A DNA stretch of 64,000 bases. Origin: Caryophanales bacterium (GTDB taxonomy: Bacteria > Bacillota_I > Bacilli_A > RF39 > UBA660). The stretch's first letter is position 1. The number at the start of each line of letters is the position of its first letter. The notes under the pieces were generated by a model. The model worked only from the letters and a program-made list of their open reading frames with translations. It did no database searches and was not told the origin of the DNA. The stretch covers positions 62,001-126,000 of the forward strand of contig JAEEVN010000001.1 of the NCBI GenBank assembly GCA_016290885.1, in the 5' to 3' direction. Positions 1 through 64,000 of the stretch are shown one piece after another. A program made the translations under genes and the position numbers.

Positions 1-783
1 TACGTCATCTCTTGCTGTATATCCATATACACCTTTTGTACTTACATCTACTTTATCATTTAAACATACTTTTTGATATGTATCATCATATAAGAATGTA
101 ATTATTGGAGGTGTAGTATCTTTATTTTCTGTATCATCTTTTACTACTACAACAACAGTTCTTTCTTTAGTAGCAGTATTACCTGCTTTATCACTAACTG
201 TATATGTAACTTTATATGTACCTTCTTTAGATATATCAACAGTGCTTACAGTTTTAATCTTATCAGTAATATCACCATCTACATTATCTTTTGCGGTAGC
301 ACCTTTATCTTTATATTTTTTCCCTAAACTTGTTTTAACAGTTTCTGAACCAAATAATGTTATTACAGGTTTCTTTGTATCATTCTTTGTTTGAGGTGTT
401 TGATCAGATTTAGGTTTATCTACAACCTTAGAACCATATCCTTCAGTTGTATAAATACTTTTACATTTTAGATATGTTTTGTTACCTGATTTTTCACTTA
501 TAACATAACCTTCACAATCTTTTGCTAATTCTTCAGTAACTAATCCACCCTTATTTATTATATCTTTGATATCAGTCTCAATATAGCTATTATCTTCTAC
601 TACAAGACTTTCTTGTGCTAAGTAGTTTTTAACAGCATTATTGAATTTAGGTTCTAGAGCTTGATATTTTTTTCTCATACTATTTCTATAAAGAAATATA
701 GAACCTACTATTATTCCTATTACTACTAATATCGAGATTAAAACTATTATTTTAGTTTTAGTCCAAAACTTCGATACTTCCAT
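1..783 (-). CDS. membrane-anchored surface protein with DUF5011-type Ig-like domain (3' end outside window)
   Basis: Only the first 261 codons are in the window; the frame is still open at base 1. The ATG at 783 is preceded by AGGAGG, which overlaps the stop of the neighbouring gene. Residues 10-31 form a single membrane anchor with an N-in orientation. Residues 40-115 are a small domain with two Cys (C90, C107) that resembles the outer part of the 140-residue neighbour. Residues 137-214 read as an Ig-like DUF5011/HYR-type domain: they contain the DNVDGDIT motif and the segment TVSDKAGNTATKERTVVVVV. A second such domain starts near residue 224 (TPPIITF). The likely role is a cell-surface adhesin or wall-associated protein; the ligand cannot be read from the sequence. 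It is probably co-transcribed with gap. Confidence 0.8.
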   Translation of the reverse strand, partial: MEVSKFWTKTKIIVLISILVVIGIIVGSIFLYRNSMRKKYQALEPKFNNAVKNYLAQESLVVEDNSYIETDIKDIINKGGLVTEELAKDCEGYVISEKSGNKTYLKCKSIYTTEGYGSKVVDKPKSDQTPQTKNDTKKPVITLFGSETVKTSLGKKYKDKGATAKDNVDGDITDKIKTVSTVDISKEGTYKVTYTVSDKAGNTATKERTVVVVVKDDTENKDTTPPIITFLYDDTYQKVCLNDKVDVSTKGVYGYTARDDV

Positions 784-792
784 TTATACCTC

Positions 793-1215
793 CTATTTTT
801 CTAGATATTTTGGTTCATAATCAACTGTTGTATATGAATCACCACATTTAATATATGGTTCATATTCCACTTTAAAATTGCCTTCATCATTTTTAAAATT
901 AGTAATTATTGTATACCCAACGCATTCATTAGTTATATCATCTTGTAGATAACCATTTTCTATTAGTGTATCCATTGTTATTATTCTATATCCATATTCT
1001 TCTATTTGATCTGCTTTTTTACCATAGTAATATACAGTTGCAGTTTTAAAATCTTTTTCTAATTTTTTATATCTAGCTAATTTCTTAGCACCACTACTTT
1101 TTACTGTTACTATTACAACTATTGCAATTGTTACTACAAGTACAAATAGAATTATATGTAATCTAGTTATATGTTTTTCTCTTTCTCTTAGTTTTTTGAA
1201 TAAATCTAATTTCAT
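793..1215 (-). CDS. small membrane-anchored protein, paralogous to N-terminal part of its neighbour
   Basis: A 140-residue protein I cannot name. It has a basic N-terminus, one hydrophobic segment at about residues 20-42 ([18 protein letters not shown]) and a hydrophilic outer domain. The outer domain carries the pattern [12 protein letters not shown]...C.GY...[10 protein letters not shown], which matches the equivalent region of the next gene (DIINKGGLVTEE...C.GY...YLKCKSIYTT), including both Cys. Its start overlaps the gap stop codon as ATGA, and its stop overlaps the next gene's Shine-Dalgarno site, so the three genes are translationally packed. It looks like a version of the neighbour without the Ig-like domains. 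Confidence 0.8.
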
Positions 1216-2213
1216 AAATTTTCTCCAAGGTATTTTAATGTTCTAACAAGTTGAGATGTATAACTCATTTCATTATCATACCAAGATCCTACTTTAACTA
1301 ATTGTTTTCCATTAACATCCATAACTTTTGTTAAAGTTGCATCAAATAATGAACCATAACTCATACCTATAATATCACTAGAAACTATTTCATCTTCATT
1401 ATATCCTAATGATTCATTAGCATTTTCTTTGAATAATTTATTTATTTCTTCTACAGAAGTATTTTTATCAAGTTCACAAATTAATTCTACTAAAGAACCA
1501 GTTATAGTAGGAACTCTATTAGCAGATCCATCTAATTTACCTTTTAATTCAGGAAGTACTAAACCAATAGCTTTAGCAGCTCCTGTCGAATTAGGTACTA
1601 TATTAGATGCAGCTGCTCTAGCTCTTCTAAGATCTCCACCTTTATGTGGTAAATCTAATAGATTTTGATCATTAGTATAAGCATGAGTAGTTATCATATA
1701 ACCTATTTTTAATCCATAATTATCGTTTAATACTTTTGCTACTGGTGCTAAACAGTTAGTTGTACAACTTGCTCCACTAACAATAATATCATCTTTATTT
1801 AAATCCTTATGATTTACATTATATACAATAGTTTTAACATCTTCTTCAGAAGGAGCAGATATTAATACTTTCTTAGCACCAGCATTAATATGTTTCATAG
1901 CTTTTTCTCTTTTTCTAAATACTCCAGTACATTCAAGAACTACATCAACATTTAATTTACCCCATGGTAAATTTTCTGGATCCATTTCTTTATAGATTTT
2001 AATCTTTTTACCATCCACTATAATATTTTCTTCATCAAAAGAAACTTCTTTATCAAACATCTTTTGAGCTGAATCATATTTTAATAAATGAGCTAATGTC
2101 TTAGTATCAGTTAAATCATTAATTGCTACTACTTCTATTTCCTTTTCATTAATTATTTTTCTAAATGCTAATCTTCCTATTCTTCCAAATCCATTAATTG
2201 CTACTTTAATCAT
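1212..2213 (-). CDS. gap: glyceraldehyde-3-phosphate dehydrogenase, type I
   Basis: This cytosolic glycolytic enzyme oxidises glyceraldehyde-3-phosphate to 1,3-bisphosphoglycerate with NAD+ and phosphate. The 333-residue length is normal. The N-terminal Rossmann motif is [15 protein letters not shown], and an acidic residue after the second beta strand (NDLTD, 32-36) favours NAD. The active-site motif SGASCTTNC places the nucleophilic Cys at residue 150, followed by [16 protein letters not shown]. The sugar-phosphate loop [12 protein letters not shown] is present. It stops with TGA, which would be Trp in a Mycoplasma-type code. It sits 9 bp after the kinase gene and overlaps the following membrane protein gene by 4 bp, an unusual operon for gap, which more often accompanies pgk. 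Confidence 0.97.
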
Positions 2214-2222
2214 AATATCCTC

Positions 2223-3863
2223 CTACTTTTCAAAATAACTATTACCAACAAATTCTCTTAATATAGAATCTTTTGGTATAAAATCACTTGGTATTGGTAA
2301 TACATTTTTTAATAAATTTAATAATCTTACAGCCTCTTTATAATTCTTATCATCTTCTTCTACCTTAAATAGAAGTGGTTCAACATATGTTTTTAATACA
2401 CCAAGTTCATAGAATAAACTTGTATTAAATATAGCATCTGCTTCATCTTGAAAAGGAAATACATTAGATTCTTCTCCTTTTCTGACTCTTTGCCATGATT
2501 CAAGTGATGCAGATACACCATAACCTCTTGTTCTATTATCTCTTATTATTCTTCTTAGAATTCTAACATCTGTTGTTCTAATTCTATTATGATTATCAAG
2601 ATTCATTGTTACAAGAGGAGATAAATATATTTTAAACTTATATTTCTTTGGTACTAATGATGTTAATTCATTATTTAAGGCATGTAATCCTTCAACAATT
2701 AATATTTCATTATTACCAAGTTCCATAGGTTCATCTATATATTCACTCTTACCTAATATAAAATTATATGTTGGAATCTTAACTTTTTCACCATTTAATA
2801 GTTTATTTAAATCTCTATTGAACTGGTCTAATTTAATGGCATTTATACTTTCATAATCAAGATTACCTTCTTCATCTAATGGAGTTTTATCTCTATCTAC
2901 AAAATAATCATCTATAGATATAGTTTTAGGATTTAATCCACATCCTCTTAGTAATAATTGTAATTTCTTACTAAATGTAGTTTTACCACTTGATGAAGGT
3001 CCAGAGATTAAAACTATTTTTATATTTTTATCAAAATATATTTTTTTAGTTAAATCATATAAACCTTGATTTTGATAACTTTCTGCTAGTAATATGTAAT
3101 CACTAATATTTCCTTCACTTATGATCTTATTTAAATCGCATACTGAGTTAATACCTAGTGAATTACACCAATCACTATATGCTTTGAATGTATCAAATAG
3201 TTTTTCATGATGTTTATATACTAATTTATTAGTATATATATTTGGATAAGTTACTACAAAACTATTTCTGTCTATTAATGTTAATTTAAAATCATCAATA
3301 TAATTAGTAGAAACTGGTAAATTATTAAAGAAATAATCATAAGTACTATTTAATTTATACAAATTAACATTAGTATTAGTATTATATTTTAATAATTCAC
3401 TCTTATCTAATTCTCCTAGTTTCTCATAATAACCAATAGCTTCTTTTCTATTAATAAGTAATTTATCAATAGGATAATTAGCTTCACATATTTCTTTTAC
3501 TTTATTCTTTATAGTATCTAAGTCATCTGAAGAAATAAGTTTTTCAGTCTTTATGAATATACCAGTATCTAAAGAATATTTAACAGTAATTCTAGAGTTT
3601 AATACTTCTTTAAATGCTATTGATAAAATAAATAATAATCCTGATTCATATACTTTGTTTCCTATACTAGATGTTCTATCATAGAATACTACTTCAGAAT
3701 TATTAAAAACATTATAACTAAGATCACATATAGCACCATCGACCATGCCTACTATAATTTTTTCTTTAAATTCACTTTGGAAATCTTTAGATATATCTAA
3801 AAGAGAAGTCCCTTTTGGATATGTATATTTGTTTCCATTAATTTTAACATTAATACTAAGCAT
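2223..3863 (-). CDS. nucleoside kinase with N-terminal TGS domain (uridine kinase-like)
   Basis: Residues 1-60 resemble a TGS domain (VKINGNKYTYPKGTSLLDI). A region related to the threonyl-tRNA synthetase editing module follows. The C-terminal half is a P-loop kinase of the uridine kinase/phosphoribulokinase family, with GPSSSGKT at about 288-295, then SIDDYFVDRD and the Walker-B-like IVEGLHALN. Proteins of this architecture are annotated as nucleoside kinases; the physiological substrate is not certain. I chose ATG 3863, giving 546 residues. A GTG at 3869 would sit inside the AAGAAGG Shine-Dalgarno site, which is 7 nt from the ATG. It is the first gene of the operon leading to gap. Confidence 0.88.
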   Translation of the reverse strand: MLSINVKINGNKYTYPKGTSLLDISKDFQSEFKEKIIVGMVDGAICDLSYNVFNNSEVVFYDRTSSIGNKVYESGLLFILSIAFKEVLNSRITVKYSLDTGIFIKTEKLISSDDLDTIKNKVKEICEANYPIDKLLINRKEAIGYYEKLGELDKSELLKYNTNTNVNLYKLNSTYDYFFNNLPVSTNYIDDFKLTLIDRNSFVVTYPNIYTNKLVYKHHEKLFDTFKAYSDWCNSLGINSVCDLNKIISEGNISDYILLAESYQNQGLYDLTKKIYFDKNIKIVLISGPSSSGKTTFSKKLQLLLRGCGLNPKTISIDDYFVDRDKTPLDEEGNLDYESINAIKLDQFNRDLNKLLNGEKVKIPTYNFILGKSEYIDEPMELGNNEILIVEGLHALNNELTSLVPKKYKFKIYLSPLVTMNLDNHNRIRTTDVRILRRIIRDNRTRGYGVSASLESWQRVRKGEESNVFPFQDEADAIFNTSLFYELGVLKTYVEPLLFKVEEDDKNYKEAVRLLNLLKNVLPIPSDFIPKDSILREFVGNSYFEK

Positions 3864-3890
3864 GTTCACACCTTCTTTATTCTCTATATA

Positions 3891-3920
3891 ATTTTAACAT
3901 AATTTTATATATTTTGTCAC
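3891..3920 (-). promoter_or_regulatory. promoter for the kinase-gap operon
   Basis: On the minus strand GTGACA is followed after 18 bp by TAAAAT, with an extended TGT immediately upstream of the -10. The element lies 28 bp upstream of the kinase ATG and downstream of the preceding operon's terminator. Confidence 0.6.
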
Positions 3921-3931
3921 TATATTTTATA

Positions 3932-3956
3932 AATAAAAAAAGACTATTCTAGTCTT
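3932..3956 (-). terminator. intrinsic terminator of the cysS operon
   Basis: A 7-bp hairpin (AAGACTA, loop GAA, TAGTCTT) runs directly into a T tract on the minus strand. The stop codon of the 211-residue gene lies inside the stem. Confidence 0.85.
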
Positions 3957-4584
3957 CTCTTCTTAAACCAAATATTAATCCTTTTCCTTTACTGGATTCT
4001 GCATAAATAGCATGCTTAGAAGGATCTATTACATATAGTTTTGTATCTCCTCCAAGTATTTTAACTGTATCAAATACTTGTTTATAAAATGCATGGGAAT
4101 GTGTACTTTCTTTACTAAAAACTGAAACTCTAGCAGCTCTTTGTTGTTTTATTAATTCTCCGTTTTTTTCATCATCTAGGCTTATTACTTCTACTTCATC
4201 AAATCGATCTTTATCTAGTGAATTTATATAATCAATTATCCTAGCACTATAATCATGTGAATCATGAAATCTATCAAGTGCATATGGAGAAGTTGCACTT
4301 TCTTTATTTACTAATAAACCTATTTTTACTATATCATTAACTACTTCATCACTATTTAGAATTAATCCTCCAGATATTCTATCACTAACAAATACTTGAT
4401 CAGTATTACCTTCATAATATTCTACATATCCTTGCCCAAAATAACCAGTATATTCTTCTAAAGCATTATGTGCAACTGATAGATAGTATTCACTATCTTT
4501 ACTATCATTAAATCTATCAAAATTAACTCCATCGCAGTCTGAAACGTAATCTCTAATTGTTGTATATTCTCTAATACTTCCCAT
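3949..4584 (-). CDS. unknown soluble protein
   Basis: A 211-residue acidic protein with no signal peptide or membrane segment and no family I recognise. It is rich in Asp, Ser and Tyr. The C-terminal motif YAESSKGKGLIFGLRRED resembles the C-terminus of the unknown protein at 20104-20667 (YIESKRGKGYIRSLKL), suggesting a shared domain. A strong AGGAGG precedes the ATG. It is the last gene of the operon cysS-yugP-unknown-unknown, 8 bp after the duplicated-domain gene. Confidence 0.75.
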   Translation of the reverse strand: MGSIREYTTIRDYVSDCDGVNFDRFNDSKDSEYYLSVAHNALEEYTGYFGQGYVEYYEGNTDQVFVSDRISGGLILNSDEVVNDIVKIGLLVNKESATSPYALDRFHDSHDYSARIIDYINSLDKDRFDEVEVISLDDEKNGELIKQQRAARVSVFSKESTHSHAFYKQVFDTVKILGGDTKLYVIDPSKHAIYAESSKGKGLIFGLRRED

Positions 4585-4592
4585 GATTCCTC

Positions 4593-5771
4593 CTATTCGT
4601 TATTTTCACTTTCTTGTGGTTTATTTTCAAATACTAATTTAATTTCTCTTTTAGGACCTTTTAGTACTCCTTTAGCAGTTTCTGCTAATATATCTTCATA
4701 GTCTACATCTACTAAACTCATCATACTATCTACTACATAAATAGAATCTTTTTCCGATTTAGCAATTAGAAAATATGCACCATTATAAGACACTATATAT
4801 TTATCTTTTCTAGTTTTACCATGGTCATGCATATAAGATTCAATAATATCATAAAATAAACTTATCTTCCCTATATTCTTTTTATCTTCTTCATTGCCTT
4901 TAATTGGTTGTCCGTTTTCTAATATCTTTTTCTCACCTACATAATTTGATAACCAATTAATATAATCTGGTTTTAATCTCATGTTAAACATTTCATCTTG
5001 TGCATATTCTTCTGAAAAAACAGCACTATTTACTATTCTGTCATATTCTTTTTGTAAATCTTTAAATTTTTCAAATAGAACTCTATCTCTTTCTTCACCT
5101 TTATCAGCGTCTAAAAGTAATCTTGCTATTTCAGATATTTTATCTTCATTACCCTTCATTGAATTTTCAATATCTTTTTTTACATCTTCATCAAAATCTG
5201 CAAATGCTTCACTTACTCTTTTTACAAAATCAGGGTCATCATTTGTTTTAAATAATTCTCTTGATATTGTTTCGCTCATCAAATCTTCATATCTAAATTG
5301 TGCATCCTTATCAGAATTTAAGGATAATGTATATACTAGCCCTCTAGATTCACTAATAGTAAAACTCGAATCTTTAAGTTTTACAGTGTGGCTCTTTACA
5401 CCTTCAGATGGATAAATATTATCTAAATCATGTTGGTAAGCATAGCTATGAACTAGTCCATAGAATATAAATAAATCTCCAATATTTTTCTTATCTTCTT
5501 CTGGAATATTTTCAGGGATATTATCACTACTAACCGTACCATATTTTTTAGCAGTTCTTGATACCCATTCAATATAATATGGCTCTGTCGCCATATTAAA
5601 TTGTTTATCATAGCATTCTCCAATATCATCCTTTACTTTTTCTACTATTTTTTGTTCTGCTTCTATGGCATCTATCTCATGTAGTCTTCTTAATTCTTCA
5701 GTTGAAACTGGAACTGTTTTTTTAACCTCTCCTAAATTTTTCTTATCCATATCTTCTATATGTAAACTCAT
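4593..5771 (-). CDS. unknown protein with internal tandem duplication
   Basis: A 392-residue highly charged soluble protein of unknown function. Two halves are homologous. The first holds the segments FNMATEPYYIEWVS, PEEDKKNIGDLFIFYGLVHS and YEDLMSETISREL. The second holds FNMRLKPDYINWLS, NEEDKKNIGKISLFYDIIES and YEDILAETAKGVL. The repeats are joined by a charged helical linker at about residues 180-240. The start at 5771 has AGGAGG 7 nt upstream. It lies between yugP and another unknown gene in the cysS operon. Confidence 0.78.
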   Translation of the reverse strand: MSLHIEDMDKKNLGEVKKTVPVSTEELRRLHEIDAIEAEQKIVEKVKDDIGECYDKQFNMATEPYYIEWVSRTAKKYGTVSSDNIPENIPEEDKKNIGDLFIFYGLVHSYAYQHDLDNIYPSEGVKSHTVKLKDSSFTISESRGLVYTLSLNSDKDAQFRYEDLMSETISRELFKTNDDPDFVKRVSEAFADFDEDVKKDIENSMKGNEDKISEIARLLLDADKGEERDRVLFEKFKDLQKEYDRIVNSAVFSEEYAQDEMFNMRLKPDYINWLSNYVGEKKILENGQPIKGNEEDKKNIGKISLFYDIIESYMHDHGKTRKDKYIVSYNGAYFLIAKSEKDSIYVVDSMMSLVDVDYEDILAETAKGVLKGPKREIKLVFENKPQESENNE

Positions 5772-5792
5772 ACAAACCTCCTATAATACATA

Positions 5793-6491
5793 CTATTTTT
5801 TTCTTCTATTATTAAACATGAATATTAATCTTAATATTTGTAATACACTATTAAATAAACCTGCAACATAAGTAAATGCTGCTGCTTTAAGCATAGATTT
5901 AACTCCTCTTGATTCAGATGAATCAATAAGACCTAATCTAAGTAATTCTTTATTAGCTCTTCTACTTGCATTAAATTCACAAGGTAATGTTACTAATTGG
6001 AATAATAATGAAAGTGAAAGTAATATAATTCCTATAACGAATAATCCTGTTACTGATGCAATTACACCAATAGCCATAATTATATAACCCACAGTATTAC
6101 CAAAGTTAACTACTTTAACTAATTTATTTCTTACTTTAATTGGATTATATCCAACTTTATATTGAATAACATGTCCACATTCATGTGCTGCTACTGAAAG
6201 CGATGCAATTGATGTTCCCAAATATATATCATCAGATAAACTAACAGTTCTATTACTATTATTAAAATTATCTGTTAATGTTCCTCCAATACTAACTACT
6301 CTAACATCATTTATATCATTAGCTTTTAATATAGCTTCTGCTACGTCTTTACCGGTTAATCCTTGATTAGAATCTACCTTTTTCCATCTAGCATATACTA
6401 CTCTAAGTATTACTTGAGCAAGTGTTACTACTAAGAAAGCTACTATTACACATCCATAAGCCCATAATCCATCATAATAACTTAATTCCAT
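5793..6491 (-). CDS. yugP: membrane zinc metallopeptidase, YugP family
   Basis: A 232-residue integral membrane protein. A first membrane segment lies at about residues 11-33. The zinc motif HECGH (H103-E104-H107) sits in the family signature SVAAHECGHVIQYKVGYNP. A cluster of hydrophobic segments at about 130-170 and a final one near 205-225 follow. The family (PF04298) comprises putative membrane-bound zinc proteases whose substrates are not established. The start overlaps the 3' end of cysS by 10 bp, so expression is probably coupled. Confidence 0.9.
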   Translation of the reverse strand: MELSYYDGLWAYGCVIVAFLVVTLAQVILRVVYARWKKVDSNQGLTGKDVAEAILKANDINDVRVVSIGGTLTDNFNNSNRTVSLSDDIYLGTSIASLSVAAHECGHVIQYKVGYNPIKVRNKLVKVVNFGNTVGYIIMAIGVIASVTGLFVIGIILLSLSLLFQLVTLPCEFNASRRANKELLRLGLIDSSESRGVKSMLKAAAFTYVAGLFNSVLQILRLIFMFNNRRKK

Positions 6492-7870
6492 ATAACTATA
6501 GTTCCTTCTCTAGTATCTTTAATAGAAGCTCCTAAAGATTCTATTTCTTGTCTAACACTATCTGCTTTTTCATAATCTTTTTCTTGTTTATATTTATTTC
6601 TAAGTTCTAATAATTCATTTACTTTATTTTTTAATTCTTCTGATACTTCTATTTTTTTAATTAAATCTAAGCTTAATACTTTATCAAATGATTCAACTAA
6701 TTTAAGTTTAGTACTATTAGATATGTCTGATTTTAATACATCATATAATACGGTTAATGCATTTGATGTATTTAAATCATTAGATAATGCTTCTTTAAAT
6801 AAATCATTATATTTATTAAAATCTTCTTCAGAATAATTAGAATCATCTACTATATTATTAATTCTATCTCTTAATTTAGTTAATGTATCTTCTGCTTGTT
6901 TTAAAGCATCATAACTAAATATTAATTGTTTTTTATAATGAGAATTTAAGCACATAAATCTAAATGCTAAAGGATCATATCCTTCTTCTTTTAAAGTTGA
7001 TACTGTAAGTATTGCACCCTTACTTTTACTCATCTTACCTGTTTCATCAAGTAAGTGTTCATTATGAAACCAATAATGGCACCATGGATGCCCTAAATAT
7101 CCTTCAGATTGTGCTATTTCATTAGTATGATGTGGGAATATATTATCTACTCCTCCACCATGTATATCAAGGTATTCTCCAAGATATTTAATAGATATTC
7201 CAGTACATTCAATATGCCATCCTGGATATCCTCTACCCCATGGAGAATCCCATTGTAATTCTTGATTTTCAAATTTAGAAGATGTAAACCATAATACAAA
7301 GTCATTTTGATTTCTTTTATTAGAATCTTCTTCAACGCCTTCTCTTACACCTACTACCATTTCATCTTCTTTATGATTAGTAAGTACATAATAATCATTT
7401 AGTTTAGTTGTATCAAAATATACATTTCCACCAGATATATATGCATAATCTTTTTCTAACAATTTAGTTATTATTTCTATATAATCGTCTATATGTGCTG
7501 TTGCAGGACTAACTATTTCTGGTACTCTATTATTAACTAATTTAAAATCTTTAAAGAATTCTTCTGTATAAAATTTAGCTATTTCCATCGCAGATTTATT
7601 TTCTCTTCTCATAGCTTTAATCATTTTATCTTCACCAGAATCAGAGTCACTTGTTAAATGCCCTACATCTGTTATATTCATACATCTAGTAACTTCATAT
7701 CCTAGATATCTTAAAGTTTTATCTAATATATCATGACCAATATAATTTCTAATATTACCAATATGTGCATAACTATATACAGTAGGACCACAAGTATATA
7801 ATTTAACTTTGCCTTCTTCTCTTGGAATAAATTCCTCTACTGTTCTAGTTAATGTATTATATAGTTTCAT
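6482..7870 (-). CDS. cysS: cysteine--tRNA ligase
   Basis: This class I aminoacyl-tRNA synthetase charges tRNA-Cys in the cytosol. The zinc/Cys pocket starts with LYTCGPTVYSYAHIGN, which includes the HIGN form of the HIGH motif. The CxW-type zinc ligands are seen in GWHIECTGIS, and KMSKS occurs as GKMSKSKGA. The anticodon-binding C-terminus follows. I chose ATG 7870 (462 residues): the in-frame GTG at 7879 lies within the AGGTGA Shine-Dalgarno site. It has its own extended -10 promoter immediately behind the terminator of the upstream surface-protein gene, and leads the four-gene operon. Confidence 0.97.
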   Translation of the reverse strand: MKLYNTLTRTVEEFIPREEGKVKLYTCGPTVYSYAHIGNIRNYIGHDILDKTLRYLGYEVTRCMNITDVGHLTSDSDSGEDKMIKAMRRENKSAMEIAKFYTEEFFKDFKLVNNRVPEIVSPATAHIDDYIEIITKLLEKDYAYISGGNVYFDTTKLNDYYVLTNHKEDEMVVGVREGVEEDSNKRNQNDFVLWFTSSKFENQELQWDSPWGRGYPGWHIECTGISIKYLGEYLDIHGGGVDNIFPHHTNEIAQSEGYLGHPWCHYWFHNEHLLDETGKMSKSKGAILTVSTLKEEGYDPLAFRFMCLNSHYKKQLIFSYDALKQAEDTLTKLRDRINNIVDDSNYSEEDFNKYNDLFKEALSNDLNTSNALTVLYDVLKSDISNSTKLKLVESFDKVLSLDLIKKIEVSEELKNKVNELLELRNKYKQEKDYEKADSVRQEIESLGASIKDTREGTIVIWN

Positions 7871-7887
7871 ATTTATCACCTAATAAA

Positions 7888-7896
7888 ATTATAACA
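7888..7896 (-). promoter_or_regulatory. extended -10 promoter of cysS
   Basis: TGTTATAAT on the minus strand directly abuts the T tract of the preceding terminator and ends 17 bp from the cysS start codon. No convincing -35 is visible. Confidence 0.55.
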
Positions 7897-7897
7897 T

Positions 7898-7924
7898 AAA
7901 AAAAGACTATAAAATAGTCTTTTT
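7898..7924 (-). terminator. terminator of the first GLUG-repeat gene
   Basis: A 10-bp hairpin (arms 7901-7910 and 7914-7923, 3-nt loop) merges into a T tract on the minus strand and includes part of the stop codon. Confidence 0.85.
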
Positions 7925-10900
7925 AATTGTTAAATATTTTTAAAGTTGGAAGAGTATCTCCCTCTTTAATTTCAAATGCATCATCACCATTAATTATACT
8001 TAATATATCTGGTGTATCTTCATTTACATAAATACCTACTGCATCAGCAGCTTCATCTGTACATTGTGGCCTAATTCCATAGCATCCGATAGAATGTGCA
8101 GTTGGATCTGTATTCCACTTATTGCCAGTTCCTGCATTATAGCTTTCTGTTATTTGACCAATTCTTATCAAATGTGGAAGACCATCCTCACTAATTGGTG
8201 TATCTAATGCAGAATCATCTATTTCTATTTTACCTGCATTAAAGCTGTTACTTGCTCCATTATATGCAATACCATTCATTTGGATCAAATGATAAATTAT
8301 AAGTGGTTCAGTTACTACTAATTTTAGATTTCCTGTGTTAACACAGTTATTTGCAGATGCATATGTTGCAATTCCATCAACGTGTGGATTTGGTTCATAA
8401 CCATTAGGTTGAGATACTAAATTGTATGTTATATCTCCTAAATTGTAACCATTTGTTACAGTTCCACCTGATGGAGATATACCTGCAACATAACCAGAGT
8501 TCCCATATCTAAATTGATTTGTATAAGTTATGCTTCCTGCATTATATACATTTGTTACAGATCCCATATTATATCCAGTAATACCACCGATATCCACTGG
8601 AGAACTCTTTGCTGTAATATTTCCTGTATTATAACAGTTTCTTACTGTGTTACAGTAGTTAGCGCAAATACCACCTACCATACCACCAGAGTTATAATCT
8701 GTAACGTTATCAATACCATTAATTAAATTTCCTGTATTATATGAGTATGATACATTTGTTGCTGAATAACCAACTATCCCACCTGCCATTGGTCCAACAC
8801 CTGCTGTAATTGTTCCTGTATTATATGTTTTAGTTATATCCATATGTTCACCATAGCTGAAGATGCCTCCAACATATCCATATCCCTGTAAATCTCCTTC
8901 ATTATAGCAGTTTTCAATTGTACCCTGTGCTTTAGCAACTATACCAGCCATATATGAAATATTTCCTGCTAAATCACCTGTATTAAAGCAATTTGTTATT
9001 GTAGAATTATCTGAATAAATTTCTCCTACAATACCTCCAAAGTACGAATTTGAATCTCTACTAACTAAGTCTATTGTTGGAATATAGTCTCCTGAGTTAT
9101 AACTATTATCTATAGTTACATCGCCATTTGCCCATATTGAACCATATAGCATACCACATGATCCACACCATTCAAGAGATTCATTATCTCCTGTGTTATA
9201 TGAATCAGTTAAGCTTGCTGTTGTAACCACACCTTGTCCCATTATTCCGCCAACGTTTCCACCACGGTGTATTCCATCACCAGTTATTTTTCCTGTATTT
9301 ACATTGTTCTCTGCAACAAGTGCTCCTTTTGCATTAACATATCCAAATAATCCTCCTGCTATAGAAGGGGTTGAAGTATATGTTATATTTCCATTGTTAG
9401 TATTATTTCTAAATATTGTTGTTGGTTCATTAGAATTTAAGTTATAACCCATTCTATGAATAATACCTGAGCATGATCCTTCACAAGTTAAATTTATATT
9501 ATTTGTTGTATTTTCAATTATTACTATTCCTACATCATTACCTTCTTGGTTTGATACTACACCAGCACCATCCCATCCATGAGCAATTAATGTTCCGTAT
9601 GTAGTAATCTTGTCTAATGTAAGATTTCCATCAGCGAATCCTAAAAGTGCTCCTGTATTTCCACCAACATCTACATATACGTCTGATAAAATCATATTTT
9701 TAAATGTTGCGTTTGTTGCATGACCAAATAAACCTTTAAATCCGTATTCATTAGGTAAAACGCTATTTGTCATATATAACCCACTGATTTTATTATTATC
9801 CCCATCATATTGACCTGCAAATGTTCTTATAACGTTTTCACCTAGATTATCATCATAATATCTATGTCCTGCAGGTATCCATAAATTAGCACCACTTAAA
9901 TCTCCTGATGCTGCTTGACCATTTAAGTCATCATTTAACTTAATGCTCTTAATTTGCTTGATATATTGTCCTTCATAAGTTGTTCCTTCATTAATAGATT
10001 TTGCAAAACATGCTAATTGATTTGCAGTTTTGATTTTGTATGGATCAGATTCTGTTCCAGATCCACCATCAAATACATTGTCTGGTGTAAGAGCCCCTGT
10101 TACATCACAGTCTCCATCCCATGTTTCTATTAAATCTATTTCTTCATTTACTGTTACTATTAATTCTTTTGATTTAGTTATTGGATTAATAATTGCTCCT
10201 AATAAATTATCTAAACCAAATACTCCTGCAAGTACTGTGAAAGATAATGTTAAAGCTGTAACTCCAGTTATTATACCTGCAGTTACTTTTTGTTTTTTAG
10301 TTTTTAATTTCTTAAATAATACTGCATAAATACCTAATCCTGATACAAAGAATAATAATGTTATTAATATAATATTATCTAATGTCTTTGGATTACTTGG
10401 TGTAACTGGTACTACTTTCTTTTCACATATCTTTTTAGTTTCGTTATAGATTTCGTCATCTTTACATTCTACTGGTTTTTCTGGCTTTACGCATATGCCA
10501 GCTTCATTTCTTTCCATTCCTTCTGGACATAAACACATACTTTCATCATCTGATAGTATTTCTCCATCTGGACATGATCCTTCATCATAAGTATATTTAA
10601 TCTTTACTTCTGATGTAGTTCTACCATTTTGAGCTCCTGGTTTAACTTTAGCTTTAACAATAACTTTATTTGTATCATTACCATTAATAGCTAATCCTCC
10701 ATCTGGTAAGTTTGAAGTATATTCCATATTTTGATTAGCAGGTTCAAAAGTTATTTCTCTTAGAGTTCCTGCTCTATCACCACTATTTGTTATAGTGATT
10801 GAAAAATTAACTTCATCCCCTATATCTTGGAATAATGCATCAACTTCTTTATTTGAAACATCAATATTTGTTATTTCTCCTAATGTTCCATTTCCTTCAT

Positions 10901-10994
10901 CTTCAATATTTGTTACATCTACATTAAATGTTAATGCGCTAACATTTGTCATAAATGCAAACATTAATATAAATAGTAATATTTTCTTCTTCAT
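7923..10994 (-). CDS. GLUG-repeat surface protein 1
   Basis: A 1023-residue predicted surface protein. The order is: signal peptide (1-20, ending NVSA); beta-rich outer domain (21-140) typical of CARDB/DUF11-like folds (EVNFSITITNSGDRAGTLRE); a Cys-rich segment at 141-190 with six Cys; membrane segment 1 (about 204-227); a basic loop KKLKTKKQK; and membrane segment 2 (about 237-261). A long second outer domain starts with ETWDGDCDVTGALTPDNVF and GGSGTESDPY. About 500 residues of GLUG-like repeats follow, of the form CYNTGNI...GGIVGY. The end is LPTLKIFNN. There is no sortase signal, so the mid-protein hairpin appears to anchor both outer domains. Close paralogue of the next two genes; likely adhesin, ligand unknown. 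Confidence 0.85.
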   Translation of the reverse strand: MKKKILLFILMFAFMTNVSALTFNVDVTNIEDEGNGTLGEITNIDVSNKEVDALFQDIGDEVNFSITITNSGDRAGTLREITFEPANQNMEYTSNLPDGGLAINGNDTNKVIVKAKVKPGAQNGRTTSEVKIKYTYDEGSCPDGEILSDDESMCLCPEGMERNEAGICVKPEKPVECKDDEIYNETKKICEKKVVPVTPSNPKTLDNIILITLLFFVSGLGIYAVLFKKLKTKKQKVTAGIITGVTALTLSFTVLAGVFGLDNLLGAIINPITKSKELIVTVNEEIDLIETWDGDCDVTGALTPDNVFDGGSGTESDPYKIKTANQLACFAKSINEGTTYEGQYIKQIKSIKLNDDLNGQAASGDLSGANLWIPAGHRYYDDNLGENVIRTFAGQYDGDNNKISGLYMTNSVLPNEYGFKGLFGHATNATFKNMILSDVYVDVGGNTGALLGFADGNLTLDKITTYGTLIAHGWDGAGVVSNQEGNDVGIVIIENTTNNINLTCEGSCSGIIHRMGYNLNSNEPTTIFRNNTNNGNITYTSTPSIAGGLFGYVNAKGALVAENNVNTGKITGDGIHRGGNVGGIMGQGVVTTASLTDSYNTGDNESLEWCGSCGMLYGSIWANGDVTIDNSYNSGDYIPTIDLVSRDSNSYFGGIVGEIYSDNSTITNCFNTGDLAGNISYMAGIVAKAQGTIENCYNEGDLQGYGYVGGIFSYGEHMDITKTYNTGTITAGVGPMAGGIVGYSATNVSYSYNTGNLINGIDNVTDYNSGGMVGGICANYCNTVRNCYNTGNITAKSSPVDIGGITGYNMGSVTNVYNAGSITYTNQFRYGNSGYVAGISPSGGTVTNGYNLGDITYNLVSQPNGYEPNPHVDGIATYASANNCVNTGNLKLVVTEPLIIYHLIQMNGIAYNGASNSFNAGKIEIDDSALDTPISEDGLPHLIRIGQITESYNAGTGNKWNTDPTAHSIGCYGIRPQCTDEAADAVGIYVNEDTPDILSIINGDDAFEIKEGDTLPTLKIFNN

Positions 10995-11014
10995 ATGTTT
11001 CTCCTATTATTTTA

Positions 11015-11023
11015 ATTATAACA
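11015..11023 (-). promoter_or_regulatory. extended -10 promoter of GLUG gene 1
   Basis: TGTTATAAT on the minus strand, right behind the T tract of the preceding terminator and 20 bp upstream of the start codon. Confidence 0.55.
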
Positions 11024-11025
11024 TA

Positions 11026-11057
11026 TAAAAAGAAACTAATAAATAGTTTCTTTTTTT
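11026..11057 (-). terminator. terminator of GLUG gene 2
   Basis: A 12-bp stem (AAAAAGAAACTA read on the plus strand, with its complement) and a 5-nt loop sit next to a T tract. The same stem recurs behind GLUG gene 3. Confidence 0.88.
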
Positions 11058-11060
11058 ACT

Positions 11061-14000
11061 TTACTGATTAAATGCTTTTAATGTTGGAAGTCCATCTTCA
11101 TCTAATTCATCATTAAATGCTCCATCACCATTTATTATACTTAATATATCTGGTGCTTCTTCCGTTGTATATGTACCTGCTGCTTCATTTATTTCTAAAG
11201 TACAACTTGTCCAACCATCGACACCATAACATCCAAGCGCTTTTCCATTAGAATTTGTATTGAATTTATTATTTGAATTTCCATTTCTTCCATTACCAGT
11301 TATTTCACCAAGTATTATTTGATGCTTATTTCCATTAAATTCTTCATCATATATTGAATGACCTAATGCTGAATCATCAATCGAAACTTCTCCTGCATTA
11401 AATCCATTAACTGAACCCCCCATAGAAGAAATACCACCTAGATATAAATACTTATTTGTTGTATAAGGTTTATCTATTTTTATAGTAGCTTTTCCTGTAT
11501 TAACTGCATTAGTAACTGTACCATAAGTAGATATACCTGCAACTCTAGGATTATCTGCTCCTGTATTGTTTTGATGAATTGTTATGTCTCCTACATTATA
11601 TACATTAGATATTGAGAAACTTGATCCTCCATTAGCAATACCAAACATATCTGCATAATCTGTTCTAGCTCCACTTGGTTTTGGTTGATCTAAATATGTT
11701 ATGTTTCCGGAATTATAGACATTTTCAATAACTGTTCCTCTGAAATGACTTAAAGCTTGAATTCCTCCTATTTGTAAACCACTATAATATGAAGTTATAT
11801 TTCCTCTATTATAACTGTTTTTGATTTCATAACAGTCTTGAGGACATAAACCAGCTATTTGGTTACCTCCTTCAGCAGTATTTATAATTTCTCCTTCATT
11901 ATACGAATTATAAATTTTGGTTTCACCCCAACCAACAATTCCACCTGCTCTAGCTCTTTCAAAATTAGTAATTGTTCCTTTATTATATGATTTATTAACT
12001 GTACCTTTGAAGTATCCTACTAAGCCTCCAGTATAGGCAGCACCAACAATTTCACCTAAGTTGTAGCAATTTTCCATTAATATTGATTCTCCAGTTCGAT
12101 TACCGGCATATCCAACTAATCCTGCCCCATAAGCTAGTCTACCAGAAATTTTACCTGTATTATATGAATTCTTTATTGTAAATGAATTGTTAGTAGCAGC
12201 GTATCCAAATAATCCACCTACATATGATTGACTGCTACCATTTGGTATTACTCCTCCTTCAGGATAAGCATTTACATATAATAAATCTCCAGAATTATAT
12301 ACATTTTCGGCATATAAATCTGAGCATCCACTTAATGTTCCAATAATACCTCCAGATTGTGATATTTCATTCATTCCAGACCAATCACCACTATTGCTTG
12401 AATTAGTTATAGTAATTTTTCCTCCTGATGCTCCTACTATTCCACCTATTTGTGATCCATTTCTAGTAGAATCAAATGTAAAGTTACCCTTATTATGACA
12501 ATTATCTATTTTTAAATTAGGTGATGCAGATAAGTAACCTACTATTCCACCAGCTATCGATGGTGCAAAAGTAATATTACCGTTATTAACAACATTTTCA
12601 AATATCATATTTGGTTCTTCTGTTGTTTTTAATCCACCAACATAATGGATAATACCTGATACACTTGCATCAGAAATAATATCAATATTATTAGTTGTAT
12701 TAGTAACTTTAAATAAAGCATTATCATCATTGTTTCCTTCAAAACGGGCTACTATTCCAGAAGAATAACCTCCTAAATTAGCTGAACCAAATGTATTAAT
12801 ATTATCAAGAATTAATGTTGTTGAACCACATCCAAGTAATGATGCTGTATTATAAGTTGAATTTAAATAAACATCAGATAATACCATATTCTTAAATGTA
12901 GCATTAGTAGCATATCCAAACATACCTTTTTGATAATTTGGTGCACTATTATCTGTTATATATAATCCACTAATTATATGGTTATCTCCATCATATGTAC
13001 CAGCAAATGCTTTTATAATACTAGTACTAGTACTACTATCATAATCACGATATCCTGCAGATATCCATAAATTAGCATTACTTAAATCTCCAGATACTAC
13101 TTGATCATTAAGATTATCATTTAATTTAATATTCTTTATTTGTTTTATAAACTTACCTTCGTAAGTTTCACCTTCATTTACTGATTTAGCAAAACATGCA
13201 AGTTGATTCGCAGTCTTTATTTGATATGGATCACTTTCAGTACCTGATCCACCTTGGAAAATATTATCTGGTGTCAATGCTCCAGTTACATCACAGTCTC
13301 CATCCCATGTTTCTATTAAGTCTATTTCTTCATTTACTGTTACTACTAGTTCTTTGCTCTTAGTTATAGGATTAACTATTGCACTTAGTAAATTATCAAG
13401 ACCAAATACTCCTGCAAGTACTGTGAATGATAAACTAAGTGTTGCTACTCCAGTTATTACACCTGCAGTTACTTTTTGTTTTTTAGTTTTTAATTTCTTA
13501 AATAATACTGCATATATACCTAATCCACTTACAAAGAATAATAATGTTATTAATATTATATTATCTAATGTCTTCGGATTAGAAGGTGTTGGTTTTGGAG
13601 GAACTGGTACTACCTTCTTTTCACATATTTTCTTTTCAGAATTATATATTTCATCATCGTTACAAACTACTGGTGTTTCTGGTTTTACACAGATACCTTC
13701 TTCATTTCTTTCTAATCCTTCAGGGCATAAACACATACTTTCATCTTCTGATAGTATTTCTCCATCAGGGCAACTACCTTCATCATAAGTATATTTAATC
13801 TTTACTTCTGATGTAGTCTTACCATTTTGAGCTCCTGGTTTAACTTTAGCTTTAACAATAACTTTATTTGTATCATTTCCATTGATAGCAAGTCCTCCAT
13901 CTGGTAAATTAGATGAATATTCAATCTTATCGTTTTCTGATTCAAAATCTATACTTCTTAAAGTTCCTGCTCTATCGCCTGAATTAGTTACAGTTATAGA

Positions 14001-14195
14001 AAAGTTTACTTCATCTCCTATATCTTGGAATAATGCATCAACTTCCTTATTAGTAACATCAATATTTGTTATTTCTCCAATAGTTCCATTGTTTCCTTCA
14101 TTTTCAATATTTGTTACGTCTATATTAAATGTTAAGGCATTAACATTTGTTATAAACATAAACATCATTATTATTAATAATATTTTCTTCTTCAT
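11061..14195 (-). CDS. GLUG-repeat surface protein 2
   Basis: A 1044-residue paralogue of the gene downstream of it, with the same order: signal peptide (cleavage near NVNA, residue 20), beta-rich domain, Cys-rich module (CPDGEILSEDESMCLCPEG), Pro-rich spacer, two membrane segments flanking KKLKTKKQK, the ETWDGDCD start of the distal domain, and GLUG-like repeats such as NSYNTGKISG followed by AGLVGYAG. The first 330 codons are much closer to copy 1 than the repeat region is, with exact runs of 54 and 58 bases shared. The C-terminus LPTLKAFNQ is conserved. It has its own promoter and terminator, so it is probably transcribed alone. The likely role is host or cell-surface attachment; this is inferred from architecture only. 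Confidence 0.85.
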   Translation of the reverse strand: MKKKILLIIMMFMFITNVNALTFNIDVTNIENEGNNGTIGEITNIDVTNKEVDALFQDIGDEVNFSITVTNSGDRAGTLRSIDFESENDKIEYSSNLPDGGLAINGNDTNKVIVKAKVKPGAQNGKTTSEVKIKYTYDEGSCPDGEILSEDESMCLCPEGLERNEEGICVKPETPVVCNDDEIYNSEKKICEKKVVPVPPKPTPSNPKTLDNIILITLLFFVSGLGIYAVLFKKLKTKKQKVTAGVITGVATLSLSFTVLAGVFGLDNLLSAIVNPITKSKELVVTVNEEIDLIETWDGDCDVTGALTPDNIFQGGSGTESDPYQIKTANQLACFAKSVNEGETYEGKFIKQIKNIKLNDNLNDQVVSGDLSNANLWISAGYRDYDSSTSTSIIKAFAGTYDGDNHIISGLYITDNSAPNYQKGMFGYATNATFKNMVLSDVYLNSTYNTASLLGCGSTTLILDNINTFGSANLGGYSSGIVARFEGNNDDNALFKVTNTTNNIDIISDASVSGIIHYVGGLKTTEEPNMIFENVVNNGNITFAPSIAGGIVGYLSASPNLKIDNCHNKGNFTFDSTRNGSQIGGIVGASGGKITITNSSNSGDWSGMNEISQSGGIIGTLSGCSDLYAENVYNSGDLLYVNAYPEGGVIPNGSSQSYVGGLFGYAATNNSFTIKNSYNTGKISGRLAYGAGLVGYAGNRTGESILMENCYNLGEIVGAAYTGGLVGYFKGTVNKSYNKGTITNFERARAGGIVGWGETKIYNSYNEGEIINTAEGGNQIAGLCPQDCYEIKNSYNRGNITSYYSGLQIGGIQALSHFRGTVIENVYNSGNITYLDQPKPSGARTDYADMFGIANGGSSFSISNVYNVGDITIHQNNTGADNPRVAGISTYGTVTNAVNTGKATIKIDKPYTTNKYLYLGGISSMGGSVNGFNAGEVSIDDSALGHSIYDEEFNGNKHQIILGEITGNGRNGNSNNKFNTNSNGKALGCYGVDGWTSCTLEINEAAGTYTTEEAPDILSIINGDGAFNDELDEDGLPTLKAFNQ

Positions 14196-14218
14196 ATTAT
14201 TCTCTCCCTATTATTTAA

Positions 14219-14227
14219 ATTATAACA
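14219..14227 (-). promoter_or_regulatory. extended -10 promoter of GLUG gene 2
   Basis: TGTTATAAT on the minus strand, adjacent to the terminator of GLUG gene 3 and 23 bp upstream of the start codon. Confidence 0.55.
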
Positions 14228-14229
14228 TA

Positions 14230-14262
14230 TAAAAAGAAACTATTAAATAGTTTCTTTTTTTA
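14230..14262 (-). terminator. terminator of GLUG gene 3
   Basis: The 12-bp stem is identical to that of the terminator at 11026-11057, with a 5-nt loop of different sequence and a T tract. Confidence 0.88.
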
Positions 14263-14264
14263 CT

Positions 14265-17200
14265 TTACTGATTAAATACTTTTAATGTTGGTAATTCTTC
14301 ACCTTGTTTAATTTCAAATGCATTATTAACATTAATTATATCTAATACATTTGGAGCTTGTGAAGCATTTATCTTAGTTCCATAATTAGCATCTAATGCA
14401 CGATATGCAGTATTTGTTCTAGATAATCCCATTGCATACCCATCTTGTGTATAATATGCTCCTGGTGTTACACCAGTTGCATCATAATCAGTAGTAATTT
14501 GTCTTGAATATACATTACCATAATTTATATCATCAGAATAAGTATATCCGTCTGCAATGCTTATAGTTCCTATATTATACACATTTGTTTGAGATGGATG
14601 AGGTCCTAAACTAGCAAATGCTCCTCCAACATTAAGATTTGTAACTGTTGAAACGTATGGTATTGTAATATTTCCTGCATTAACTAAATTAGATGTAGTA
14701 CCATGACTTAAAGTATTAATTCCAGCTGCAGTTAATGAAGTTAATCTTGTGTTGTTTTCAGTTTCAAACGTAATATCGCCATAATTATAATAATTGTTAA
14801 AGAATGGTCCACTCATTCCTCCACCAGATAATCCAATTGATGTCGCATAATTATCTTTTACATAGATATCACCAGCATTATAGTTTCCACCATAGAAAGA
14901 CATTCCACCAGTAGTTCCACCTGCTGCTGATAGTGTATCAAATGCATTATCATGAACATTGATATTTCCTTTATTATAAGAATCTGTTATACCTCTACCG
15001 CCACCAGTTGCTAAATTAGCAACTTCCAAAGTTGTTCCACTATTACCATATACTTCTATACTTTTTTCAGAGTATGATCTAGTAGCACCAGCACCATCAC
15101 CAGTTAAATTACCTACTTCTAAGCCTGCTCTAAAATCATTATCATGTACTTTTATTTCACCAGTTATATATGTATTTTCCATATATCCGCCAAATGATGT
15201 TCCACCTGCTATGAATGACCTACTTGGTGCCCAATCGCTCATTTGTATTCCTAATGCTGAGTTTTTAACTTCTATAGTTCCAGAACTTGATGAATCATAT
15301 GCTGAAGAACCATTTAGTGCTACTCCACCAACTACGATTTGTTCTCCAGTGAAATTATCAATAATCATATCGCCTTCACTTACTACATTTCTATTAGTAG
15401 ATCCATCTGTACCTATCATCATAAAAGATCCATATTTTGCATTAATATTTGAAATATACATATTACCTGTATTCTCTGTATTAATTATTTTTGAACAACC
15501 ACTATTTTGTGTCATATTTACAGATAAGCTACCAGTAACATTTATGTTTTCAACATAGATATCTCCTGAGTTATATGAATTTTGATTTCTTGAAACAAAT
15601 TCTTTACCCATGATAGTTTGATAATTTGCTAAATAAGGTCTATTTGCTAAATCTGCATCATCCATCATAGGAGATCCACTCATGTTAAGTGCCGCAACAT
15701 AAATACTACTAACTGTAGTTGTATTATCATGTACATAAATTTTTCCAGTATTACCACAATTATAAGAATTTCCTCCACCATAGACAATTCCCGCAGTATT
15801 AGATGAATTAGTTTCTATATCTCCATAGTTATTACAATCTATTGCTGCTCCACTTGAACTAATTCCTATATATCCATTTGGGCTAGAAACCGTTCCATTG
15901 ATAGTTCTACCTATTATGTTTCCATAATTGTCTGAGCTCATTACAATTGTATTTGATCTACCAATTCCACTTACGTATGCTTCTCCTACTATTTCTCCAT
16001 GGTTTTCAGAATCTATTACATAACTGTTATATCCACATATACCTGCAACATCATGTACTGCTGTTATTGTTCCATAGTTTTTACCATTGATTATGATAAC
16101 GTTTGTATATGCTATACCCATTGCATTAGCTTCAGTAGAAGTAACATCTGCATAGTTCTCAGAATTAGTTATTCTAGTAGAATCTGCAATCGCTGTTAAT
16201 GGGGCAGCAGTTGATATAATACCTGCATTATTGTTTTCCCCAATTACTTTACCATATGTTTTAACATTATCTATAGTTGATCCAACAGGATCATCATCGT
16301 TTATAGAAGCAAAACCAACTAAGATTGCCATAAATTTTTTACCACTTACGTAGTTATCACTTAATGTTAAATTCTTAATTGTTGCGCCTTCAATTACACT
16401 AAATAATCCTACATATTCAGCAGTTGAATCATTAATATAAATACCACTAATTGTTTTATTATCTCCATCATATGATCCTTTGAATTCATTAACAACTACA
16501 TATATTCCATTTGCATTATCCCATATAACTGTTCCAATTGGTGTCCATGTATTTAAATTATTTGTTGTTCCCGCTTCAACGTTTTCTAATACTTTATCAT
16601 TTAATTTAATATTTTTAGTTTGCTTTATAAACTTACCTTCATAAGCATTTCCTTCGTTAACTGATTTTGCAAAACAACTTAATTGTTCTGCTGTTTTAAT
16701 TTGATATGGATCAGATTCAGTACCAGATCCACCTTGGAAGATTTTATCTGGAGTAAGTTCATTATCTGCTAAATCACATGTCCCATCCCATGTTTCTATT
16801 AAATCTATTTTTTCTTTTACTGTTACTACTAATTCTTTTGATTTAGTTATAGGATTAACTATTGCTGCGATTAATTTATCTAAACCAAATACTCCTGCTA
16901 GTACTGTGAATGATAAACTAAGTGTTAATACCCCAGTTATTACTCCTACAGTTATTCTTTTTTTCTTTGTTTTTAATCTTCTAAACATTACTGCATATAT
17001 ACCTAATCCTGATACAAAGAATAATAAAGTTATTAATATAATATTATCTAATGTTTTTGGATTAGAAGGATTTACTGGTACTACCTTCTTTTCACAGATT
17101 TTCTTTTCAGAATTATATATTTCATCATCTGCACATTTTATTTCTTTTTCTGGTTTTACACAAACACCAGTTTCATTTCTTTCCATTCCTTCAGGGCATA

Positions 17201-17666
17201 AACACATACTTTCATCTTCAGAAAGTATTTCTCCATCAGGGCATGATCCTTCATCATAAGAATATTTTATTTTTACTTCCGAAATATTTCTACCATTTTG
17301 TGCACCTTCTTTAACTTTTGCAGTTATAATCACTACATTAGTATCATTACCATTGATAGCAAGCCCTCCATCAGGCAAATCAGAAGTATATTCAATACTA
17401 CTATTTCCAGGTGATGCAATTATTTCTCTTAAAGTTCCTGCTCTATCACCTGTATTTGTTATAGTGATTGCGAAACTAACTTCATCTCCTATATCTTGAA
17501 AGAATGCTTCTATTTCTCTATTTTCTTGGTTAATATTTGTTATTTGACCAATTGTTCCATTGTTTCCTTTGTCTTCAATGTTTGTTATGTCTACATCAAA
17601 TGTTAGTGCACTTACATTTGTCATAAACATAAACATTAATAAAAATAATAATATTTTCTTCTTCAT
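14265..17666 (-). CDS. GLUG-like surface protein 3 (divergent repeats)
   Basis: An 1133-residue third member of the tandem family. The N-terminal half of the architecture is shared: signal peptide ending NVSA, beta-rich domain, Cys-rich module, two membrane segments separated by RRLKTKKKR, and ETWDGTCD. The distal domain is clearly different. Its repeats are mostly of the forms NYGNI, ENHGEI and NKGNINVHDN, with fewer GGIVGY segments, and look like another beta-helix-forming repeat class. The C-terminus (LPTLKVFNQ) is conserved. It has its own promoter and terminator. Because it is the most divergent copy, it is either the oldest duplicate or one under different selection. Confidence 0.83.
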   Translation of the reverse strand: MKKKILLFLLMFMFMTNVSALTFDVDITNIEDKGNNGTIGQITNINQENREIEAFFQDIGDEVSFAITITNTGDRAGTLREIIASPGNSSIEYTSDLPDGGLAINGNDTNVVIITAKVKEGAQNGRNISEVKIKYSYDEGSCPDGEILSEDESMCLCPEGMERNETGVCVKPEKEIKCADDEIYNSEKKICEKKVVPVNPSNPKTLDNIILITLLFFVSGLGIYAVMFRRLKTKKKRITVGVITGVLTLSLSFTVLAGVFGLDKLIAAIVNPITKSKELVVTVKEKIDLIETWDGTCDLADNELTPDKIFQGGSGTESDPYQIKTAEQLSCFAKSVNEGNAYEGKFIKQTKNIKLNDKVLENVEAGTTNNLNTWTPIGTVIWDNANGIYVVVNEFKGSYDGDNKTISGIYINDSTAEYVGLFSVIEGATIKNLTLSDNYVSGKKFMAILVGFASINDDDPVGSTIDNVKTYGKVIGENNNAGIISTAAPLTAIADSTRITNSENYADVTSTEANAMGIAYTNVIIINGKNYGTITAVHDVAGICGYNSYVIDSENHGEIVGEAYVSGIGRSNTIVMSSDNYGNIIGRTINGTVSSPNGYIGISSSGAAIDCNNYGDIETNSSNTAGIVYGGGNSYNCGNTGKIYVHDNTTTVSSIYVAALNMSGSPMMDDADLANRPYLANYQTIMGKEFVSRNQNSYNSGDIYVENINVTGSLSVNMTQNSGCSKIINTENTGNMYISNINAKYGSFMMIGTDGSTNRNVVSEGDMIIDNFTGEQIVVGGVALNGSSAYDSSSSGTIEVKNSALGIQMSDWAPSRSFIAGGTSFGGYMENTYITGEIKVHDNDFRAGLEVGNLTGDGAGATRSYSEKSIEVYGNSGTTLEVANLATGGGRGITDSYNKGNINVHDNAFDTLSAAGGTTGGMSFYGGNYNAGDIYVKDNYATSIGLSGGGMSGPFFNNYYNYGDITFETENNTRLTSLTAAGINTLSHGTTSNLVNAGNITIPYVSTVTNLNVGGAFASLGPHPSQTNVYNIGTISIADGYTYSDDINYGNVYSRQITTDYDATGVTPGAYYTQDGYAMGLSRTNTAYRALDANYGTKINASQAPNVLDIINVNNAFEIKQGEELPTLKVFNQ

Positions 17667-17690
17667 ATTATATGTCTCCTATTATAAATA

Positions 17691-17699
17691 ATTATAGCA
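17691..17699 (-). promoter_or_regulatory. extended -10 promoter of GLUG gene 3
   Basis: TGCTATAAT on the minus strand immediately follows the T tract of the ntdP terminator, 24 bp upstream of the start codon. Confidence 0.55.
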
Positions 17700-17700
17700 C

Positions 17701-17733
17701 AAAAAAAGAAACTAGTCACTAGTTTCTTTTTTT
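17701..17733 (-). terminator. terminator of ntdP
   Basis: A 14-bp stem with a 3-nt loop (TGA on the minus strand) and a T tract. The ntdP stop codon is inside the stem. Confidence 0.88.
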
Positions 17734-18245
17734 AATCTATCATATTCATCTTTATAACCCATTATTACATCTTTATTAAATGGAAATTCTCTATTATTAA
17801 ATCTTTTTATTAATTCTTTTAGTTTATAAGTAATAATATCTTGTAAATCTTTAGGATATTTCATTTTTTCTTTATGATAATCATATTCTTTTTTATCTAA
17901 TATTTTATATGTATTATCAGGATATACTCTTAAATCTAAATCATAATCAATAAATTTTATTATATTATCTTCAATTATTACTGGAGATGCAATATTGCAA
18001 TAATAGAAAATTCCTTTTTTCTTTATTTGAGCTACTATGTTATACCAGTTATTTTTAAAATAAACTAATATAGCAGTTTCTTTAGTATTCCAACTTTTAC
18101 CAAATAATTTTGTTACTCTTGTATTTTTATTTCCAAAGACATAATAATCATCAGTTTCCTCAAGCAATATAGCTTCATCCCATACTTTGTATAGTTTTCC
18201 ACTATGTTTATACCCATGGATATTAAATAACTCTCCTTTTTTCAT
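17712..18245 (-). CDS. ntdP: nucleoside tri-/diphosphate phosphatase, DUF402/YgaC family
   Basis: A 177-residue cytosolic enzyme of the family (PF04167) that hydrolyses nucleoside tri- and diphosphates with divalent metal. The family signature is complete: the N-terminal HGYKHSGKLYKVWDEAILLE, the W at NNWYNIVAQIKKKGIFYYCN, and the metal-site region KFIDYDLDLRVYPD. The YDLDLRVYPD stretch closely follows the Bacillus protein. A GAGG Shine-Dalgarno site precedes the ATG by 7 bases. It lies between a ctp-type protease and the GLUG genes, has its own terminator, and may be monocistronic. Confidence 0.93.
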   Translation of the reverse strand: MKKGELFNIHGYKHSGKLYKVWDEAILLEETDDYYVFGNKNTRVTKLFGKSWNTKETAILVYFKNNWYNIVAQIKKKGIFYYCNIASPVIIEDNIIKFIDYDLDLRVYPDNTYKILDKKEYDYHKEKMKYPKDLQDIITYKLKELIKRFNNREFPFNKDVIMGYKDEYDRLKKETSD

Positions 18246-18269
18246 AATATATCCTCATTCCTTCTATAT

Positions 18270-18275
18270 ATTATA
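18270..18275 (-). promoter_or_regulatory. candidate -10 of ntdP
   Basis: TATAAT on the minus strand, preceded by GTG, lies 24 bp upstream of the ATG. No good -35 is seen. Confidence 0.4.
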
Positions 18276-18281
18276 CACATT

Positions 18282-18318
18282 TTACAAAAGAAGAAAAGAA
18301 CTTTATTTCAAAAGTTCT
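18282..18318 (-). terminator. terminator of the ctp-type protease gene
   Basis: An 8-bp hairpin (AGAACTTT, 6-nt loop, AAAGTTCT) is followed by the T-rich TTTCTTCTTTT on the minus strand. Confidence 0.7.
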
Positions 18319-19460
18319 ATTGCTTTTTGTAATTGTGCATCATTTTCATCTATCGGATTATTAAAGTATTCTTCTCCTAAATCTACTTCATAATCAGGTT
18401 TTACTCCTACATCATTGATGCTATTACCTTTACTTGTTAACCATTCCTCAGTAGTGAATTTAAACATAGTTTTGTTAGATAATGGTCTCATTTCTTGAAC
18501 AGTACCTTTTCCATAAGTAGTTTTACCTACTAATATAGCACCATATTGTTCTTGTAAAGCAGAACACATTATTTCTGATGCAGATGCTGAATTTTCATCT
18601 ATTAATATTACTACTTTATAATTTAATTTATTATCATTTAAAGAATAAGCTTTTTCTATATTATTTCTATTTTTTATTTGATATATAGGAGTTTTTCTAT
18701 CAACAAATCTACTAATAATATTAGTAACTGTAGATAAGTATCCTCCTCCATTACCTCTTAAATCTATTATAAGAGAATTAATTCCTTCATTTTCTAATCC
18801 ATATAAAGCTTCAGTAAATTGATCATCTGTTAATGAACTAAATGTATTTATTTCAATATATCCTATATTATTATCTAATTTTTCTGAATATACTGAATCT
18901 ATTTCTACTACTGATTTTTCCACTTCAATAGTTTTTTCTTCTTCTCCTCTTTTTATTACTATAGTAGCCTTACTAGATTCAGAACTTCTAAGTATTGTAG
19001 ATACTTCAGTAGGTGTTTTACCCTTCATTGATTCACCATCTATGCTTACAAATTTATCTCCTATTTGTAACCCTGCTTTTTCTGCAGGAGATTTTCTAAA
19101 TACTCTACTTATAGTTACATACTCATCATCTGTTTGATATATTTGTGCTCCTATACCATAATATGATCCACTTAAGTCTGTTAAGAAATCATTTGTTTGT
19201 TCTTTATTAAAAAACATAGTATGTTTATCTTCAGTAGCAAGCATAATACCATTAATCATACCATCGATTAATTTAGAATCATCTATATCTTTATAATATT
19301 CATTTTTAATAGTTTCATATGCTTCAAATACAGGTTCAAACTTACTATCATAACCAGTTTTAATTATAGTTTTATTGTTTCCAAGTAATAAATATACAGT
19401 AGATGCTCCTATTAAAACTCCTAATAAACTGAATAATATATATCTTGCAATATTCTTCAT
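18303..19460 (-). CDS. carboxyl-terminal processing peptidase, S41 family
   Basis: A 385-residue membrane-anchored serine protease facing the outside. There is an N-terminal membrane segment (8-27), then the S41 N-terminal region. A PDZ domain spans about 100-175 (YGIGAQIYQ...VFRKSPAEKAGLQIGDKFVSIDG). The protease domain contains RGNGGGYLSTV, then SASASE at 291-296 with the Ser nucleophile, and Lys318 in GKGTVQ as general base. The family trims or degrades envelope proteins from their C-terminus. No peptidoglycan-binding C-terminal domain is present. Shine-Dalgarno site GAAGGTGA. It is bracketed by a terminator on each side, so probably monocistronic. Confidence 0.93.
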   Translation of the reverse strand: MKNIARYILFSLLGVLIGASTVYLLLGNNKTIIKTGYDSKFEPVFEAYETIKNEYYKDIDDSKLIDGMINGIMLATEDKHTMFFNKEQTNDFLTDLSGSYYGIGAQIYQTDDEYVTISRVFRKSPAEKAGLQIGDKFVSIDGESMKGKTPTEVSTILRSSESSKATIVIKRGEEEKTIEVEKSVVEIDSVYSEKLDNNIGYIEINTFSSLTDDQFTEALYGLENEGINSLIIDLRGNGGGYLSTVTNIISRFVDRKTPIYQIKNRNNIEKAYSLNDNKLNYKVVILIDENSASASEIMCSALQEQYGAILVGKTTYGKGTVQEMRPLSNKTMFKFTTEEWLTSKGNSINDVGVKPDYEVDLGEEYFNNPIDENDAQLQKAIELLK

Positions 19461-19479
19461 ATCTTTATCACCTTCTTAA

Positions 19480-19488
19480 ATTTTACCA
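19480..19488 (-). promoter_or_regulatory. extended -10 promoter of the ctp-type protease
   Basis: TGGTAAAAT on the minus strand, directly behind a terminator T tract. Confidence 0.5.
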
Positions 19489-19489
19489 C

Positions 19490-19517
19490 AAAAAAAACTA
19501 TTATAAAATAGTTTTTA
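19490..19517 (-). terminator. terminator of the 178-residue membrane protein gene
   Basis: A 10-bp stem (AAAAACTATT, 4-nt loop, AATAGTTTTT) and T tract on the minus strand, overlapping the stop codon. Confidence 0.85.
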
Positions 19518-20051
19518 TTTTTTAAACACATTCTTTACTTCTTCAAATCCTTCATTATATTCAGATACTGATTTTGAACTAATCTTTATTAATGATGGAG
19601 ATATAATTCTTAAATCATTAATACTTTCAGGATTCTTATTACTATCTTCAGTAACTATATAATTAGAATTAAACTTCTTAGAACTATCTACTTTATATAC
19701 TGCTAATGAACCAGATTTACTAGTATATAAACTTAAGAATTGTTCTATATCATGTACTTTATCATTTGGATCATATACAAGTACATAATATTCTTCTTCT
19801 TTTTGATCAAATATTTGACTTGCTAATATAGTCTTTTTATCAGTTGATACTTCATTAGTTTCATCTTTTTTAGTATCTCCAAATTTAATAGATTTAGTTA
19901 TAAATATTCCTACGAACAAATATAATAATACTAATGCAAGTAATACCATTCCTATAGTTATAATAAATCTACTTATTATACTTTTTTCTTCTTCATCATT
20001 ATAATTTCTTTTTTGTTTTTTTATTTCTTTTAATGCTTGTTTTCTATCCAT
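19515..20051 (-). CDS. membrane-anchored protein with possible thioredoxin-like outer domain
   Basis: A 178-residue protein I cannot name. The start at 20051 is preferred because AAGGTGA precedes it by 6 bases; an upstream in-frame ATG at 20069 has no ribosome binding site and falls beside the -10. A basic N-terminus and one membrane segment (about 27-47, IGMVLLALVLLYLFVGIFI) precede an outer domain. The outer domain's beta-alpha pattern (EYYVLVYDP, GSLAVYKVDSS, IISPSLIKI) suggests a thioredoxin-like fold without the CxxC pair. That fold call is inference. Confidence 0.72.
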   Translation of the reverse strand: MDRKQALKEIKKQKRNYNDEEEKSIISRFIITIGMVLLALVLLYLFVGIFITKSIKFGDTKKDETNEVSTDKKTILASQIFDQKEEEYYVLVYDPNDKVHDIEQFLSLYTSKSGSLAVYKVDSSKKFNSNYIVTEDSNKNPESINDLRIISPSLIKISSKSVSEYNEGFEEVKNVFKK

Positions 20052-20067
20052 TCTAATCACCTTTTTC

Positions 20068-20076
20068 ATTATATCA
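20068..20076 (-). promoter_or_regulatory. extended -10 promoter
   Basis: TGATATAAT on the minus strand, 16 bases upstream of the chosen start at 20051. It argues against the upstream ATG at 20069, which falls within the -10 itself. Confidence 0.5.
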
Positions 20077-20103
20077 TAAAAAAAGATTCTATTGTATAGT
20101 TTA

Positions 20104-20667
20104 TTATAATTTTAAACTTCTAATATAACCTTTACCTCTTTTAGATTCAATATATAAATATCCTAATTTCTTAGTATGTGGATCATCACCTATTAAACAC
20201 GTAGTAATATCTCCAAGTAAAGTTCCGGCATATCCTAAATGTTCTAAATTAAAAGCATGATTTATCATGTAATCCTTACTATTTATAACATATGCTGTTT
20301 GAGTCTTATGAAGTGTTATTACATAGCCTTCTTCTTGAGCTTCTCTATAATTATGAAGTTGATGTTCTTGAAAATCAAAGAATCCAGCATTTCTTTTAGG
20401 ATAATTAACCTTATATCCCCCTATATCCACTTTATCAATATATTCTATTAAAGGTCTAGTTGATAAAATCGATTTCTTTGTTTTATTATTATATTCATTT
20501 ATTAAAGGTTCTATATATTCAGAATGTATTAAATATAGAGAACCACTTACTAATACATAAACATTATCAGCATCAGCATGGGATATTTTAATACTTGGAT
20601 ATTCATTCAAAATCATTTTAGCAAAGTTACTATGTTCTCTTCTTTTTATTTTAATCTCTGTTGCCAT
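20104..20667 (-). CDS. unknown soluble protein
   Basis: A 187-residue protein of unknown function with no signal or membrane segment. The N-terminus is basic and the middle contains many aromatic and His residues. The C-terminal motif YIESKRGKGYIRSLKL resembles that of the unknown gene at 3949-4584. It lies 12 bp after truA, where rplM-rpsI are found in many Firmicutes, and is probably the last gene of the ecfA-like/truA operon. Shine-Dalgarno site GGTGG. Confidence 0.72.
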   Translation of the reverse strand: MATEIKIKRREHSNFAKMILNEYPSIKISHADADNVYVLVSGSLYLIHSEYIEPLINEYNNKTKKSILSTRPLIEYIDKVDIGGYKVNYPKRNAGFFDFQEHQLHNYREAQEEGYVITLHKTQTAYVINSKDYMINHAFNLEHLGYAGTLLGDITTCLIGDDPHTKKLGYLYIESKRGKGYIRSLKL

Positions 20668-20679
20668 TATCCACCATAC

Positions 20680-21408
20680 CTAATACTCTATTTTATATAA
20701 ATATAATCCTTCTGGATTAGCAGTTCTAATTTTAAATCTTTTAGATTCTTTAAATCTATCTTTTATATCATTATCTCTTTTACCTAATCCTATTTCAATT
20801 AGATATCCTACCATAGTTCTAACCATATATTTAAGAAAACCATTTCCAATAAAATAAATATATATTGTTTCTTTATCTTTTTTAATATATGCATCAAATA
20901 TTTCTTTATTACAATCTTCTTTTTTATCTTCATTAGAACAAAAAGCTGAAAAATCATGTTTACCAATAAAATCTTTAATAGCATTATTCATTTTATCTAT
21001 ATCTAATTCTTTACATAATTGATAAGATAAATTTCTTTCAATAGGATTATATTCTCCAGTATTTATCTTATACATATATGTTTTCTTTTTAACCATATAT
21101 CTAGCATGAAATTCATTAGAAGCTTCTTCTACACTAATTATATGAATATCATCAGGAAGTAAGCTATTTAAAGCTCTTTTAAGCTTATATGGAGTAATAT
21201 TTACATCTATATCAACATGAGCACATTGTTCTAAAGCATGAACACCTCTATCAGTTCTTCCTGATGCTGTTAATTTAGTATCTTTACCATTATTTATTTG
21301 TTTTAAAGCAAGTTCCATTTTACCTTGAATAGTATTATCTAGATGTCTTTGCTTTTGAAAACCATTATAATTTGTTCCATCATAACTAAAAATAATTTTA
21401 TATCTCAA
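20680..21408 (-). CDS. truA: tRNA pseudouridine(38-40) synthase TruA
   Basis: This enzyme isomerises uridines 38-40 in the anticodon stem-loop of tRNAs. The 242-residue length is typical. The N-terminus IIFSYDGTNYNGFQKQ and the catalytic motif ASGRTDRGVHALEQ (Asp53) are intact, and the second-half motif KYMVRTMVGYLIEIG is present. It starts with TTG, 4 bp after the stop of the second ATPase gene, and GAG in the overlap region serves as a weak Shine-Dalgarno site. The placement behind two EcfA-like genes repeats the Firmicutes order ecfA1-ecfA2-ecfT-truA, but with ecfT missing. Confidence 0.96.
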   Translation of the reverse strand: MRYKIIFSYDGTNYNGFQKQRHLDNTIQGKMELALKQINNGKDTKLTASGRTDRGVHALEQCAHVDIDVNITPYKLKRALNSLLPDDIHIISVEEASNEFHARYMVKKKTYMYKINTGEYNPIERNLSYQLCKELDIDKMNNAIKDFIGKHDFSAFCSNEDKKEDCNKEIFDAYIKKDKETIYIYFIGNGFLKYMVRTMVGYLIEIGLGKRDNDIKDRFKESKRFKIRTANPEGLYLYKIEY

Positions 21409-21412
21409 ACTA

Positions 21413-22102
21413 TCATCTCATTTCTCTATATATAGTTTTAATTAATTCATTAATATTATCTACATTATCAAGTTTAATTCCTTTATCTCTCATTTGTTTT
21501 ATGAATTCTACTATTGTAGGAATTCTAATATTCTTTTCTTTTATTAAATCATAATTATCATTATATATATTATATTTATTTCCATATAAAAGGATTTGCC
21601 CTTCATCTATTATCATTATATCATCAATAAATTCATATATATCATCTATATTTGGACATACAATAATAATAGTTTTATTGAAGAATTTTTTTAATTTCAT
21701 TAATAATTTTAATAATTTAGTTTTAGTTTTATAATCTAAAGAAAATAATACTTCATCAAAAACTAAATTATCAGGATTACATAACATAATTGATGCAATC
21801 ATTACTTTATATAATTCACTTTCTGAAATAGAATAAACAGATCTATCTAATATTTCTTCTTCTATTTCAAGCATAGTAATTATTTCGTTTTCTCTATCTT
21901 GTAATTCTTTTAATCTATAATTATATTCTCTTACATAATATTCTATTTGATCTTTAACATTATCACATTTAATAACATTACTATTTATAACTCCTGTTTT
22001 CTTATCAGATTTTATTTTATTTATAATAGATGATTTGCCTGATCCACTATTACCAATAACCCCAATTATCTTATTAGTATTTAATATATTCTCTATGCGC
22101 AT
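21413..22102 (-). CDS. degenerate EcfA2-like ABC ATPase
   Basis: A 229-residue ATPase-like protein. Walker A is intact (GNSGSGKS, 17-24) and the Walker B core FDEVLFSLD keeps Asp and Glu. The ABC signature LSGGQ is replaced by ISESEL, the Q-loop cannot be found, and the switch-region VTHDMDD is replaced by VCPNIDDI, losing the His. The C-terminal part (IRIPTIVEFIKQMRDKGIKL) matches the EcfA2-specific tail, so ancestry is clear. In ECF transporters EcfA1/EcfA2 power vitamin or metal uptake through EcfT; no EcfT gene is adjacent. The start overlaps the other ATPase gene by 10 bp, with AGGTGA as Shine-Dalgarno site. The present function is uncertain. Confidence 0.75.
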   Translation of the reverse strand: MRIENILNTNKIIGVIGNSGSGKSSIINKIKSDKKTGVINSNVIKCDNVKDQIEYYVREYNYRLKELQDRENEIITMLEIEEEILDRSVYSISESELYKVMIASIMLCNPDNLVFDEVLFSLDYKTKTKLLKLLMKLKKFFNKTIIIVCPNIDDIYEFIDDIMIIDEGQILLYGNKYNIYNDNYDLIKEKNIRIPTIVEFIKQMRDKGIKLDNVDNINELIKTIYREMR

Positions 22103-22875
22103 AATTCACCTATTATACTTTCTGTATCATCATGAACATTATGTATTAAATCATACATAATTAACTTATTAGATATTTCATTTTCCCATGAATTTTTAAA
22201 ACCTATTTTATTCATATTTAATTTATCTAATAATTTTTGATAATCACCATCAAAAGTAATAATATTATCTTTTAAGACAAGTATTCTATCTGAGAAAGAT
22301 AAATCATATATATTAGTAGAAGTCATTAATATAGTTACTTCATTATTCTTCGAATAATTCTTTATATAATTAAATAATTCTTTTCTTTTATCAATATCTA
22401 ATCTTAAAAAAGCATTATCTAATATTATAATTTTAGATTCTTTTACTATAGCTTTTATAAGTGCTACTATTTGATTTTCTGCATATGATAAATCAAGTGG
22501 AGACATCTTTTCTAGATATAATAAATTAAAATTATCTAATAACTTTTTAGCTTTATTTATTTCAAATTGATTTTCTCTTTTTCTACCTAATATTTCATCT
22601 AATACTGTTTTATTAAAAAATTCATTATAAGATTTAATATAAGATACTCTCTTATTAACTTCTTCTGTATTATATTTATTTATTTGAATGTTATCTACTT
22701 TAATATTATTGTTTGTTATTAATAATCCTCCAAGTAATTTTAATAGAGTTGTTTTACCTACACCATTTTCTCCAATTATAGAGACAAAGTCCCCTTTAGT
22801 AATATTTAATTTAATATTATCAAAAAGAATTCTATCTTCTATTTCATAATTTATATGTGCCTCGATTATATTCAT
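22093..22875 (-). CDS. degenerate EcfA1-like ABC ATPase
   Basis: A 260-residue protein starting at ATG 22875 (AGAGGTG upstream; the in-frame GTG at 22884 lies within that site). Walker A is perfect (GENGVGKT, 35-42). The other ABC motifs are eroded: the Q-loop Gln position reads IKSYNEF, the signature is LSYAENQ instead of LSGGQ, the catalytic Glu is Asn (ILDNAFLRLD), and the switch His is absent (LMTSTNIYDL). It may bind nucleotide but should hydrolyse poorly, unless it complements the partner ATPase in a heterodimer. It is the first gene of the operon with its partner and truA. Confidence 0.75.
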   Translation of the reverse strand: MNIIEAHINYEIEDRILFDNIKLNITKGDFVSIIGENGVGKTTLLKLLGGLLITNNNIKVDNIQINKYNTEEVNKRVSYIKSYNEFFNKTVLDEILGRKRENQFEINKAKKLLDNFNLLYLEKMSPLDLSYAENQIVALIKAIVKESKIIILDNAFLRLDIDKRKELFNYIKNYSKNNEVTILMTSTNIYDLSFSDRILVLKDNIITFDGDYQKLLDKLNMNKIGFKNSWENEISNKLIMYDLIHNVHDDTESIIGELCA

Positions 22876-22900
22876 AACAAACACCTCTAAACAAGTTTTT

Positions 22901-22906
22901 ATTATA
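22901..22906 (-). promoter_or_regulatory. candidate -10 of the ecfA-like/truA operon
   Basis: TATAAT on the minus strand between the terminator of the DUF1292-like gene and the ATPase start; no clear -35. Confidence 0.45.
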
Positions 22907-22917
22907 CTAAAAAAGAA

Positions 22918-22951
22918 TAAAAAAAGAAATTACTTTTTAGTAATTTCTTTA
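22918..22951 (-). terminator. terminator of the coiled-coil/DUF1292-like operon
   Basis: A 12-bp stem (AAAGAAATTACT and its complement) with a 4-nt loop and a T tract on the minus strand. Confidence 0.88.
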
Positions 22952-23203
22952 ATTTATATCATTTTGTTTAGCTTCTATTTTTTCTTTAAACATAGCACTT
23001 AAAGTTTTTAATAAATAGTCATCTTTAACATCATTTAAAACAGTCTTACCATTTTTAATTTCTTGTTTAACTATTTTTATATCACTTTCATCTTCTACAT
23101 TAAGAACTAAATCATAAATATCATATTCATGCATTAATGAATCTAAAACAAAATATTGTTTACCATTATATAAAGTAACTAATTCATATTCTAATCTATC
23201 CAT
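22949..23203 (-). CDS. small DUF1292-like protein
   Basis: An 84-residue acidic protein. The pattern of a short beta-rich N-terminus (YELVTLYNGKQYFVLDSL), then a Tyr/Leu-Val segment (DIYDLVLNVE), IVKQEIKNGKTVL and a helical C-terminus fits the DUF1292 (YrzB) family, whose function is unknown. It follows the coiled-coil gene by 2 bp. A second DUF1292-like gene at 61949-62209 also sits beside a low-complexity acidic protein gene. Shine-Dalgarno site TAGGAGA. Confidence 0.65.
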   Translation of the reverse strand: MDRLEYELVTLYNGKQYFVLDSLMHEYDIYDLVLNVEDESDIKIVKQEIKNGKTVLNDVKDDYLLKTLSAMFKEKIEAKQNDIN

Positions 23204-23205
23204 AA

Positions 23206-23928
23206 TTATTCTCCTAATAAACCATTAAGATATGGGAAGACATGTCCTTCCATAACTTCTTCAGATCCTAATATTACATTAATAACATCTTCTCTTGATT
23301 CATGTGAAACAACTTCATTATCATCATGAGATTCTATTATTTGATCAACTGGTGTTACTTCTGGTTCTTCTATAGGTATTTCTGTAACTTTAGGTTCTTC
23401 TACTGCTTCCTTTTCACCAATAGATGAAAGGGCATTATTTATTTCAGTTTTTCTTGATTCTAATTCTTTAGATAAATCTTCTTTTAGTTTTTCTTGTTCC
23501 TCTTCTAATGCTTTCTTTAAACTATCATTATCAGGTGCAATATCTATTGCTCCTTGAATTGAATTTATTTTTGAAGCATAGCTTTCATTTATATTAATTA
23601 ATGAAGATATATAAGATTGCTTTTTAGATTCTTGTTCAGATTTAATAGATTCAATATTTTCTTTTTCATTAGATAATGCTAATTCTCTATCACTAAATAT
23701 TTTAGCTTGTTCTTCTTTTTCTTTTTCTAAAGTTTTCTTGAATTCTTCTAATCTATCTTCAAATTCTTTTTCCTTATCAGCAATTTCTTTCTTTAAATCT
23801 TCTTCTTTAGAAACAATACCTTCTGTTTTAGAATTTAATGTTTCTAAGGCCTTTTCATCATCCTTTAAATATTCTAATAATTCGCTAGGAACAATTATTT
23901 CATTAGTTTCTAATACTTCTGTATCCAT
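23206..23928 (-). CDS. acidic coiled-coil protein
   Basis: A 240-residue cytosolic protein with no family I recognise. Residues about 25-165 are Lys/Glu-rich heptad-like sequence and probably form long coiled coils. Residues 170-205 are Glu/Pro/Val-rich and disordered. A conserved-looking C-terminus (DVINVILGSEEVMEG...YLNGLLGE) ends the protein. I chose ATG 23928, with AGGTG 6 bases upstream; a GTG at 23937 lies inside the ribosome binding region. It is driven by a near-perfect sigma-A promoter, so it may be highly expressed. Confidence 0.75.
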   Translation of the reverse strand: MDTEVLETNEIIVPSELLEYLKDDEKALETLNSKTEGIVSKEEDLKKEIADKEKEFEDRLEEFKKTLEKEKEEQAKIFSDRELALSNEKENIESIKSEQESKKQSYISSLININESYASKINSIQGAIDIAPDNDSLKKALEEEQEKLKEDLSKELESRKTEINNALSSIGEKEAVEEPKVTEIPIEEPEVTPVDQIIESHDDNEVVSHESREDVINVILGSEEVMEGHVFPYLNGLLGE

Positions 23929-23954
23929 AACCAACACCTCTTATTCTATATAGC

Positions 23955-23983
23955 ATTATATCAATTTCTAAAATCTATGTCAA
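23955..23983 (-). promoter_or_regulatory. consensus sigma-A promoter
   Basis: TTGACA, a 17-bp spacer and TATAAT on the minus strand, with an additional TGA extended -10. It is the best match to the vegetative consensus in the window and lies 27 bp upstream of the coiled-coil protein start. Confidence 0.85.
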
Positions 23984-23992
23984 TTAATTGAA

Positions 23993-24023
23993 ATAAAAAA
24001 AGTAGAATTATTCTACTTTTTAT
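23993..24023 (-). terminator. terminator of pyrG
   Basis: An 11-bp stem (AAAAAGTAGAA and its complement) with a 3-nt loop and T tract on the minus strand, just past and overlapping the pyrG stop. Confidence 0.88.
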
Positions 24024-25617
24024 TTGATATACTTGCTTTAATAAATGACATAAATAATGGATGAGCTTTAGTAGGTCTTGATTTAAATTCTGGATGGAAT
24101 TGACTTGCTATAAAGTGTTTATGATTTGGTAATTCAATTATTTCTACTAAATCTGCTTGAACATTCTTACCAGAGAATACCATACCCTTCTTTTCTAATA
24201 ATTCTTTATATTCATTATTAAATTCATATCTATGTCTATGTCTTTCTAAAATAGTATCTTGTTTATAGTCTTTATAGGCAAGTGTTCCTTTTTTAAGTTC
24301 ACATTCATAGTTACCAAGTCTTAGAGTACCACCCTTATTAATGATAGATTTTTGGTCTGCCATTAAATCTATTACTGGATTTTTACAAGTTGGATCAAAT
24401 TCAGTTGAATTAGCATCCTCTAACTTACATACATTTCTTGCAAATTCAATTACTGCAAGTTGCATACCTAAACATATACCTAAGAAAGGTATATCATTTA
24501 CTCTTGCATAATTAATTGCTTTAATCTTACCTTCAATACCTCTATTACCAAATCCTCCTGGTACTAAGATACCATCTATATCTTTAAATCTTTCTTTTAA
24601 ATCTATATCTTTTTCTAATGTTTCTGAATCTACCCAATCTACTATTACTTTTTTATTATATACATATCCAGCATGTACTAATGCTTCATGAACAGATAAA
24701 TATGCATCATGTAATTCTACATATTTACCTACTAAAGCTATTTTAACTTCTTCTTTAAGATTATCAACTGTCTCAATTAATTCTCTCCAGTAAGCTAGAT
24801 CTGCTTTTCTAACAGGTAATCCAAATTGTTTTAATATTATTTCATCAATATGTTGATTATAATAATTAATTGGTATGTCATATATATTACCTACATCTAC
24901 TGAATCAATAATATTTTCTTTTGGTACTGAACAAAATAAAGATAATTTATTCTTTAATTTATCTTCAGTAGGATATGGAACTCTACATACAAGTGCATCT
25001 GGAGTAATACCCATATTTCTTAAGTCTTTAACACTATTTTGTGTTGGTTTAGTTTTCAATTCATCTGAACCAAATAATAAAGGTATTAAAGTACAATGTA
25101 CAAAGAAAGTATTTTCTCTACCTAATTCATATTGAATTTGTCTTAAAGTCTCTATATATGGTTGACTTTCTATATCACCGACAGTTCCTCCGATTTCAGT
25201 AATAACAATATCTGCTCCACTAGAATGACCTGCCTCAAATACTTTATTTTTTATTTCATTTGTAATATGAGGAATCATTTGTACAGTAGATCCTAAATAT
25301 TCTCCTCTTCTTTCTTTTTCAATAACAGAACTAAAAACTTTACCACTAGTAATATTAGAAGTATAGTTTAATTCTTCATCTATAAATCTTTCATAGTGAC
25401 CTAAATCCAAATCTGTTTCACAACCATCATAAGTTACATAAACTTCGCCATGTTGTATTGGATTCATTGTTCCAGGGTCAACATTAAAGTAAGGATCAAA
25501 CTTTTGCATAAATACTTTATATCCTCTTGATTTAAGTAATAAAGCTAGTGACGATGCAGTTATACCCTTACCTAATCCTGATACAACGCCACCTGTTACA
25601 AATACATATTTTGTCAT
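24013..25617 (-). CDS. pyrG: CTP synthase
   Basis: This cytosolic enzyme makes CTP from UTP, ATP and glutamine. The 534-residue length is normal. The amidoligase domain begins with the P-loop GGVVSGLGKGITASS and contains KFDPYFNVDPGTMNP and EIGGTVGDIES. The glutaminase domain has GGFGNRGIEGK, the nucleophile in GICLGMQ, and the His-Glu pair in SQFHPEFKSRP. Shine-Dalgarno site GGTGGTG. It is a single-gene transcript between two terminators. The leader lacks the GGGC start and C/T-rich attenuator known from Bacillus pyrG, so CTP-dependent reiterative initiation is not obvious here. Confidence 0.98.
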   Translation of the reverse strand: MTKYVFVTGGVVSGLGKGITASSLALLLKSRGYKVFMQKFDPYFNVDPGTMNPIQHGEVYVTYDGCETDLDLGHYERFIDEELNYTSNITSGKVFSSVIEKERRGEYLGSTVQMIPHITNEIKNKVFEAGHSSGADIVITEIGGTVGDIESQPYIETLRQIQYELGRENTFFVHCTLIPLLFGSDELKTKPTQNSVKDLRNMGITPDALVCRVPYPTEDKLKNKLSLFCSVPKENIIDSVDVGNIYDIPINYYNQHIDEIILKQFGLPVRKADLAYWRELIETVDNLKEEVKIALVGKYVELHDAYLSVHEALVHAGYVYNKKVIVDWVDSETLEKDIDLKERFKDIDGILVPGGFGNRGIEGKIKAINYARVNDIPFLGICLGMQLAVIEFARNVCKLEDANSTEFDPTCKNPVIDLMADQKSIINKGGTLRLGNYECELKKGTLAYKDYKQDTILERHRHRYEFNNEYKELLEKKGMVFSGKNVQADLVEIIELPNHKHFIASQFHPEFKSRPTKAHPLFMSFIKASISNKK

Positions 25618-25660
25618 AATTTCACCACCATAGTATAATAATAAAAAAATTTTTTGTAAA

Positions 25661-25666
25661 ATTATA
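25661..25666 (-). promoter_or_regulatory. candidate -10 of pyrG
   Basis: TATAAT on the minus strand, 44 bp upstream of the pyrG ATG; the -35 is poor. It overlaps the -35 of a promoter-like element on the opposite strand. Confidence 0.45.
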
Positions 25667-25693
25667 GACTGTTTTTTTACTGCATGCTATAAT
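25665..25693 (+). promoter_or_regulatory. plus-strand promoter-like element
   Basis: TAGACT, a 17-bp spacer and TATAAT, with TGC directly before the -10, on the plus strand. It faces only a short hairpin with a T tract about 13 bp further on. Confidence 0.5.
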
Positions 25694-25706
25694 AAGATTG
25701 ATTTTA

Positions 25707-25732
25707 GCCCCTAAAGGGCATTTTTATTTTTT
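25707..25732 (+). terminator. short plus-strand terminator-like hairpin
   Basis: GCCC, a 5-nt loop (CTAAA), GGGC, then a 13-nt nearly pure T tract on the plus strand. The stem is only 4 bp, all G-C. No plus-strand gene precedes it. Confidence 0.5.
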
Positions 25733-25768
25733 TAATATAAAAATGAGTAGGAATATCCTACTCATTTT
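25733..25768 (-). terminator. terminator of the 25758-26699 operon
   Basis: A 13-bp stem (arms 25740-25752 and 25756-25768, 3-nt loop) with a modest T tract on the minus strand; it includes the stop codon. Confidence 0.7.
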
Positions 25769-26468
25769 CTGTTAATTCTTTTAATACTTCATCTATTTGT
25801 TTACTCATTGATGCTTTTTCTTCTCTTAAGAATAATTTATAACTTTTTAATCTTTCAACATTCTTCTTATGATAATTTTTTTCAATTAATTCTCTATTAT
25901 TTTTAGCAAACATACTTAATAATTTAGGTAATTCCTCATGTATTTCTTCTTTTGTTTTTCCATTTTTTAATCTATAGCCAATAACAAAATCAAAGAATTC
26001 TTTTACATAAGTAAATCTACCATACTCTGTATCAGAATACAAATAATCCGAATAAATTTCTATATCGCCACCTGCAAATGTATAATTAGCTCTTGCTAAA
26101 ACGAATGAATTGCCATTTTCTACCATTTCTTCAATAGGATCATCATAATCATCATGTTCCCATGTATATGCTCCAGTAAAAGAAGGGTGTTTAGGTTCTT
26201 CATACCTACCTTTTGTTACTAGCAATATTCTTTCTGGGGGTTCCCATTTACTTTCATAATTTATATCCAAACAGGAATAAGGTTCCCCTTCAAATACAGT
26301 AACTAATTTTGTAACTATTTCTTTTGCATTCTCTGTTATAAATAGAGAATTTAAATATACTTTTTGCGATTGTTTATTAAACTTAGCCCTGTTTTCTAAA
26401 ATGGAATCATATAAATATTGTTGATAACCTACTATTTCATCATTTAATGTAGTACTTATTTTCTCCAT
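25758..26468 (-). CDS. unknown soluble protein
   Basis: A 236-residue protein of unknown function without signal or membrane segments. The middle is rich in Tyr, Asp and Trp (TWEHDDYDDPIEEM, ARANYTFAGGDIEIYSDYLY). The C-terminal third is a charged helix (about 180-236). A strong AGGAGG precedes the ATG. It follows the 66-residue gene by 30 bp and is probably in one transcript with it. Confidence 0.72.
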   Translation of the reverse strand: MEKISTTLNDEIVGYQQYLYDSILENRAKFNKQSQKVYLNSLFITENAKEIVTKLVTVFEGEPYSCLDINYESKWEPPERILLVTKGRYEEPKHPSFTGAYTWEHDDYDDPIEEMVENGNSFVLARANYTFAGGDIEIYSDYLYSDTEYGRFTYVKEFFDFVIGYRLKNGKTKEEIHEELPKLLSMFAKNNRELIEKNYHKKNVERLKSYKLFLREEKASMSKQIDEVLKELTENE

Positions 26469-26498
26469 AAAATCCTCCTGTTAAACTATATCAAAGGT

Positions 26499-26699
26499 TT
26501 AATCTTTAACTATTATTTTAATTATATATCTAATATTTATTAATTTATTATCATCAAGCATTACAAATATTCCATTATCTCCAAGTGAAGTAACTATATT
26601 TGTAATAATTCCTGCTTCCATACTGGAACTATTATTTTCGAAAGTATAAATTTCTACTTTTCTTCCTTTATATTTTATTAATTGTTTATAAAAAGTCAT
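26499..26699 (-). CDS. small unknown protein, beta-rich
   Basis: A 66-residue protein. The alternating hydrophobic pattern (KVEIYTF, AGIITNIV, GIFVMLDD, IRYIIKIIV) suggests a small SH3/LSm-like barrel, but I cannot assign a family. It has a good Shine-Dalgarno site (TGGAGG) and an extended -10 promoter just behind the rplQ terminator. It leads a two-gene operon. Confidence 0.65.
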   Translation of the reverse strand: MTFYKQLIKYKGRKVEIYTFENNSSSMEAGIITNIVTSLGDNGIFVMLDDNKLINIRYIIKIIVKD

Positions 26700-26719
26700 A
26701 ATCTTATTCCTCCATAAAT

Positions 26720-26728
26720 ATTATACCA
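26720..26728 (-). promoter_or_regulatory. extended -10 promoter
   Basis: TGGTATAAT on the minus strand, directly behind the T tract of the ribosomal operon terminator and 21 bp upstream of the 66-residue gene. Confidence 0.55.
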
Positions 26729-26729
26729 C

Positions 26730-26782
26730 AAAAAAAGAGATGCTAGTAATTATACTAATTCTAGTATAACTACTAATGCATC
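26730..26782 (-). terminator. terminator of the S10-spc-alpha ribosomal operon
   Basis: A very long stem: GATGC pairs with GCATC at the base, then TAGTAGTTATACTA pairs with TAGTATAATTACTA (one G-T pair, 2-nt bulge) around a GAAT loop, followed by TCTTTTTTT. The left arm is rplQ coding sequence and the stop codon lies in the right arm. Confidence 0.9.
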
Positions 26783-27091
26783 GTCTCCTCTTCTATTTTC
26801 TTTCTTAATAATTCTAGTGTATCCACCATTTCTTTCTGCATATCTTGGAGCAAGTTCATTAAATAATTTTTCAATACACTTTTTATCATTATGTAAGAAT
26901 GCATATGCTTTTCTTCTTGAAACTAAATCACCATTTTTACCATATGTAATCATCTTATCTACAAATTTTCTAGTTTCTTTTGCTCTATCAACTGTAGTTT
27001 CGATTCTTTCATTCATGATAACGGCTTTAGTTAAATTAGCAAGCATACTTCTTCTATGTTTAGAATCTCTTCCTAATTTTCTATATGCCAT
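26750..27091 (-). CDS. rplQ: 50S ribosomal protein L17
   Basis: A 113-residue ribosomal protein at the peptide exit tunnel region of the large subunit. It begins with the family signature [20 protein letters not shown] and ends [11 protein letters not shown]. It lies 8 bp after rpoA and is the last gene of the ribosomal operon. Its 3' coding end forms one arm of the terminator. Confidence 0.97.
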
Positions 27092-27099
27092 AAATCCTC

Positions 27100-28050
27100 C
27101 TAATCATCATTCTTGAAAGAAAGTCCCATAGCTTTAACTTTATCTAGAACTTCTTTTAATGATTTCTTTCCTAAGTTTCTGATTTTCATCATATCGCTTT
27201 CTTTTCTGTTAACTAGATCTTGCATTGTATTAATACCTGATCTCTTTAAGCAGTTATAAGCTCTTACTGAGAATTCCATATCATCAATTGAAGTTTCTAA
27301 AGCTTTAACTTTTGGATCTTCTTCTTTTTCAGCCATAATTCCTGTAACATCAGCGATTTCATTTAATTTAGTTAATATATCTAAATGTTCAATTAGGATT
27401 CTACTTGCTAAAGCAATTGCTTCTTCAGCTCTCATAGAACCATCAGTCCAAATTTCCATTATTAATTTATCATAATTAGTTGATTGACCAACTCTGGCTT
27501 CTTCAACTTCATAATTAACTCTTTCAATTGGAGAATAATTAGAATCCATAGATATAGTTCCAACTTTAGCCTTCTTTAATAATTTCTTATTAGCTTCTGC
27601 ACGAACATATCCTCTACCATTACCAACAGTAATTTCCATGTTTAATTTACCACCTTTAACGATAGTACAAATAACTTGGTCTTTATTGATAATTTCAACA
27701 TCAGTTGGACATTCAATATCTCCTGCTGTTACTATTCCTTCTTTATTAGTGTTAATAGTTAATACTTGTTCTTCTTCAGATAAGTTCTTAACAATAACGT
27801 TTTTTAAATTTAAAACTATTGTAGTAACATCTTCATAGATTCCATCAATTGTTTCAAATTCATGATTTACTCCATCTATATTGATTGAAGTAATTGCACT
27901 TCCTGGTAAGCTTGAAAGCATTACTCTTCTTAAAGCATTACCTAAAGTTAAACCAAACCCTTTTTCTAGTGGTTCAAGTTCGAATTTACCATAGTTACTA
28001 GTTTCATCATATTCAGTAACTTTATATTGTGGTTTTTCAAATTTTATCAT
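27100..28050 (-). CDS. rpoA: DNA-directed RNA polymerase subunit alpha
   Basis: A 316-residue subunit that dimerises to start RNA polymerase assembly and contacts upstream DNA and activators. The N-terminal domain ([20 protein letters not shown], then LPGSAIT) and the C-terminal HhH domain ([19 protein letters not shown] and IRNLGKKSL) are complete. I chose ATG 28050 (MIKFEKP), with AAGGAG 9 bp upstream. The open frame runs 54 bases further upstream into rpsK without another plausible start. Confidence 0.98.
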
Positions 28051-28073
28051 TTCAACACACTCCTTTTTATTTA

Positions 28074-28457
28074 TTATCCTCTTGGACGTTTTGGTGGACG
28101 ACAACCATTATGTGGAATTGGTGTATCGTCTGTGATTGACATTATTTCAAGTCCTGCAACTTGTAAAGCTCTTATTGCAGTTTCTCTACCTGGACCAAGT
28201 CCTCTTACATAAACATCAATTTTTCTCATACCTGCATCATATGCTCCTTTAGCAGCAGCTTCTGCAGCTACTTGTGCAGCATATGGAGTAGATTTCTTTG
28301 CACTCTTAAATCCAACTGCTCCTGGAGCTGACCAACTAATAGCATTTCCTTCTGGGTCAGTAATTGTAACAATTGTATTGTTAAAAGATGCTTTTATATG
28401 AGCTGCTCCAACAGGAACATTCTTTTTAACTTTTCTTTTTCTTGCTTTATAAGCCAT
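28074..28457 (-). CDS. rpsK: 30S ribosomal protein S11
   Basis: A 127-residue platform protein of the small subunit. It contains [18 protein letters not shown] and the conserved C-terminus [18 protein letters not shown]. It sits between rpsM and rpoA; rpsD, which follows rpsK in proteobacteria, is absent, as is usual in Firmicutes. Confidence 0.98.
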
Positions 28458-28478
28458 ACAAAATTTCCTCCTAACCTA

Positions 28479-28844
28479 TTATTTCTTTTTGTTTGCAATT
28501 GTTTTTGGTTTACCCTTACGAGTTCTAGCATTAGTTCTAGTTCTTTGACCTCTAACAGGTAATCCTTTTTTATGACGAAGACCTTGATAAGATCCAATTT
28601 CCATCTTATTCTTGATGTTCATTGCAACTTCTCTTCTTAAATCTCCTTCAACTACATGCTTATCAATTTCTTTTCTTAATGCTGCTACTTCATCATCTGT
28701 TAAATCTTTTGCTTTTTTAGCTTTATCAACTTTAGCTGCATCGCAGATTTCACTAGATAATTTTTGTCCAATACCATAAATTGAAGTTAATGCTATCCAA
28801 ATATTCTTTTCATTTGGAAGATCTACACCTTTAATACGTGCCAT
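28479..28844 (-). CDS. rpsM: 30S ribosomal protein S13
   Basis: A 121-residue head protein contacting tRNA and the intersubunit bridge. It begins [20 protein letters not shown] and has the basic tail [18 protein letters not shown]. It lies between rpmJ and rpsK. Confidence 0.98.
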
Positions 28845-28860
28845 AAACTAATACCTCCTA

Positions 28861-28974
28861 TTAACCTTGTCTTTGTTTGTGTTTAGGGTTACTACAAATA
28901 ACTCTAACTACACCTTTTCTTTTAATTATTCTGCATTTATCGCAGATTTTCTTTACTGAAGATCTAACTTTCAT
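28861..28974 (-). CDS. rpmJ: 50S ribosomal protein L36
   Basis: A 37-residue gene, too short for most gene finders. The translation begins [20 protein letters not shown] and ends NPKHKQRQG. The zinc ligands C11, C14, C27 and H32 are present (the C+ form). It lies in the usual place between infA and rpsM and has its own Shine-Dalgarno site, GGAGA. Confidence 0.97.
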
Positions 28975-28985
28975 ATTTTTCTCTC

Positions 28986-29204
28986 CTATCTTTTATTCCA
29001 TATTATACGCCCATGTGTTATATCTACTGGTGATAATTCTAAGACTACTGTATCGCCTGGTAAGATGCGAATGTTATTCATTCGTATTTTACCAGAAACA
29101 TGAGCTTCTACAGTATAACCGTTATCAAGTTGTACTTTAAATTTTCCGCTTTTTAAAACTTCAATAACTTTACCTTCTACTTCGATTACATCATTCTTTG
29201 CCAT
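28986..29204 (-). CDS. infA: translation initiation factor IF-1
   Basis: A 72-residue OB-fold factor that occupies the A site during initiation. It starts [17 protein letters not shown] and contains [18 protein letters not shown] chose ATG 29204, with AGGAG upstream; a TTG three codons earlier abuts the ribosome binding site. The start overlaps the map stop by 14 bp, so translation is likely coupled. Confidence 0.98.
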
Positions 29205-29955
29205 TTTTATCAACTCCTGTCAATAATATTGGACCGTCTTTTGTTATAGCTATAGTATGTTCAAAGTGAGCTGCATTACTACCATCACAGGTATATGCAG
29301 TTAACTCATTTTCATCTACTTCTAATTCTTCTGAACCAAATGTTAGCATTGGTTCAATAGCTATAACCATACCTTCTTTAAGAAGTGGTCCTGTTCCTTC
29401 TTTACCATAATTTGGTACACTTGGATCTTCATGTACTGAAGTTCCAACACCATGACCTACGAACTCTCTAACAACACCTAAGTGATGTTTAGTCGCATAT
29501 TCATAAACAGCATGTCCAATATCACCAACTCTGTTTCCAATGACTGCTTTCTTTATTCCTTCATAAAGGGCTTTTTCTGTATGCTCCATTAAATATTTAT
29601 CATTGTCTGATATATTTCCCACAGCATAAGTCCAACCTGAATCTCCATGATATCCTTTATAACAAGCACCTATATCTATAGTAATTATGTCTCCATTTTT
29701 TAATTTATAGTTACTTGGAACTCCATGCACTATACAATCATTAACTGATGTACATACTGAAGCAGGAAATCCTTCACATCCCTTAAAAGATGGAGTACAT
29801 CCTTTACTACGTATAAATTCTTCACAAAGTCTATCTAATTCCTTTGTTGTTATTCCCTCTTTAATAAAAGGTTTTATATATTGATGAGTTTGGTAAACGA
29901 CATTACCAGCTTGTTTTAATAATTCAATTTCTCTTGGAGATTTAATTGTAATCAT
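29191..29955 (-). CDS. map: methionine aminopeptidase, type I
   Basis: A 254-residue dinuclear metalloenzyme that removes initiator Met from nascent proteins. Metal and active-site segments are all visible: [51 protein letters not shown] and [12 protein letters not shown]. It starts at the base where adk stops and is followed by infA, the standard adk-map-infA order. Confidence 0.98.
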
Positions 29956-30560
29956 TATCTCATCTCCTTATCTAAATTATCATATAAACTTTCTAGAGTA
30001 TCATTATTATAAATCTTAACTAATTTATCTTTATAATAATCTACTAAAGGTTTTGTTTCTTTTAGATATGTATCATATCTATTTTCAAATACTTCTTTAG
30101 TATCATCTTCTCTAGTTATTAAATTACCACCACATATCATGCATTCTTTACTATCAATTAATTCTTTATTATAAACTCTCTTGCATTTATCACAAGTTAA
30201 TCTATTAATAACTCTCTTCGCTGCAATTTCTTTATCTATATCTATAAATATAACTTTATCTAAATCAATATTATTTTCTTTTAGAAATTGATCTAAAATT
30301 TTGGCTTGATTTAAATTTCTAGGAATACCATCTAAAATTATATTATCTGAATTAATATTTCTTTTTAACACATCCATGACTAGTTCATCAGAAACGAATT
30401 TACCATTATCAATTAAAGATTTAATTTCTTCATTAACTAATGCTTCGTTTCTTAGTAAACTACCTGATGATATATGTTTATATCCATATTTATTTTCAAT
30501 ATAATCAGATGCTGTACCTTTTCCAGCTCCTGGAGAAGCTAGTAAAATAATGCACTTCAT
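29955..30560 (-). CDS. adk: adenylate kinase
   Basis: This enzyme interconverts ATP + AMP and 2 ADP. The 201-residue protein is slightly shorter than the usual 210-217. The P-loop is ASPGAGKGT. The AMP site DGIPRNLNQA is present. The lid is the zinc-binding form with C123, C126, C140 and C143 (CDKC...CMIC), typical of Gram-positive bacteria. It lies between secY and map. Confidence 0.97.
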   Translation of the reverse strand: MKCIILLASPGAGKGTASDYIENKYGYKHISSGSLLRNEALVNEEIKSLIDNGKFVSDELVMDVLKRNINSDNIILDGIPRNLNQAKILDQFLKENNIDLDKVIFIDIDKEIAAKRVINRLTCDKCKRVYNKELIDSKECMICGGNLITREDDTKEVFENRYDTYLKETKPLVDYYKDKLVKIYNNDTLESLYDNLDKEMR

Positions 30561-30561
30561 A

Positions 30562-31815
30562 TTAAAATCTTCCTTTATATTCTTTTTGTTCTAATACACT
30601 TTCAATTTGCTTGAATGTTTCAAGTGCAACTCCTACAACGATTATTAATCCAGTTCCTCCAATTGAAATATTTGTATTTTGTACATTAGAGTAATTTTGG
30701 AATAATATTGGTAAAGCTGCTATTACAACTAAGAATAATGTACCAAAAGTAGTTATTCTAACTAATACTTTAGTAATATATTTTTTAGTTTCAACACCAG
30801 GTCTAATTCCTGGAATATATCCACCATTTTGTTGTAAATTCTTGCTTATTTCTTCAGGTCTAAATTGAAGTAATGTATATACATAACTAAATATAACTAT
30901 TAATACTAAATAAACAATTAGTCCAACAGTTGTATTATAGTTTAAATATGTAGAAACAAACTTAACAAATCCTTCATTATTAATAAATCTTGCTAATACT
31001 TGTGGAATACTTATACAAGCAGATGCAAATATTACTGGAATAACACTTGCAGCATTAACTTTGAAAGGTATATATGTTTGTTTAGCTCCATATGAACTAG
31101 TTGTTTTATTTGAATATTGAATAGGAATTCTTCTTTCAGATTCTGAAATGAATACTACTCCTACTACGATTGCTAAATATATAACTATATATACTATAAA
31201 TGAAATAATACCTAAGAATAGATTACTATTTCCTAAAACAAATGTCTTAAATGCTTCAGTCATCATGAATGGGAATGAAACAACTATACCAGATAAGATA
31301 ATTAGTGATAAACCATTACCTATACCTTTTTGAGTTATTTGATCACCAATCCATAATAAGAATGCAGTACCTGCAGTTAATATTAGAGATACTTTAATAT
31401 ATTCAAATGTTGTTGCACTTGTACCAAGTATACTAAATGCAAGTCCAAATCCTTGAATTAAAGCAACTCCTATACCTAAATATCTTGTAATTCTATTTAA
31501 CTTTCTTCTTCCAGTATAACCTTCTTTAGCTAAATCTGAGAAGTATGGAATAATATCCATTTGAAGTAATTGAACTACGATTGATGCACTAATATAAGGC
31601 ATAACACCTAGTGCGAATATTGATGAATTCTTTAAAGCTCCTCCACCAATAACATTTAATAATTCTAGGAATCCTAAATTATTATTTTCTGTTGTTCCAG
31701 GTATTCTAACATTTGTTCCAATTATAAATATTGCTAAACACGCTAATGTGAATAGTATTCTTTTTCTTAGTTCTTTATTTCTTTTTGCAAAGATATCTTT
31801 TATTTTAGCAAACAT
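30562..31815 (-). CDS. secY: protein translocase subunit SecY
   Basis: The channel subunit of the Sec translocon, 417 residues with about ten membrane segments. Recognisable parts are the N-terminal LRKRILFTLACLAIFIIGT, the plug region GGALKNSSIFALGVMPYISA, and the C-terminal cytosolic loops (FRPEEISKNLQQNGGYIPGI and the end QIESVLEQKEYKGRF). The large number of exported proteins in this window depends on it. It lies between rplO and adk with 1-bp gaps. Confidence 0.98.
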   Translation of the reverse strand: MFAKIKDIFAKRNKELRKRILFTLACLAIFIIGTNVRIPGTTENNNLGFLELLNVIGGGALKNSSIFALGVMPYISASIVVQLLQMDIIPYFSDLAKEGYTGRRKLNRITRYLGIGVALIQGFGLAFSILGTSATTFEYIKVSLILTAGTAFLLWIGDQITQKGIGNGLSLIILSGIVVSFPFMMTEAFKTFVLGNSNLFLGIISFIVYIVIYLAIVVGVVFISESERRIPIQYSNKTTSSYGAKQTYIPFKVNAASVIPVIFASACISIPQVLARFINNEGFVKFVSTYLNYNTTVGLIVYLVLIVIFSYVYTLLQFRPEEISKNLQQNGGYIPGIRPGVETKKYITKVLVRITTFGTLFLVVIAALPILFQNYSNVQNTNISIGGTGLIIVVGVALETFKQIESVLEQKEYKGRF

Positions 31816-31816
31816 A

Positions 31817-32260
31817 CTAGATCACCTTCGCTTTTCCACCAGCTTGTTCTATCTTTTCTTTTGCTTCTTTTGAAAATTTATTTGCGCTTACTGTTAATTT
31901 CTTAGTAATTTCTCCATTACCAAGTACTTTAAGACCATCTTTCATGTCTTTAACTAATCCCATTTCTTTTAATAATTCTGGAGTTATTTCTGTACCTTCT
32001 TTAAAATTATTTAAATCACCAACATTAATTATTGCATATTTAGTTTCAAAGTTATAGTTATTAAAACCTCTCTTTGGAATTCTAAATACTAATGGATTTT
32101 GTCCTCCTTCAAAACCAGGTCTAACTCCTCCACCACTACGTGAATTTTGTCCTTTTTGACCTCTTCCTGAAGTCTTACCATTACCAGATCCGATTCCTCT
32201 ACCTACTCTGTTACGAGTTTGCATAGAACCTTTAGTAAATTTTAAATTATTTAATTCCAT
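31817..32260 (-). CDS. rplO: 50S ribosomal protein L15
   Basis: A 147-residue large-subunit protein with the Gly/Arg-rich N-terminal extension [20 protein letters not shown] and the RGFNNYNF motif. It directly follows rpsE (1-bp gap); the rpmD gene that normally separates them is missing. Confidence 0.98.
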
Positions 32261-32261
32261 A

Positions 32262-32774
32262 TTATCTAATCTCCTCTACAGATTTACCTCTAAGACTAGC
32301 TATGTGTTCAGCACTCTTTTGAGCAACTAAAGCTCTCATAGTTGCTTTAGAAGTATTAATTTTTGTATTAGATCCTAGTGATTTAGATACAACGTCCTTT
32401 AGTCCTGCTAATTCTAGAACAGTTCTAACTGGACCTCCAGCGATAATACCAGTACCGGCTTTAGCAGGCTTAAGTAATACTTTAGCTGCTCCAGCTTCAC
32501 CTATAATATCATGAGATATAGTTCTTCCATCGATAATATCGATTTTCTTAATATTTTTAACAGCTTGCATTCTAGCTTTTTTAATAGCATCTACTACTTC
32601 GCTAGATTTTCCAGAACCAATACCTACTTTTCCTTTTTTATCTCCTACTGCAACAGTAGCTGAAAAATGTAGAGTACGTCCTCCTTTTGTTACTTTTGTA
32701 ACACGACGAAGTGATAATACTTCATCTTTATAATTATCTTCTTGCTTACGCATATTTCTTTCTTTCTTTTCCAT
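32262..32774 (-). CDS. rpsE: 30S ribosomal protein S5
   Basis: A 170-residue accuracy-related protein of the small subunit. It shows [33 protein letters not shown] and [13 protein letters not shown]. The start has AAGGAG upstream. The N-terminus is rich in charged residues before the double-stranded RNA-binding region. It is immediately followed by rplO. Confidence 0.98.
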
Positions 32775-32788
32775 ATACTCGCTCCTTA

Positions 32789-33151
32789 TTAAAATTCTAA
32801 TCCGTTTTCTCTAGCAGCGTCAGCTAATGCTTCAACTCTTCCGTGATATAAATATCCACCTCTATCAAAAACTACTTTAGTAATTTTTGCTTTTTTAGCT
32901 CTTTTAGCTATTTCAGCACCAACAATCTTAGCTGCTTCTATATTTCCACCATTAGTGATTTTTAAATCTTTATCCATTGATGAACAAGAAACTAATGTTT
33001 TTCCTTCAACATCATCGATAATTTGAACACTAATGTGTTTAGCAGATCTAAATACATTTAATCTTGGAATATCTTTTGTACCAGATACTTTAGCTCTTAC
33101 TCTTTTATGTCTTTCTAAGCGAGATTCATTTCTTGATACTTTCTTTATCAT
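32789..33151 (-). CDS. rplR: 50S ribosomal protein L18
   Basis: A 120-residue 5S rRNA-binding protein. The segments [18 protein letters not shown] and [20 protein letters not shown] are diagnostic. It lies between rplF and rpsE. Confidence 0.98.
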
Positions 33152-33172
33152 ATATAAGACTCTCCTTTTCTA

Positions 33173-33712
33173 CTATTTAGATGCTTTCTTTCCTTCTTTA
33201 CGACGGATGAATTCATCTTTATAACGAACACCTTTACCTTTATATGGTTCAGGTTTTCTAACTTTTCTAACTTTAGCTGCGAATTCGCCAACTAATTCTT
33301 TATCAATACCATTTACTGTAATTTCAGTATTTGAAACTGTTTCAATAGTTAATCCTTGTGGAATAGCTAATTCAACTGGATGAGAGTATCCTGCATTAAC
33401 TACTAATACATTTCCTCTAACTTGGAATCTATATCCAACACCAATTATTTCTAATCCTTTAGAATAACCTTCACTAACACCTTTAATCATATTTTTGATT
33501 AATGAGTTAGTAGTTCCATGCATAGCATTAGCAAATTTAGTTTTACCACCAGTTTCAACAGTTAATTTAGTTTCTTCTACATTAACTTTGATTCCTTCTT
33601 TTAAAGTTAAACTTAATTCACCTTTTGCACCTTTAACAGTTACAACATTTTCATTAACAGTTACTGTAACTCCAGCAGGTATTGTTAATTCTCTATTTCC
33701 TATACGGCTCAT
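33173..33712 (-). CDS. rplF: 50S ribosomal protein L6
   Basis: A 179-residue large-subunit protein. It begins MSRIGNRELTIPAGVTVTV and has the C-terminal signature RKVRKPEPYKGKGVRYKDE. It lies between rpsH and rplR. Confidence 0.98.
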   Translation of the reverse strand: MSRIGNRELTIPAGVTVTVNENVVTVKGAKGELSLTLKEGIKVNVEETKLTVETGGKTKFANAMHGTTNSLIKNMIKGVSEGYSKGLEIIGVGYRFQVRGNVLVVNAGYSHPVELAIPQGLTIETVSNTEITVNGIDKELVGEFAAKVRKVRKPEPYKGKGVRYKDEFIRRKEGKKASK

Positions 33713-33734
33713 ATTCTTACTCTCCTTACTTTTG

Positions 33735-34121
33735 TTACCAAATATATGCTAAAACTTCTCCACCAACACCGTTTTTACGAGCTTCCTTATCAGTCATAAC
33801 TCCTTTAGATGTTGATAAAATAGCAATTCCTAATCCGTTTAATACGTATGGAACTTCTTCAGCTTGAGCATATACACGTAATCCTGGTTTAGAAATGCAT
33901 CTTAATCCAGTGATTACTCTTTCTTTATTTGCACCATATTTTAATGTTATAGTTAAAGTTTTATCATCTTTACTATAATCACTAATATATCCTTCAGCTT
34001 TTAATATACTTGCTATTTGTTCTTTCATTTTTGAAAGAGGCATAGAAACTTCTGCATATCTTAATTGATTAGCATTTCTAATTCTAGTAAGCATATCAGC
34101 AATTGGACTTGATACTACCAT
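33735..34121 (-). CDS. rpsH: 30S ribosomal protein S8
   Basis: A 128-residue central-domain assembly protein. It has [20 protein letters not shown] and the C-terminal [20 protein letters not shown]. In Escherichia coli S8 represses the spc operon; nothing here shows whether that applies. Confidence 0.98.
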
Positions 34122-34133
34122 AATATATCCTCC

Positions 34134-34319
34134 TTACCAACTTGATTTTTTAACACCTGGTATTTCACCTTTATATGCTAATTCTCTAAAACATATTCTG
34201 CAAATACCATATTTTCTTAATACTGCATGTGGTCTTCCACATCTAGCACATCTAGTATATTCACGTACAGCATATTTTTGTTTTCTTTGTTGTTTAACAA
34301 CCATACTTTTCTTTGCCAT
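34134..34319 (-). CDS. rpsN: 30S ribosomal protein S14, zinc-binding type
   Basis: A 61-residue S14 of the short zinc form, with Cys pairs in [20 protein letters not shown]. It lies between rplE and rpsH, the Firmicutes arrangement. Confidence 0.98.
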
Positions 34320-34331
34320 TATTTCCTCCTA

Positions 34332-34871
34332 TTACTTTCTAAAAGGAATTCCGATTTCATTTAATAAATCAAACGCTTCATCATTAGATTTTGCTGTTGT
34401 AACAAAAACTATATCCATTCCACGAGTCTTTACAATGTTATCGTATTCTATTTCTGCAAATATCATTTGTTCTTTTATACCTAAAGTATAATTTCCTCTA
34501 CCATCAAATGCTTTTGTTGAAACTCCTCTGAAGTCTCTAACACTTGGTAATGCTATTCTTATTAATTTATCTAAGAATGTCCACATTTTTTCACCACGTA
34601 ATGTAACTTTGCATCCGATTGCTTGTCCTTGTCTTAAATGGAAACCTGCAATAGACTTTTTAGCTTTAGTTATAACTGGTTTAGATCCAGTGATAGCTTG
34701 TAGTTCATTAACTGCAGCGTCTAAATATTTATCATTTTCAGTTGCATCACCAACACCAATATTAATAACTATTTTTTCTAATTTTGGTGCTTGCATAACT
34801 GTTTTATAATTATACTTTTCTACTAATTTAGGAATAACTTCCTTTTTATATTTTTCACTTAGGCTGTTCAT
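34332..34871 (-). CDS. rplE: 50S ribosomal protein L5
   Basis: A 179-residue 5S rRNA-binding protein. It contains [20 protein letters not shown] and the C-terminal [16 protein letters not shown]. The start is ATG 34871, with GGAGG 7 bp upstream; a GTG at 34889 lies before that site and overlaps rplX. Confidence 0.97.
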
Positions 34872-34888
34872 AGGTTTTCCTCCTTCCA

Positions 34889-35200
34889 CTACTTAAGTAT
34901 TTCTTTTGATTTTACTGAAATTCTTGTTTTATTTCCTTTTTCATCGATTTTTTTAGCTATTCTAGTTCTCTTCTTAGTCTTTGGATCTATAATCATAACA
35001 TTTGAAGCATGAATTGGAGCTTCAACTTTAATTATTCCTCCATTTTCATTATTAGCATTAGGTTTAACATGTTTTGTAACCATGTTAGCGCCTTCTACTA
35101 TAACTTTATTTTCTTTCTTTAATGTTTTAATTATTTTTCCTTCAGTACCTTTGGATTTACCAGAAATAACTACTACTTTATCTCCAACTTTTAAGTTCAT
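34889..35200 (-). CDS. rplX: 50S ribosomal protein L24
   Basis: A 103-residue assembly-initiating protein with a KOW motif ([20 protein letters not shown]). It lies between rplN and rplE. Confidence 0.98.
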
Positions 35201-35218
35201 AAATCCTCCTTATTTATC

Positions 35219-35584
35219 CTATAACACTTCTTTAGCAAGTGATACGATCTTCATATAATCATTATCACGAAGCTCACGTGCAACAGGACCAAGTACACGT
35301 GTACCTACTGGACTCTTATCATCGTTAATTATTACGCATGCATTATCATCGAATCTGATATAACTTCCGTCAGGTCTTCTAACAGGTTTAACAGTTCTTG
35401 CGATAACAGCTTTAACAACTTTACCAGCTTTAATAGTACCGTTTGGTGTAGCCTTTTTAACTGTACAAACTACTACGTCACCAAGACTACCAACTCTTTT
35501 ATTTCCACCAAGAACTCTAATAACTAAAACTTCTTTAGCACCAGAGTTATCTGCTACTTTTAAGCGACTTTCTTGTTGAATCAT
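35219..35584 (-). CDS. rplN: 50S ribosomal protein L14
   Basis: A 121-residue interface protein. It begins [20 protein letters not shown] and ends in the family tail [20 protein letters not shown]. It lies between rpsQ and rplX. Confidence 0.98.
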
Positions 35585-35611
35585 ATTAATCCTCCTTCTT
35601 TTTTATAGAGA

Positions 35612-35869
35612 TTATAAGATTATTGCTTCTTCAACAATCTCAACTAAATTATATCTTTTTGTTTTAGATATAGGTTTTGTCTCTACTATACGTACTTTAT
35701 CTCCAACTTTAGCTTTATTTTCTTCATCATGAGCTCTATATTTCTTTGAAGATTTTATACGTTTTCCATATAATGGGCTTTTCTTATAAGTTTCTACAGT
35801 AACAGTTATAGTCTTATCATTAGCAGCACTAGTAACTGTACCAATTATTTCTTTATGTTTATGTTCCAT
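35612..35869 (-). CDS. rpsQ: 30S ribosomal protein S17
   Basis: An 85-residue OB-fold protein. Diagnostic segments are [20 protein letters not shown] and [19 protein letters not shown]. It lies between rpmC and rplN. Confidence 0.98.
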
Positions 35870-35871
35870 AA

Positions 35872-36072
35872 TTAAGCCTCCTTAGTATTTTCACGCTCAG
35901 CAATTATCATTTTAATTCTAGCGATTGTCTTTCTTATTTCTTTAATTCTTGAAGGTTTTTCTAAATTACCAACAGCACTTTGGAATCTAAGATTATAAAG
36001 TTCTGTTTTTAATTCATCTTCTTTTTTAAGTAACTCTTCAGTGGTTAATTCTCTTAATTCTTTAGCCTTCAT
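35872..36072 (-). CDS. rpmC: 50S ribosomal protein L29
   Basis: A 66-residue helical protein near the exit tunnel. It has [19 protein letters not shown] and the [20 protein letters not shown] signature. The start overlaps the rplP 3' end by 11 bp. Confidence 0.97.
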
Positions 36073-36493
36073 TTACTTCACCACTTTCTTTTTTTACAAA
36101 TTTACATTTAACAGGTAATTTATGTGAAGCAAGTCTTAATGCTTCTCTTGCAGTAGCTTCATCAATTTCTGCTACTTCAAACATAATTTTACCTTCTTTA
36201 ACGCATGCAACCCATAATTCAGGTTCACCTTTACCAGTACCCATACGAGTTTCAGCAGCATGTCTTGTTAATGAGAAATGAGGGAATATATTAGTATAAA
36301 CTTTTCCTCCTCTTTTCATGTAACGAGTCATAGCTACTCTTGCAGCTTCTATTTGTTGTTGAGTAATCCATGCGCCTTCTTTAGCTTGTAAACCAAATTC
36401 ACCATAATGTAATTCTAAATTTCCTTTAGCTTTTCCATCATGATAAACTCTATGGTTTTTTCTATGCTTCACTCTTTTTGGAATTAGACCCAT
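36062..36493 (-). CDS. rplP: 50S ribosomal protein L16
   Basis: A 143-residue protein organising the A-site region of the large subunit. It begins [21 protein letters not shown] chose ATG 36493: AGGAGGT lies 7 bases upstream, while the ATG at 36499 is only 2 bases from it. The first codons overlap the end of rpsC in another frame. Confidence 0.96.
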
Positions 36494-37148
36494 GTTCATT
36501 ACCTCCTTTTTTATTTTTCTTTGGAAGTACTTCACCCTTATAAATCCAAACTTTTACACCAATTTTACCAAATGTTGTATCAGCTTCTGCAGTTGCATAA
36601 TCAATGTCTGCACGAAGAGTATGTAATGGTGTAGTTCCTTCGTTGTATCCTTCACTTCTTGCGATATCAGCACCATTTAATCTTCCAGATACAGATGTCT
36701 TAATACCTTTAGCACCAGCCTTCATAGTATTACGAATAGCTCTCTTTTGTGCCATTTTATAAGATCCTCTGTTTTCAATTTGTTTAGCAATATTTTCAGC
36801 AACTAATTTAGCAACTAAATCAGGATTTTTAACTTCAAATATTGAAACAATTATATTTTCTTTTGTTAATTTACTTAATTCATTTTTTAATTTTTCTATT
36901 TCTTCACCGCCATGTCCGATTACAACACCAGGTTTAGCAGTGTAGATAACTACTTCAGTCTTTTTATTACTTCTATTAATATTTATTGAACTAACAGCAG
37001 CATCTTTTAATTTCTTATTTAAATAGTTTCTAATTTCATTATCAACTTTTAAATATTTAGCGAAATCTTTATTACCAGCATACCATTTACTAGTCCAATC
37101 TCTATTAATACCAATTCTCATTCCGACTGGATTAACTTTTTGTCCCAT
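36462..37148 (-). CDS. rpsC: 30S ribosomal protein S3
   Basis: A 228-residue head protein with a KH domain ([20 protein letters not shown]), starting [18 protein letters not shown]. The C-terminal domain contains [20 protein letters not shown]. The 3' end overlaps rplP by 32 bp and encodes a basic, Lys/Asn-rich tail. Confidence 0.98.
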
Positions 37149-37165
37149 AATAAATTAACCTCCTT

Positions 37166-37501
37166 CTAATTTTTCTCAGCTACCACAATTGTGATATGAC
37201 TTGTTTTCTTGTCATGTCTATCAATGTGTGATCTTGATCCAAATCTATGTCTTTTAAGAATTGGACCATCATTTATAACTGCAGATTTAACAAATAAATT
37301 ATTCTTATCTAACTTTAAGTTATTTTCAGCATTTGCTGTAGCAGATATTAATACTTTATTTATTAAACGAGCAGATTTTTTATTCATATTATTTAATATA
37401 TCACTAGCTTCAGCTACACTCTTACCTTGAATAATTCTAGTTACTAATCTAGCTTTTCTTGGTACAAGTAAAACTGTTCTAGCAGTTGCTCTTGCTTCCA
37501 T
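37166..37501 (-). CDS. rplV: 50S ribosomal protein L22
   Basis: A 111-residue protein whose loop lines the exit tunnel. It contains RTVLLVPRKARLVTRIIQGK and the C-terminal GSRSHIDRHDKKTSHITIVV. It lies between rpsS and rpsC. Confidence 0.98.
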   Translation of the reverse strand: MEARATARTVLLVPRKARLVTRIIQGKSVAEASDILNNMNKKSARLINKVLISATANAENNLKLDKNNLFVKSAVINDGPILKRHRFGSRSHIDRHDKKTSHITIVVAEKN

Positions 37502-37532
37502 TAATATTCTCCTTCCCTAAAGTCAAATTCAA

Positions 37533-37799
37533 CTATTCGTCCTTTTTACCATGTCCAGTGAATTTTCTTGTTGGAGCAAATTCACCAAGCTTATGGCCTA
37601 CCATATCTTCTGTAACATATACTGGTATAAATTCTTTACCATTATGTACAGCAAAAGTATGTCCTATAAATTCAGGAAAAATTGTTGAACGACGTGACCA
37701 TGTCTTAACGACTTCTTTTTTTCCATTTTTATTCATTTCGATAACCTTATTCATTAATCTATCAAATACATAAGGTCCTTTTTTCAAACTTCTTGCCAT
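37533..37799 (-). CDS. rpsS: 30S ribosomal protein S19
   Basis: An 88-residue head protein that binds 16S rRNA with S13. It begins [19 protein letters not shown] and contains [20 protein letters not shown]. It lies between rplB and rplV. Confidence 0.98.
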
Positions 37800-37817
37800 T
37801 TATATTTTTCCTTTCCT

Positions 37818-38645
37818 TTATTTACGACGAGTAACTATTAATTTAGTTGAACTCTTTTTAGTTTTACGAGTTTTATAACCAAGTGCAGGTTTACCCCATG
37901 GAGTCATTGGTTTCTTATGACCAATTGGAGCTCTACCTTCACCACCACCATGTGGGTGATCGTTAGGGTTCATAACAGATCCTCTAACTGTAGGTCTAAT
38001 ACCCATATGTCTAGTTCTACCAGCTTTACCAAGTCTTACTAATGAATAATCTTCATTACCAACTTCACCGATAACAGCCATACAAGTTCCAAGAACTTTT
38101 CTTGTTTCTCCACTAGATAATCTTAATAATACATATCTATCTTCTCTACCAAGAATTTGAGCACTTTGTCCTGCTGATCTAGCAAGTTGTGCACCTTTTC
38201 CTAAAGTTAATTCAATATTATGTACTACAGTTCCAACTGGAATGTTTTTAAGCATCATAGCGTTACCTACTTTAATATCGCAAGCTTCACCAGAAACTAT
38301 CTTCATTCCTACTTCTAATCCCTTTGGTGCGATAATATATCTTTTTTCACCATCAGCATAATTAATTAATGCAATATTTGCACTTCTATTTGGATCGTAT
38401 TCAATAGTAGATACTGTACCAACGATATCAAATTTGTTTCTTCTAAAATCAATAACTCTGTATTTTCTTTTAGCTCCACCACCATGATGTCTTACAGTAA
38501 TCTTTCCTGAATTATTACGTCCAGCTGTTTTTGTTTTAATCTTTAGTAAACTTTTTTCTGGAGCTGTTTTAGTTAGCTCTGTATTTACTAATGTACTTTT
38601 CTTTCTTTGTCCGTTAGTCATTGGACGAAAATGTTTAATAGCCAT
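37818..38645 (-). CDS. rplB: 50S ribosomal protein L2
   Basis: A 275-residue protein required for subunit association and the peptidyl transferase centre. It contains [20 protein letters not shown] and the C-terminal [19 protein letters not shown], with its functionally essential His. It lies between rplW and rpsS. Confidence 0.98.
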
Positions 38646-38658
38646 TCTAAAACCTCCC

Positions 38659-38937
38659 TTATAATTCTATTTTGCTTCCTTCTGCTAAAGTTATGATTGC
38701 TTTCTTATATGCAGAAGTAGCTCCTGTATAACGACCTACTCTTTTCTTTTTAGGTCTAACATTTAATGTGTTTACTTTTGTTACTTTAACGTTGTAGATT
38801 TTTTCTACAGCTTGTTTAATTTGTGTTTTATTAGCATCCTTTTTAACTTTAAAAACTATTCTATCGCCATCAGCCATAATATTAGTAGTTTTTTCAGTAG
38901 CAATAGGAGCTAAAATAACGTCTCTATAATCTTTCAT
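38659..38937 (-). CDS. rplW: 50S ribosomal protein L23
   Basis: A 92-residue protein that docks trigger factor and SRP at the exit tunnel. It contains [40 protein letters not shown] and [20 protein letters not shown]. It shares one base with rplD. Confidence 0.97.
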
Positions 38938-39563
38938 TATTTAAGTTCCTCCTCAAGCATTTTAACTGCTTCTTCAGTCATAACTATATTTTTATAGTTA
39001 AGAACATCGTAAGTGTTGATTTCATGAGATTCAATTACTTTAACATTGCTTAAGTTTCTTGAAGATAAGATTAATTCATCAGTTAATTCACTAACAACTA
39101 CTAATGTTTTACCAGTAATTTTTAATGTATCTAAGAATTTAATAAAATCTTTAGTACTAGCTTTCTTAAATTCTATTTTTTCAATAGCAAAAATAGAGTT
39201 AGTACTTAATTTATAACTTAATGCAGATTTTAAAGCTAATCTACTTTCTTTTCTATTTTGTTTCTTTTCATAGTTTCTATTAGTGTTTGGGCCAAATACT
39301 ACACCACCATGATACCAATGAGGTGCTCTAATAGAACCTTGTCTAGCTCTACCAGTTCCTTTTTGTCTCCATGGTTTGATTCCTCCACCACTAACTTCAC
39401 TTCTGTCTTTAACAGCATGTGTACCTTGTCTTAATGATGCACCTTTTCTTCTTACTGCATCATATATAGTTTGTTCATTTGGTTCAATACCAAAAATTTC
39501 GTCATTTAGTTTTATATCTTTAACTTTTTCACCTTTTAAACTTAAAAGTGTTACTTTAGCCAT
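38937..39563 (-). CDS. rplD: 50S ribosomal protein L4
   Basis: A 208-residue protein that lines the exit tunnel; in some bacteria it represses its own operon. It contains KGASLRQGTHAVKDRSEVSG, GGIKPWRQKGTGRARQGSIR and the end TEEAVKMLEEELK. Shine-Dalgarno site AGGAGG. Confidence 0.98.
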   Translation of the reverse strand: MAKVTLLSLKGEKVKDIKLNDEIFGIEPNEQTIYDAVRRKGASLRQGTHAVKDRSEVSGGGIKPWRQKGTGRARQGSIRAPHWYHGGVVFGPNTNRNYEKKQNRKESRLALKSALSYKLSTNSIFAIEKIEFKKASTKDFIKFLDTLKITGKTLVVVSELTDELILSSRNLSNVKVIESHEINTYDVLNYKNIVMTEEAVKMLEEELK

Positions 39564-39611
39564 AATTAATTCCTCCTTTCATCAAAAATCTTTAATCATT
39601 ATTATTAATAA

Positions 39612-40463
39612 TTAGTTTGCAGATTCAGATGATTCTTCAGTTGCAGGTTCTGCTTCAACATTAGCTTCTTCAGCAGGAGCTTCAGTTGTTTCTTCAGTTG
39701 TTTCAGTTGTAGCTTCTTCTACTGGAGTAGCTTCTTCAGTAACTGTTTCTTCTACTGGAGCTTCAGTATTTTCTTCTACTACTGGTTCAGCAACTTCAAC
39801 ATAAGTAATAAGTTCGTCTTGAGCGTTAACTTTTCCTTCATGTTTAATAGCAGATTTAATAATAACTAATGACTTCTTTGGACCAGGAACATTACCTTTA
39901 ACTAAGATAATATTATTTTCTAAATCAATTTCTACTACTTCAAGATTTTGAACAGTAACTAATTTATGTCCCATATGTCCAGGTAATTTTTTACCTTTTA
40001 ATACGTGCATTGGTAATAATGTACCAAGTGATCCAACACCTCTATGGTATTGTGATCCATGACCCATAGGGCCTCTACTTTGACCAAAACGTTTAATAAC
40101 ACCTTGGAAACCTTTACCTTTACTTACACCAGAAACGTCTACCATTTCTCCAACAGTAAAGATATCAGCTTTAATTTCTTGTCCTAATGTATAAGCGCTA
40201 ACATCAACATTTCTGATTTCTTTTAAGAAGCGCTTAGGTGTTACATTAGCTTTCTTTAGATGACTTGTTTCAGGTTTATTGCTTAATTTTTCTCTCTTAT
40301 CGAAAGCAGCAAGTTGGATAGCATTGTATCCATCAGTTTCTACAGTTTTGATTTGTGAAACATAGTTTGGTTCAACAGCAATAACTGTAACTGGAGTTAA
40401 CTTACCATTTTTAGCAAAAACTTGAGTCATCCCGATCTTACGACCTAAGATTCCTTTTCTCAT
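39612..40463 (-). CDS. rplC: 50S ribosomal protein L3 with acidic C-terminal extension
   Basis: An early-assembling protein near the peptidyl transferase centre. Residues 1-215 are a normal L3: [39 protein letters not shown] and [20 protein letters not shown]. Residues about 224-283 are an added tail of Glu, Thr, Ala, Pro and Val, roughly one third Glu and with no basic residue. The usual L3 length is about 205-215. The reading frame is open and the rplD Shine-Dalgarno site follows normally, so a frameshift artefact is unlikely. The tail is probably disordered and solvent-exposed. Confidence 0.95.
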
Positions 40464-40482
40464 AATTTCCTCCTATATAATC

Positions 40483-40788
40483 TTATTGTCTAATACTTAT
40501 TTCAACACCACTTGGTAAATCCAAACGAGTTAATGCCTCGATTGTGTCTTTACTTGGGTTATTGATAACAATTAATCTTTTGTGTGTTCTCATTTCAAAT
40601 TGTTCACGAGAATCTTTATATTTGTGAACTGCTCTTAGAATAGTGATTTTTTCAATCTTAGTTGGTAGTGGAATTGGTCCGCTTACTTCTCCACCTGTTC
40701 TTTTAACAGTTTCAACAATCTTACTTGCAGCTTGATCTATTGTTCTATGATCATAAGCTTTTAAGTTAATTTGGATTTTGTTTGCCAT
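40483..40788 (-). CDS. rpsJ: 30S ribosomal protein S10
   Basis: A 101-residue head protein, also a transcription antitermination factor (NusE) in other bacteria. It begins [20 protein letters not shown] and ends [12 protein letters not shown] chose ATG 40788, with GGGAGG 7 bases upstream; the adjacent ATG at 40791 is also possible. It is the first gene of the ribosomal operon, behind a leader of about 135 bases. Confidence 0.96.
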
Positions 40789-40926
40789 CATTAATCCTCC
40801 CTTCGCATATATCTTTGTATACACTTGCTCCATGCAAAAACCTGAAATTCGGTCGTTTTGCTTTTATTTTAATTAGCAACTTAACCTTGTGTATCAGCAA
40901 CCTTGCATATCTTAGCCAGTCACACA
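40789..40926 (-). promoter_or_regulatory. 5' leader of the S10 operon with potential hairpins
   Basis: An untranslated leader of about 138 nt between the predicted transcription start and rpsJ. One clear hairpin is GCAAAA-CG-ACC, 8-nt loop, GGT-TTTTGC (about 40843-40871). A long-range TGTGT/ACACA pairing is possible further upstream. The leader is long enough to carry autogenous control by a ribosomal protein such as L4; this is inference. Confidence 0.45.
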
Positions 40927-40932
40927 TAAACC

Positions 40933-40961
40933 ATTTTATCACTATTTATAAGCAAAATCAA
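40933..40961 (-). promoter_or_regulatory. promoter of the S10-spc-alpha operon
   Basis: TTGATT, a 17-bp spacer and TAAAAT on the minus strand, between the terminator of the NADAR gene and the S10 leader. It is the only good promoter seen upstream of the 14-kb ribosomal operon. Confidence 0.75.
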
Positions 40962-40984
40962 CACTTTTTTGCACTTTTTTTAAA

Positions 40985-41012
40985 TAAAAAAAGAGGTATT
41001 TCTACTCTTTTT
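40985..41012 (-). terminator. terminator of the NADAR-domain gene
   Basis: Stem AAAGAG-TA / TA-C-CTCTTT with a 4-nt loop and one bulged base, followed by a long T tract on the minus strand. Confidence 0.75.
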
Positions 41013-41493
41013 CATTTCTTAATTCATCTCTTAATTTCATCCATAGTTTTCCTAAATGATTTTCTCCATCTCTATTAGGTCCCCATCCCCAATAAGAATC
41101 CTTTGGAGAATCTTCTACTATAGTATAATCTCCTGTCTCTAACAGTTTCTTTTTAACATATGGATTTTGATCTAATTTTAATCTTAATAGTTCTTCCATA
41201 ATGACTAGTTTTTCCTCATCACTATACTTAACCTTATCTTTATTAGCATGCATAATCTTTTGTGCTTCATGAGCGGAATGACTATTTCTTATTTGTTCTG
41301 CTAATTCTGGATAGTCTGGTAGAAATAATGCTGTTTGAAAAGCTTCTTCAAGTGATGCATATAAGTATCCATTCCATTCTACCTTGAATGATGAAAAATT
41401 ATCAAGTGGGTAAAACTCTCTAGGGTAAAAACCAATTACCTCATCCATCTTTTCACTTAACCAAGTATCTCTATATTGTTCTAGTTTAATCAT
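41002..41493 (-). CDS. NADAR-domain protein (YbiA/DUF1768-like)
   Basis: A 163-residue soluble protein. Family features are the N-terminal FYPREFYPLDNFSSF, EWNGYLYASLEEAFQTALF, KLDQNPYVKKKLLETGDYTI and the C-terminal SYWGWGPNRDGENHLGKLWM. NADAR proteins act on ADP-ribose-linked or riboflavin-pathway N-glycosidic substrates; the exact reaction here cannot be read. The usual EHAFQ reads EEAFQ, so the His of that motif is Glu. It has its own promoter and terminator and is probably monocistronic, between the ribosomal and polysaccharide operons. Confidence 0.85.
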   Translation of the reverse strand: MIKLEQYRDTWLSEKMDEVIGFYPREFYPLDNFSSFKVEWNGYLYASLEEAFQTALFLPDYPELAEQIRNSHSAHEAQKIMHANKDKVKYSDEEKLVIMEELLRLKLDQNPYVKKKLLETGDYTIVEDSPKDSYWGWGPNRDGENHLGKLWMKLRDELRNEKE

Positions 41494-41508
41494 ATAATCA
41501 CCAATATA

Positions 41509-41517
41509 ATTATAACA
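41509..41517 (-). promoter_or_regulatory. extended -10 promoter of the NADAR gene
   Basis: TGTTATAAT on the minus strand, directly behind the T tract of the polysaccharide operon terminator. Confidence 0.55.
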
Positions 41518-41543
41518 TAAAAAAGAGACTAGAATAGTCTCTT
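41517..41543 (-). terminator. terminator of the polysaccharide operon
   Basis: A 9-bp stem (AAGAGACTA, loop TTC, TAGTCTCTT on the minus strand) and T tract. The stop codon of the last glycosyltransferase gene lies in the stem. Confidence 0.88.
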
Positions 41544-42635
41544 AAATATCTTTTCGTGTTTTCTTATTACTATATCCCAAGTATATTCATCTTTAATTAT
41601 TTCTTTAGCTTTATCTCCATATTCATTAAATTCTTTACTTCTAAACTTCTCTACTTGTTCAAGTTTATCTTTTAATGAATTAGTTTCAAATTCAAAATAT
41701 AATGCTGCATCTTTAGCTACTTCTCTATTATATTCAGAATCAAGTACTATATTTATATCTGTAATACTTAATGATTCTAATAAAGAATAATTAGTTTCAT
41801 TAACAGAATTACATTGTATATATCCTTTAGCATATTTTCTTATCTTTCTAAGTATATCATTATCATATATACTTCCTACAAACTTAATATGTTTATTAGA
41901 CTTAAAATCTGTTAATTTAAGTACTTGTTTATAATATTTTTTTCTTTCGTCATAATTAGATACTATAACTAAATCTTTATCTATTCCCGAATTAATAAAT
42001 TCATTTATTATATATTCAAAATTATTATTTTTAACAAAACTCCCTACCATTAAATAATACTCTCTTGGTTTTATATTAAATCTTTCCATAAGAGTTAATG
42101 TAGTTTTATCTATTTCCTTAACATCATTAGTATTTGCACCATATGATATATATGATAAATTATCAGTTATTTCTCTAAGATATTTTTCATTTGTTCTAGA
42201 AGCACATATAACATAATCTGAATTCTTAATTGCTTTTCTTAATAGAAAATCATTAATTTTATTATATTTTATTCTTCCAGGATTAATAATTACTTTTATA
42301 TTCTTATTTCTTTTCTTTAATAATAAATTAAATAATAATCCTTTTTTATATCCTAAAACATATATAATATTATTCTTATCATAATCTTCTTTAGCTTTTT
42401 TATAAATATATCTTAAGCACATTATCTTATAAAAGAATCTACCATATATTTTAGGACATACTACTCCATTACGTATTTCAACATTATTGTTCTCTTTTGT
42501 AGTACTTTTTTCAAATACATAAAACTTAGTTTCATTGCCTTCATAATTATCAATAAAATTATTAACAAATGTCTCAAAATAACCATACGATTTCGCATAA
42601 CCTTTTGATCCAATAATAAAAATGTTTTTCTTCAT
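41529..42635 (-). CDS. glycosyltransferase, rhamnosyltransferase CpsT-like (GT4 fold)
   Basis: A 368-residue cytosolic glycosyltransferase. The N-terminus IIGSKGYAKSYGYFETFVNN corresponds to the IIGSRGIPARYGGFETFV signature of the DUF1972/beta-1,4-rhamnosyltransferase group. A GT-B C-terminal domain follows (YYLMVGSFVKNNNFEYIINE, HIKFVGSIYDND, and SVNETNYSLLESL at the donor site). The donor sugar is not determinable. It is the last gene of the polysaccharide operon. Confidence 0.82.
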   Translation of the reverse strand: MKKNIFIIGSKGYAKSYGYFETFVNNFIDNYEGNETKFYVFEKSTTKENNNVEIRNGVVCPKIYGRFFYKIMCLRYIYKKAKEDYDKNNIIYVLGYKKGLLFNLLLKKRNKNIKVIINPGRIKYNKINDFLLRKAIKNSDYVICASRTNEKYLREITDNLSYISYGANTNDVKEIDKTTLTLMERFNIKPREYYLMVGSFVKNNNFEYIINEFINSGIDKDLVIVSNYDERKKYYKQVLKLTDFKSNKHIKFVGSIYDNDILRKIRKYAKGYIQCNSVNETNYSLLESLSITDINIVLDSEYNREVAKDAALYFEFETNSLKDKLEQVEKFRSKEFNEYGDKAKEIIKDEYTWDIVIRKHEKIFKRLF

Positions 42636-42654
42636 AAAATCACTCTTTAATAAG

Positions 42655-43134
42655 CTAACATAGTTTTATAAAATCTTCAACGATTTTTATTATCTTGCTA
42701 TTATTAGGAATATATTTCTTAGGTTTAAAGTTTTTAATATCTTTATATGCTTTTTCTAATTCTTTAATATTATTAATACCTATTATATATCCTTGTTCAG
42801 AAAAGTTTTCTACTATATCTTTTTGATGATTATTAACATGTTCACTATATTCTTTTAATCTAGGAACTGCAATTACTTTTTTACCATTCTTAATTGAAGA
42901 TATAATTGATCCTACTCCTCCATGAGTAATAATTAAATCTGCTTTATCTTGATATTCTTCTAATTTGTTTTTATCTATAAAATCAAATATTTCTAGATTT
43001 TTAGATTCATATTTAGTATATCCTGCTTGAACAATAACTTCTTCTTTTATTATTTTATTTTCTTTTAATCTATCTAATTCTTTTAATAATCTCTTAAAAG
43101 AATTATTCTGAGTACCTAACATTACTAGTATCAT
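42655..43134 (-). CDS. Alg13/EpsF-like glycosyltransferase subunit
   Basis: A 159-residue protein equal to the C-terminal half of a GT28 enzyme. It starts MILVMLGTQNNSFKRLLKEL and has the donor-binding motif ADLIITHGGVGSIISSIKNG. In two-subunit enzymes such as Alg13/Alg14 or Cps14G/Cps14F this half binds the nucleotide sugar, while the membrane-bound partner binds the lipid acceptor. The partner domain is fused to the end of the preceding gene, whose last base is also the first base of this one. The pair therefore probably acts as one transferase. Confidence 0.85.
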   Translation of the reverse strand: MILVMLGTQNNSFKRLLKELDRLKENKIIKEEVIVQAGYTKYESKNLEIFDFIDKNKLEEYQDKADLIITHGGVGSIISSIKNGKKVIAVPRLKEYSEHVNNHQKDIVENFSEQGYIIGINNIKELEKAYKDIKNFKPKKYIPNNSKIIKIVEDFIKLC

Positions 43135-44750
43135 TAGAAAATCGACCCCCCATCAACTGCTTTAGGATAGAATTTTTTCATTTCTTCCCATTGAACAATA
43201 AACATATCACTAATTGGATATATTAATCTACCTGATAAGGATGGTTTATTTCTATTTGCAAATGTTTCTATATATATTACTTTAGTACCAAATATATGCC
43301 CAAAATAACACATAGGAACTGCTGTATGAGTACCAGTAGTTAATATTACATGTGGTCTATATTTAATAAAATAAAATAATGATTTTAATATTATCCATGT
43401 AAATATAAATAAATATACAAATAATTTAGCTCTTGTACCATATGGTAAATAGTTAATTCTATTTTTATATTTATTTTTTAAATTCTTATTAGTTTTATCT
43501 TTTTCTACTATTATATGATAATCATATTTTTTAAACATTGGTTCTAGCTGCATCATTTCATTGAAATGACCTCCTGTACTAGAAATAAATATTACTCTCT
43601 TATCTTTATCCTTTATCTTTTTAGGATTACTCTTATTTAATAAGAACAATAATGCCGGATAAATAGAAGCACATACTGATATAAATACATGTCCTTGGAA
43701 TAAAGATATAAATATTAGTAATACCATACTGAATAAATATATACTCTTTAGTTTATTTTTTCTTAATAACTCAATAAAGAAATATAAATATACTAAAGTA
43801 CCTAATATACCTACCCTAAAGAATATATCAAATATATCCATTTCAACATATTTCATAGTATTTAATAAAGTAGATCCTAATCCTATAATATATGTTAATA
43901 CAGAAGAATTAACATATAGACTAAATAAGTCTATTAAGAATTCTAATCTTCTACTAAATATAACTTTATTTATAAAATAATAATCAAATTTATATGCTTT
44001 AAAATAATTAATATTTTTCATTATTCTTTCAAAAGCATAACTATTAACAAATATATATCCTATTAAAGGAATAGCAATAATAACTATTACGATTATTAAT
44101 ATTAATTTCTTTTTAGATATATTTTTATAATGATTCTTAATATATCTAATAATAAAATATAATATTACTATTAATAACCCAAAGAATGTAGTTTTAGTAC
44201 CTAATATAAGTACTGCTGCTACTAATAAAGATAAAATTATAAAACCTAATCCATAATTTCTTTTCTTTATTAAATAATTAATAACTATAGGAGATAATCC
44301 TATTAATATAGAACTAACATCATTAACACTATTAAATGCTATTCTTCCAAGTATTATTCTAGATACTACTATTAATACTAAATATATTAAGTATATATAT
44401 GTAACTAATCTATCAGTAATTAAATCATTTTTATAACTACTAAAGAAATGCCCTAAAATAATATAATAGAATATTATGCTAAGACCATATGCTTCACTAA
44501 TAATAGAGTCTCCTCTAAATAAGTTGAGCCCTATATTAAGTATTATATATATTATAAAAAATATTAAGAATTTTCTTTCTGCTTTAACTTTAAATAAATA
44601 TAAGAATGCAATTATCATAATAATACTTCTTATAATTACTGAAACAGACAAAAAAGAAGAATTATTATTTATTTGAAAATAAGTAATAACATCTATTATA
44701 GGTTGTAATATTAAAAGTATTAAAACTAATTTATCAAATATCTTTTTCAT
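43134..44750 (-). CDS. Wzy-like polytopic membrane module fused to Alg14-like glycosyltransferase subunit
   Basis: A 538-residue fusion. Residues 1-372 are an O-antigen polymerase/ligase-like module with about ten membrane segments and the motif EMDIFDIFFRVGILG (303-317). Residues 385-538 are Alg14/PssD/Cps14F-like, starting RVIFISSTGGHFNEM and containing TTGTHTAVPM and the C-terminal VQWEEMKKFYPKAV. The Alg14-like part should recruit the Alg13-like subunit encoded next. The membrane module is related to that of the 737-residue gene of the same operon, which carries a different transferase at the same junction. Chain polymerisation coupled to sugar transfer is an inference from the fusion. 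Confidence 0.82.
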   Translation of the reverse strand: MKKIFDKLVLILLILQPIIDVITYFQINNNSSFLSVSVIIRSIIMIIAFLYLFKVKAERKFLIFFIIYIILNIGLNLFRGDSIISEAYGLSIIFYYIILGHFFSSYKNDLITDRLVTYIYLIYLVLIVVSRIILGRIAFNSVNDVSSILIGLSPIVINYLIKKRNYGLGFIILSLLVAAVLILGTKTTFFGLLIVILYFIIRYIKNHYKNISKKKLILIIVIVIIAIPLIGYIFVNSYAFERIMKNINYFKAYKFDYYFINKVIFSRRLEFLIDLFSLYVNSSVLTYIIGLGSTLLNTMKYVEMDIFDIFFRVGILGTLVYLYFFIELLRKNKLKSIYLFSMVLLIFISLFQGHVFISVCASIYPALLFLLNKSNPKKIKDKDKRVIFISSTGGHFNEMMQLEPMFKKYDYHIIVEKDKTNKNLKNKYKNRINYLPYGTRAKLFVYLFIFTWIILKSLFYFIKYRPHVILTTGTHTAVPMCYFGHIFGTKVIYIETFANRNKPSLSGRLIYPISDMFIVQWEEMKKFYPKAVDGGSIF

Positions 44751-44759
44751 AATTCCTCC

Positions 44760-45938
44760 TTATTTAATTATTTCTATCCATTTTTTATATACTAAATCTG
44801 GATCATATATTTTTGAATCTTTTTTACCTTCTTTTCCTAATTTAATTCTTAAATCTATATCATTAACTAAATCATTAACTTTCTTTATATATTCTTCTTT
44901 ATTTCTATTCTTAATTAAATATCCATTTTTATCATTAATGATTTCTCTAGCACCTTCAGCATCATCAAATGCAATCAAAGGTAATCCAAAATTCATTGCT
45001 TCTATCAAAACGATACCAAAGCTTTCTGTATATGAAGTCATTAAATATATCGAAGATTTCATTAATAAATCATTAATATATTTACTATCTCTTCTACCAA
45101 GTAATTTAACATTTTTAGATAAATTATTATCTTTAATATAATTTTCTAATCTTTCTCTTTCAGAACCATCTCCTATTATATTTAAAGTCCAATCTTTATT
45201 ATTTTTAAATATAGTTTTAGACATTTCTAAAAGATCTATATACCCTTTTTCTCTAGATAATCTACCTACAGATATCATATTCTTTTCTTTTAAAGTAGAT
45301 ACTTTATCTGAGATAAAATCTAATGTATTAGGTATATATACACATTTACATTTAGTATCTTTTAATTTTTTAGAATAGAATTCTTTTAAATCATTAGATA
45401 CTAATACAAAATAATCTAAATTTTTAACACTATTAACTATTTTACTAGCATATTTCATATTACCATGATGATGATTATGTTCCCATCCAATAGTTAATTG
45501 ATTCTTTTTAGAATTCTTACTTATTAATTTATTTAAGAAATCTCTTGTAGATATTAAAACATCATCATTACTATTTTTAATATTCTTCTTAACTAGTCTT
45601 CTCTTATTTATAACATTAACAATACTTAATATAGTATCTTTAATTAATTTAAATATATTAAATTTATAATCTTTAAATAATTCTTTAAATAAACTAATTA
45701 GTTTTAATTTTTTAAGACATTTCTTATATATATCTGTCTTTAATGCTATTGTCCCATCCATGAGATAAGTTATTTTAACTCTTTCATCTATATCAAAAGG
45801 GACTTTATCATAAAGCTTATAGATAGATAATATTTCTACATCATATTTATTCTTAACTAAATTATTAGCAAGAGTAATAACTGCTCTTTCTATACCACCA
45901 TGTCCTAGATGTAGAGAAAGGATTTTAATCTTTTTCAT
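44760..45938 (-). CDS. glycosyltransferase family 4
   Basis: A 392-residue cytosolic retaining glycosyltransferase of the capsule/EPS type. The N-terminus LSLHLGHGGIERAVITLANN is the acceptor-side Gly-rich loop. The C-terminal Rossmann domain has MISVGRLSREKGYIDLLEMS, NIIGDGSERERLENYI, and the E-x7-E donor motif in TESFGIVLIEAMNFGLPLIA. A long basic helix at about 80-130 may contact the membrane. It lies 9 bp after the GT2 gene. Confidence 0.9.
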   Translation of the reverse strand: MKKIKILSLHLGHGGIERAVITLANNLVKNKYDVEILSIYKLYDKVPFDIDERVKITYLMDGTIALKTDIYKKCLKKLKLISLFKELFKDYKFNIFKLIKDTILSIVNVINKRRLVKKNIKNSNDDVLISTRDFLNKLISKNSKKNQLTIGWEHNHHHGNMKYASKIVNSVKNLDYFVLVSNDLKEFYSKKLKDTKCKCVYIPNTLDFISDKVSTLKEKNMISVGRLSREKGYIDLLEMSKTIFKNNKDWTLNIIGDGSERERLENYIKDNNLSKNVKLLGRRDSKYINDLLMKSSIYLMTSYTESFGIVLIEAMNFGLPLIAFDDAEGAREIINDKNGYLIKNRNKEEYIKKVNDLVNDIDLRIKLGKEGKKDSKIYDPDLVYKKWIEIIK

Positions 45939-45946
45939 ATAAACTC

Positions 45947-46801
45947 CTATTTTTTCTTTTTAAAGAAATTAACTATATAAGTCATTAATAAAGTCACTCT
46001 ATAAACAAATCTTAATGCAAACATTTGAAATACATTAGCATGTAGATAATATTTAACAAAGTATTTTTGACTATCTTTTAACATTTTATATTTTTCTATT
46101 TCAGTAAAATGTTTATCTATAGTTATTGATCCTTTATGTATTATTTTTGTTTTATTATCAATATATGATTTTCTACCAATTCTTCTTAATTTAGTTGCTA
46201 ATATGTTTTCTTCATAGAAAAGAAATACACTATCATCTAGATTACCTACTAGATTTAATACATCTCTTCTTATCATATAGAAACATCCAAGTACTGCATC
46301 TACTCTTGTTAATTCTTCATTATATCTTTTTTGATCATATCTTAATGTTTTTTCAAAACAACCATAATATTTCATTAAATTTAATTTAACTTCATCTTTT
46401 ACTTTTGGTAATCTCCAGCCCTTTAGTATTTCTCCATTTTGTTCTACTGTTGGAGCTACTAAAGCTATTTCAGGATTATTATCTAAGTCTTCTCTTAATT
46501 TTTTAATTACTCTTTCTTCTACTACTATATCAGGATTAGATATAAGTATATAATCTACTTTATCTCCTAAGTACTTAATACCTATATTATTACCATATGA
46601 ATATCCTTTATTACCATCTGATTTTAATACAGTAATATTATTCTTACCCATTTTTTTAAGTTCTTTAAATGATGAATCAGTACTAGCATTATCTACCACT
46701 ACAATTTCACTTAAAGCTTTATAATCTTTTATTGAATCAATATAATCCCAAGTTTTTCTAAAATCGTTATAATTTACTATAACTATACCTATTTTACTCA
46801 T
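45947..46801 (-). CDS. glycosyltransferase family 2 (rhamnosyltransferase-like)
   Basis: A 284-residue inverting transferase with GT-A fold. Motifs are IGIVIVNYNDFRKTWDYIDS, IVVVDNASTDSS, the SDGNKGYSYGNNIG loop, and ILISNPDIVV, where NPD takes the place of DxD as in the WbbL/rhamnosyltransferase group. The end FALRFVYRVTLLMTYIVNFF is an amphipathic or membrane-associated tail. It lies 8 bp after the large fusion gene. Confidence 0.9.
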   Translation of the reverse strand: MSKIGIVIVNYNDFRKTWDYIDSIKDYKALSEIVVVDNASTDSSFKELKKMGKNNITVLKSDGNKGYSYGNNIGIKYLGDKVDYILISNPDIVVEERVIKKLREDLDNNPEIALVAPTVEQNGEILKGWRLPKVKDEVKLNLMKYYGCFEKTLRYDQKRYNEELTRVDAVLGCFYMIRRDVLNLVGNLDDSVFLFYEENILATKLRRIGRKSYIDNKTKIIHKGSITIDKHFTEIEKYKMLKDSQKYFVKYYLHANVFQMFALRFVYRVTLLMTYIVNFFKKKK

Positions 46802-46809
46802 AAATACTC

Positions 46810-49023
46810 CTATTTAAATACATCTAATATTTGATTTCTTGTTTTAAACGAATCATATTTAATTGCAGTTTCTCTAGCTTTAGTTTTCATTTTCTTTTCT
46901 TCTTCTTGATTTAATTTTAATAACTTTAATATTTTATCTTTTAAATCTTCACTATTCTTTTGCTCAAAGAATAATCCATTCTTATTATCTACTAAATAAG
47001 ATGTAGGTCCATATTTATTACTAGCAGTAACTAATACTTCACATGCCATTGCTTCTAGTCCTACAAGTCCTAAAGATTCACATTTAGTATATGTAGGAAA
47101 TACAAATATATCTAATGAATTATATATATTTAATAATTCTTCTTGTGAAACCATATTTCTTATTTCTAAATAATCTTCTAATTTTAAATCTTTAACCATT
47201 TTTCTAAACTTATCTTCTTCAGATCCAGATCCAACGATTAAATATTTATAATTTTTTAATTCTTTATTATCTTTTAATTTAGATATAGCCTCTAAAAAGA
47301 TATCATATCCTTTATTTTTTTCTAATTTAGATACATACCCTATATAATTATATTTACTAGATAATTTAGCATTCTTTTTAGCATCTTTTTTATCTATTTT
47401 CTTAAATAATGTAGTGTCTACTCCTCCAGAAGGATATACAAATATTTTATTTTCTTTAATATTGTAATCATTAATCATAACATCTTTAAAATATTTAGAA
47501 GGAACTACTACTTTATAAGCATATTTTAAATATTTTTTACTTCTTTTAACATTCTTACTCTTATCATAATCTGATACTACATCATTACCATGAGCATTAA
47601 ATATTAATTTAATATTAGCACTTGTATTCTTAATAAATATTGGAGCAAATCCAGTATGAGATACATAATGTGCATATATATAATCATAATTATTAAATAT
47701 ACCTTTTAATATTACTAATATATTCATTCTTATATAAGATAATAATTTAAATATAATATTATCTTGTTTAGTAATAACTACTTTATCCACAATAAAACCA
47801 TTATCTTTTAAAACTTCTTCAGTATTCTTAACAAATGATCCATTATGTTTATACTTTTTAGAAGGATAAGTATTAGATACTAATAATATTTTTTGTTTAT
47901 CAAGTGTTAGCGAATTCTTACTTAATAAATATAATAAAGAAATATATATAGATACACTTGGATTAATTATTACTCCACCGACGAATGATACTAAAAGTGC
48001 TATTATAAACGAGAAATTATATTTATCTCTTAAATTATTATATCTAGTATTATATAAGACTAATAATATGTATACTATTACTCCAAATAGTCCTATTCCA
48101 TAGAATATATCAAATACATCTATATTCATATTATCAATTTCATTTATTTTATATTTACCAACGCCATATATAAATGTTTCTATTTTACCTTTAGTATACT
48201 TTTTATTAACTCTACTTAAAGCATCCATTTTAACATCATATTTAGTATACTCTACTATCTTTTTATAATTATATATTTTATTATCTTTAATAGTATGAGT
48301 AATCTTCATAATAGGAAATAATCCTATTAATAAGATAATTATAAATACAGAAATAGCAATATTTCTCTTTTGCCATTTATCTACTTTAAATATTCTACTA
48401 TATTTAATATATCTAATAAGTATAAATAATAAAACTGCTATTATTCCAATATACATAATAATACTATTAGAATAATATACGCATAAGAATAATAATACAT
48501 AAGATATAATCTTTAGTATAAAGCTTTTAGAATTATTAATATAATTAAGTGCTATAGTACCTAATATAACTAATATTAAACTAGCCATTATATTATCATA
48601 TAAGTTTAATTTAAATATACTAGATATCACAAAAATAACTTCATACAAAATAAATATCTTAGTAATTAGTTTATCATTAATTTTATCATTATTATAAGAT
48701 CCAAATAATAACATACTTATTGGGAAAAAGAATATATTAATTATATTAATAAATTCACATAATACACTAGATTTATTTAACCCAAAAAAGTACATTAATG
48801 AAAAACTTAAGAATGCTACAAATAAGAATAATACTTTGTTATATTTATAATTTTTTATTAACCAAATAAACATAATTACAAAGTTAATAAAAAATAAAAT
48901 AAAACTAATTGATAAAGGATAATTATTATTTTTTATTAAACTATTAGTAAAAATATTAATAATAGGACTTATTAATAAAAATATATAAATAAACTTATCA
49001 AAAAATTTGTTAAACTTGTTCAT
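46810..49023 (-). CDS. Wzy-like polytopic membrane module fused to GT4 glycosyltransferase
   Basis: A 737-residue fusion and first gene of the operon. Residues 1-370 carry about ten membrane segments and the motif NIDVFDIFYGIGLFG (300-314), equivalent to EMDIFDIFFRVGILG in the other fusion. Residues about 378-737 are a complete GT4 enzyme: ILLVSNTYPSKKYKHNGSFV, FNAHGNDVVSDYD, VPSKYFKDV, YPSGGVDTTLFKKI, YVSKLEKNKGYDIFLEAI and the donor motif ESLGLVGLEAMA. Wzy modules polymerise lipid-linked repeat units outside the membrane and GT4 adds sugars inside; joining them is unusual. Confidence 0.85.
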   Translation of the reverse strand: MNKFNKFFDKFIYIFLLISPIINIFTNSLIKNNNYPLSISFILFFINFVIMFIWLIKNYKYNKVLFLFVAFLSFSLMYFFGLNKSSVLCEFINIINIFFFPISMLLFGSYNNDKINDKLITKIFILYEVIFVISSIFKLNLYDNIMASLILVILGTIALNYINNSKSFILKIISYVLLFLCVYYSNSIIMYIGIIAVLLFILIRYIKYSRIFKVDKWQKRNIAISVFIIILLIGLFPIMKITHTIKDNKIYNYKKIVEYTKYDVKMDALSRVNKKYTKGKIETFIYGVGKYKINEIDNMNIDVFDIFYGIGLFGVIVYILLVLYNTRYNNLRDKYNFSFIIALLVSFVGGVIINPSVSIYISLLYLLSKNSLTLDKQKILLVSNTYPSKKYKHNGSFVKNTEEVLKDNGFIVDKVVITKQDNIIFKLLSYIRMNILVILKGIFNNYDYIYAHYVSHTGFAPIFIKNTSANIKLIFNAHGNDVVSDYDKSKNVKRSKKYLKYAYKVVVPSKYFKDVMINDYNIKENKIFVYPSGGVDTTLFKKIDKKDAKKNAKLSSKYNYIGYVSKLEKNKGYDIFLEAISKLKDNKELKNYKYLIVGSGSEEDKFRKMVKDLKLEDYLEIRNMVSQEELLNIYNSLDIFVFPTYTKCESLGLVGLEAMACEVLVTASNKYGPTSYLVDNKNGLFFEQKNSEDLKDKILKLLKLNQEEEKKMKTKARETAIKYDSFKTRNQILDVFK

Positions 49024-49046
49024 AAAAGATACCTCTTTATATAAAT

Positions 49047-49055
49047 ATTATAACA
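49047..49055 (-). promoter_or_regulatory. extended -10 promoter of the polysaccharide operon
   Basis: TGTTATAAT on the minus strand, 24 bp upstream of the 737-residue fusion gene; no clear -35. Confidence 0.55.
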
Positions 49056-49063
49056 AAATAATA

Positions 49064-49096
49064 CAAAAAAAGATATAGCCTCACACTATATCTTTT
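49064..49096 (-). terminator. terminator of the glucosaminidase operon
   Basis: An 11-bp stem (AAAAGATATAG and its complement) with a 7-nt loop and T tract on the minus strand. Confidence 0.88.
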
Positions 49097-49098
49097 AA

Positions 49099-50580
49099 TT
49101 AATTTAAGAAATCATCTTGCTCTTTTTTAAGTCTTTTTTTCTCTTCTTTTTGAAGTCTTTTTAATTCTTTTTTAGATAATTCTGGTTCTTCAGATTTCTT
49201 CTCTTCTACTTTTATTTCTTCCTTCTTTTCTTCTTTAGGAATTTCTTTCTTTTCTTCTTTTTGAACTACTCTTTTAATAGCTTCATCTTCTTTTTTGTTT
49301 TTTATTGCTTTTTTGATCTTATTTTTAGAAGATGCTTGAGAAATAGTAATAATAATTAATATTATTATTAATGCTCCTGCAGCAACTAAACCAATCTCTA
49401 ATTTCTTACTAAAATCTTCTACACTACTAACTAGTTTATTATTATATCTTTGGAATGTTTTTTCTTTCATATCATATTGATAGAAACCTTCCTCACCATT
49501 ATTTAAATTAATAGCATATACTAATCTAAAATCTTTTACGCCAGTTAAAGCATAAGCTTCTACTTCTTCATCTAATTTAAGTTTAGTTTTTCTATAATTC
49601 ATTGGAACTTTACTTGGTTTAATAAATACTAATCTTAAATCTTTAGATTTAACTTCAGTATATTTAACATATGTAGAATTCTTTGCATTATATATATAGA
49701 AACTAGAATCACCTAATTCATCTACTAATAATACTAATATATAATCTATATATTCATTTGAATATGCTACTACATCTTGTTTATCAATAACTACATTAGT
49801 TTTAACAAATCCTTTAGGAGGTTCAATATTACTTTCTTTTTTAAATACTGTATATTTTCTTTTATTAATTATTACTTCTATTGGATTTTTTTCTTTTCTA
49901 GTTATCTCTACTACATAAACTTTTTCTTCATCATTTTCAGCATGAACTTTGATTTCGAATTTGTTTGATCCTTCTACTAAGTCTTTTTCTCCTAATCCTT
50001 CAATCCATGCTCTATCATCTTCTGTTTCTGCTTGTAAATTTATTTTTTCTATATCTCCAGATACTACACCTTTATATTCAAGAGTATCCTTATCAAATGT
50101 TTGACTTAATGTAACATTTTCAATAGAAATACTTTTTAAATAGTTATTGTTAGATTTTTCTTCATAAGTATAACTACTTCCTCCACCGTTATTATTAGAA
50201 TATGATTGACTTGCTTCAGTAATAGTTACTGTACAAGAATCACTTGTACTAATTTCATCTATATCAGAAGCAGCATCTACATCATATGCATAGAATCTAG
50301 CACTTCCTGGATTACCAGCTTTATAATAGATTGTTCTAGAGAAATCATTTGTTTCTTCTCCACCAAATGATAAACTACCACTTTGATATTGTGCATTACC
50401 TTCTGACCCTATATTTCCAAGCCATATTCCACCTGCACCACTTAAACTTCCATAAAATGTAACTCCAAAAGTTTCACCAGATTCAACAGAACCAGGTGCA
50501 TTACAGTGAACTGAGTTTGCACTAACACTAAATGGTATAAAACCAATTAGTGCAATTAATAATAATTTTATTTTTTTCAT
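49099..50580 (-). CDS. exported membrane-anchored protein with cadherin-like beta-sandwich domain
   Basis: A 493-residue surface protein. It has a signal peptide (1-21, ending SVSA). A beta-rich domain with two Cys at about 25-125 (CNAPGSVESGETFGVTFYGS) is reminiscent of short cohesin-like or Ig-like modules. A linker of Asn/Gly/Ser leads to a cadherin-like beta-sandwich (about 150-230, LKSISIENVTLSQTFDKDTL). A second mostly beta region follows, then one membrane segment near 396-415 (VAAGALIIILIIITI) and a Lys/Glu-rich cytosolic tail. The cadherin-like domain has a relative in the co-transcribed glucosaminidase. Cohesin identity is only a suggestion. Confidence 0.8.
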   Translation of the reverse strand: MKKIKLLLIALIGFIPFSVSANSVHCNAPGSVESGETFGVTFYGSLSGAGGIWLGNIGSEGNAQYQSGSLSFGGEETNDFSRTIYYKAGNPGSARFYAYDVDAASDIDEISTSDSCTVTITEASQSYSNNNGGGSSYTYEEKSNNNYLKSISIENVTLSQTFDKDTLEYKGVVSGDIEKINLQAETEDDRAWIEGLGEKDLVEGSNKFEIKVHAENDEEKVYVVEITRKEKNPIEVIINKRKYTVFKKESNIEPPKGFVKTNVVIDKQDVVAYSNEYIDYILVLLVDELGDSSFYIYNAKNSTYVKYTEVKSKDLRLVFIKPSKVPMNYRKTKLKLDEEVEAYALTGVKDFRLVYAINLNNGEEGFYQYDMKEKTFQRYNNKLVSSVEDFSKKLEIGLVAAGALIIILIIITISQASSKNKIKKAIKNKKEDEAIKRVVQKEEKKEIPKEEKKEEIKVEEKKSEEPELSKKELKRLQKEEKKRLKKEQDDFLN

Positions 50581-50589
50581 ATAACCCTC

Positions 50590-52563
50590 CTATTGTTGTA
50601 ATTTACTTGCACCTAATAAGTGTGATTTAATTTTTGCAAAATCTTGTGCACTTATTTTTCCATCTTTATTTGTATCTGCAGAATAAATACTATCTCCAGA
50701 TAATTTAGTAGCTCCTAATAGATGTGATTTAACTTTTGCAAAGTCTTGTGCACTTATTTTTCCATCACAATTAGTATCTCCATAAAGAATTACTGTATAT
50801 GTTGCTTCTTCACCATTATTCTTAATCTTAAACTTTAATCCTGTTTTTACTATACCGCTAGTAATTTCTTTATAAGAATCATATACTTTAACTTCACTTG
50901 TATTAAAGTTAGTCTTAATCATATTTACATAATCACTAATATCTCTTCCTATTGAGAAACCACTTATATTATTATCTTTAACTGTTAATCCAATTGAATT
51001 AGCTATTTCTTTTGGTGTATCTTTACCAGATTCTGTTTTTATAATTGTTATCTTATATTCTTTTACTGAACCATCTTCTGCAGTTACTTTAACACTTGCA
51101 TTAGTAGTATTAGCAGATATATTAATATCTCCTGTACCAGTTACTTTAGCTTTTGAATCAGCTACTTCTGCTTTAATATTTACTTTAGTAATATTACTTG
51201 TTACATAAGCCTTATATTCAGTTATTGATGAATCAAATCCTGGTACTAATGATGTATTAGTTATACTTAATGATTTCAAGTTATTATTACTACTTTGTGT
51301 AGGTAATACTGTTCCACTACCCATATCAGTATAAACTGGTATTTTAAATGTAAATGATAAATCTGATATATGAGCATCCCAATATGATCTATATGTTGTA
51401 TAACCTTCACTATATGGTGCTTGTACATTAGCCATATATTGGTGCCAATATCTAGAAGAACCTATTATATTAAATTTTTCATAGTAAAGTGTATCTTGAT
51501 TATTTGTTATATATCCATCAGAGATTTCAGATGTAGCTCCCATGATTGATGCATATGGGCTATCCCATCCACTTCTCTTAGCATAATTTAATGCTCCATT
51601 ATATATTGCATCTGTACTATTTCCTGATGCACCAAAGTTAAAGTAGTTATAGTATGTTTTACCATCTCCACCATCCATTGATGCAGTCATACTCCCACTC
51701 TTACCTTGTTCTTGTAAAACTCTTGCTGCTAAGTGTACTGGACTTACTCCATATTTTTTACCAGCTTCTACAAATGTAGATGCATATGTTTTAGTTTCTC
51801 CATTATATGAATAATTTCCTGCTAAGAAAGATCCATTTAATATATTTTGAACTACATTTTCATTTTGAGATTCATTATATGATAATTGTTCAAACATAAA
51901 TATACTGTTATCATCTAAGAAGTTTCTTGGGTCTAGATAATATCTTAATGCATCTCTACTTGGTGCATACCATCCTGGTTCAAATTGAACATAATAACCA
52001 TTTGAATATGCAGCAGGATCTGTTGATAATTGATTTAAATCTCTAGTACTAATTAAGTTTTTAGAAATCGGAATTATTTCTCCATTAACTGCATCTTCTA
52101 AACTAACTCCTGTATTGGATACTTCAAAATTCCAACTAGGATGTTTAGCATGCATCTTTAATAATTTTTCTATATAGCTTTCAGGGAATCCTTTAGCTCT
52201 TAATTGATTTCCATAGTTTTGATCCAAAGTATATGTTTCATATTGATCTAGATAGTAAGTATATACATATCCTTCATAAGTATATCCCCAATAATTAAAT
52301 CTAATTTTAGACCAATCTCCTTCCTTACCAATAACCTCAACTGCTCTTGGTCTCCATAACCAGATAGTGTCTCCATCACAATCTTTTAATCTTGGACATA
52401 CACTAGTATCTGTACTTGGACATTGTCTAACAGATAATTCAGTTTCATTTATATAAGCATATGTATATGTTGTTTGCATAGCATATACCTTTGTAGGAAT
52501 AAAAGGCACTATTAAAGAGATCATCATAAGAAAATTTAGAAAATAATTAACTAATTTTTTCAT
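50590..52563 (-). CDS. secreted N-acetylglucosaminidase (GH73-like) with cadherin-like and dockerin domains
   Basis: A 657-residue autolysin. Order: signal peptide (1-28), bacterial SH3 domain (about 35-105, TELSVRQCPS...VEVIGKEGDWSKIRF), then the glucosaminidase region LRAKGFPESYIEKLLKMHAK with FLDDNSIFMFEQLSYN and the probable catalytic Glu (about 285) in HLAARVLQEQGKSG. A cadherin-like beta-sandwich follows. The C-terminus is a type-I dockerin with two calcium loops, DTNCDGKISAQDFAKVKSHL and DTNKDGKISAQDFAKIKSHL. It cleaves peptidoglycan glycan strands. ATG 52563 is chosen, with AAAGGGTGA upstream; the ATG 30 bp earlier lacks a ribosome binding site. Confidence 0.9.
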   Translation of the reverse strand: MKKLVNYFLNFLMMISLIVPFIPTKVYAMQTTYTYAYINETELSVRQCPSTDTSVCPRLKDCDGDTIWLWRPRAVEVIGKEGDWSKIRFNYWGYTYEGYVYTYYLDQYETYTLDQNYGNQLRAKGFPESYIEKLLKMHAKHPSWNFEVSNTGVSLEDAVNGEIIPISKNLISTRDLNQLSTDPAAYSNGYYVQFEPGWYAPSRDALRYYLDPRNFLDDNSIFMFEQLSYNESQNENVVQNILNGSFLAGNYSYNGETKTYASTFVEAGKKYGVSPVHLAARVLQEQGKSGSMTASMDGGDGKTYYNYFNFGASGNSTDAIYNGALNYAKRSGWDSPYASIMGATSEISDGYITNNQDTLYYEKFNIIGSSRYWHQYMANVQAPYSEGYTTYRSYWDAHISDLSFTFKIPVYTDMGSGTVLPTQSSNNNLKSLSITNTSLVPGFDSSITEYKAYVTSNITKVNIKAEVADSKAKVTGTGDINISANTTNASVKVTAEDGSVKEYKITIIKTESGKDTPKEIANSIGLTVKDNNISGFSIGRDISDYVNMIKTNFNTSEVKVYDSYKEITSGIVKTGLKFKIKNNGEEATYTVILYGDTNCDGKISAQDFAKVKSHLLGATKLSGDSIYSADTNKDGKISAQDFAKIKSHLLGASKLQQ

Positions 52564-52598
52564 ATAAATCACCCTTTCTATAGTCTTATACACATTAT

Positions 52599-52607
52599 AT
52601 TATACCA
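52599..52607 (-). promoter_or_regulatory. extended -10 promoter of the glucosaminidase operon
   Basis: TGGTATAAT on the minus strand, 35 bp upstream of the chosen start. Confidence 0.55.
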
Positions 52608-52621
52608 AATAATCATATGTC

Positions 52622-52655
52622 TTTTATATATATAAATATATATAAATATATAAAA
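52622..52655. repeat. AT-only low-complexity tract
   Basis: Alternating TATA/TAAATATATA units between the LCP terminator and the glucosaminidase promoter. It is probably an upstream AT-rich promoter region; nothing codes here. Confidence 0.6.
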
Positions 52656-52669
52656 TCGTAAAAATTTGT

Positions 52670-52697
52670 AAAAAAAAAGGAACTTTTTTGTTCCTTA
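52670..52697 (-). terminator. terminator of the ltaS-LCP operon
   Basis: Stem AAGGAAC / GTTCCTT with a 6-nt A loop and a 9-nt T tract on the minus strand, overlapping the LCP stop codon. Confidence 0.88.
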
Positions 52698-54752
52698 TTC
52701 TCCTCCTTCGCCTTCTCCAGAGTTTTCACCAGAGTTTTCTCCAGAGTTTTCTCCACCGGAATTTTCTCCTCCGCCAGATTCTCCTCCAGAATTTTCTCCA
52801 CCGGAATTTTCTCCTCCAGATTCGCCAGAGCCTCCACCTGAAGATTTAACGCAATTCCCATTACTATCTTCTTCATATCCATTCCATGTTGGACATACAC
52901 AAGTAACTTCATCATCACCTAATTCAAGTGGTTCTTCGCAAGTTGTCTTTTCCTTTTTCTTGCATACACCTTTTGAATCTTTTTCATATCCATTCTTACA
53001 TACGCAAGTTTGCCCATCTGCACCTAATTCTTCATTTTCACCAGTACATGTTTTCTTTTCTTCTGGTTTTGGATCTGGTTGTGGATAATTTTTAATACCA
53101 CCAAATTGATCTTTACCAATTATTTTAGGTTCATATGGTTGATCTATACTAAATGAGAATGAAGTTTCATATTCTTCTTCTTCTAAACCTAAGTTAATTC
53201 TCATAGCTTTAGTAATAGCATTTAAACTATTCATAGATGGTAAAAATTCATAAACTGGTGATCCTACTAAATAGTCATGTAGATGACCATCTGATCCATT
53301 TAAATATGTTCTTTGCATACTTATAACATCATTTGTATCAGTTAAAGAATCAGTTGATAATAAAACATCTTTAAATACATTATAGAATTCAAGAATTTGT
53401 TCTCTTGTTAAATCTGTTTCTAATGTTTTACCTACTGCATCTAATACTTGATAGAATTGATCTACAGTTCTTATATTCTTAGTGGCATTCATAATACCTT
53501 TAATAACTAATTGTTGATTTTGACCTCTTACAAAGTCATTTCTTTCACCTTGAGTATAATCAGGTCCACACCAATCATATGCTTTTCTGTTTCTAGCTAA
53601 AGCTAATGCTTGTACACCACTTAAATGTTGCCATCCAGCATCAACAAAGATTACTTCACTAAAACTTCTGTATTGGTTATTTTCACATATTCCATATGGG
53701 ACATCTACATCTATACCACCTAAAGCATCTACTAAGCTAATAACACCTTTAAAGTTCATCTTAGCATAGTAATCTATATGAATTCCTGTGAAATTTTCAA
53801 CAGTTTCTCTAACACATTCACTTCCATATGGATTAGCATGTGTTATTTTACTATATCTATTACCTGCACATGCAATTGGTACAAAAGTATCTCTTGGAAT
53901 GCTTAAAATAGTAGCATTTAATGTTTTAGGATTAAATGTTATTAATATGATTGTATCTCCAAGACCCCAATCATCTATTTCATCATCATTAGAATCAACA
54001 CCCATTACTAGAATTGTAAATGGTTCAGTAACACTTGTTCTTTTTCTTTTGCTACTCTTTGATTTCTTTGTTTCCATTTCTTCACTATGTGTGAATAATA
54101 CTTTTGTTTCATCTGCTATATGTTCAAAATCAGATCTTGTTTTATATCTTGAAATATAATTTCCAACTACAAAGCAAGCATCTATTTCACCTGAATATAA
54201 AGCATTTAACATTATAATATCTTCATCATAATCATAAATATTATCTAAATCTAAACCTTGTTCTTTTATGATTTTTTGCGCTAATACATAACCTTCTATA
54301 TCTTCTTCATTACTAATTATACCTATCTTCTTTTTCTTAACATTTTTCTTAGTTGTATCACCATCTTTTAATGCTATTAATTTAGAAGTATAAGTTGTAG
54401 TATTTTTATTTAATCCATCTAAGAACGACATAGTTCTTGATATAAAGGAACTTGCAAAATATTCACCAATTCCAAACACTAAAAGAACTAATATTAATAT
54501 AATAAATTTATATTTCTTTGGTTGTAATCTTAATGAAAAATTAAGTCTAACTACTAATATACAAATTATTACTAATATACCAATTCCAATATATCTAAGA
54601 ACATTTTCTATATTAGATAATTTTAATATATTCCATATAAAATAACCTGTTATACATAAGAACATACCTACAAATACACTAGATATAATTCCTATTATTT
54701 TATTGTTCTTTTTATTTATATTTTTTTCTTCAACAGTATACTTTTTTCTCAT
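52695..54752 (-). CDS. LytR-CpsA-Psr family ligase with solute-binding-like insert and Cys-rich, Gly/Ser/Glu tail
   Basis: A 685-residue envelope protein. Three membrane segments (about 20-42, 52-70, 80-100) precede a region resembling a solute-binding domain (KIGIISNEEDIEGYVLAQKI, SGEIDACFVVG). The catalytic LCP domain at about 245-420 has VMGVDSNDDEIDDWGLGDTI, SIPRDTFVPI, DALGGIDVDVP and ALARNRKAYDW...ERNDFVRGQNQQ. LCP enzymes attach teichoic acids or polysaccharides to peptidoglycan. The C-terminus has two Cys modules (CTGENEELGADGQTCVCKNG and CEEPLELGDDEVTCVCP), like those of the GLUG proteins, then about 45 residues of GENSG-type repeats. It is the last gene of the ltaS operon. Confidence 0.9.
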   Translation of the reverse strand: MRKKYTVEEKNINKKNNKIIGIISSVFVGMFLCITGYFIWNILKLSNIENVLRYIGIGILVIICILVVRLNFSLRLQPKKYKFIILILVLLVFGIGEYFASSFISRTMSFLDGLNKNTTTYTSKLIALKDGDTTKKNVKKKKIGIISNEEDIEGYVLAQKIIKEQGLDLDNIYDYDEDIIMLNALYSGEIDACFVVGNYISRYKTRSDFEHIADETKVLFTHSEEMETKKSKSSKRKRTSVTEPFTILVMGVDSNDDEIDDWGLGDTIILITFNPKTLNATILSIPRDTFVPIACAGNRYSKITHANPYGSECVRETVENFTGIHIDYYAKMNFKGVISLVDALGGIDVDVPYGICENNQYRSFSEVIFVDAGWQHLSGVQALALARNRKAYDWCGPDYTQGERNDFVRGQNQQLVIKGIMNATKNIRTVDQFYQVLDAVGKTLETDLTREQILEFYNVFKDVLLSTDSLTDTNDVISMQRTYLNGSDGHLHDYLVGSPVYEFLPSMNSLNAITKAMRINLGLEEEEYETSFSFSIDQPYEPKIIGKDQFGGIKNYPQPDPKPEEKKTCTGENEELGADGQTCVCKNGYEKDSKGVCKKKEKTTCEEPLELGDDEVTCVCPTWNGYEEDSNGNCVKSSGGGSGESGGENSGGENSGGESGGGENSGGENSGENSGENSGEGEGGE

Positions 54753-54753
54753 A

Positions 54754-55422
54754 TTACATAGCCTCCTGCATTCTAGCTACTGATAGCTTATTCATATCAG
54801 GAACTACTATAATAGTTGCATTGTGTTGGAAATCATCTTTATTCTTATATTCCCAACTAATATTTATCATATATCCTACTTGATCTTCAGTGAAGAATCC
54901 ACCTTCAAACATAGTATATGGAGATATTTCATCTATATCATCTATTTTAACTTTAGTTACTGTTGGTAAAGAACTATTAGATACATTATCTGTTACTAAA
55001 GAATGAACTTGTTTATACATTCCATCACGTGCTGCATCTATAAAATCTTTTTGGTATCCAACATAAACAAATTGAACACCTCCAACATCATTCTTACTAG
55101 TTTTATTGCTTAATGTAAAGAAATCTATTACAAATAATTTTGCTATAGTTTCAGCATACTTTTTATTATCTACTTCTTTAGCATTTAATATCTTCTTTAA
55201 TTCATTAAAGTTTTCTTTAAATAATTTAGTATCTGTATCACTTACAACGTAATCAACATCTTTATTTTTAATGGAATCTACTACTTTAGATTTAGTAGAT
55301 CTAGGTCTAATAAAGTTATTCCACACTATAAATCCACTTACTAGTATTGCTACTACTATTAAACATAAAAGTATTTTAGTAATCGGCTTTATTTTTGCTC
55401 TAGCCATCTTCTCTTTTTTCAT
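54754..55422 (-). CDS. membrane-anchored protein of unknown function
   Basis: A 222-residue protein with a basic N-terminus, one membrane segment (about 16-37, ILLCLIVVAILVSGFIVWNN) and a hydrophilic outer domain with mixed helix and strand (ETIAKLFVIDFFTLSNK, GVQFVYVGYQKDFIDAARDG, MINISWEYKNKDDF). No family is recognised. ATG 55422 is favoured by AGGAG 9 bp upstream; the frame extends to an ATG at 55464 inside ltaS. Its place between LTA synthase and an LCP ligase suggests a role in wall polymer assembly, which is inference from position. Confidence 0.75.
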   Translation of the reverse strand: MKKEKMARAKIKPITKILLCLIVVAILVSGFIVWNNFIRPRSTKSKVVDSIKNKDVDYVVSDTDTKLFKENFNELKKILNAKEVDNKKYAETIAKLFVIDFFTLSNKTSKNDVGGVQFVYVGYQKDFIDAARDGMYKQVHSLVTDNVSNSSLPTVTKVKIDDIDEISPYTMFEGGFFTEDQVGYMINISWEYKNKDDFQHNATIIVVPDMNKLSVARMQEAM

Positions 55423-55423
55423 A

Positions 55424-57451
55424 CTAATTTTCTCCTTCTGTTCTATCAAGTCTATCCTTTTCATTCTTTATTAAATCGTAAAGAATAATATCATTTGAAA
55501 CTTGTAATTTTTTAGATGTTATTTCATTGTTTCTAGTAATAGTATCACTATCTATAATAGCATCTGGATTAATAACTTTATATTCATCCTTTTGGCTATT
55601 ATAATAAATATCATTTGTTAACCAGTTACCATTAGGGAATGAGACTAAGTTATTATCTAAATCCATTACATCATTTCCTAATGCATATTTTGGTTTTAAT
55701 CCAAGCATATTACTTAAAGTAGGCATTACATCTACCATACCCATAGCAGTAGTAACAGTCTTATTAAACTGTCTATCTTTAGTCCAAATAATAAATGGTA
55801 CTGCTCTATTTATTTCATATTGATAATAATCAACTGGATAATAATTTTCATCTTCTTTATCTAAGATGCTATCATTTTCTTTATCATAGTTATATAGTCT
55901 TACATAATCACTCTTAGGTAATTTAGCATCATGATCTCCATAGATAACTACTATTGTATTATCAAGTAATCCAGCTTCATCTAATTCAGTGAATAATTCA
56001 CCAATTGCAGAATCTGCATAATGAACAGATTTAAAATAATTACCTAGTTTTGTATCTTCCATATATGGATATACTTTTTCAGTTCCATCTTCTGCTATTT
56101 CTTTAATACTTGTATCAAATTCACCATATTTATCTAATGCATCAAATGGTGTATGGTTACTAAGCATTATTAGTGTTGCAAAGAACTTACCATTTTCTTC
56201 ATATTCTTTCTTAATAATAGGTACTGTTTGTTTAAAGAATTCTTTATCTGATAAACCAAGTCCTATAACATTTTCATCATCTATTTCATAAGAAGATTTA
56301 CTATAGAATGTATTATATCCTAGACTCTTATGTAAATTATTTCTATTCCAGAAATCTCCATTATTAGCATGGAAAGAAAGTGTATTATAACCTTTTTCTT
56401 TTAACATTTTTTGAAGAGTTTCATATTCTCTATTCCAATAACTTACTGCAACTGAACCATTAGTTACTGGTAATAATGATGAAGCAAATGTAAATTCTGA
56501 ATCTGAACTTGTTCCAGATGATGCTTGTGAATAGAAATTACTGAAATATATACCTTCATCTTTTATTCTATTTAAATTAGGAGCAACTTTTTCTCCATTA
56601 AATTCTTGATTCATAGCAGCATTTTGAATACTTTCAGCATGAATAACAATTACATTCTTTCCTTCAAAAATATTAGTATATTCATTTTCATTTATTTCTA
56701 TTGTATTTTCTGTGTAATAATCTCTAAAATCTTTAGCAGCATTATCATATCCAAATAATGTGTTAAACTTAGCATCTAAACTCTTAAATAAGTCATTAAA
56801 TTGATATGTATATATACCAAATTTAGTTACTAAGAATTCTCTATTCCATTGTTTACTTAATCTTGAGAATTCAACTGATGTTACTGTTGCAAAGAATAAT
56901 GCATAAATAATAACACCGCAAATTAATGTTCCAGTAAATCTCTTCTTTCTATTTTCTTTAGGCCCTGCAAATTCTATATATTTTTTCTTTTTTAAATGGA
57001 TATGATATCCTACTAAGAATATTAATTGCCATAAGAAAATAAAATCTTTAAATTGTAAAACATTCTTTACTACTGCATCTCCTACATCTACTGTCATTAA
57101 TGAAACTGCAATTAATGAAAATGACGCAAAAGACATATAATATGTATAATATAATGAATTAACTATACATATTATATTAAATAGTATTGACACTACCATT
57201 AAGTAAGTAAATTGCTTTTTAGCTTTAAACAAATATACAAAAGATCCTAATATTAAAACTATTGCTAAATCCGCTAAAAAAGGTTTTATAGCAAAATAGT
57301 TATGAACAGTAAAAAATCTAAGTAAACATGCATTTATTAAGTTACCTATAACGAATGCTATAAACTGTTTATTAGTGCTTATATATTGTTTGTAATTAAA
57401 ATTTTTAACACCATCTTTTATTTTTATGAATGTATCTTTAATCTTTTTCAT
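55424..57451 (-). CDS. lipoteichoic acid synthase family protein (sulfatase-fold phosphoglycerol transferase)
   Basis: A 675-residue membrane enzyme. Five membrane segments occupy about 25-195, followed by an extracellular alkaline-phosphatase/sulfatase domain. Metal and catalytic residues are visible: NVIVIHAESIQNA with Glu273, ASSGTSSDSEFTF with nucleophile Thr314, the SYWNREYETLQKML region, MLSNHTPFD, and VIYGDHDAKLPKSD. The family polymerises glycerol phosphate from phosphatidylglycerol onto a glycolipid. ATG 57451 is used, with AGAGG upstream. It is the first gene of an operon with the unknown membrane protein and the LCP ligase. Confidence 0.93.
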   Translation of the reverse strand: MKKIKDTFIKIKDGVKNFNYKQYISTNKQFIAFVIGNLINACLLRFFTVHNYFAIKPFLADLAIVLILGSFVYLFKAKKQFTYLMVVSILFNIICIVNSLYYTYYMSFASFSLIAVSLMTVDVGDAVVKNVLQFKDFIFLWQLIFLVGYHIHLKKKKYIEFAGPKENRKKRFTGTLICGVIIYALFFATVTSVEFSRLSKQWNREFLVTKFGIYTYQFNDLFKSLDAKFNTLFGYDNAAKDFRDYYTENTIEINENEYTNIFEGKNVIVIHAESIQNAAMNQEFNGEKVAPNLNRIKDEGIYFSNFYSQASSGTSSDSEFTFASSLLPVTNGSVAVSYWNREYETLQKMLKEKGYNTLSFHANNGDFWNRNNLHKSLGYNTFYSKSSYEIDDENVIGLGLSDKEFFKQTVPIIKKEYEENGKFFATLIMLSNHTPFDALDKYGEFDTSIKEIAEDGTEKVYPYMEDTKLGNYFKSVHYADSAIGELFTELDEAGLLDNTIVVIYGDHDAKLPKSDYVRLYNYDKENDSILDKEDENYYPVDYYQYEINRAVPFIIWTKDRQFNKTVTTAMGMVDVMPTLSNMLGLKPKYALGNDVMDLDNNLVSFPNGNWLTNDIYYNSQKDEYKVINPDAIIDSDTITRNNEITSKKLQVSNDIILYDLIKNEKDRLDRTEGEN

Positions 57452-57470
57452 ATCTAACCTCTTAAAAAAA

Positions 57471-57479
57471 ATTATAACA
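57471..57479 (-). promoter_or_regulatory. extended -10 promoter of the ltaS operon
   Basis: TGTTATAAT on the minus strand, 19 bp upstream of the chosen start. Confidence 0.55.
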
Positions 57480-57483
57480 TTTT

Positions 57484-57523
57484 TCAAAACATTTTTAAAG
57501 AGTAAAACATTCCGTTTTACTCA
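57484..57523 (-). terminator. terminator of the receptor-YihY operon
   Basis: A 9-bp stem (GAGTAAAAC, 5-nt loop, GTTTTACTC) on the minus strand, followed by an imperfect T-rich stretch; the YihY stop codon is in the stem. Confidence 0.65.
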
Positions 57524-58332
57524 CCATTTGCTTTTCTATCTTCAATAGAATTTATAACCATTCCAATAACAAATACTTCTGCTATTATGAATATCCATAA
57601 CATCAAAACTAATATATTGGATGCACTACCATAATAATCATTATAAGATGCATAATTTGTTACATAAAATGAATATATAAATGTTACTGCTATCCAAAGT
57701 ACTGTAGTAAATAAAGAACCTTTATTTACACTTTTACTACTAATTTTTTTATTAGGAGTTAAAGTATATATCATCTTTATAAATAAGAATATTATAAAGA
57801 ATGATATTGGCCATCTAAATAAATTGATAAGCCATAATATCTTACTTCCTATAAATCCTATTTGTGGAATTATACTTATAATACTTAATATTTTATTACC
57901 AAATACTAGTATAAATATAATAAATATTAATAATCCTATTAATAATAATGTTATTATTAATGATTTAATTATATCTTGTATTGGATTTCTCTTAACACCA
58001 TATATATTATTTGCTGCTGCTATTATTGCTTTAGTACCACGTGATGCTAAATAAATAGCAGATATAGCAAGTAATATAACACTAAAGTCTAATGTTTTAC
58101 CTGTAAATAAAGGTAATATTAATTTACTTGTTGTAGCAGGTAAACTTAAACTTATAAAATTTAATATTTCATCATAAGATAATGAAAAAGCAGATGCTAC
58201 CATTCCAAATATTAGAATAATTGGAATAGATGAAAGCAGTAAAAAGAAAGACAGATGTCCTGGTAAAACGGACATTACTGGCTTTCCTAAAACTTCAATT
58301 ATTTCTTTTATTAAAAGTTTTATTTGCTTCAT
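57517..58332 (-). CDS. YihY/BrkB family inner membrane protein
   Basis: A 271-residue polytopic protein with about six membrane segments. Family features are the N-terminal amphipathic helix, HLSFFLLLSSIPIILIFGMV, AIYLASRGTKAIIAAANNIY and IYTLTPNKKISSKSVNKGSL. The family is widespread and its function is unresolved; an old ribonuclease BN annotation is not supported. It follows the receptor gene by 14 bp. Confidence 0.9.
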   Translation of the reverse strand: MKQIKLLIKEIIEVLGKPVMSVLPGHLSFFLLLSSIPIILIFGMVASAFSLSYDEILNFISLSLPATTSKLILPLFTGKTLDFSVILLAISAIYLASRGTKAIIAAANNIYGVKRNPIQDIIKSLIITLLLIGLLIFIIFILVFGNKILSIISIIPQIGFIGSKILWLINLFRWPISFFIIFLFIKMIYTLTPNKKISSKSVNKGSLFTTVLWIAVTFIYSFYVTNYASYNDYYGSASNILVLMLWIFIIAEVFVIGMVINSIEDRKANGE

Positions 58333-58346
58333 TTATATCACACCCA

Positions 58347-60407
58347 CTATTTATCTTCGGTATTTAATTCTTTATTTGTTTTAACCTCTAATACTGCTTC
58401 ATTAATAGCATCATCAATAGTTTTTACATCATCAGTAATCATACTATATCCAAGTGTTGCACCAAAACCATATGGAATATTCTTAAATTCTTTATTTAAT
58501 TTTCTCATATAAGCTATTACTTTATTTTCTTCATAACCTATTAAATAAATTAAGAATTCATCACCATTAGTTCTAACTATATCACTTTGCTCTAATTGAT
58601 TATTCATTAATATATTAGCAGCTTTTTTAAGAACCATATCTCCTTCATTATGACCATATACATCATTAATATGTCCAACTTTATTAACATTAACAATTAT
58701 AATAGCTTGTGGATAAATCTTATTATTTTGCCACTTATCATAATTCTTATTTAAATAATGTCTATTCTTTAATGATGTTAAACTATCTACATATTTTAAT
58801 CTATCATTCTTACTTATTTTATTATTTTTATATTTAATTCTAATATATATTAAACTAATACCAAGTAATACAAATAAACCTACTAAAATATATGCAAAAG
58901 TTAAATCTATTTTCTTACTATCTTTAGATAATTTAACTTTAGCTCTAGCCATATATAGATCTGGTTCTATATTAGATATGTAGAATTTAAATAATCCTAC
59001 AAATCCTTTATTATTACTCTTATTTAATACTATAAAGTTATAATCTAAATCATCAAGTTCAGCTTCATAAACAACCTTGAAATTATCTAATTCACTATTT
59101 CTATAATTATCATAAACATTATAATCTAAAACAACTATACTATTTTCATTTAATGAATTAAATAATGAACCTGGTTTCTTATATTCTTTTACCTTAGCAT
59201 TATAATTTTTAGCTATATAATCAGATAATTTATTATCTATCATAGATACTTCTTGACTCTTTAAACTCTTTAATGATGGAACTATAGTCTTAGTATTATT
59301 AATATGTGTTAATACTATTACTTTCTCTTTATAAGGAGAAACTGTTTCATCGAAATTATTTGCTAAATCTTCAAAATTATAATAATTAAATGCTAAATCT
59401 ACTTTTTCATTATTTAAATTAGTAGTTAAATCTCTAACAGAATTGTATTCTTTAATCTTGAAAGTAATATTCATACTCTTAGCAAAACCATCAAGGATTT
59501 CACTATTATATCCTATAAAATCATCATTTATCTTAGATTCATATGGTAAGTTTTTAACATATCCATAAGTATATTCTTTACCTTCAAAATTAGCAATTGT
59601 AACATCATCTATTTCTTTAGATTCAAAATATAATGTTAATAATCTCTTGTTATAAGATTTCTCTAATTCTTGCTTACTCCATCTTGTATAATATTTTCTA
59701 AATATACTATTTAAAGTAGCATCTCCTCCAGATATTTTTAATATACATTCATTATTTAATTCAGGTATATTATGAACAATATAGAAGTTATTAGCAAATA
59801 CTTGATTAATATATAATGTCTTTGGTATAACAGCATATACTATATCATTAGCTTGTAATGCTTCTATAATAGAATCTATATTATTATATGAATTATATAT
59901 AATACTATCATTATCTTCAAATGAAGATCTAATAGCATCTACATCTGTTTCTAATGCTCCAATAGTAACATTTCTTAAATCTGTAATTTTTTTAACTCTT
60001 TTATTATCTTTACTAACAAGTGCATATTCATCACTATAGAATAATAATTCTGAATCTTTTAAATTAGAATTACTCTTCATTTCAAATGAATATTTACTTT
60101 CAGGTGTTGCTCCGAATTTATAAGGAACCATATTAAATTTAATACCTGTTTCTTTTGAAAAGTCATTTAAGAAATCAAAGAATACACCCTCACCATCTTC
60201 TCCAAATATAGGGATATCATTTAATACTGATACATCAACTGTTGTATTCTTATTCTTTTCAATCCATCTTTTTTCTAATAAGGAGAACACACCTTTTTCA
60301 TTGTTACTTTTATTAACTGAAATAGCAATAGCAATTATGGCAGCAAGTAATATTAAAGGTAAAGCAATTAATAATATTTTCTTTTTATTAATATTTTTCT
60401 TCTTCAT
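58347..60407 (-). CDS. membrane receptor: tandem solute-binding (SBP_bac_3-like) domains plus GGDEF-like domain
   Basis: A 686-residue sensor. The N-terminal membrane segment (10-30) is followed by two extracellular solute-binding-like modules (about 50-265 and 275-490), a second membrane segment (about 508-528) and a cytosolic GGDEF-type domain (about 545-686). The GGDEF part has YVDSLTSLKNRHYL, HINDVYGHNEGD and the signature as NGDEF (614-618). The metal-binding Asp positions of the canonical DxDxFK motif read VNVNKVGH, that is Asn for Asp. Diguanylate cyclase activity is therefore doubtful; the domain may instead bind GTP or sense nucleotide. Confidence 0.85.
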   Translation of the reverse strand: MKKKNINKKKILLIALPLILLAAIIAIAISVNKSNNEKGVFSLLEKRWIEKNKNTTVDVSVLNDIPIFGEDGEGVFFDFLNDFSKETGIKFNMVPYKFGATPESKYSFEMKSNSNLKDSELLFYSDEYALVSKDNKRVKKITDLRNVTIGALETDVDAIRSSFEDNDSIIYNSYNNIDSIIEALQANDIVYAVIPKTLYINQVFANNFYIVHNIPELNNECILKISGGDATLNSIFRKYYTRWSKQELEKSYNKRLLTLYFESKEIDDVTIANFEGKEYTYGYVKNLPYESKINDDFIGYNSEILDGFAKSMNITFKIKEYNSVRDLTTNLNNEKVDLAFNYYNFEDLANNFDETVSPYKEKVIVLTHINNTKTIVPSLKSLKSQEVSMIDNKLSDYIAKNYNAKVKEYKKPGSLFNSLNENSIVVLDYNVYDNYRNSELDNFKVVYEAELDDLDYNFIVLNKSNNKGFVGLFKFYISNIEPDLYMARAKVKLSKDSKKIDLTFAYILVGLFVLLGISLIYIRIKYKNNKISKNDRLKYVDSLTSLKNRHYLNKNYDKWQNNKIYPQAIIIVNVNKVGHINDVYGHNEGDMVLKKAANILMNNQLEQSDIVRTNGDEFLIYLIGYEENKVIAYMRKLNKEFKNIPYGFGATLGYSMITDDVKTIDDAINEAVLEVKTNKELNTEDK

Positions 60408-60415
60408 ATTATCTC

Positions 60416-60913
60416 CTAATTATTTGTCCAAACGATTCCAGAATTTTTCTTATTACTATAACCCATTATTGGGAATTCATATTTTGTTTCTTCTTTTCCT
60501 TCTTCGACAGTAACTTTAATTCCTTCTTCTTTCTTTTTACTAATCATATATTGTATATCATAATAACCTTTTACTTTTTCTGTAAAAGCTCCTAATGATT
60601 CATTAGCAATATTTTTTGCATCATCTTTAGAAACATCCTTCTTAACATTAAAAATTACATCTATTCTTTTTCCATGTACTTCTATTTTGCAAGATGAAAC
60701 TTGTTCTTTTCCTTTTATTAAATCAATAACTTTCTTTTGTGCTTTTTCACTAAATTTATAATTTTCAATTCCTTCTAATCTATCGCCATATTTACTAGTT
60801 CCTGATGAAGGTAAAACTAATTTTAGAACTACAGCACCAAAAGCAATTACAATTATTAAAGCTAAAATATAGCCTATTTTTATTCTTCTTTTTGGTCTTT
60901 TATTATTTTCCAT
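60416..60913 (-). CDS. membrane-anchored protein of unknown function
   Basis: A 165-residue protein with a basic N-terminus, one membrane segment (about 13-33, YILALIIVIAFGAVVLKLVL) and an outer alpha/beta domain (KISEKAQKK-like helix, then CKIEVHGKRIDVIFNVKKDV). No family is recognised. It is the first gene of the operon with the receptor and yihY, 8 bp before the receptor. Confidence 0.75.
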   Translation of the reverse strand: MENNKRPKRRIKIGYILALIIVIAFGAVVLKLVLPSSGTSKYGDRLEGIENYKFSEKAQKKVIDLIKGKEQVSSCKIEVHGKRIDVIFNVKKDVSKDDAKNIANESLGAFTEKVKGYYDIQYMISKKKEEGIKVTVEEGKEETKYEFPIMGYSNKKNSGIVWTNN

Positions 60914-60937
60914 TTTTCTAACACCTCTAACTATTTC

Positions 60938-60943
60938 ATTATA
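60938..60943 (-). promoter_or_regulatory. candidate -10 of the receptor-YihY operon
   Basis: TATAAT on the minus strand, 24 bp upstream of the first gene; the preceding triplet is TAG, so it is not an extended -10. Confidence 0.4.
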
Positions 60944-60954
60944 CTATACGTGAT

Positions 60955-60991
60955 ATAAAAAAACAATAATCAATAAGAATTGATTATTGAT
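60955..60991 (-). terminator. terminator of the Pro/Glu-rich protein operon
   Basis: A 10-bp stem (CAATAATCAA, 6-nt loop, TTGATTATTG) and a T tract on the minus strand, just past the stop codon. Confidence 0.85.
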
Positions 60992-61947
60992 TATGCTGCT
61001 TTATTAATTAATGTTTTTGCCTCTCTTTTAGAAAGTAATACATCATTACTTTGCATTGGCATTACTCTATGTGGTTTATCTCCTGTTTTTACATCAGTCA
61101 TTCCTGCATACAAAGGAGTAACTACTGTATATTTTTTAGCATTATCAACTACTGGAGTTTCTACTGCTTGTACTGGAATATTATCTTCTTTTACAAGTAC
61201 ATCAGGTTTGAATTCCATAGTAGGTTCTTCTACTTGTGGAGTTACTTCACTAGTAACAGGTTCTACTGGTGTAACAGGTTCTACTACAGGAGCAACTGGT
61301 TCTACTATAGGTTGTGGAACAGTAACTGGATCTACAACAGGTGCAGATACTGGTTCAGGTACTATAACAGGATCTGGTTGTACTGCTGCAGGAGTTGGTT
61401 CAACAATTGGTTGAGCAACTACTTCAGGTTCAACTTTTGCATCACCATTATCAACTATTGGTTCTTTTGATTCTTCAGCTACAGTTTGTGGTACTGATGC
61501 TAAAAGATCTTCTATAGAAGTAATACTTTGTTCTGCTGGAACTGAATCCATATCAATATTTGATACACTTACTGGAGTAAATGTTTCTTCTGGAACATCA
61601 GTTAATGTTTCTTCCTTTGGTTCTTCTTTAGTCTCTGATTCTACTGATACTTCTCCAATAGGTGCTTCAGGAACAAATTCATCAGTCATTACTTCTTCAG
61701 GTTCTTTTTCTAATGTATCTTCCTCAGCAACTATATCAGAAGAATTAACTTCTTTTAATATTTCATCTGCTTCAGGGATAGCTTCAACAACTTGTGGTAA
61801 TACTTCTTCCTTTTTATTAGTTTCAGTATTTTCTCTTATAGCAGTTAATTCTGCAATTATTTTATCTAATTTTTGTTCAATAGAAGAAGTATTAGTTGCT
61901 TCAGCTGCTACTGCACCAACTGGTTCAAAATCAAATGAAGTTTCCAT
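60991..61947 (-). CDS. Pro/Val/Glu-rich low-complexity protein
   Basis: A 318-residue acidic protein without signal or membrane segment. A short coiled coil lies near the N-terminus (SIEQKLDKIIAELTAIRENT). A long disordered region follows, with the Pro-Val repeats strongest at about 180-245 (VVDPVTVPQPIVEPVAPVVE). The compact C-terminus (YTVVTPLYAGMTDVKTGDKP and LLSKREAKTLINKA) looks like the conserved functional part. ATG 61947 is chosen, with GGAGAGGTG upstream. It overlaps neither domain nor stop of the DUF1292-like gene in the same frame and is co-transcribed with it. Confidence 0.75.
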   Translation of the reverse strand: METSFDFEPVGAVAAEATNTSSIEQKLDKIIAELTAIRENTETNKKEEVLPQVVEAIPEADEILKEVNSSDIVAEEDTLEKEPEEVMTDEFVPEAPIGEVSVESETKEEPKEETLTDVPEETFTPVSVSNIDMDSVPAEQSITSIEDLLASVPQTVAEESKEPIVDNGDAKVEPEVVAQPIVEPTPAAVQPDPVIVPEPVSAPVVDPVTVPQPIVEPVAPVVEPVTPVEPVTSEVTPQVEEPTMEFKPDVLVKEDNIPVQAVETPVVDNAKKYTVVTPLYAGMTDVKTGDKPHRVMPMQSNDVLLSKREAKTLINKAA

Positions 61948-61948
61948 A

Positions 61949-62209
61949 TTACACCTCTCCTTTCGATAAATCTGCAATGGCGTCTTTTACTTTTTGCCAT
62001 TCTGCGTCATCTGTTATTGTATCAAAGTAATATTCTCCATTATCTACTCTTACTCTTGATACATAATCTTTTATATTATTGTCTTGATCCTTTTGATTAA
62101 AAGTATAAACTGCATAATCTTGATTATTTTCTTCTAGTCTGAAAATAGTTATTAAATTAGCTACTACTTTTTGACCTTTTGGATTAACAATTGTAACTTT
62201 TGTTTCCAT
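61949..62209 (-). CDS. small DUF1292-like protein
   Basis: An 86-residue acidic protein. The order of segments (KVVANLITIFRLEENNQDYA, VYTFNQKDQDNN, VSRVRVDNGEYYFDTITDD, AEWQKVKDAIADL) fits the DUF1292 family. A strong AAGGAGG precedes the ATG and an extended -10 lies upstream. It leads a two-gene operon with the Pro/Glu-rich gene. Confidence 0.75.
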   Translation of the reverse strand: METKVTIVNPKGQKVVANLITIFRLEENNQDYAVYTFNQKDQDNNIKDYVSRVRVDNGEYYFDTITDDAEWQKVKDAIADLSKGEV

Positions 62210-62236
62210 AAGAGATACCTCCTTATTCTAAATAAA

Positions 62237-62245
62237 ATTATAACA
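62237..62245 (-). promoter_or_regulatory. extended -10 promoter of the DUF1292-like operon
   Basis: TGTTATAAT on the minus strand, 27 bp upstream of the DUF1292-like gene and behind a terminator. Confidence 0.55.
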
Positions 62246-62275
62246 TTTTTTTATTTTTAATACAACAATTATTAA

Positions 62276-62305
62276 TAAAAAAAATGGATTAATATCCATT
62301 TTTAT
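62276..62305 (-). terminator. terminator of the 530-residue gene
   Basis: A 10-bp stem (AAAAATGGAT, 4-nt loop, ATCCATTTTT) and T tract on the minus strand, overlapping the stop codon. Confidence 0.88.
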
Positions 62306-63894
62306 TTTAGTACATAAGAACCTTTATATTTATTAAATAATCTCTCTTTTTCTACTACCAATATAACTGCTTGTTTCATCTTGTTATATGTAATACTTTC
62401 TAATTTAACATTCTTAATTCTTTTTATTACATTACCTCTAGATCCTAAAACCACTATATTATTATCATTAGATAGGATTATTCCGTTTTTATATATTTCA
62501 TCATTAACTATTTTATAATCTTCTAAATCATAATAATATTTCTTATTTTTCTTTTTATTATAGAAACATAATTTATTTTTATCTAATTCTACTATAGTAT
62601 CTTTCATATAACCAAGATATAATTTTGATTCATATCTCTCTTTTAAATTACTACTTACTATATATTTCATATCTTCAATTTCATATTGATAATATGTTTT
62701 ATTATTAATATTTATTTTTTTACCATAGTGCAATTCATTATCAAATAATACTATATTCTTATTTACTTTTCCTATTTTTACTTTACTATCTAAAAGTATT
62801 ATTTGTTTATCAGAATAAGTTATTTTTCTATCTTGATTATCAAGCAAATAATACCTTTTATTCTTTTTAATAGTTTTATAATTATTATTAAATATTACTA
62901 TATCATCAAAATGATTTGAATATATTATTTTTTTATTCTTTAAATCATAAACATAATTTTTATCATTAACAAGTATATTTATATGATTACTATCAATATA
63001 TTTATAAGAGAAATTTTTTGCCTTCATTATTTTATAGAATTTATTGGTATCAGTTTCTAATAAACCTAAATAATAATCTCTAATAGTTAATACTAAATTT
63101 TTATTAACAGCATTTGATAAATCTATATTTTTTGGATTTATATTCTTATTAAATGTAAATGTTTCTTCTTTTCTTAATCCATTCATATAAATCATATATA
63201 TTTTATTATTAGAAACGATATATATCTTATCATTATATTCAAAATATTTATCGAAACCATCTCCTATAATATTATTAACTATAGGAAAGAAACAATAATA
63301 TTTTGAATCTTTTTTTACTATAAAATAATCTATTTCATTATTATTAACTTTTTCTTTAATTATTTTATAATCTACTAATAAAACTTTACCTTTTTCATTA
63401 ACAAAATAATTATCTATTAAGAAATATTTATTATTATAATATGGTTTTATATTCTTAATGTTATAGAATAATACTTCACCCTTATCATTAACAATATTAT
63501 TATCTACATATATTAAATTTTCATTAATACCATATATATTATTACCAGAGATTACTTTCTCAAAGTTTGAATTATATACATGATAACCATTATTCTTAAT
63601 AATATAATATTTTTTTGAAACGCTTACTATATTATCTTTATTTATATTTGAAAAACTATATAATCTATTCCCATTATAGTCATATATATCATAATTCGAA
63701 TCATTACGTGCATATAAATATGAGTTATCAAAGTATACTATATCTTCATATTTTTCTTTTATAATCCTCTTTGATTTTGTAATAGTATCAGAACGATCTT
63801 CAGAAGTAATTCTATAAAAGAATATAAGTGATAATATAAGTATGCTTAAAATAACTATTGTAAAAATAGTTTTCTTAATTGTTTTTTTACTCAT
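62302..63894 (-). CDS. large membrane-anchored protein of unknown function, beta-propeller-like
   Basis: A 530-residue protein, very rich in Asn, Lys, Tyr and Ile. A basic N-terminus and one membrane segment (about 8-28) precede a long outer domain made of short strands with Asp/Asn turns (YDIYDYNGNRLYSFSNI, IVNDKGEVLFYNIKN, YFVNEKGKVLLVDYK). The repeated xxDxxGxxL pattern resembles WG-type or other propeller repeats, but no family is certain. It follows the exodeoxyribonuclease gene by 15 bp, with GGGAGTGA as ribosome binding site. Confidence 0.75.
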   Translation of the reverse strand: MSKKTIKKTIFTIVILSILILSLIFFYRITSEDRSDTITKSKRIIKEKYEDIVYFDNSYLYARNDSNYDIYDYNGNRLYSFSNINKDNIVSVSKKYYIIKNNGYHVYNSNFEKVISGNNIYGINENLIYVDNNIVNDKGEVLFYNIKNIKPYYNNKYFLIDNYFVNEKGKVLLVDYKIIKEKVNNNEIDYFIVKKDSKYYCFFPIVNNIIGDGFDKYFEYNDKIYIVSNNKIYMIYMNGLRKEETFTFNKNINPKNIDLSNAVNKNLVLTIRDYYLGLLETDTNKFYKIMKAKNFSYKYIDSNHINILVNDKNYVYDLKNKKIIYSNHFDDIVIFNNNYKTIKKNKRYYLLDNQDRKITYSDKQIILLDSKVKIGKVNKNIVLFDNELHYGKKININNKTYYQYEIEDMKYIVSSNLKERYESKLYLGYMKDTIVELDKNKLCFYNKKKNKKYYYDLEDYKIVNDEIYKNGIILSNDNNIVVLGSRGNVIKRIKNVKLESITYNKMKQAVILVVEKERLFNKYKGSYVLK

Positions 63895-63909
63895 ATTATC
63901 ACTCCCTTT

Positions 63910-64000
63910 CTATTCTAAATCTATGTCTAAACCTATTGGAGCATGATCACTACCCATAATATCATCATAAATATATGCTCCAGTTACTTTATTAATTATA
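63910..64000 (-). CDS. exodeoxyribonuclease III family protein, C-terminal fragment
   Basis: Only the last 29 codons are inside the window; the 5' end lies beyond base 64000. The translation contains YDDIMGSDHAPIGLDIDLE and then TAG. GSDH with a following Pro is the C-terminal active-site motif of ExoIII/AP endonucleases, and the catalytic Asp-His pair is intact. The family removes abasic sites and 3' blocks in DNA repair. It is upstream of, and probably co-transcribed with, the 530-residue gene. Confidence 0.85.
   Translation of the reverse strand, partial: IINKVTGAYIYDDIMGSDHAPIGLDIDLE

Follow-up and report, generated by a model that had tools for sequence, protein, structure and literature searches.

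How is a surface protein held on the cell when two of its three hydrophobic segments form a tight hairpin in the middle of the chain, with a large domain on either side? The question is raised by three tandem genes in a 64,000-nucleotide stretch of DNA (the window, to which coordinates refer unless a locus is named) from an uncultured small-genome bacterium whose relatives are uncultured Firmicutes. An earlier note, made from the letters of the DNA, had described three tandem proteins with a signal peptide, a 120-residue beta domain, six Cys, two membrane segments around a Lys/Arg loop, and repeats. Open reading frames, hydropathy and AlphaFold models bear this description out. The same note proposed that the hairpin anchors the chain mid-protein, with no sortase motif; this part does not stand, as in each of the three proteins the sequence NPKTLDN stands before the first membrane segment and the hairpin reads as a class B sorting signal joined to a second export segment.

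Three proteins of common design

The three open reading frames are intact and lie in tandem on the minus strand (Table 1). Each protein has exactly three strong hydrophobic segments, which by hydropathy are residues 5-21, 208-224 and 245-261 in copy 1, and no other membrane segment. A Lys/Arg-rich loop, KKLKTKKQK or a close variant, separates the second and third, and a repeat region of 760-870 residues follows the hairpin. Structure prediction for copy 1 gave the expected elements: a beta domain with strands at 50-138, helices at 205-226 (low pLDDT) and 244-259 (low confidence), and a beta-helix spanning 377-946, most of which, beyond about residue 420, has pLDDT values of 75-97. The proposed topology, with both domains outside and a tiny cytosolic loop, is supported, and a cytosolic location of the repeats was rejected because in relatives clear internal signal peptides stand before the heads. 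An artefact of assembly or a fusion by frameshift was ruled out, as the layout recurs in six intact copies and in over 30 distinct relatives, and a PHROG scan of eight neighbouring genes gave no support for a prophage origin of the surroundings. NCBIfam models returned only a chance NuoH match on the three proteins.

Table 1. Positions of the genes, protein parts and intergenic gaps, with the basis for each where one applies.
Feature	Position	Strand	Basis or remark
Copy 1 (P0001, 1023 aa)	7923..10994	-	ORF and AlphaFold model
Copy 2 (P0002, 1044 aa)	11061..14195	-	ORF
Copy 3 (P0003, 1133 aa)	14265..17666	-	ORF
Copy 1 N-terminal signal peptide, residues 1-20 (...TNVSA/LTF; slash, predicted cut)	10935..10994	-	Hydrophobic segment, AxA-type end
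Copy 1 Ig-like beta domain, residues 21-138	10581..10934	-	AlphaFold strands 50-138
Copy 1 six-Cys module, residues 141-190	10425..10574	-	Cys positions
Copy 1 putative sortase motif NPKTLDN, residues 201-207	10374..10394	-	Pattern search, conservation
Copy 2 putative sortase motif NPKTLDN, residues 206-212	13560..13580	-	Pattern search
Copy 3 putative sortase motif NPKTLDN, residues 202-208	17043..17063	-	Pattern search
Copy 1 first membrane segment (hydrophobic part of sorting signal), residues 208-226	10317..10373	-	Hydropathy 2.42
Copy 1 Lys/Arg cytosolic loop, residues 227-238	10281..10316	-	Sequence, positive-inside rule
Copy 1 second export segment, possible internal signal peptide, residues 239-260 (TVLA/GVFG)	10215..10280	-	
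Copy 2 hairpin (segment 1, Lys/Arg loop, segment 2), residues 213-265	13401..13559	-	Hydropathy
Copy 3 hairpin (segment 1, Lys/Arg loop, segment 2), residues 209-261	16884..17042	-	Hydropathy
Copy 1 head, GLUG beta-helix, residues 261-1023	7926..10214	-	GLUG E 0.0034 (below cut-off), model
Gap upstream of copy 1 (AT-rich stem and T-run, followed by TGTTATAAT and an RBS)	10995..11060	-	
Gap upstream of copy 2, layout as copy 1 gap	14196..14264	-	
Gap upstream of copy 3, layout as copy 1 gap	17667..17711	-	
Two further family copies outside the window, same contig	L024 7117-10206 and 10292-13216	-	
Further family copy outside the window, same contig	L025 14214-17408	-	

The N-terminal domain of copy 1 gave a weak DUF11 match at residues 49-115 (Pfam, E 0.0033, below cut-off) and weak Foldseek matches to Ig-like and MSP folds. 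In an alignment of 21 diverse relatives, 20-61% identical to the first row, three residues of the beta domain and the Ala that closes the N-terminal signal peptide are at least 90% conserved. The Cys residues of copy 1 are at 141, 154, 156, 168, 177 and 190. The AlphaFold model of copy 3 is better in the N-domain and poor in the head. The same N-domain occurs in related genomes as stand-alone exported proteins of about 165 aa (L126, L130, L131, L133), which are weakly similar to DUF7507/CARDB and camelysin (M73). Elsewhere in the window (52695-54752, minus strand), an LCP-like protein, which we take to be of the LytR-CpsA-Psr type, ends in two Cys modules resembling the six-Cys module, reading C...DGQTCVC..GYE.DSKGVC, and then in a Ser/Gly/Glu-rich tail.

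The proposal that each copy has its own promoter and terminator holds by eye: in the gap upstream of each of the three, a GAAACTA...TAGTTTC stem and a T-run are followed by an extended -10 (TGnTATAAT) and then an RBS. A generic promoter/terminator scan, which is uninformative in such AT-rich DNA, missed the AT-rich stems, and by its count promoter-like sites were not in excess. Between copy 1 and cysS, the gap (7880-7922) has the same layout, a terminator-like stem fused directly to an extended -10 promoter, so the layout is not specific to the surface-protein family and seems to be general in this genome.

A probable class B sorting signal placed mid-chain

A cell-wall sorting signal normally stands at the very end of a protein. 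In all six close copies found in this genome, a pattern search located NPKTLDN or NPKTMDN with some 770-930 residues on its C-terminal side, so that the signal is not at the extreme C-terminus. The Pro-rich linker before the motif varies by insertions and deletions among the copies (PVTPSNPKT, PVPPKPTPSNPKT, PVDPDKPTPKPIPSNPKT) and the motif is constant, which is the pattern expected of a sortase sorting signal. Together with segment 1, the motif forms the most conserved region among the six copies (94%). Only two positions, the P and T of NPxT, do not vary at all across the 21 relatives, and the motif's N and D are conserved to at least 90%. In class B substrates the [N/S]PxT motif has G or N as its next residue; here the residue after NPKT (P1') is Leu or Met, not Gly, in 6/6 copies, and the Asp at P2' is invariant in all six. 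The proteins also have two further features of a class B substrate, an N-terminal signal peptide and a hydrophobic segment with Lys/Arg after the motif.

The ordinary C-terminal signals of relatives have the consensus NPxT[G/S/Y/L..]DNI and tails of 31-37 residues. The exact sequence NPKTLDN closes an ordinary surface protein in one relative (L080), 33 residues from its end; Leu at P1' is thus compatible with a terminal sorting signal. Curated LPXTG models match the internal site in relatives weakly, below their cut-offs, and annotation pipelines seeking sorting signals only at protein C-termini would miss internal ones. Judged by sequence, NPKTLDN with segment 1 and the Lys/Arg stretch is probably a class B sortase sorting signal in mid-chain. 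It shares with the substrates of class B sortases (B. anthracis IsdC, NPKTG; C. difficile SrtB, [S/P]PXTG) the NPKT core, the P2' Asp, the hydrophobic segment and the Lys/Arg tail, but differs from them in its position, in Leu or Met at P1', and in the second export segment and whole domain that come after it. B. anthracis SrtB recognises NPKTG, and its activity needs Asp at P2' (PMC11987632).

Of the five sortase genes in the genome, that on contig C14 (G000:C14) is class B; its nearest PDB sequences are SrtB, with B. anthracis SrtB at E 5e-36. A class B sortase match was found in 16/17 genomes that have the architecture, and none was found in the other (G251, about 91% complete). At a stricter cut-off, class B sortase is present in 109 of the 141 genomes of the family, so widespread that co-occurrence alone is weak evidence. 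In two genomes the class B sortase gene adjoins an internal-signal gene, divergently in G317 and on the same strand, 33 bp away, in G038. The latter sortase (L069 702-2063), which lies downstream of the internal-signal gene, has a long Lys/Thr/Ser-rich N-terminal extension.

Pattern searches, on which the inventory of signals in the genome rests, for NPxTxD followed by a membrane segment and Lys/Arg gave eight internal sites and one C-terminal site; a second C-terminal signal, SPKTYDG, is in a neighbouring gene on contig C28. Predicted internal class B signals are therefore more numerous than terminal ones in this genome.

A proposed precursor with two exported parts, and the fate of the hairpin

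Segment 2 has features of its own. The Ala at its exit is at least 90% conserved in the 21-relative alignment, and in copy 1 this residue, Ala256, lies 52 residues after the sortase Thr204; in most relatives the distance is 42-53 residues. In many of them segment 2 has the classic form of a signal peptide (KKKKALNMMLIGLITLPIIAKA/A, KNKIIVILGFMLIPLCVYA/N). A signal-peptidase-like site was scored in 24/33 distinct cases, as against 18/106 control hairpins, which have a Lys/Arg loop and come from polytopic proteins (Fisher P 6e-9, with relatedness ignored). The automatic rule is crude: it missed sites that are good by eye in L021, L078 and L118, at least one match (L034) is not credible by eye, and a spurious one (L047) was removed by hand. 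The window subfamily has TVLA/GVFG at this exit, and the Ala is missing from one G038 copy and from two close relatives on L034 (VLTF, VLIT), which makes signal-peptidase cleavage doubtful in this subfamily. In distant members, segment 2 evidently reads as an internal signal peptide.

We consider it probable that the product of each gene is a single precursor whose two parts are both exported, a sortase-anchored N-domain and a separately exported head. The first part, from the signal peptide to the Lys/Arg stretch, has the full anatomy of a class B sortase substrate; the second, comprising the Lys/Arg stretch, segment 2 and the head, begins with its own predicted export signal. The N-terminus would exit through Sec and be trimmed by signal peptidase, segment 1 would halt transfer with the Lys/Arg loop remaining inside, and segment 2 would resume export, now of the head; sequence and topology rules lead to these steps. 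Class B sortase would then cut NPKT/L and join the N-domain to the wall, as the identity and conservation of the motif and the presence of a class B sortase indicate. The head would remain at the cell surface with segment 2 as its tether; where relatives have a clear AxA site, signal peptidase might instead cut the head off, which would then be released or held non-covalently. A sorting signal followed by a second export segment leads one to expect a chain cut at least once mid-way, and not one two-headed molecule. More tentatively, the lineage may use a two-product surface precursor as a standard class B sortase route, in which the Ig-like domain is wall-linked, the head is separately matured, sortase and signal peptidase act on the same hairpin, and heads of many kinds are served.

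An alternative that goes further has both enzymes cut the precursor, so that the head becomes a separate soluble protein, which is either released or bound again by the wall-linked N-domain, and nothing but the hairpin stays in the membrane. This is possible, and the clean signal-peptidase sites that end segment 2 in many relatives (IIAKA/A, VYA/N, SALA/N) argue for it, as do the near-constant spacing from the Thr and the maturation of the pneumococcal IgA1 protease 56 residues past its LPXTG (PMC9637739); however, the window subfamily has a weaker site, and the few close relatives named above have none.

It is rather unlikely that the hairpin is a permanent membrane anchor holding both domains on one uncut molecule, with NPKT vestigial or unused. 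Segment 2 is long in the window subfamily (helix 242-270 in a second model, at low confidence), its Ala is not fully conserved and P1' is not Gly, all of which would suit such an anchor. Moreover, two G114 paralogs (L071 5242-9828 and 9923-13765) keep the N-domain, the hairpin and the internal signal-peptide end but not the NPxT motif, which they have lost. Drift would be expected of a vestigial motif, whereas this one is the most conserved element in diverse relatives; it also matches the C-terminal sorting signals of related genomes, and a class B sortase is present. That sortase joins the N-domains into a pilus-like polymer, and not to the wall, is very improbable: the copies are in tandem and some class B sortases are reported to polymerise pili (PMC3019223), but no sortase gene lies among or adjoins the three genes, and the nearest on the same contig, about 9 kb left of the window, is not class B.

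The preferred reading, a precursor with two exported parts, bears on a wider problem. Where the sorting signal is N-terminal, as in IgA1 protease and ZmpB-D, retention of the protein at the surface is puzzling because sortase should sever the head from the wall-linked piece. With more than 30 distinct relatives that differ in their heads and in whether they have a clean internal signal-peptidase site, and with the two motif-less paralogs as natural controls, the question becomes testable by comparison.

Gram-positive IgA1 proteases have an N-terminal LPXTG followed by membrane segments, and maturation takes place 56 residues downstream (PMC9637739, PMC2225412, PMC7939560). The IgA1 metalloprotease/Zmp proteins (M26; Streptococcus, Gemella) share with the window proteins the near-N-terminal sorting signal, the membrane segments and the large exported region, and their maturation distance of about 56 residues is close to the Thr-to-Ala spacing of 52 in copy 1. 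The window head is also nearest to the IgA1P beta-helix, both by sequence profile (7uvl_P, E 6e-9) and by structural alignment, in which the six best matches are IgA1P-type (Z about 18-20; next family 17) and the best has Z 20.1 and rmsd 3.4 over 268 aligned residues. Foldseek returned no PDB match at E 0.001 or better. In contrast to the IgA1 proteases, the window proteins use an NPxT class B motif and not a class A LPXTG, and add an Ig-like domain and a Cys module before the sorting signal. A Pfam scan at E up to 1 found no G5 domain in them, and the three proteins gave no M26 match (Pfam) and have no HExxH. Given the shared layout and head, and the lack of G5, M26 and HExxH, the window proteins would work like the IgA1P anchor, and not as IgA1 proteases. 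A mid-chain sorting signal with a second export segment and a long beta-helix behind it has otherwise been reported mainly for streptococcal IgA1 proteases, and a literature search for internal sorting signals in sortase polyproteins found nothing relevant. What is new with respect to the N-terminal LPXTG arrangement is, on our best reading, another sortase class and lineage, the absence of a protease, and many exchangeable heads.

Exchangeable heads, copies and relatives

The idea of a display module with interchangeable heads is supported: among the six copies, residues 1-352 average 67-94% identity region by region, and the heads about 36%. As anticipated, the N-domain and hairpin are fused to other C-terminal domains in related genomes, where the heads include GLUG, InlB/Flg_new, DUF285/PARCEL, DUF6273 and tyrosine-phosphatase types. 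In the window, the GLUG head of copy 2 starts at residue 266 (Pfam, E 1.6e-8) and the divergent head of copy 3 at residue 262. Copy 3 had been assigned a different repeat class; a Pfam scan indeed gave no match for it, GLUG included, but its head starts and ends in alignment with those of the other copies and its AlphaFold model is of low confidence, so the assignment stands in part. The heads are probably adhesin-like beta-helices. The same head types occur in the GLUG, InlB-repeat and BspA/PARCEL surface proteins of Firmicutes. Such proteins usually leave the cell by means of an N-terminal signal peptide and are held by a C-terminal anchor or as lipoproteins, whereas the window head hangs behind an N-terminal sortase substrate.

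The count of three copies, correct for the window, is incomplete for the genome. Protein searches found six close copies, all on contig C45, three of them outside the window, one of which starts about 0.6 kb to its left; two distant relatives in the genome, with other heads, also carry the internal signal. The N-terminal profile matches 40/145 genomes of the family. The NPxTxDN signals of relatives fall into two classes, terminal (31-37 residues to the end) and internal, the latter with a second hydrophobic segment and then roughly 200-2300 residues. In class- and phylum-level searches, matches spanning both segments were confined to this family, and those outside it were partial and mostly C-terminal sorting signals; a weaker or differently built relative may exist there. 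One locus with the layout (L035) bears the submitter's label Clostridium sp.

Adjoining the two copies on L024 is a large pilin-like repeat protein (13802-18649) that ends in NIQTGK, a membrane segment and KKKK, and is a possible sortase substrate. Two similar clusters (L029 1337-4658 and L030 6199-9547) pair a sortase with a large surface protein ending in VPITDATDYKE, a membrane segment and KKK; they sit beside SSB and conjugation-like genes and are probably two related integrative elements.

Follow-up and report, generated by a model that had tools for sequence, protein, structure and literature searches.

A membrane receptor with a degenerate GGDEF domain, conserved beside a YihY-family gene in RF39 bacteria

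What does a GGDEF domain do in a membrane receptor when its metal-binding motif is altered and its genome holds no other part of a cyclic-di-GMP (c-di-GMP) network? The question is raised by a locus in the window, by which we mean the whole 64,000-nucleotide stretch of DNA analyzed, from a bacterium of RF39. RF39 is described as a group of genome-reduced Bacilli (PMC12306168), and most of its species are predicted to have a peptidoglycan wall; standard teichoic acid synthesis is predicted to be absent in lineages that may not include RF39 (PMC10868615). The close relatives of the window are metagenome-assembled genomes (MAGs), several of them from ruminant gut samples.

The first-pass annotation of the window had described two extracellular solute-binding-like domains joined to a GGDEF domain, and this layout was borne out by the open reading frame together with Pfam and profile matches that agree (Table 1). 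In the Pfam search of the receptor, GGDEF scored 65 bits over residues 539-678 and SBP_bac_3 34 bits, with no match in the first ectodomain and none to EAL or DHH/DHHA1 in the protein. Profiles of 24 sequences matched ectodomain 1 to amino-acid-binding proteins (AncQR 4zv1, E 2.2e-7), and ectodomain 2 to the bacterial glutamate-receptor homologue 2pyy (E 4.6e-9), BvgS 4q0c (E 7e-7) and EvgS 9ilw (E 5e-5). We take the tandem flytrap architecture of the BvgS and EvgS sensors to be two solute-binding-like domains followed by a membrane helix, as in the receptor, whereas their output is a histidine kinase and that of the receptor a pseudo-GGDEF domain. The model of the GGDEF domain (pLDDT 90) superposes on PleD 2v0n with Z 20.1 and rmsd 2.2 over 157 residues. 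The full-length receptor model, with helices at 8-38 and 503-528, was kept out of claims about fold because of its low confidence (pLDDT 60.5, pTM 0.34). A short basic stretch forms the N-terminus, and basic residues are also found directly after the second helix.

Table 1. Receptor gene, receptor domains and motifs, and neighboring features, in window coordinates
Feature	Coordinates	Strand	Basis or remark
Receptor gene	58347..60407	(-)	ATG start, 686 aa; TM, two SBP/VFT domains, TM, degenerate GGDEF
N-terminal membrane helix, about residues 11-32	60312..60377	(-)	predicted from sequence
First extracellular solute-binding-like domain, residues 53-262	59622..60251	(-)	profile match AncQR 4zv1
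Second extracellular solute-binding-like domain, residues 277-490	58938..59579	(-)	profile matches 2pyy, BvgS, EvgS; Pfam SBP_bac_3
Second membrane helix, about residues 503-524	58836..58901	(-)	predicted from sequence
Degenerate GGDEF domain, residues 536-680	58368..58802	(-)	Pfam; structure model superposed on PleD
VNVN, residues 572-575	58683..58694	(-)	Asn573 at metal Asp (PleD D327), Asn575 at PleD D329
NGDEF, residues 614-618	58554..58568	(-)	Asp616 at second metal ligand position; family norm DGNEF
165-aa one-helix membrane protein	60416..60913	(-)	8 nt upstream of receptor
YihY/BrkB-family membrane protein	57517..58332	(-)	14 nt downstream of receptor; Pfam Virul_fac_BrkB 148 bits, TIGR00765 above cut-off
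LtaS-like sulfatase-fold protein	55424..57487	(-)	Pfam Sulfatase; NCBIfam LtaS 299 bits, below 970-bit cut-off
236-aa secreted or anchored protein, no function assigned	54754..55464	(-)	ORF
LytR-CpsA-Psr (LCP) protein, last gene of putative operon	52695..54752	(-)	Pfam LytR_cpsA_psr
Terminator-like hairpin directly behind LCP gene	52677..52696	(-)	hairpin scan

Translation of the window DNA gives AIIIVNVNKVGHINDVYGHNEGD...RTNGDEF, and both the NGDEF signature and the upstream VNVNKVG motif noted at first pass are read from the DNA. The alignment to solved cyclases is ungapped across the motif (with DosC, VNVNK lies over IDVDK and RTNGDEF over RYGGDEF). For the receptor positions we use the PleD residue names and roles (D327, D329, E370, K442) as we assume them to be. 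The active-cyclase pair of acidic metal ligands (PleD D327 and E370) is incomplete in the window protein, which has N573 and D616. In YfiN, the Mg ligands are described as D287, the carbonyl of S288 and D330 of the GGDEF signature (PMC7825114), and by the DosC alignment and the PleD superposition these correspond to N573, V574 and D616. The earlier statement that the magnesium ligands had been removed stands in part: Asn573 replaces the Asp of one side-chain ligand, but the other, Asp616, is present, and Asn575, on the YfiN comparison, replaces an Asp that does not serve as a metal ligand. A shift that would let another position supply the metal Asp had been envisaged as an alternative; for the window protein it is ruled out by the ungapped alignment, and the structure model agrees. 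A sequencing error is an unlikely source of N573, since the residue recurs in L152, an independent MAG contig 91% identical; D573 stands in the remaining 8 near relatives found. The signature GG[DE]EF is not matched by NGDEF, nor the RxxD I-site by E606-Q-S-D609. The window protein retains the guanine-binding N581 and D590 and the phosphate lysine K679, which is at the PleD K442 position according to the structure-alignment ranges and the control GGDEF alignment.

The receptor was present in 137 of the 145 genomes of the same family (138 with G036, which was not counted since its match spans GGDEF residues only) and in 369/385 genomes of the order (E 1e-30; by genus 114/117), the order as sampled consisting of that one family only. 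Among the matches listed for 296 genomes sampled across the class, the strongest from outside the family reached 64 bits and covered the GGDEF domain only, and none of those from outside was a full-length copy. Three sets were compared: an alignment of 121 copies (the window and 120 others; of the 137, 16 were not included, 8 of these being fragments), a tree of 150 receptors enriched in the window's kin, and, as controls, 39 other GGDEF domains from 38 regions of the same family.

Of the 121 copies, 111 have Asp and 8 have Asn at position 573, 118 have Asn at position 575, and at position 616, where the signature normally provides its metal ligand, 112 have Asn and 5 have Asp. The signatures are DGNEF (83), NGNEF (23), SGNEF (5), NGDEF (4) and six others, with Asp at position 614 in 88 copies. 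An acid at 614, as in DGNEF, is not a general substitute for 616, as the 23 NGNEF copies have neither. The window protein is the family norm swapped, with N573 and D616 in place of D573 and N616, and acids stand at both metal positions in 14/150 receptors versus 39/39 other GGDEF domains of the family. Judged from these residues, cyclase activity appears to have been lost in most of the family; the loss suggested at first pass from the window protein is thus supported at the family scale, mainly through the signature ligand and not through 573, which mostly stays Asp. The 14 receptors with both acids, which belong mostly to the window's own genus, combine NGDEF with an Asp or a Glu at position 573, and some of them might therefore still be enzymes. 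In that genus (the window and L152-L160), the signature is NGDEF against DGNEF in the family, with the acid back at 616, and Asp573 is absent only from the window and L152.

The pocket is conserved throughout the alignment: N581, E617 and R612 in 121/121, D590 in 119/121 and K679 in 118/121, and the K679 position is Lys in 13/13 other GGDEF domains that extend to it. The I-site columns 605 and 606 are mostly Leu/Ile and Glu/Asp, with Arg in 5/121 at 605 and outside the six commonest residues at 606; as far as the aligned residues tell, the I-site arginine of RxxD is missing from the receptor family. Specific and conserved replacements (Asn616 in 112/121, Asn575 in 118/121), which do not look like random decay, and the retention of E617, K679, N581 and D590 could point to an altered enzyme, in which an order-wide site DLNN...[DN]GNEF, with one acid and one Asn at the metal site, carries out a new reaction, for instance hydrolysis of nucleotides or formation of a different product. 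However, the 150-sequence tree needs a minimum of nine changes at 573 and of seven at 616, a loose pattern for an active site, and the window protein has the two residues swapped, so we consider new chemistry quite improbable. The tree gave no support for a coupled D/N exchange at 573 and 616: among 8 independent pairs that differ at 573, 616 went the same way in 3 and showed no difference in 5 (sign test, median p 0.25).

Among the 121 copies, the GGDEF domain has a mean pairwise identity of 63.6%, the two ectodomains reach 32.6% and 31.6%, and the region of the second helix 21%, while the 39 control GGDEF domains have a mean identity of 32.0%, and the operon partners 38.7% (YihY) and 28.6% (the upstream 165-aa protein). 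The apparently dead GGDEF domain is the best-conserved part of its operon. In four comparisons with the window's kin, dN/dS of the GGDEF domain was 0.04 (against L152) and 0.09-0.12 (against L153, L154 and L159). Among the columns conserved in at least 95% of copies, twenty are common to GGDEF domains generally and twenty are receptor-specific (found in less than half of other GGDEF domains), for example K547, W559, Q567, Q604, Y621, Y633 and N669. Identity, dN/dS and conserved columns all show strong constraint, which is not what a decaying domain would be expected to show; the twenty receptor-specific columns suggest a dedicated surface on it. Another reading is that the GGDEF fold is a structural scaffold only, a dimerization or docking module without nucleotide whose pocket residues are kept for folding. 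The receptor-specific invariant residues are spread over much of the domain, the signature ligand is Asn in 112/121 copies and the frequent Asp614 may repel phosphates, which would suit a scaffold, but conservation of N581, D590 and K679 at 98-100% goes beyond the needs of a docking surface and the K679 position is also Lys in all 13 other GGDEF domains that extend to it, so that we regard a pure scaffold as rather unlikely.

The first-pass annotation had also held c-di-GMP signaling to be uncommon in this type of organism and had proposed a genome search for GGDEF, EAL and PilZ proteins. In the window's own genome (1.11 Mb) the search returned the receptor as the only GGDEF domain, with 0 EAL, 0 PilZ, 0 HD_5 and 0 c-di-GMP-I riboswitches, and other c-di-GMP parts are scarce in the family as well, in agreement with that view. 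EAL was found in 16, HD_5 in 20 and PilZ in 0 of the 145 family genomes. In 93/145 no GGDEF domain other than that of the receptor was found, and of these 92 are without EAL and 79 have neither EAL nor HD_5; an additional GGDEF domain above 100 bits is present in 25/145. The c-di-GMP-I riboswitch RF01051 occurs in 8/141 genomes, six of the eight with further GGDEF domains; a c-di-GMP-II riboswitch search gave no match, its controls being silent too. G001 has two c-di-GMP-I riboswitches with the receptor as its only GGDEF domain, while G114 carries a single riboswitch but no GGDEF domain at all, and both cases argue against a simple picture of a family without c-di-GMP. One of the G001 riboswitches is located at L252 8327-8409 (C4:58826-58908). 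A 736-aa ORF with GGDEF and HD_5 (HD-GYP type) is found in L221 (G036 C4:142000-147000), from a 98%-complete genome without the receptor operon.

Two readings would return the receptor to c-di-GMP signaling. Most members of the window's genus have Asp573 and Asp616, and G001 has riboswitches without another cyclase, as would be expected of a weakly active diguanylate cyclase, at least in this genus; yet the window protein is without Asp573 and its own genome without EAL, HD_5, PilZ or c-di-GMP-I riboswitch, and we consider residual cyclase activity highly unlikely. Alternatively, the domain could bind, without making it, c-di-GMP from other cyclases or from neighbors, in favor of which are the genomes with another GGDEF domain above 100 bits (25/145) or with c-di-GMP-I riboswitches (8/141). 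This was one of three roles suggested at first pass and comes out as the weakest of them, since the RxxD arginine is missing, most genomes of the family (that of the window among them) contain no further GGDEF domain or c-di-GMP component, and PilZ is absent from all 145; we judge it very improbable.

The 165-aa gene is directly upstream in 119/121 loci (median gap 8 nt) and YihY is found in 114/121, in 113 within 300 nt (median gap 9 nt), forming an order-wide tight operon of three genes: the 165-aa gene, the receptor and YihY. Further genes are less constant: the LtaS-like gene in 51/121 loci, the 236-aa gene in 43/121, the LCP gene in 16/121 (on the opposite strand in 10 of those), and upstream genes that we presume from their sequence to be gatB-like and gatA-like in 49/121 and 46/121. 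The LtaS-like protein is a probable polyglycerolphosphate or lipoteichoic acid (LTA) synthase. The hairpin scan of the region found 1 hairpin versus 1.7 expected by chance, and a terminator is plausible because of its position behind the LCP gene; the promoter scan of the region showed no excess over shuffles. The 165-aa protein had no Pfam, NCBIfam or PDB match, and DUF386 and other weak Pfam matches for its family were rejected as below cut-off and inconsistent between members. This family has the consensus YGNRLDGI...YDIQ...FPIIGYK (60416-60913 (-) and L032-L151) and occurs in 134/145 genomes.

The 8/145 genomes without the receptor (G003, G013, G018, G036, G076, G083, G114 and G123) are all without the 165-aa gene and YihY as well. 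This shared absence is confounded, because the genes adjoin and one lost or unassembled block explains it as well as shared function. Of the 137 genomes with the receptor, 3 have no 165-aa gene (G118, which has an odd split receptor, G126, and G031, whose locus is at a contig end) and 3 have no YihY (G019, G047, in which the receptor is also cut, and G121). YihY is kept on another contig in 5 genomes of the 121 loci (L109, L115, L118, L119 and L127), and, since it is also absent in G019 and G121, linkage of the receptor and YihY is not strictly required.

We propose, with a probability of roughly 55%, that the receptor is a pseudo-cyclase switch, probably guanine-nucleotide-binding, which acts on YihY and envelope assembly. 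The tandem flytrap ectodomains, with or through the 165-aa partner, would sense something outside the cell, and the second membrane helix would relay the signal to the GGDEF domain. This domain, no longer making c-di-GMP, would still use its former substrate pocket to bind a guanine nucleotide, and would change its dimer state or partner contact; the output would be the neighboring YihY, probably handling a lipid or a lipid-linked envelope precursor. The proposal builds on the observed domains, ligand loss, selection on the GGDEF domain, order-wide operon, shared absence and scarcity of c-di-GMP parts, to which it would add nucleotide binding, the direction of signaling, YihY as target and the envelope role. 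Among the roles suggested at first pass, a pseudoenzyme acting through a partner fits best, given the tight, order-wide operon that joins the receptor to YihY and the small 165-aa membrane protein, and the strong constraint on a dead domain. GTP sensing, the third role, is a possibility favored by the retained pocket residues N581, D590 and K679; Asp614 (88/121), where the GTP phosphates pass, might hinder triphosphate binding.

We take YhjD to be a member of the YihY family. In E. coli, YhjD is described as co-purifying with LptB and binding core-lipid A (PMC3219608), and by analogy this suggests that YihY handles lipid. PDB entries 9g85 and 9g86 are listed as PleD with ppGpp and pppGpp, and alarmones are therefore possible ligands. 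More tentatively, and as an extension that we ourselves find doubtful, the former active site may be occupied by GTP, GDP or ppGpp, which along with the outside signal would gate a YihY-type lipid transporter, giving an envelope switch independent of c-di-GMP.

Parts of this design are found in known systems. GdpS and GdpP of Firmicutes are, we presume, membrane GGDEF proteins not tied to c-di-GMP synthesis, as is the receptor. However, the receptor scores 38.7 against the GdpS model (NCBIfam NF047872) with a cut-off of 400, and it has no DHH/DHHA1 domain, unlike the c-di-AMP phosphodiesterase GdpP. PdeB of Shewanella is alike in its inactive GGDEF domain, degenerate I-site, expected GTP pocket and action on a partner, its GGDEF domain being reported to bind GTP (about 17 uM) and the partner HubP; it is a PAS-GGDEF-EAL phosphodiesterase within a c-di-GMP network, however, whereas the receptor genome has no EAL or network (PMC9061725). 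FimX is likewise reported to sense GTP through a degenerate GGDEF domain, but acts via its own EAL domain and has the signature GDSIF (PMC8846402). PopA and PelD share a GGDEF fold without cyclase activity, but are described as binding c-di-GMP at RxxD, which the receptor does not have (PMC10333796).

Within the literature searched, as titles and the starts of abstracts with few subscription papers, none describes this receptor and none combines GGDEF and RF39; the name YihY returned nothing on YihY biochemistry there, while the name YhjD did yield. Dead GGDEF receptors are already known; what is new is one that is order-wide, largely outside a c-di-GMP network and tied to YihY. Inactive GGDEF domains are usually regarded as side-parts of c-di-GMP networks, and here a receptor carrying one is present almost throughout a set of well over 100 genera, whose small genomes mostly lack the rest of the network, a clean natural case of the role of the GGDEF fold when it is not making c-di-GMP. 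Moreover, the widespread YihY/BrkB family, whose function is unsettled, gains a constant partner in this order, and control of the envelope is hinted at in bacteria that have been seen chiefly in metagenomes. If the envelope switch is true, it would be a signaling complex nearly defining an order of genome-reduced gut bacteria and absent from neighboring lineages.

Upstream of the operon, 60991-62209 (-) holds an acidic proline-rich 328-aa ORF, without a counterpart among the 120 loci, which overlaps an 86-aa ORF that we presume to be DUF1292-like. In addition, a protein similar to the window LCP protein is encoded on the opposite strand at L107 13724-15796, and the window LCP protein itself (52695-54752 (-)) has, before its LCP domain, a stretch like half a solute-binding domain (Phosphonate-bd E 0.017).
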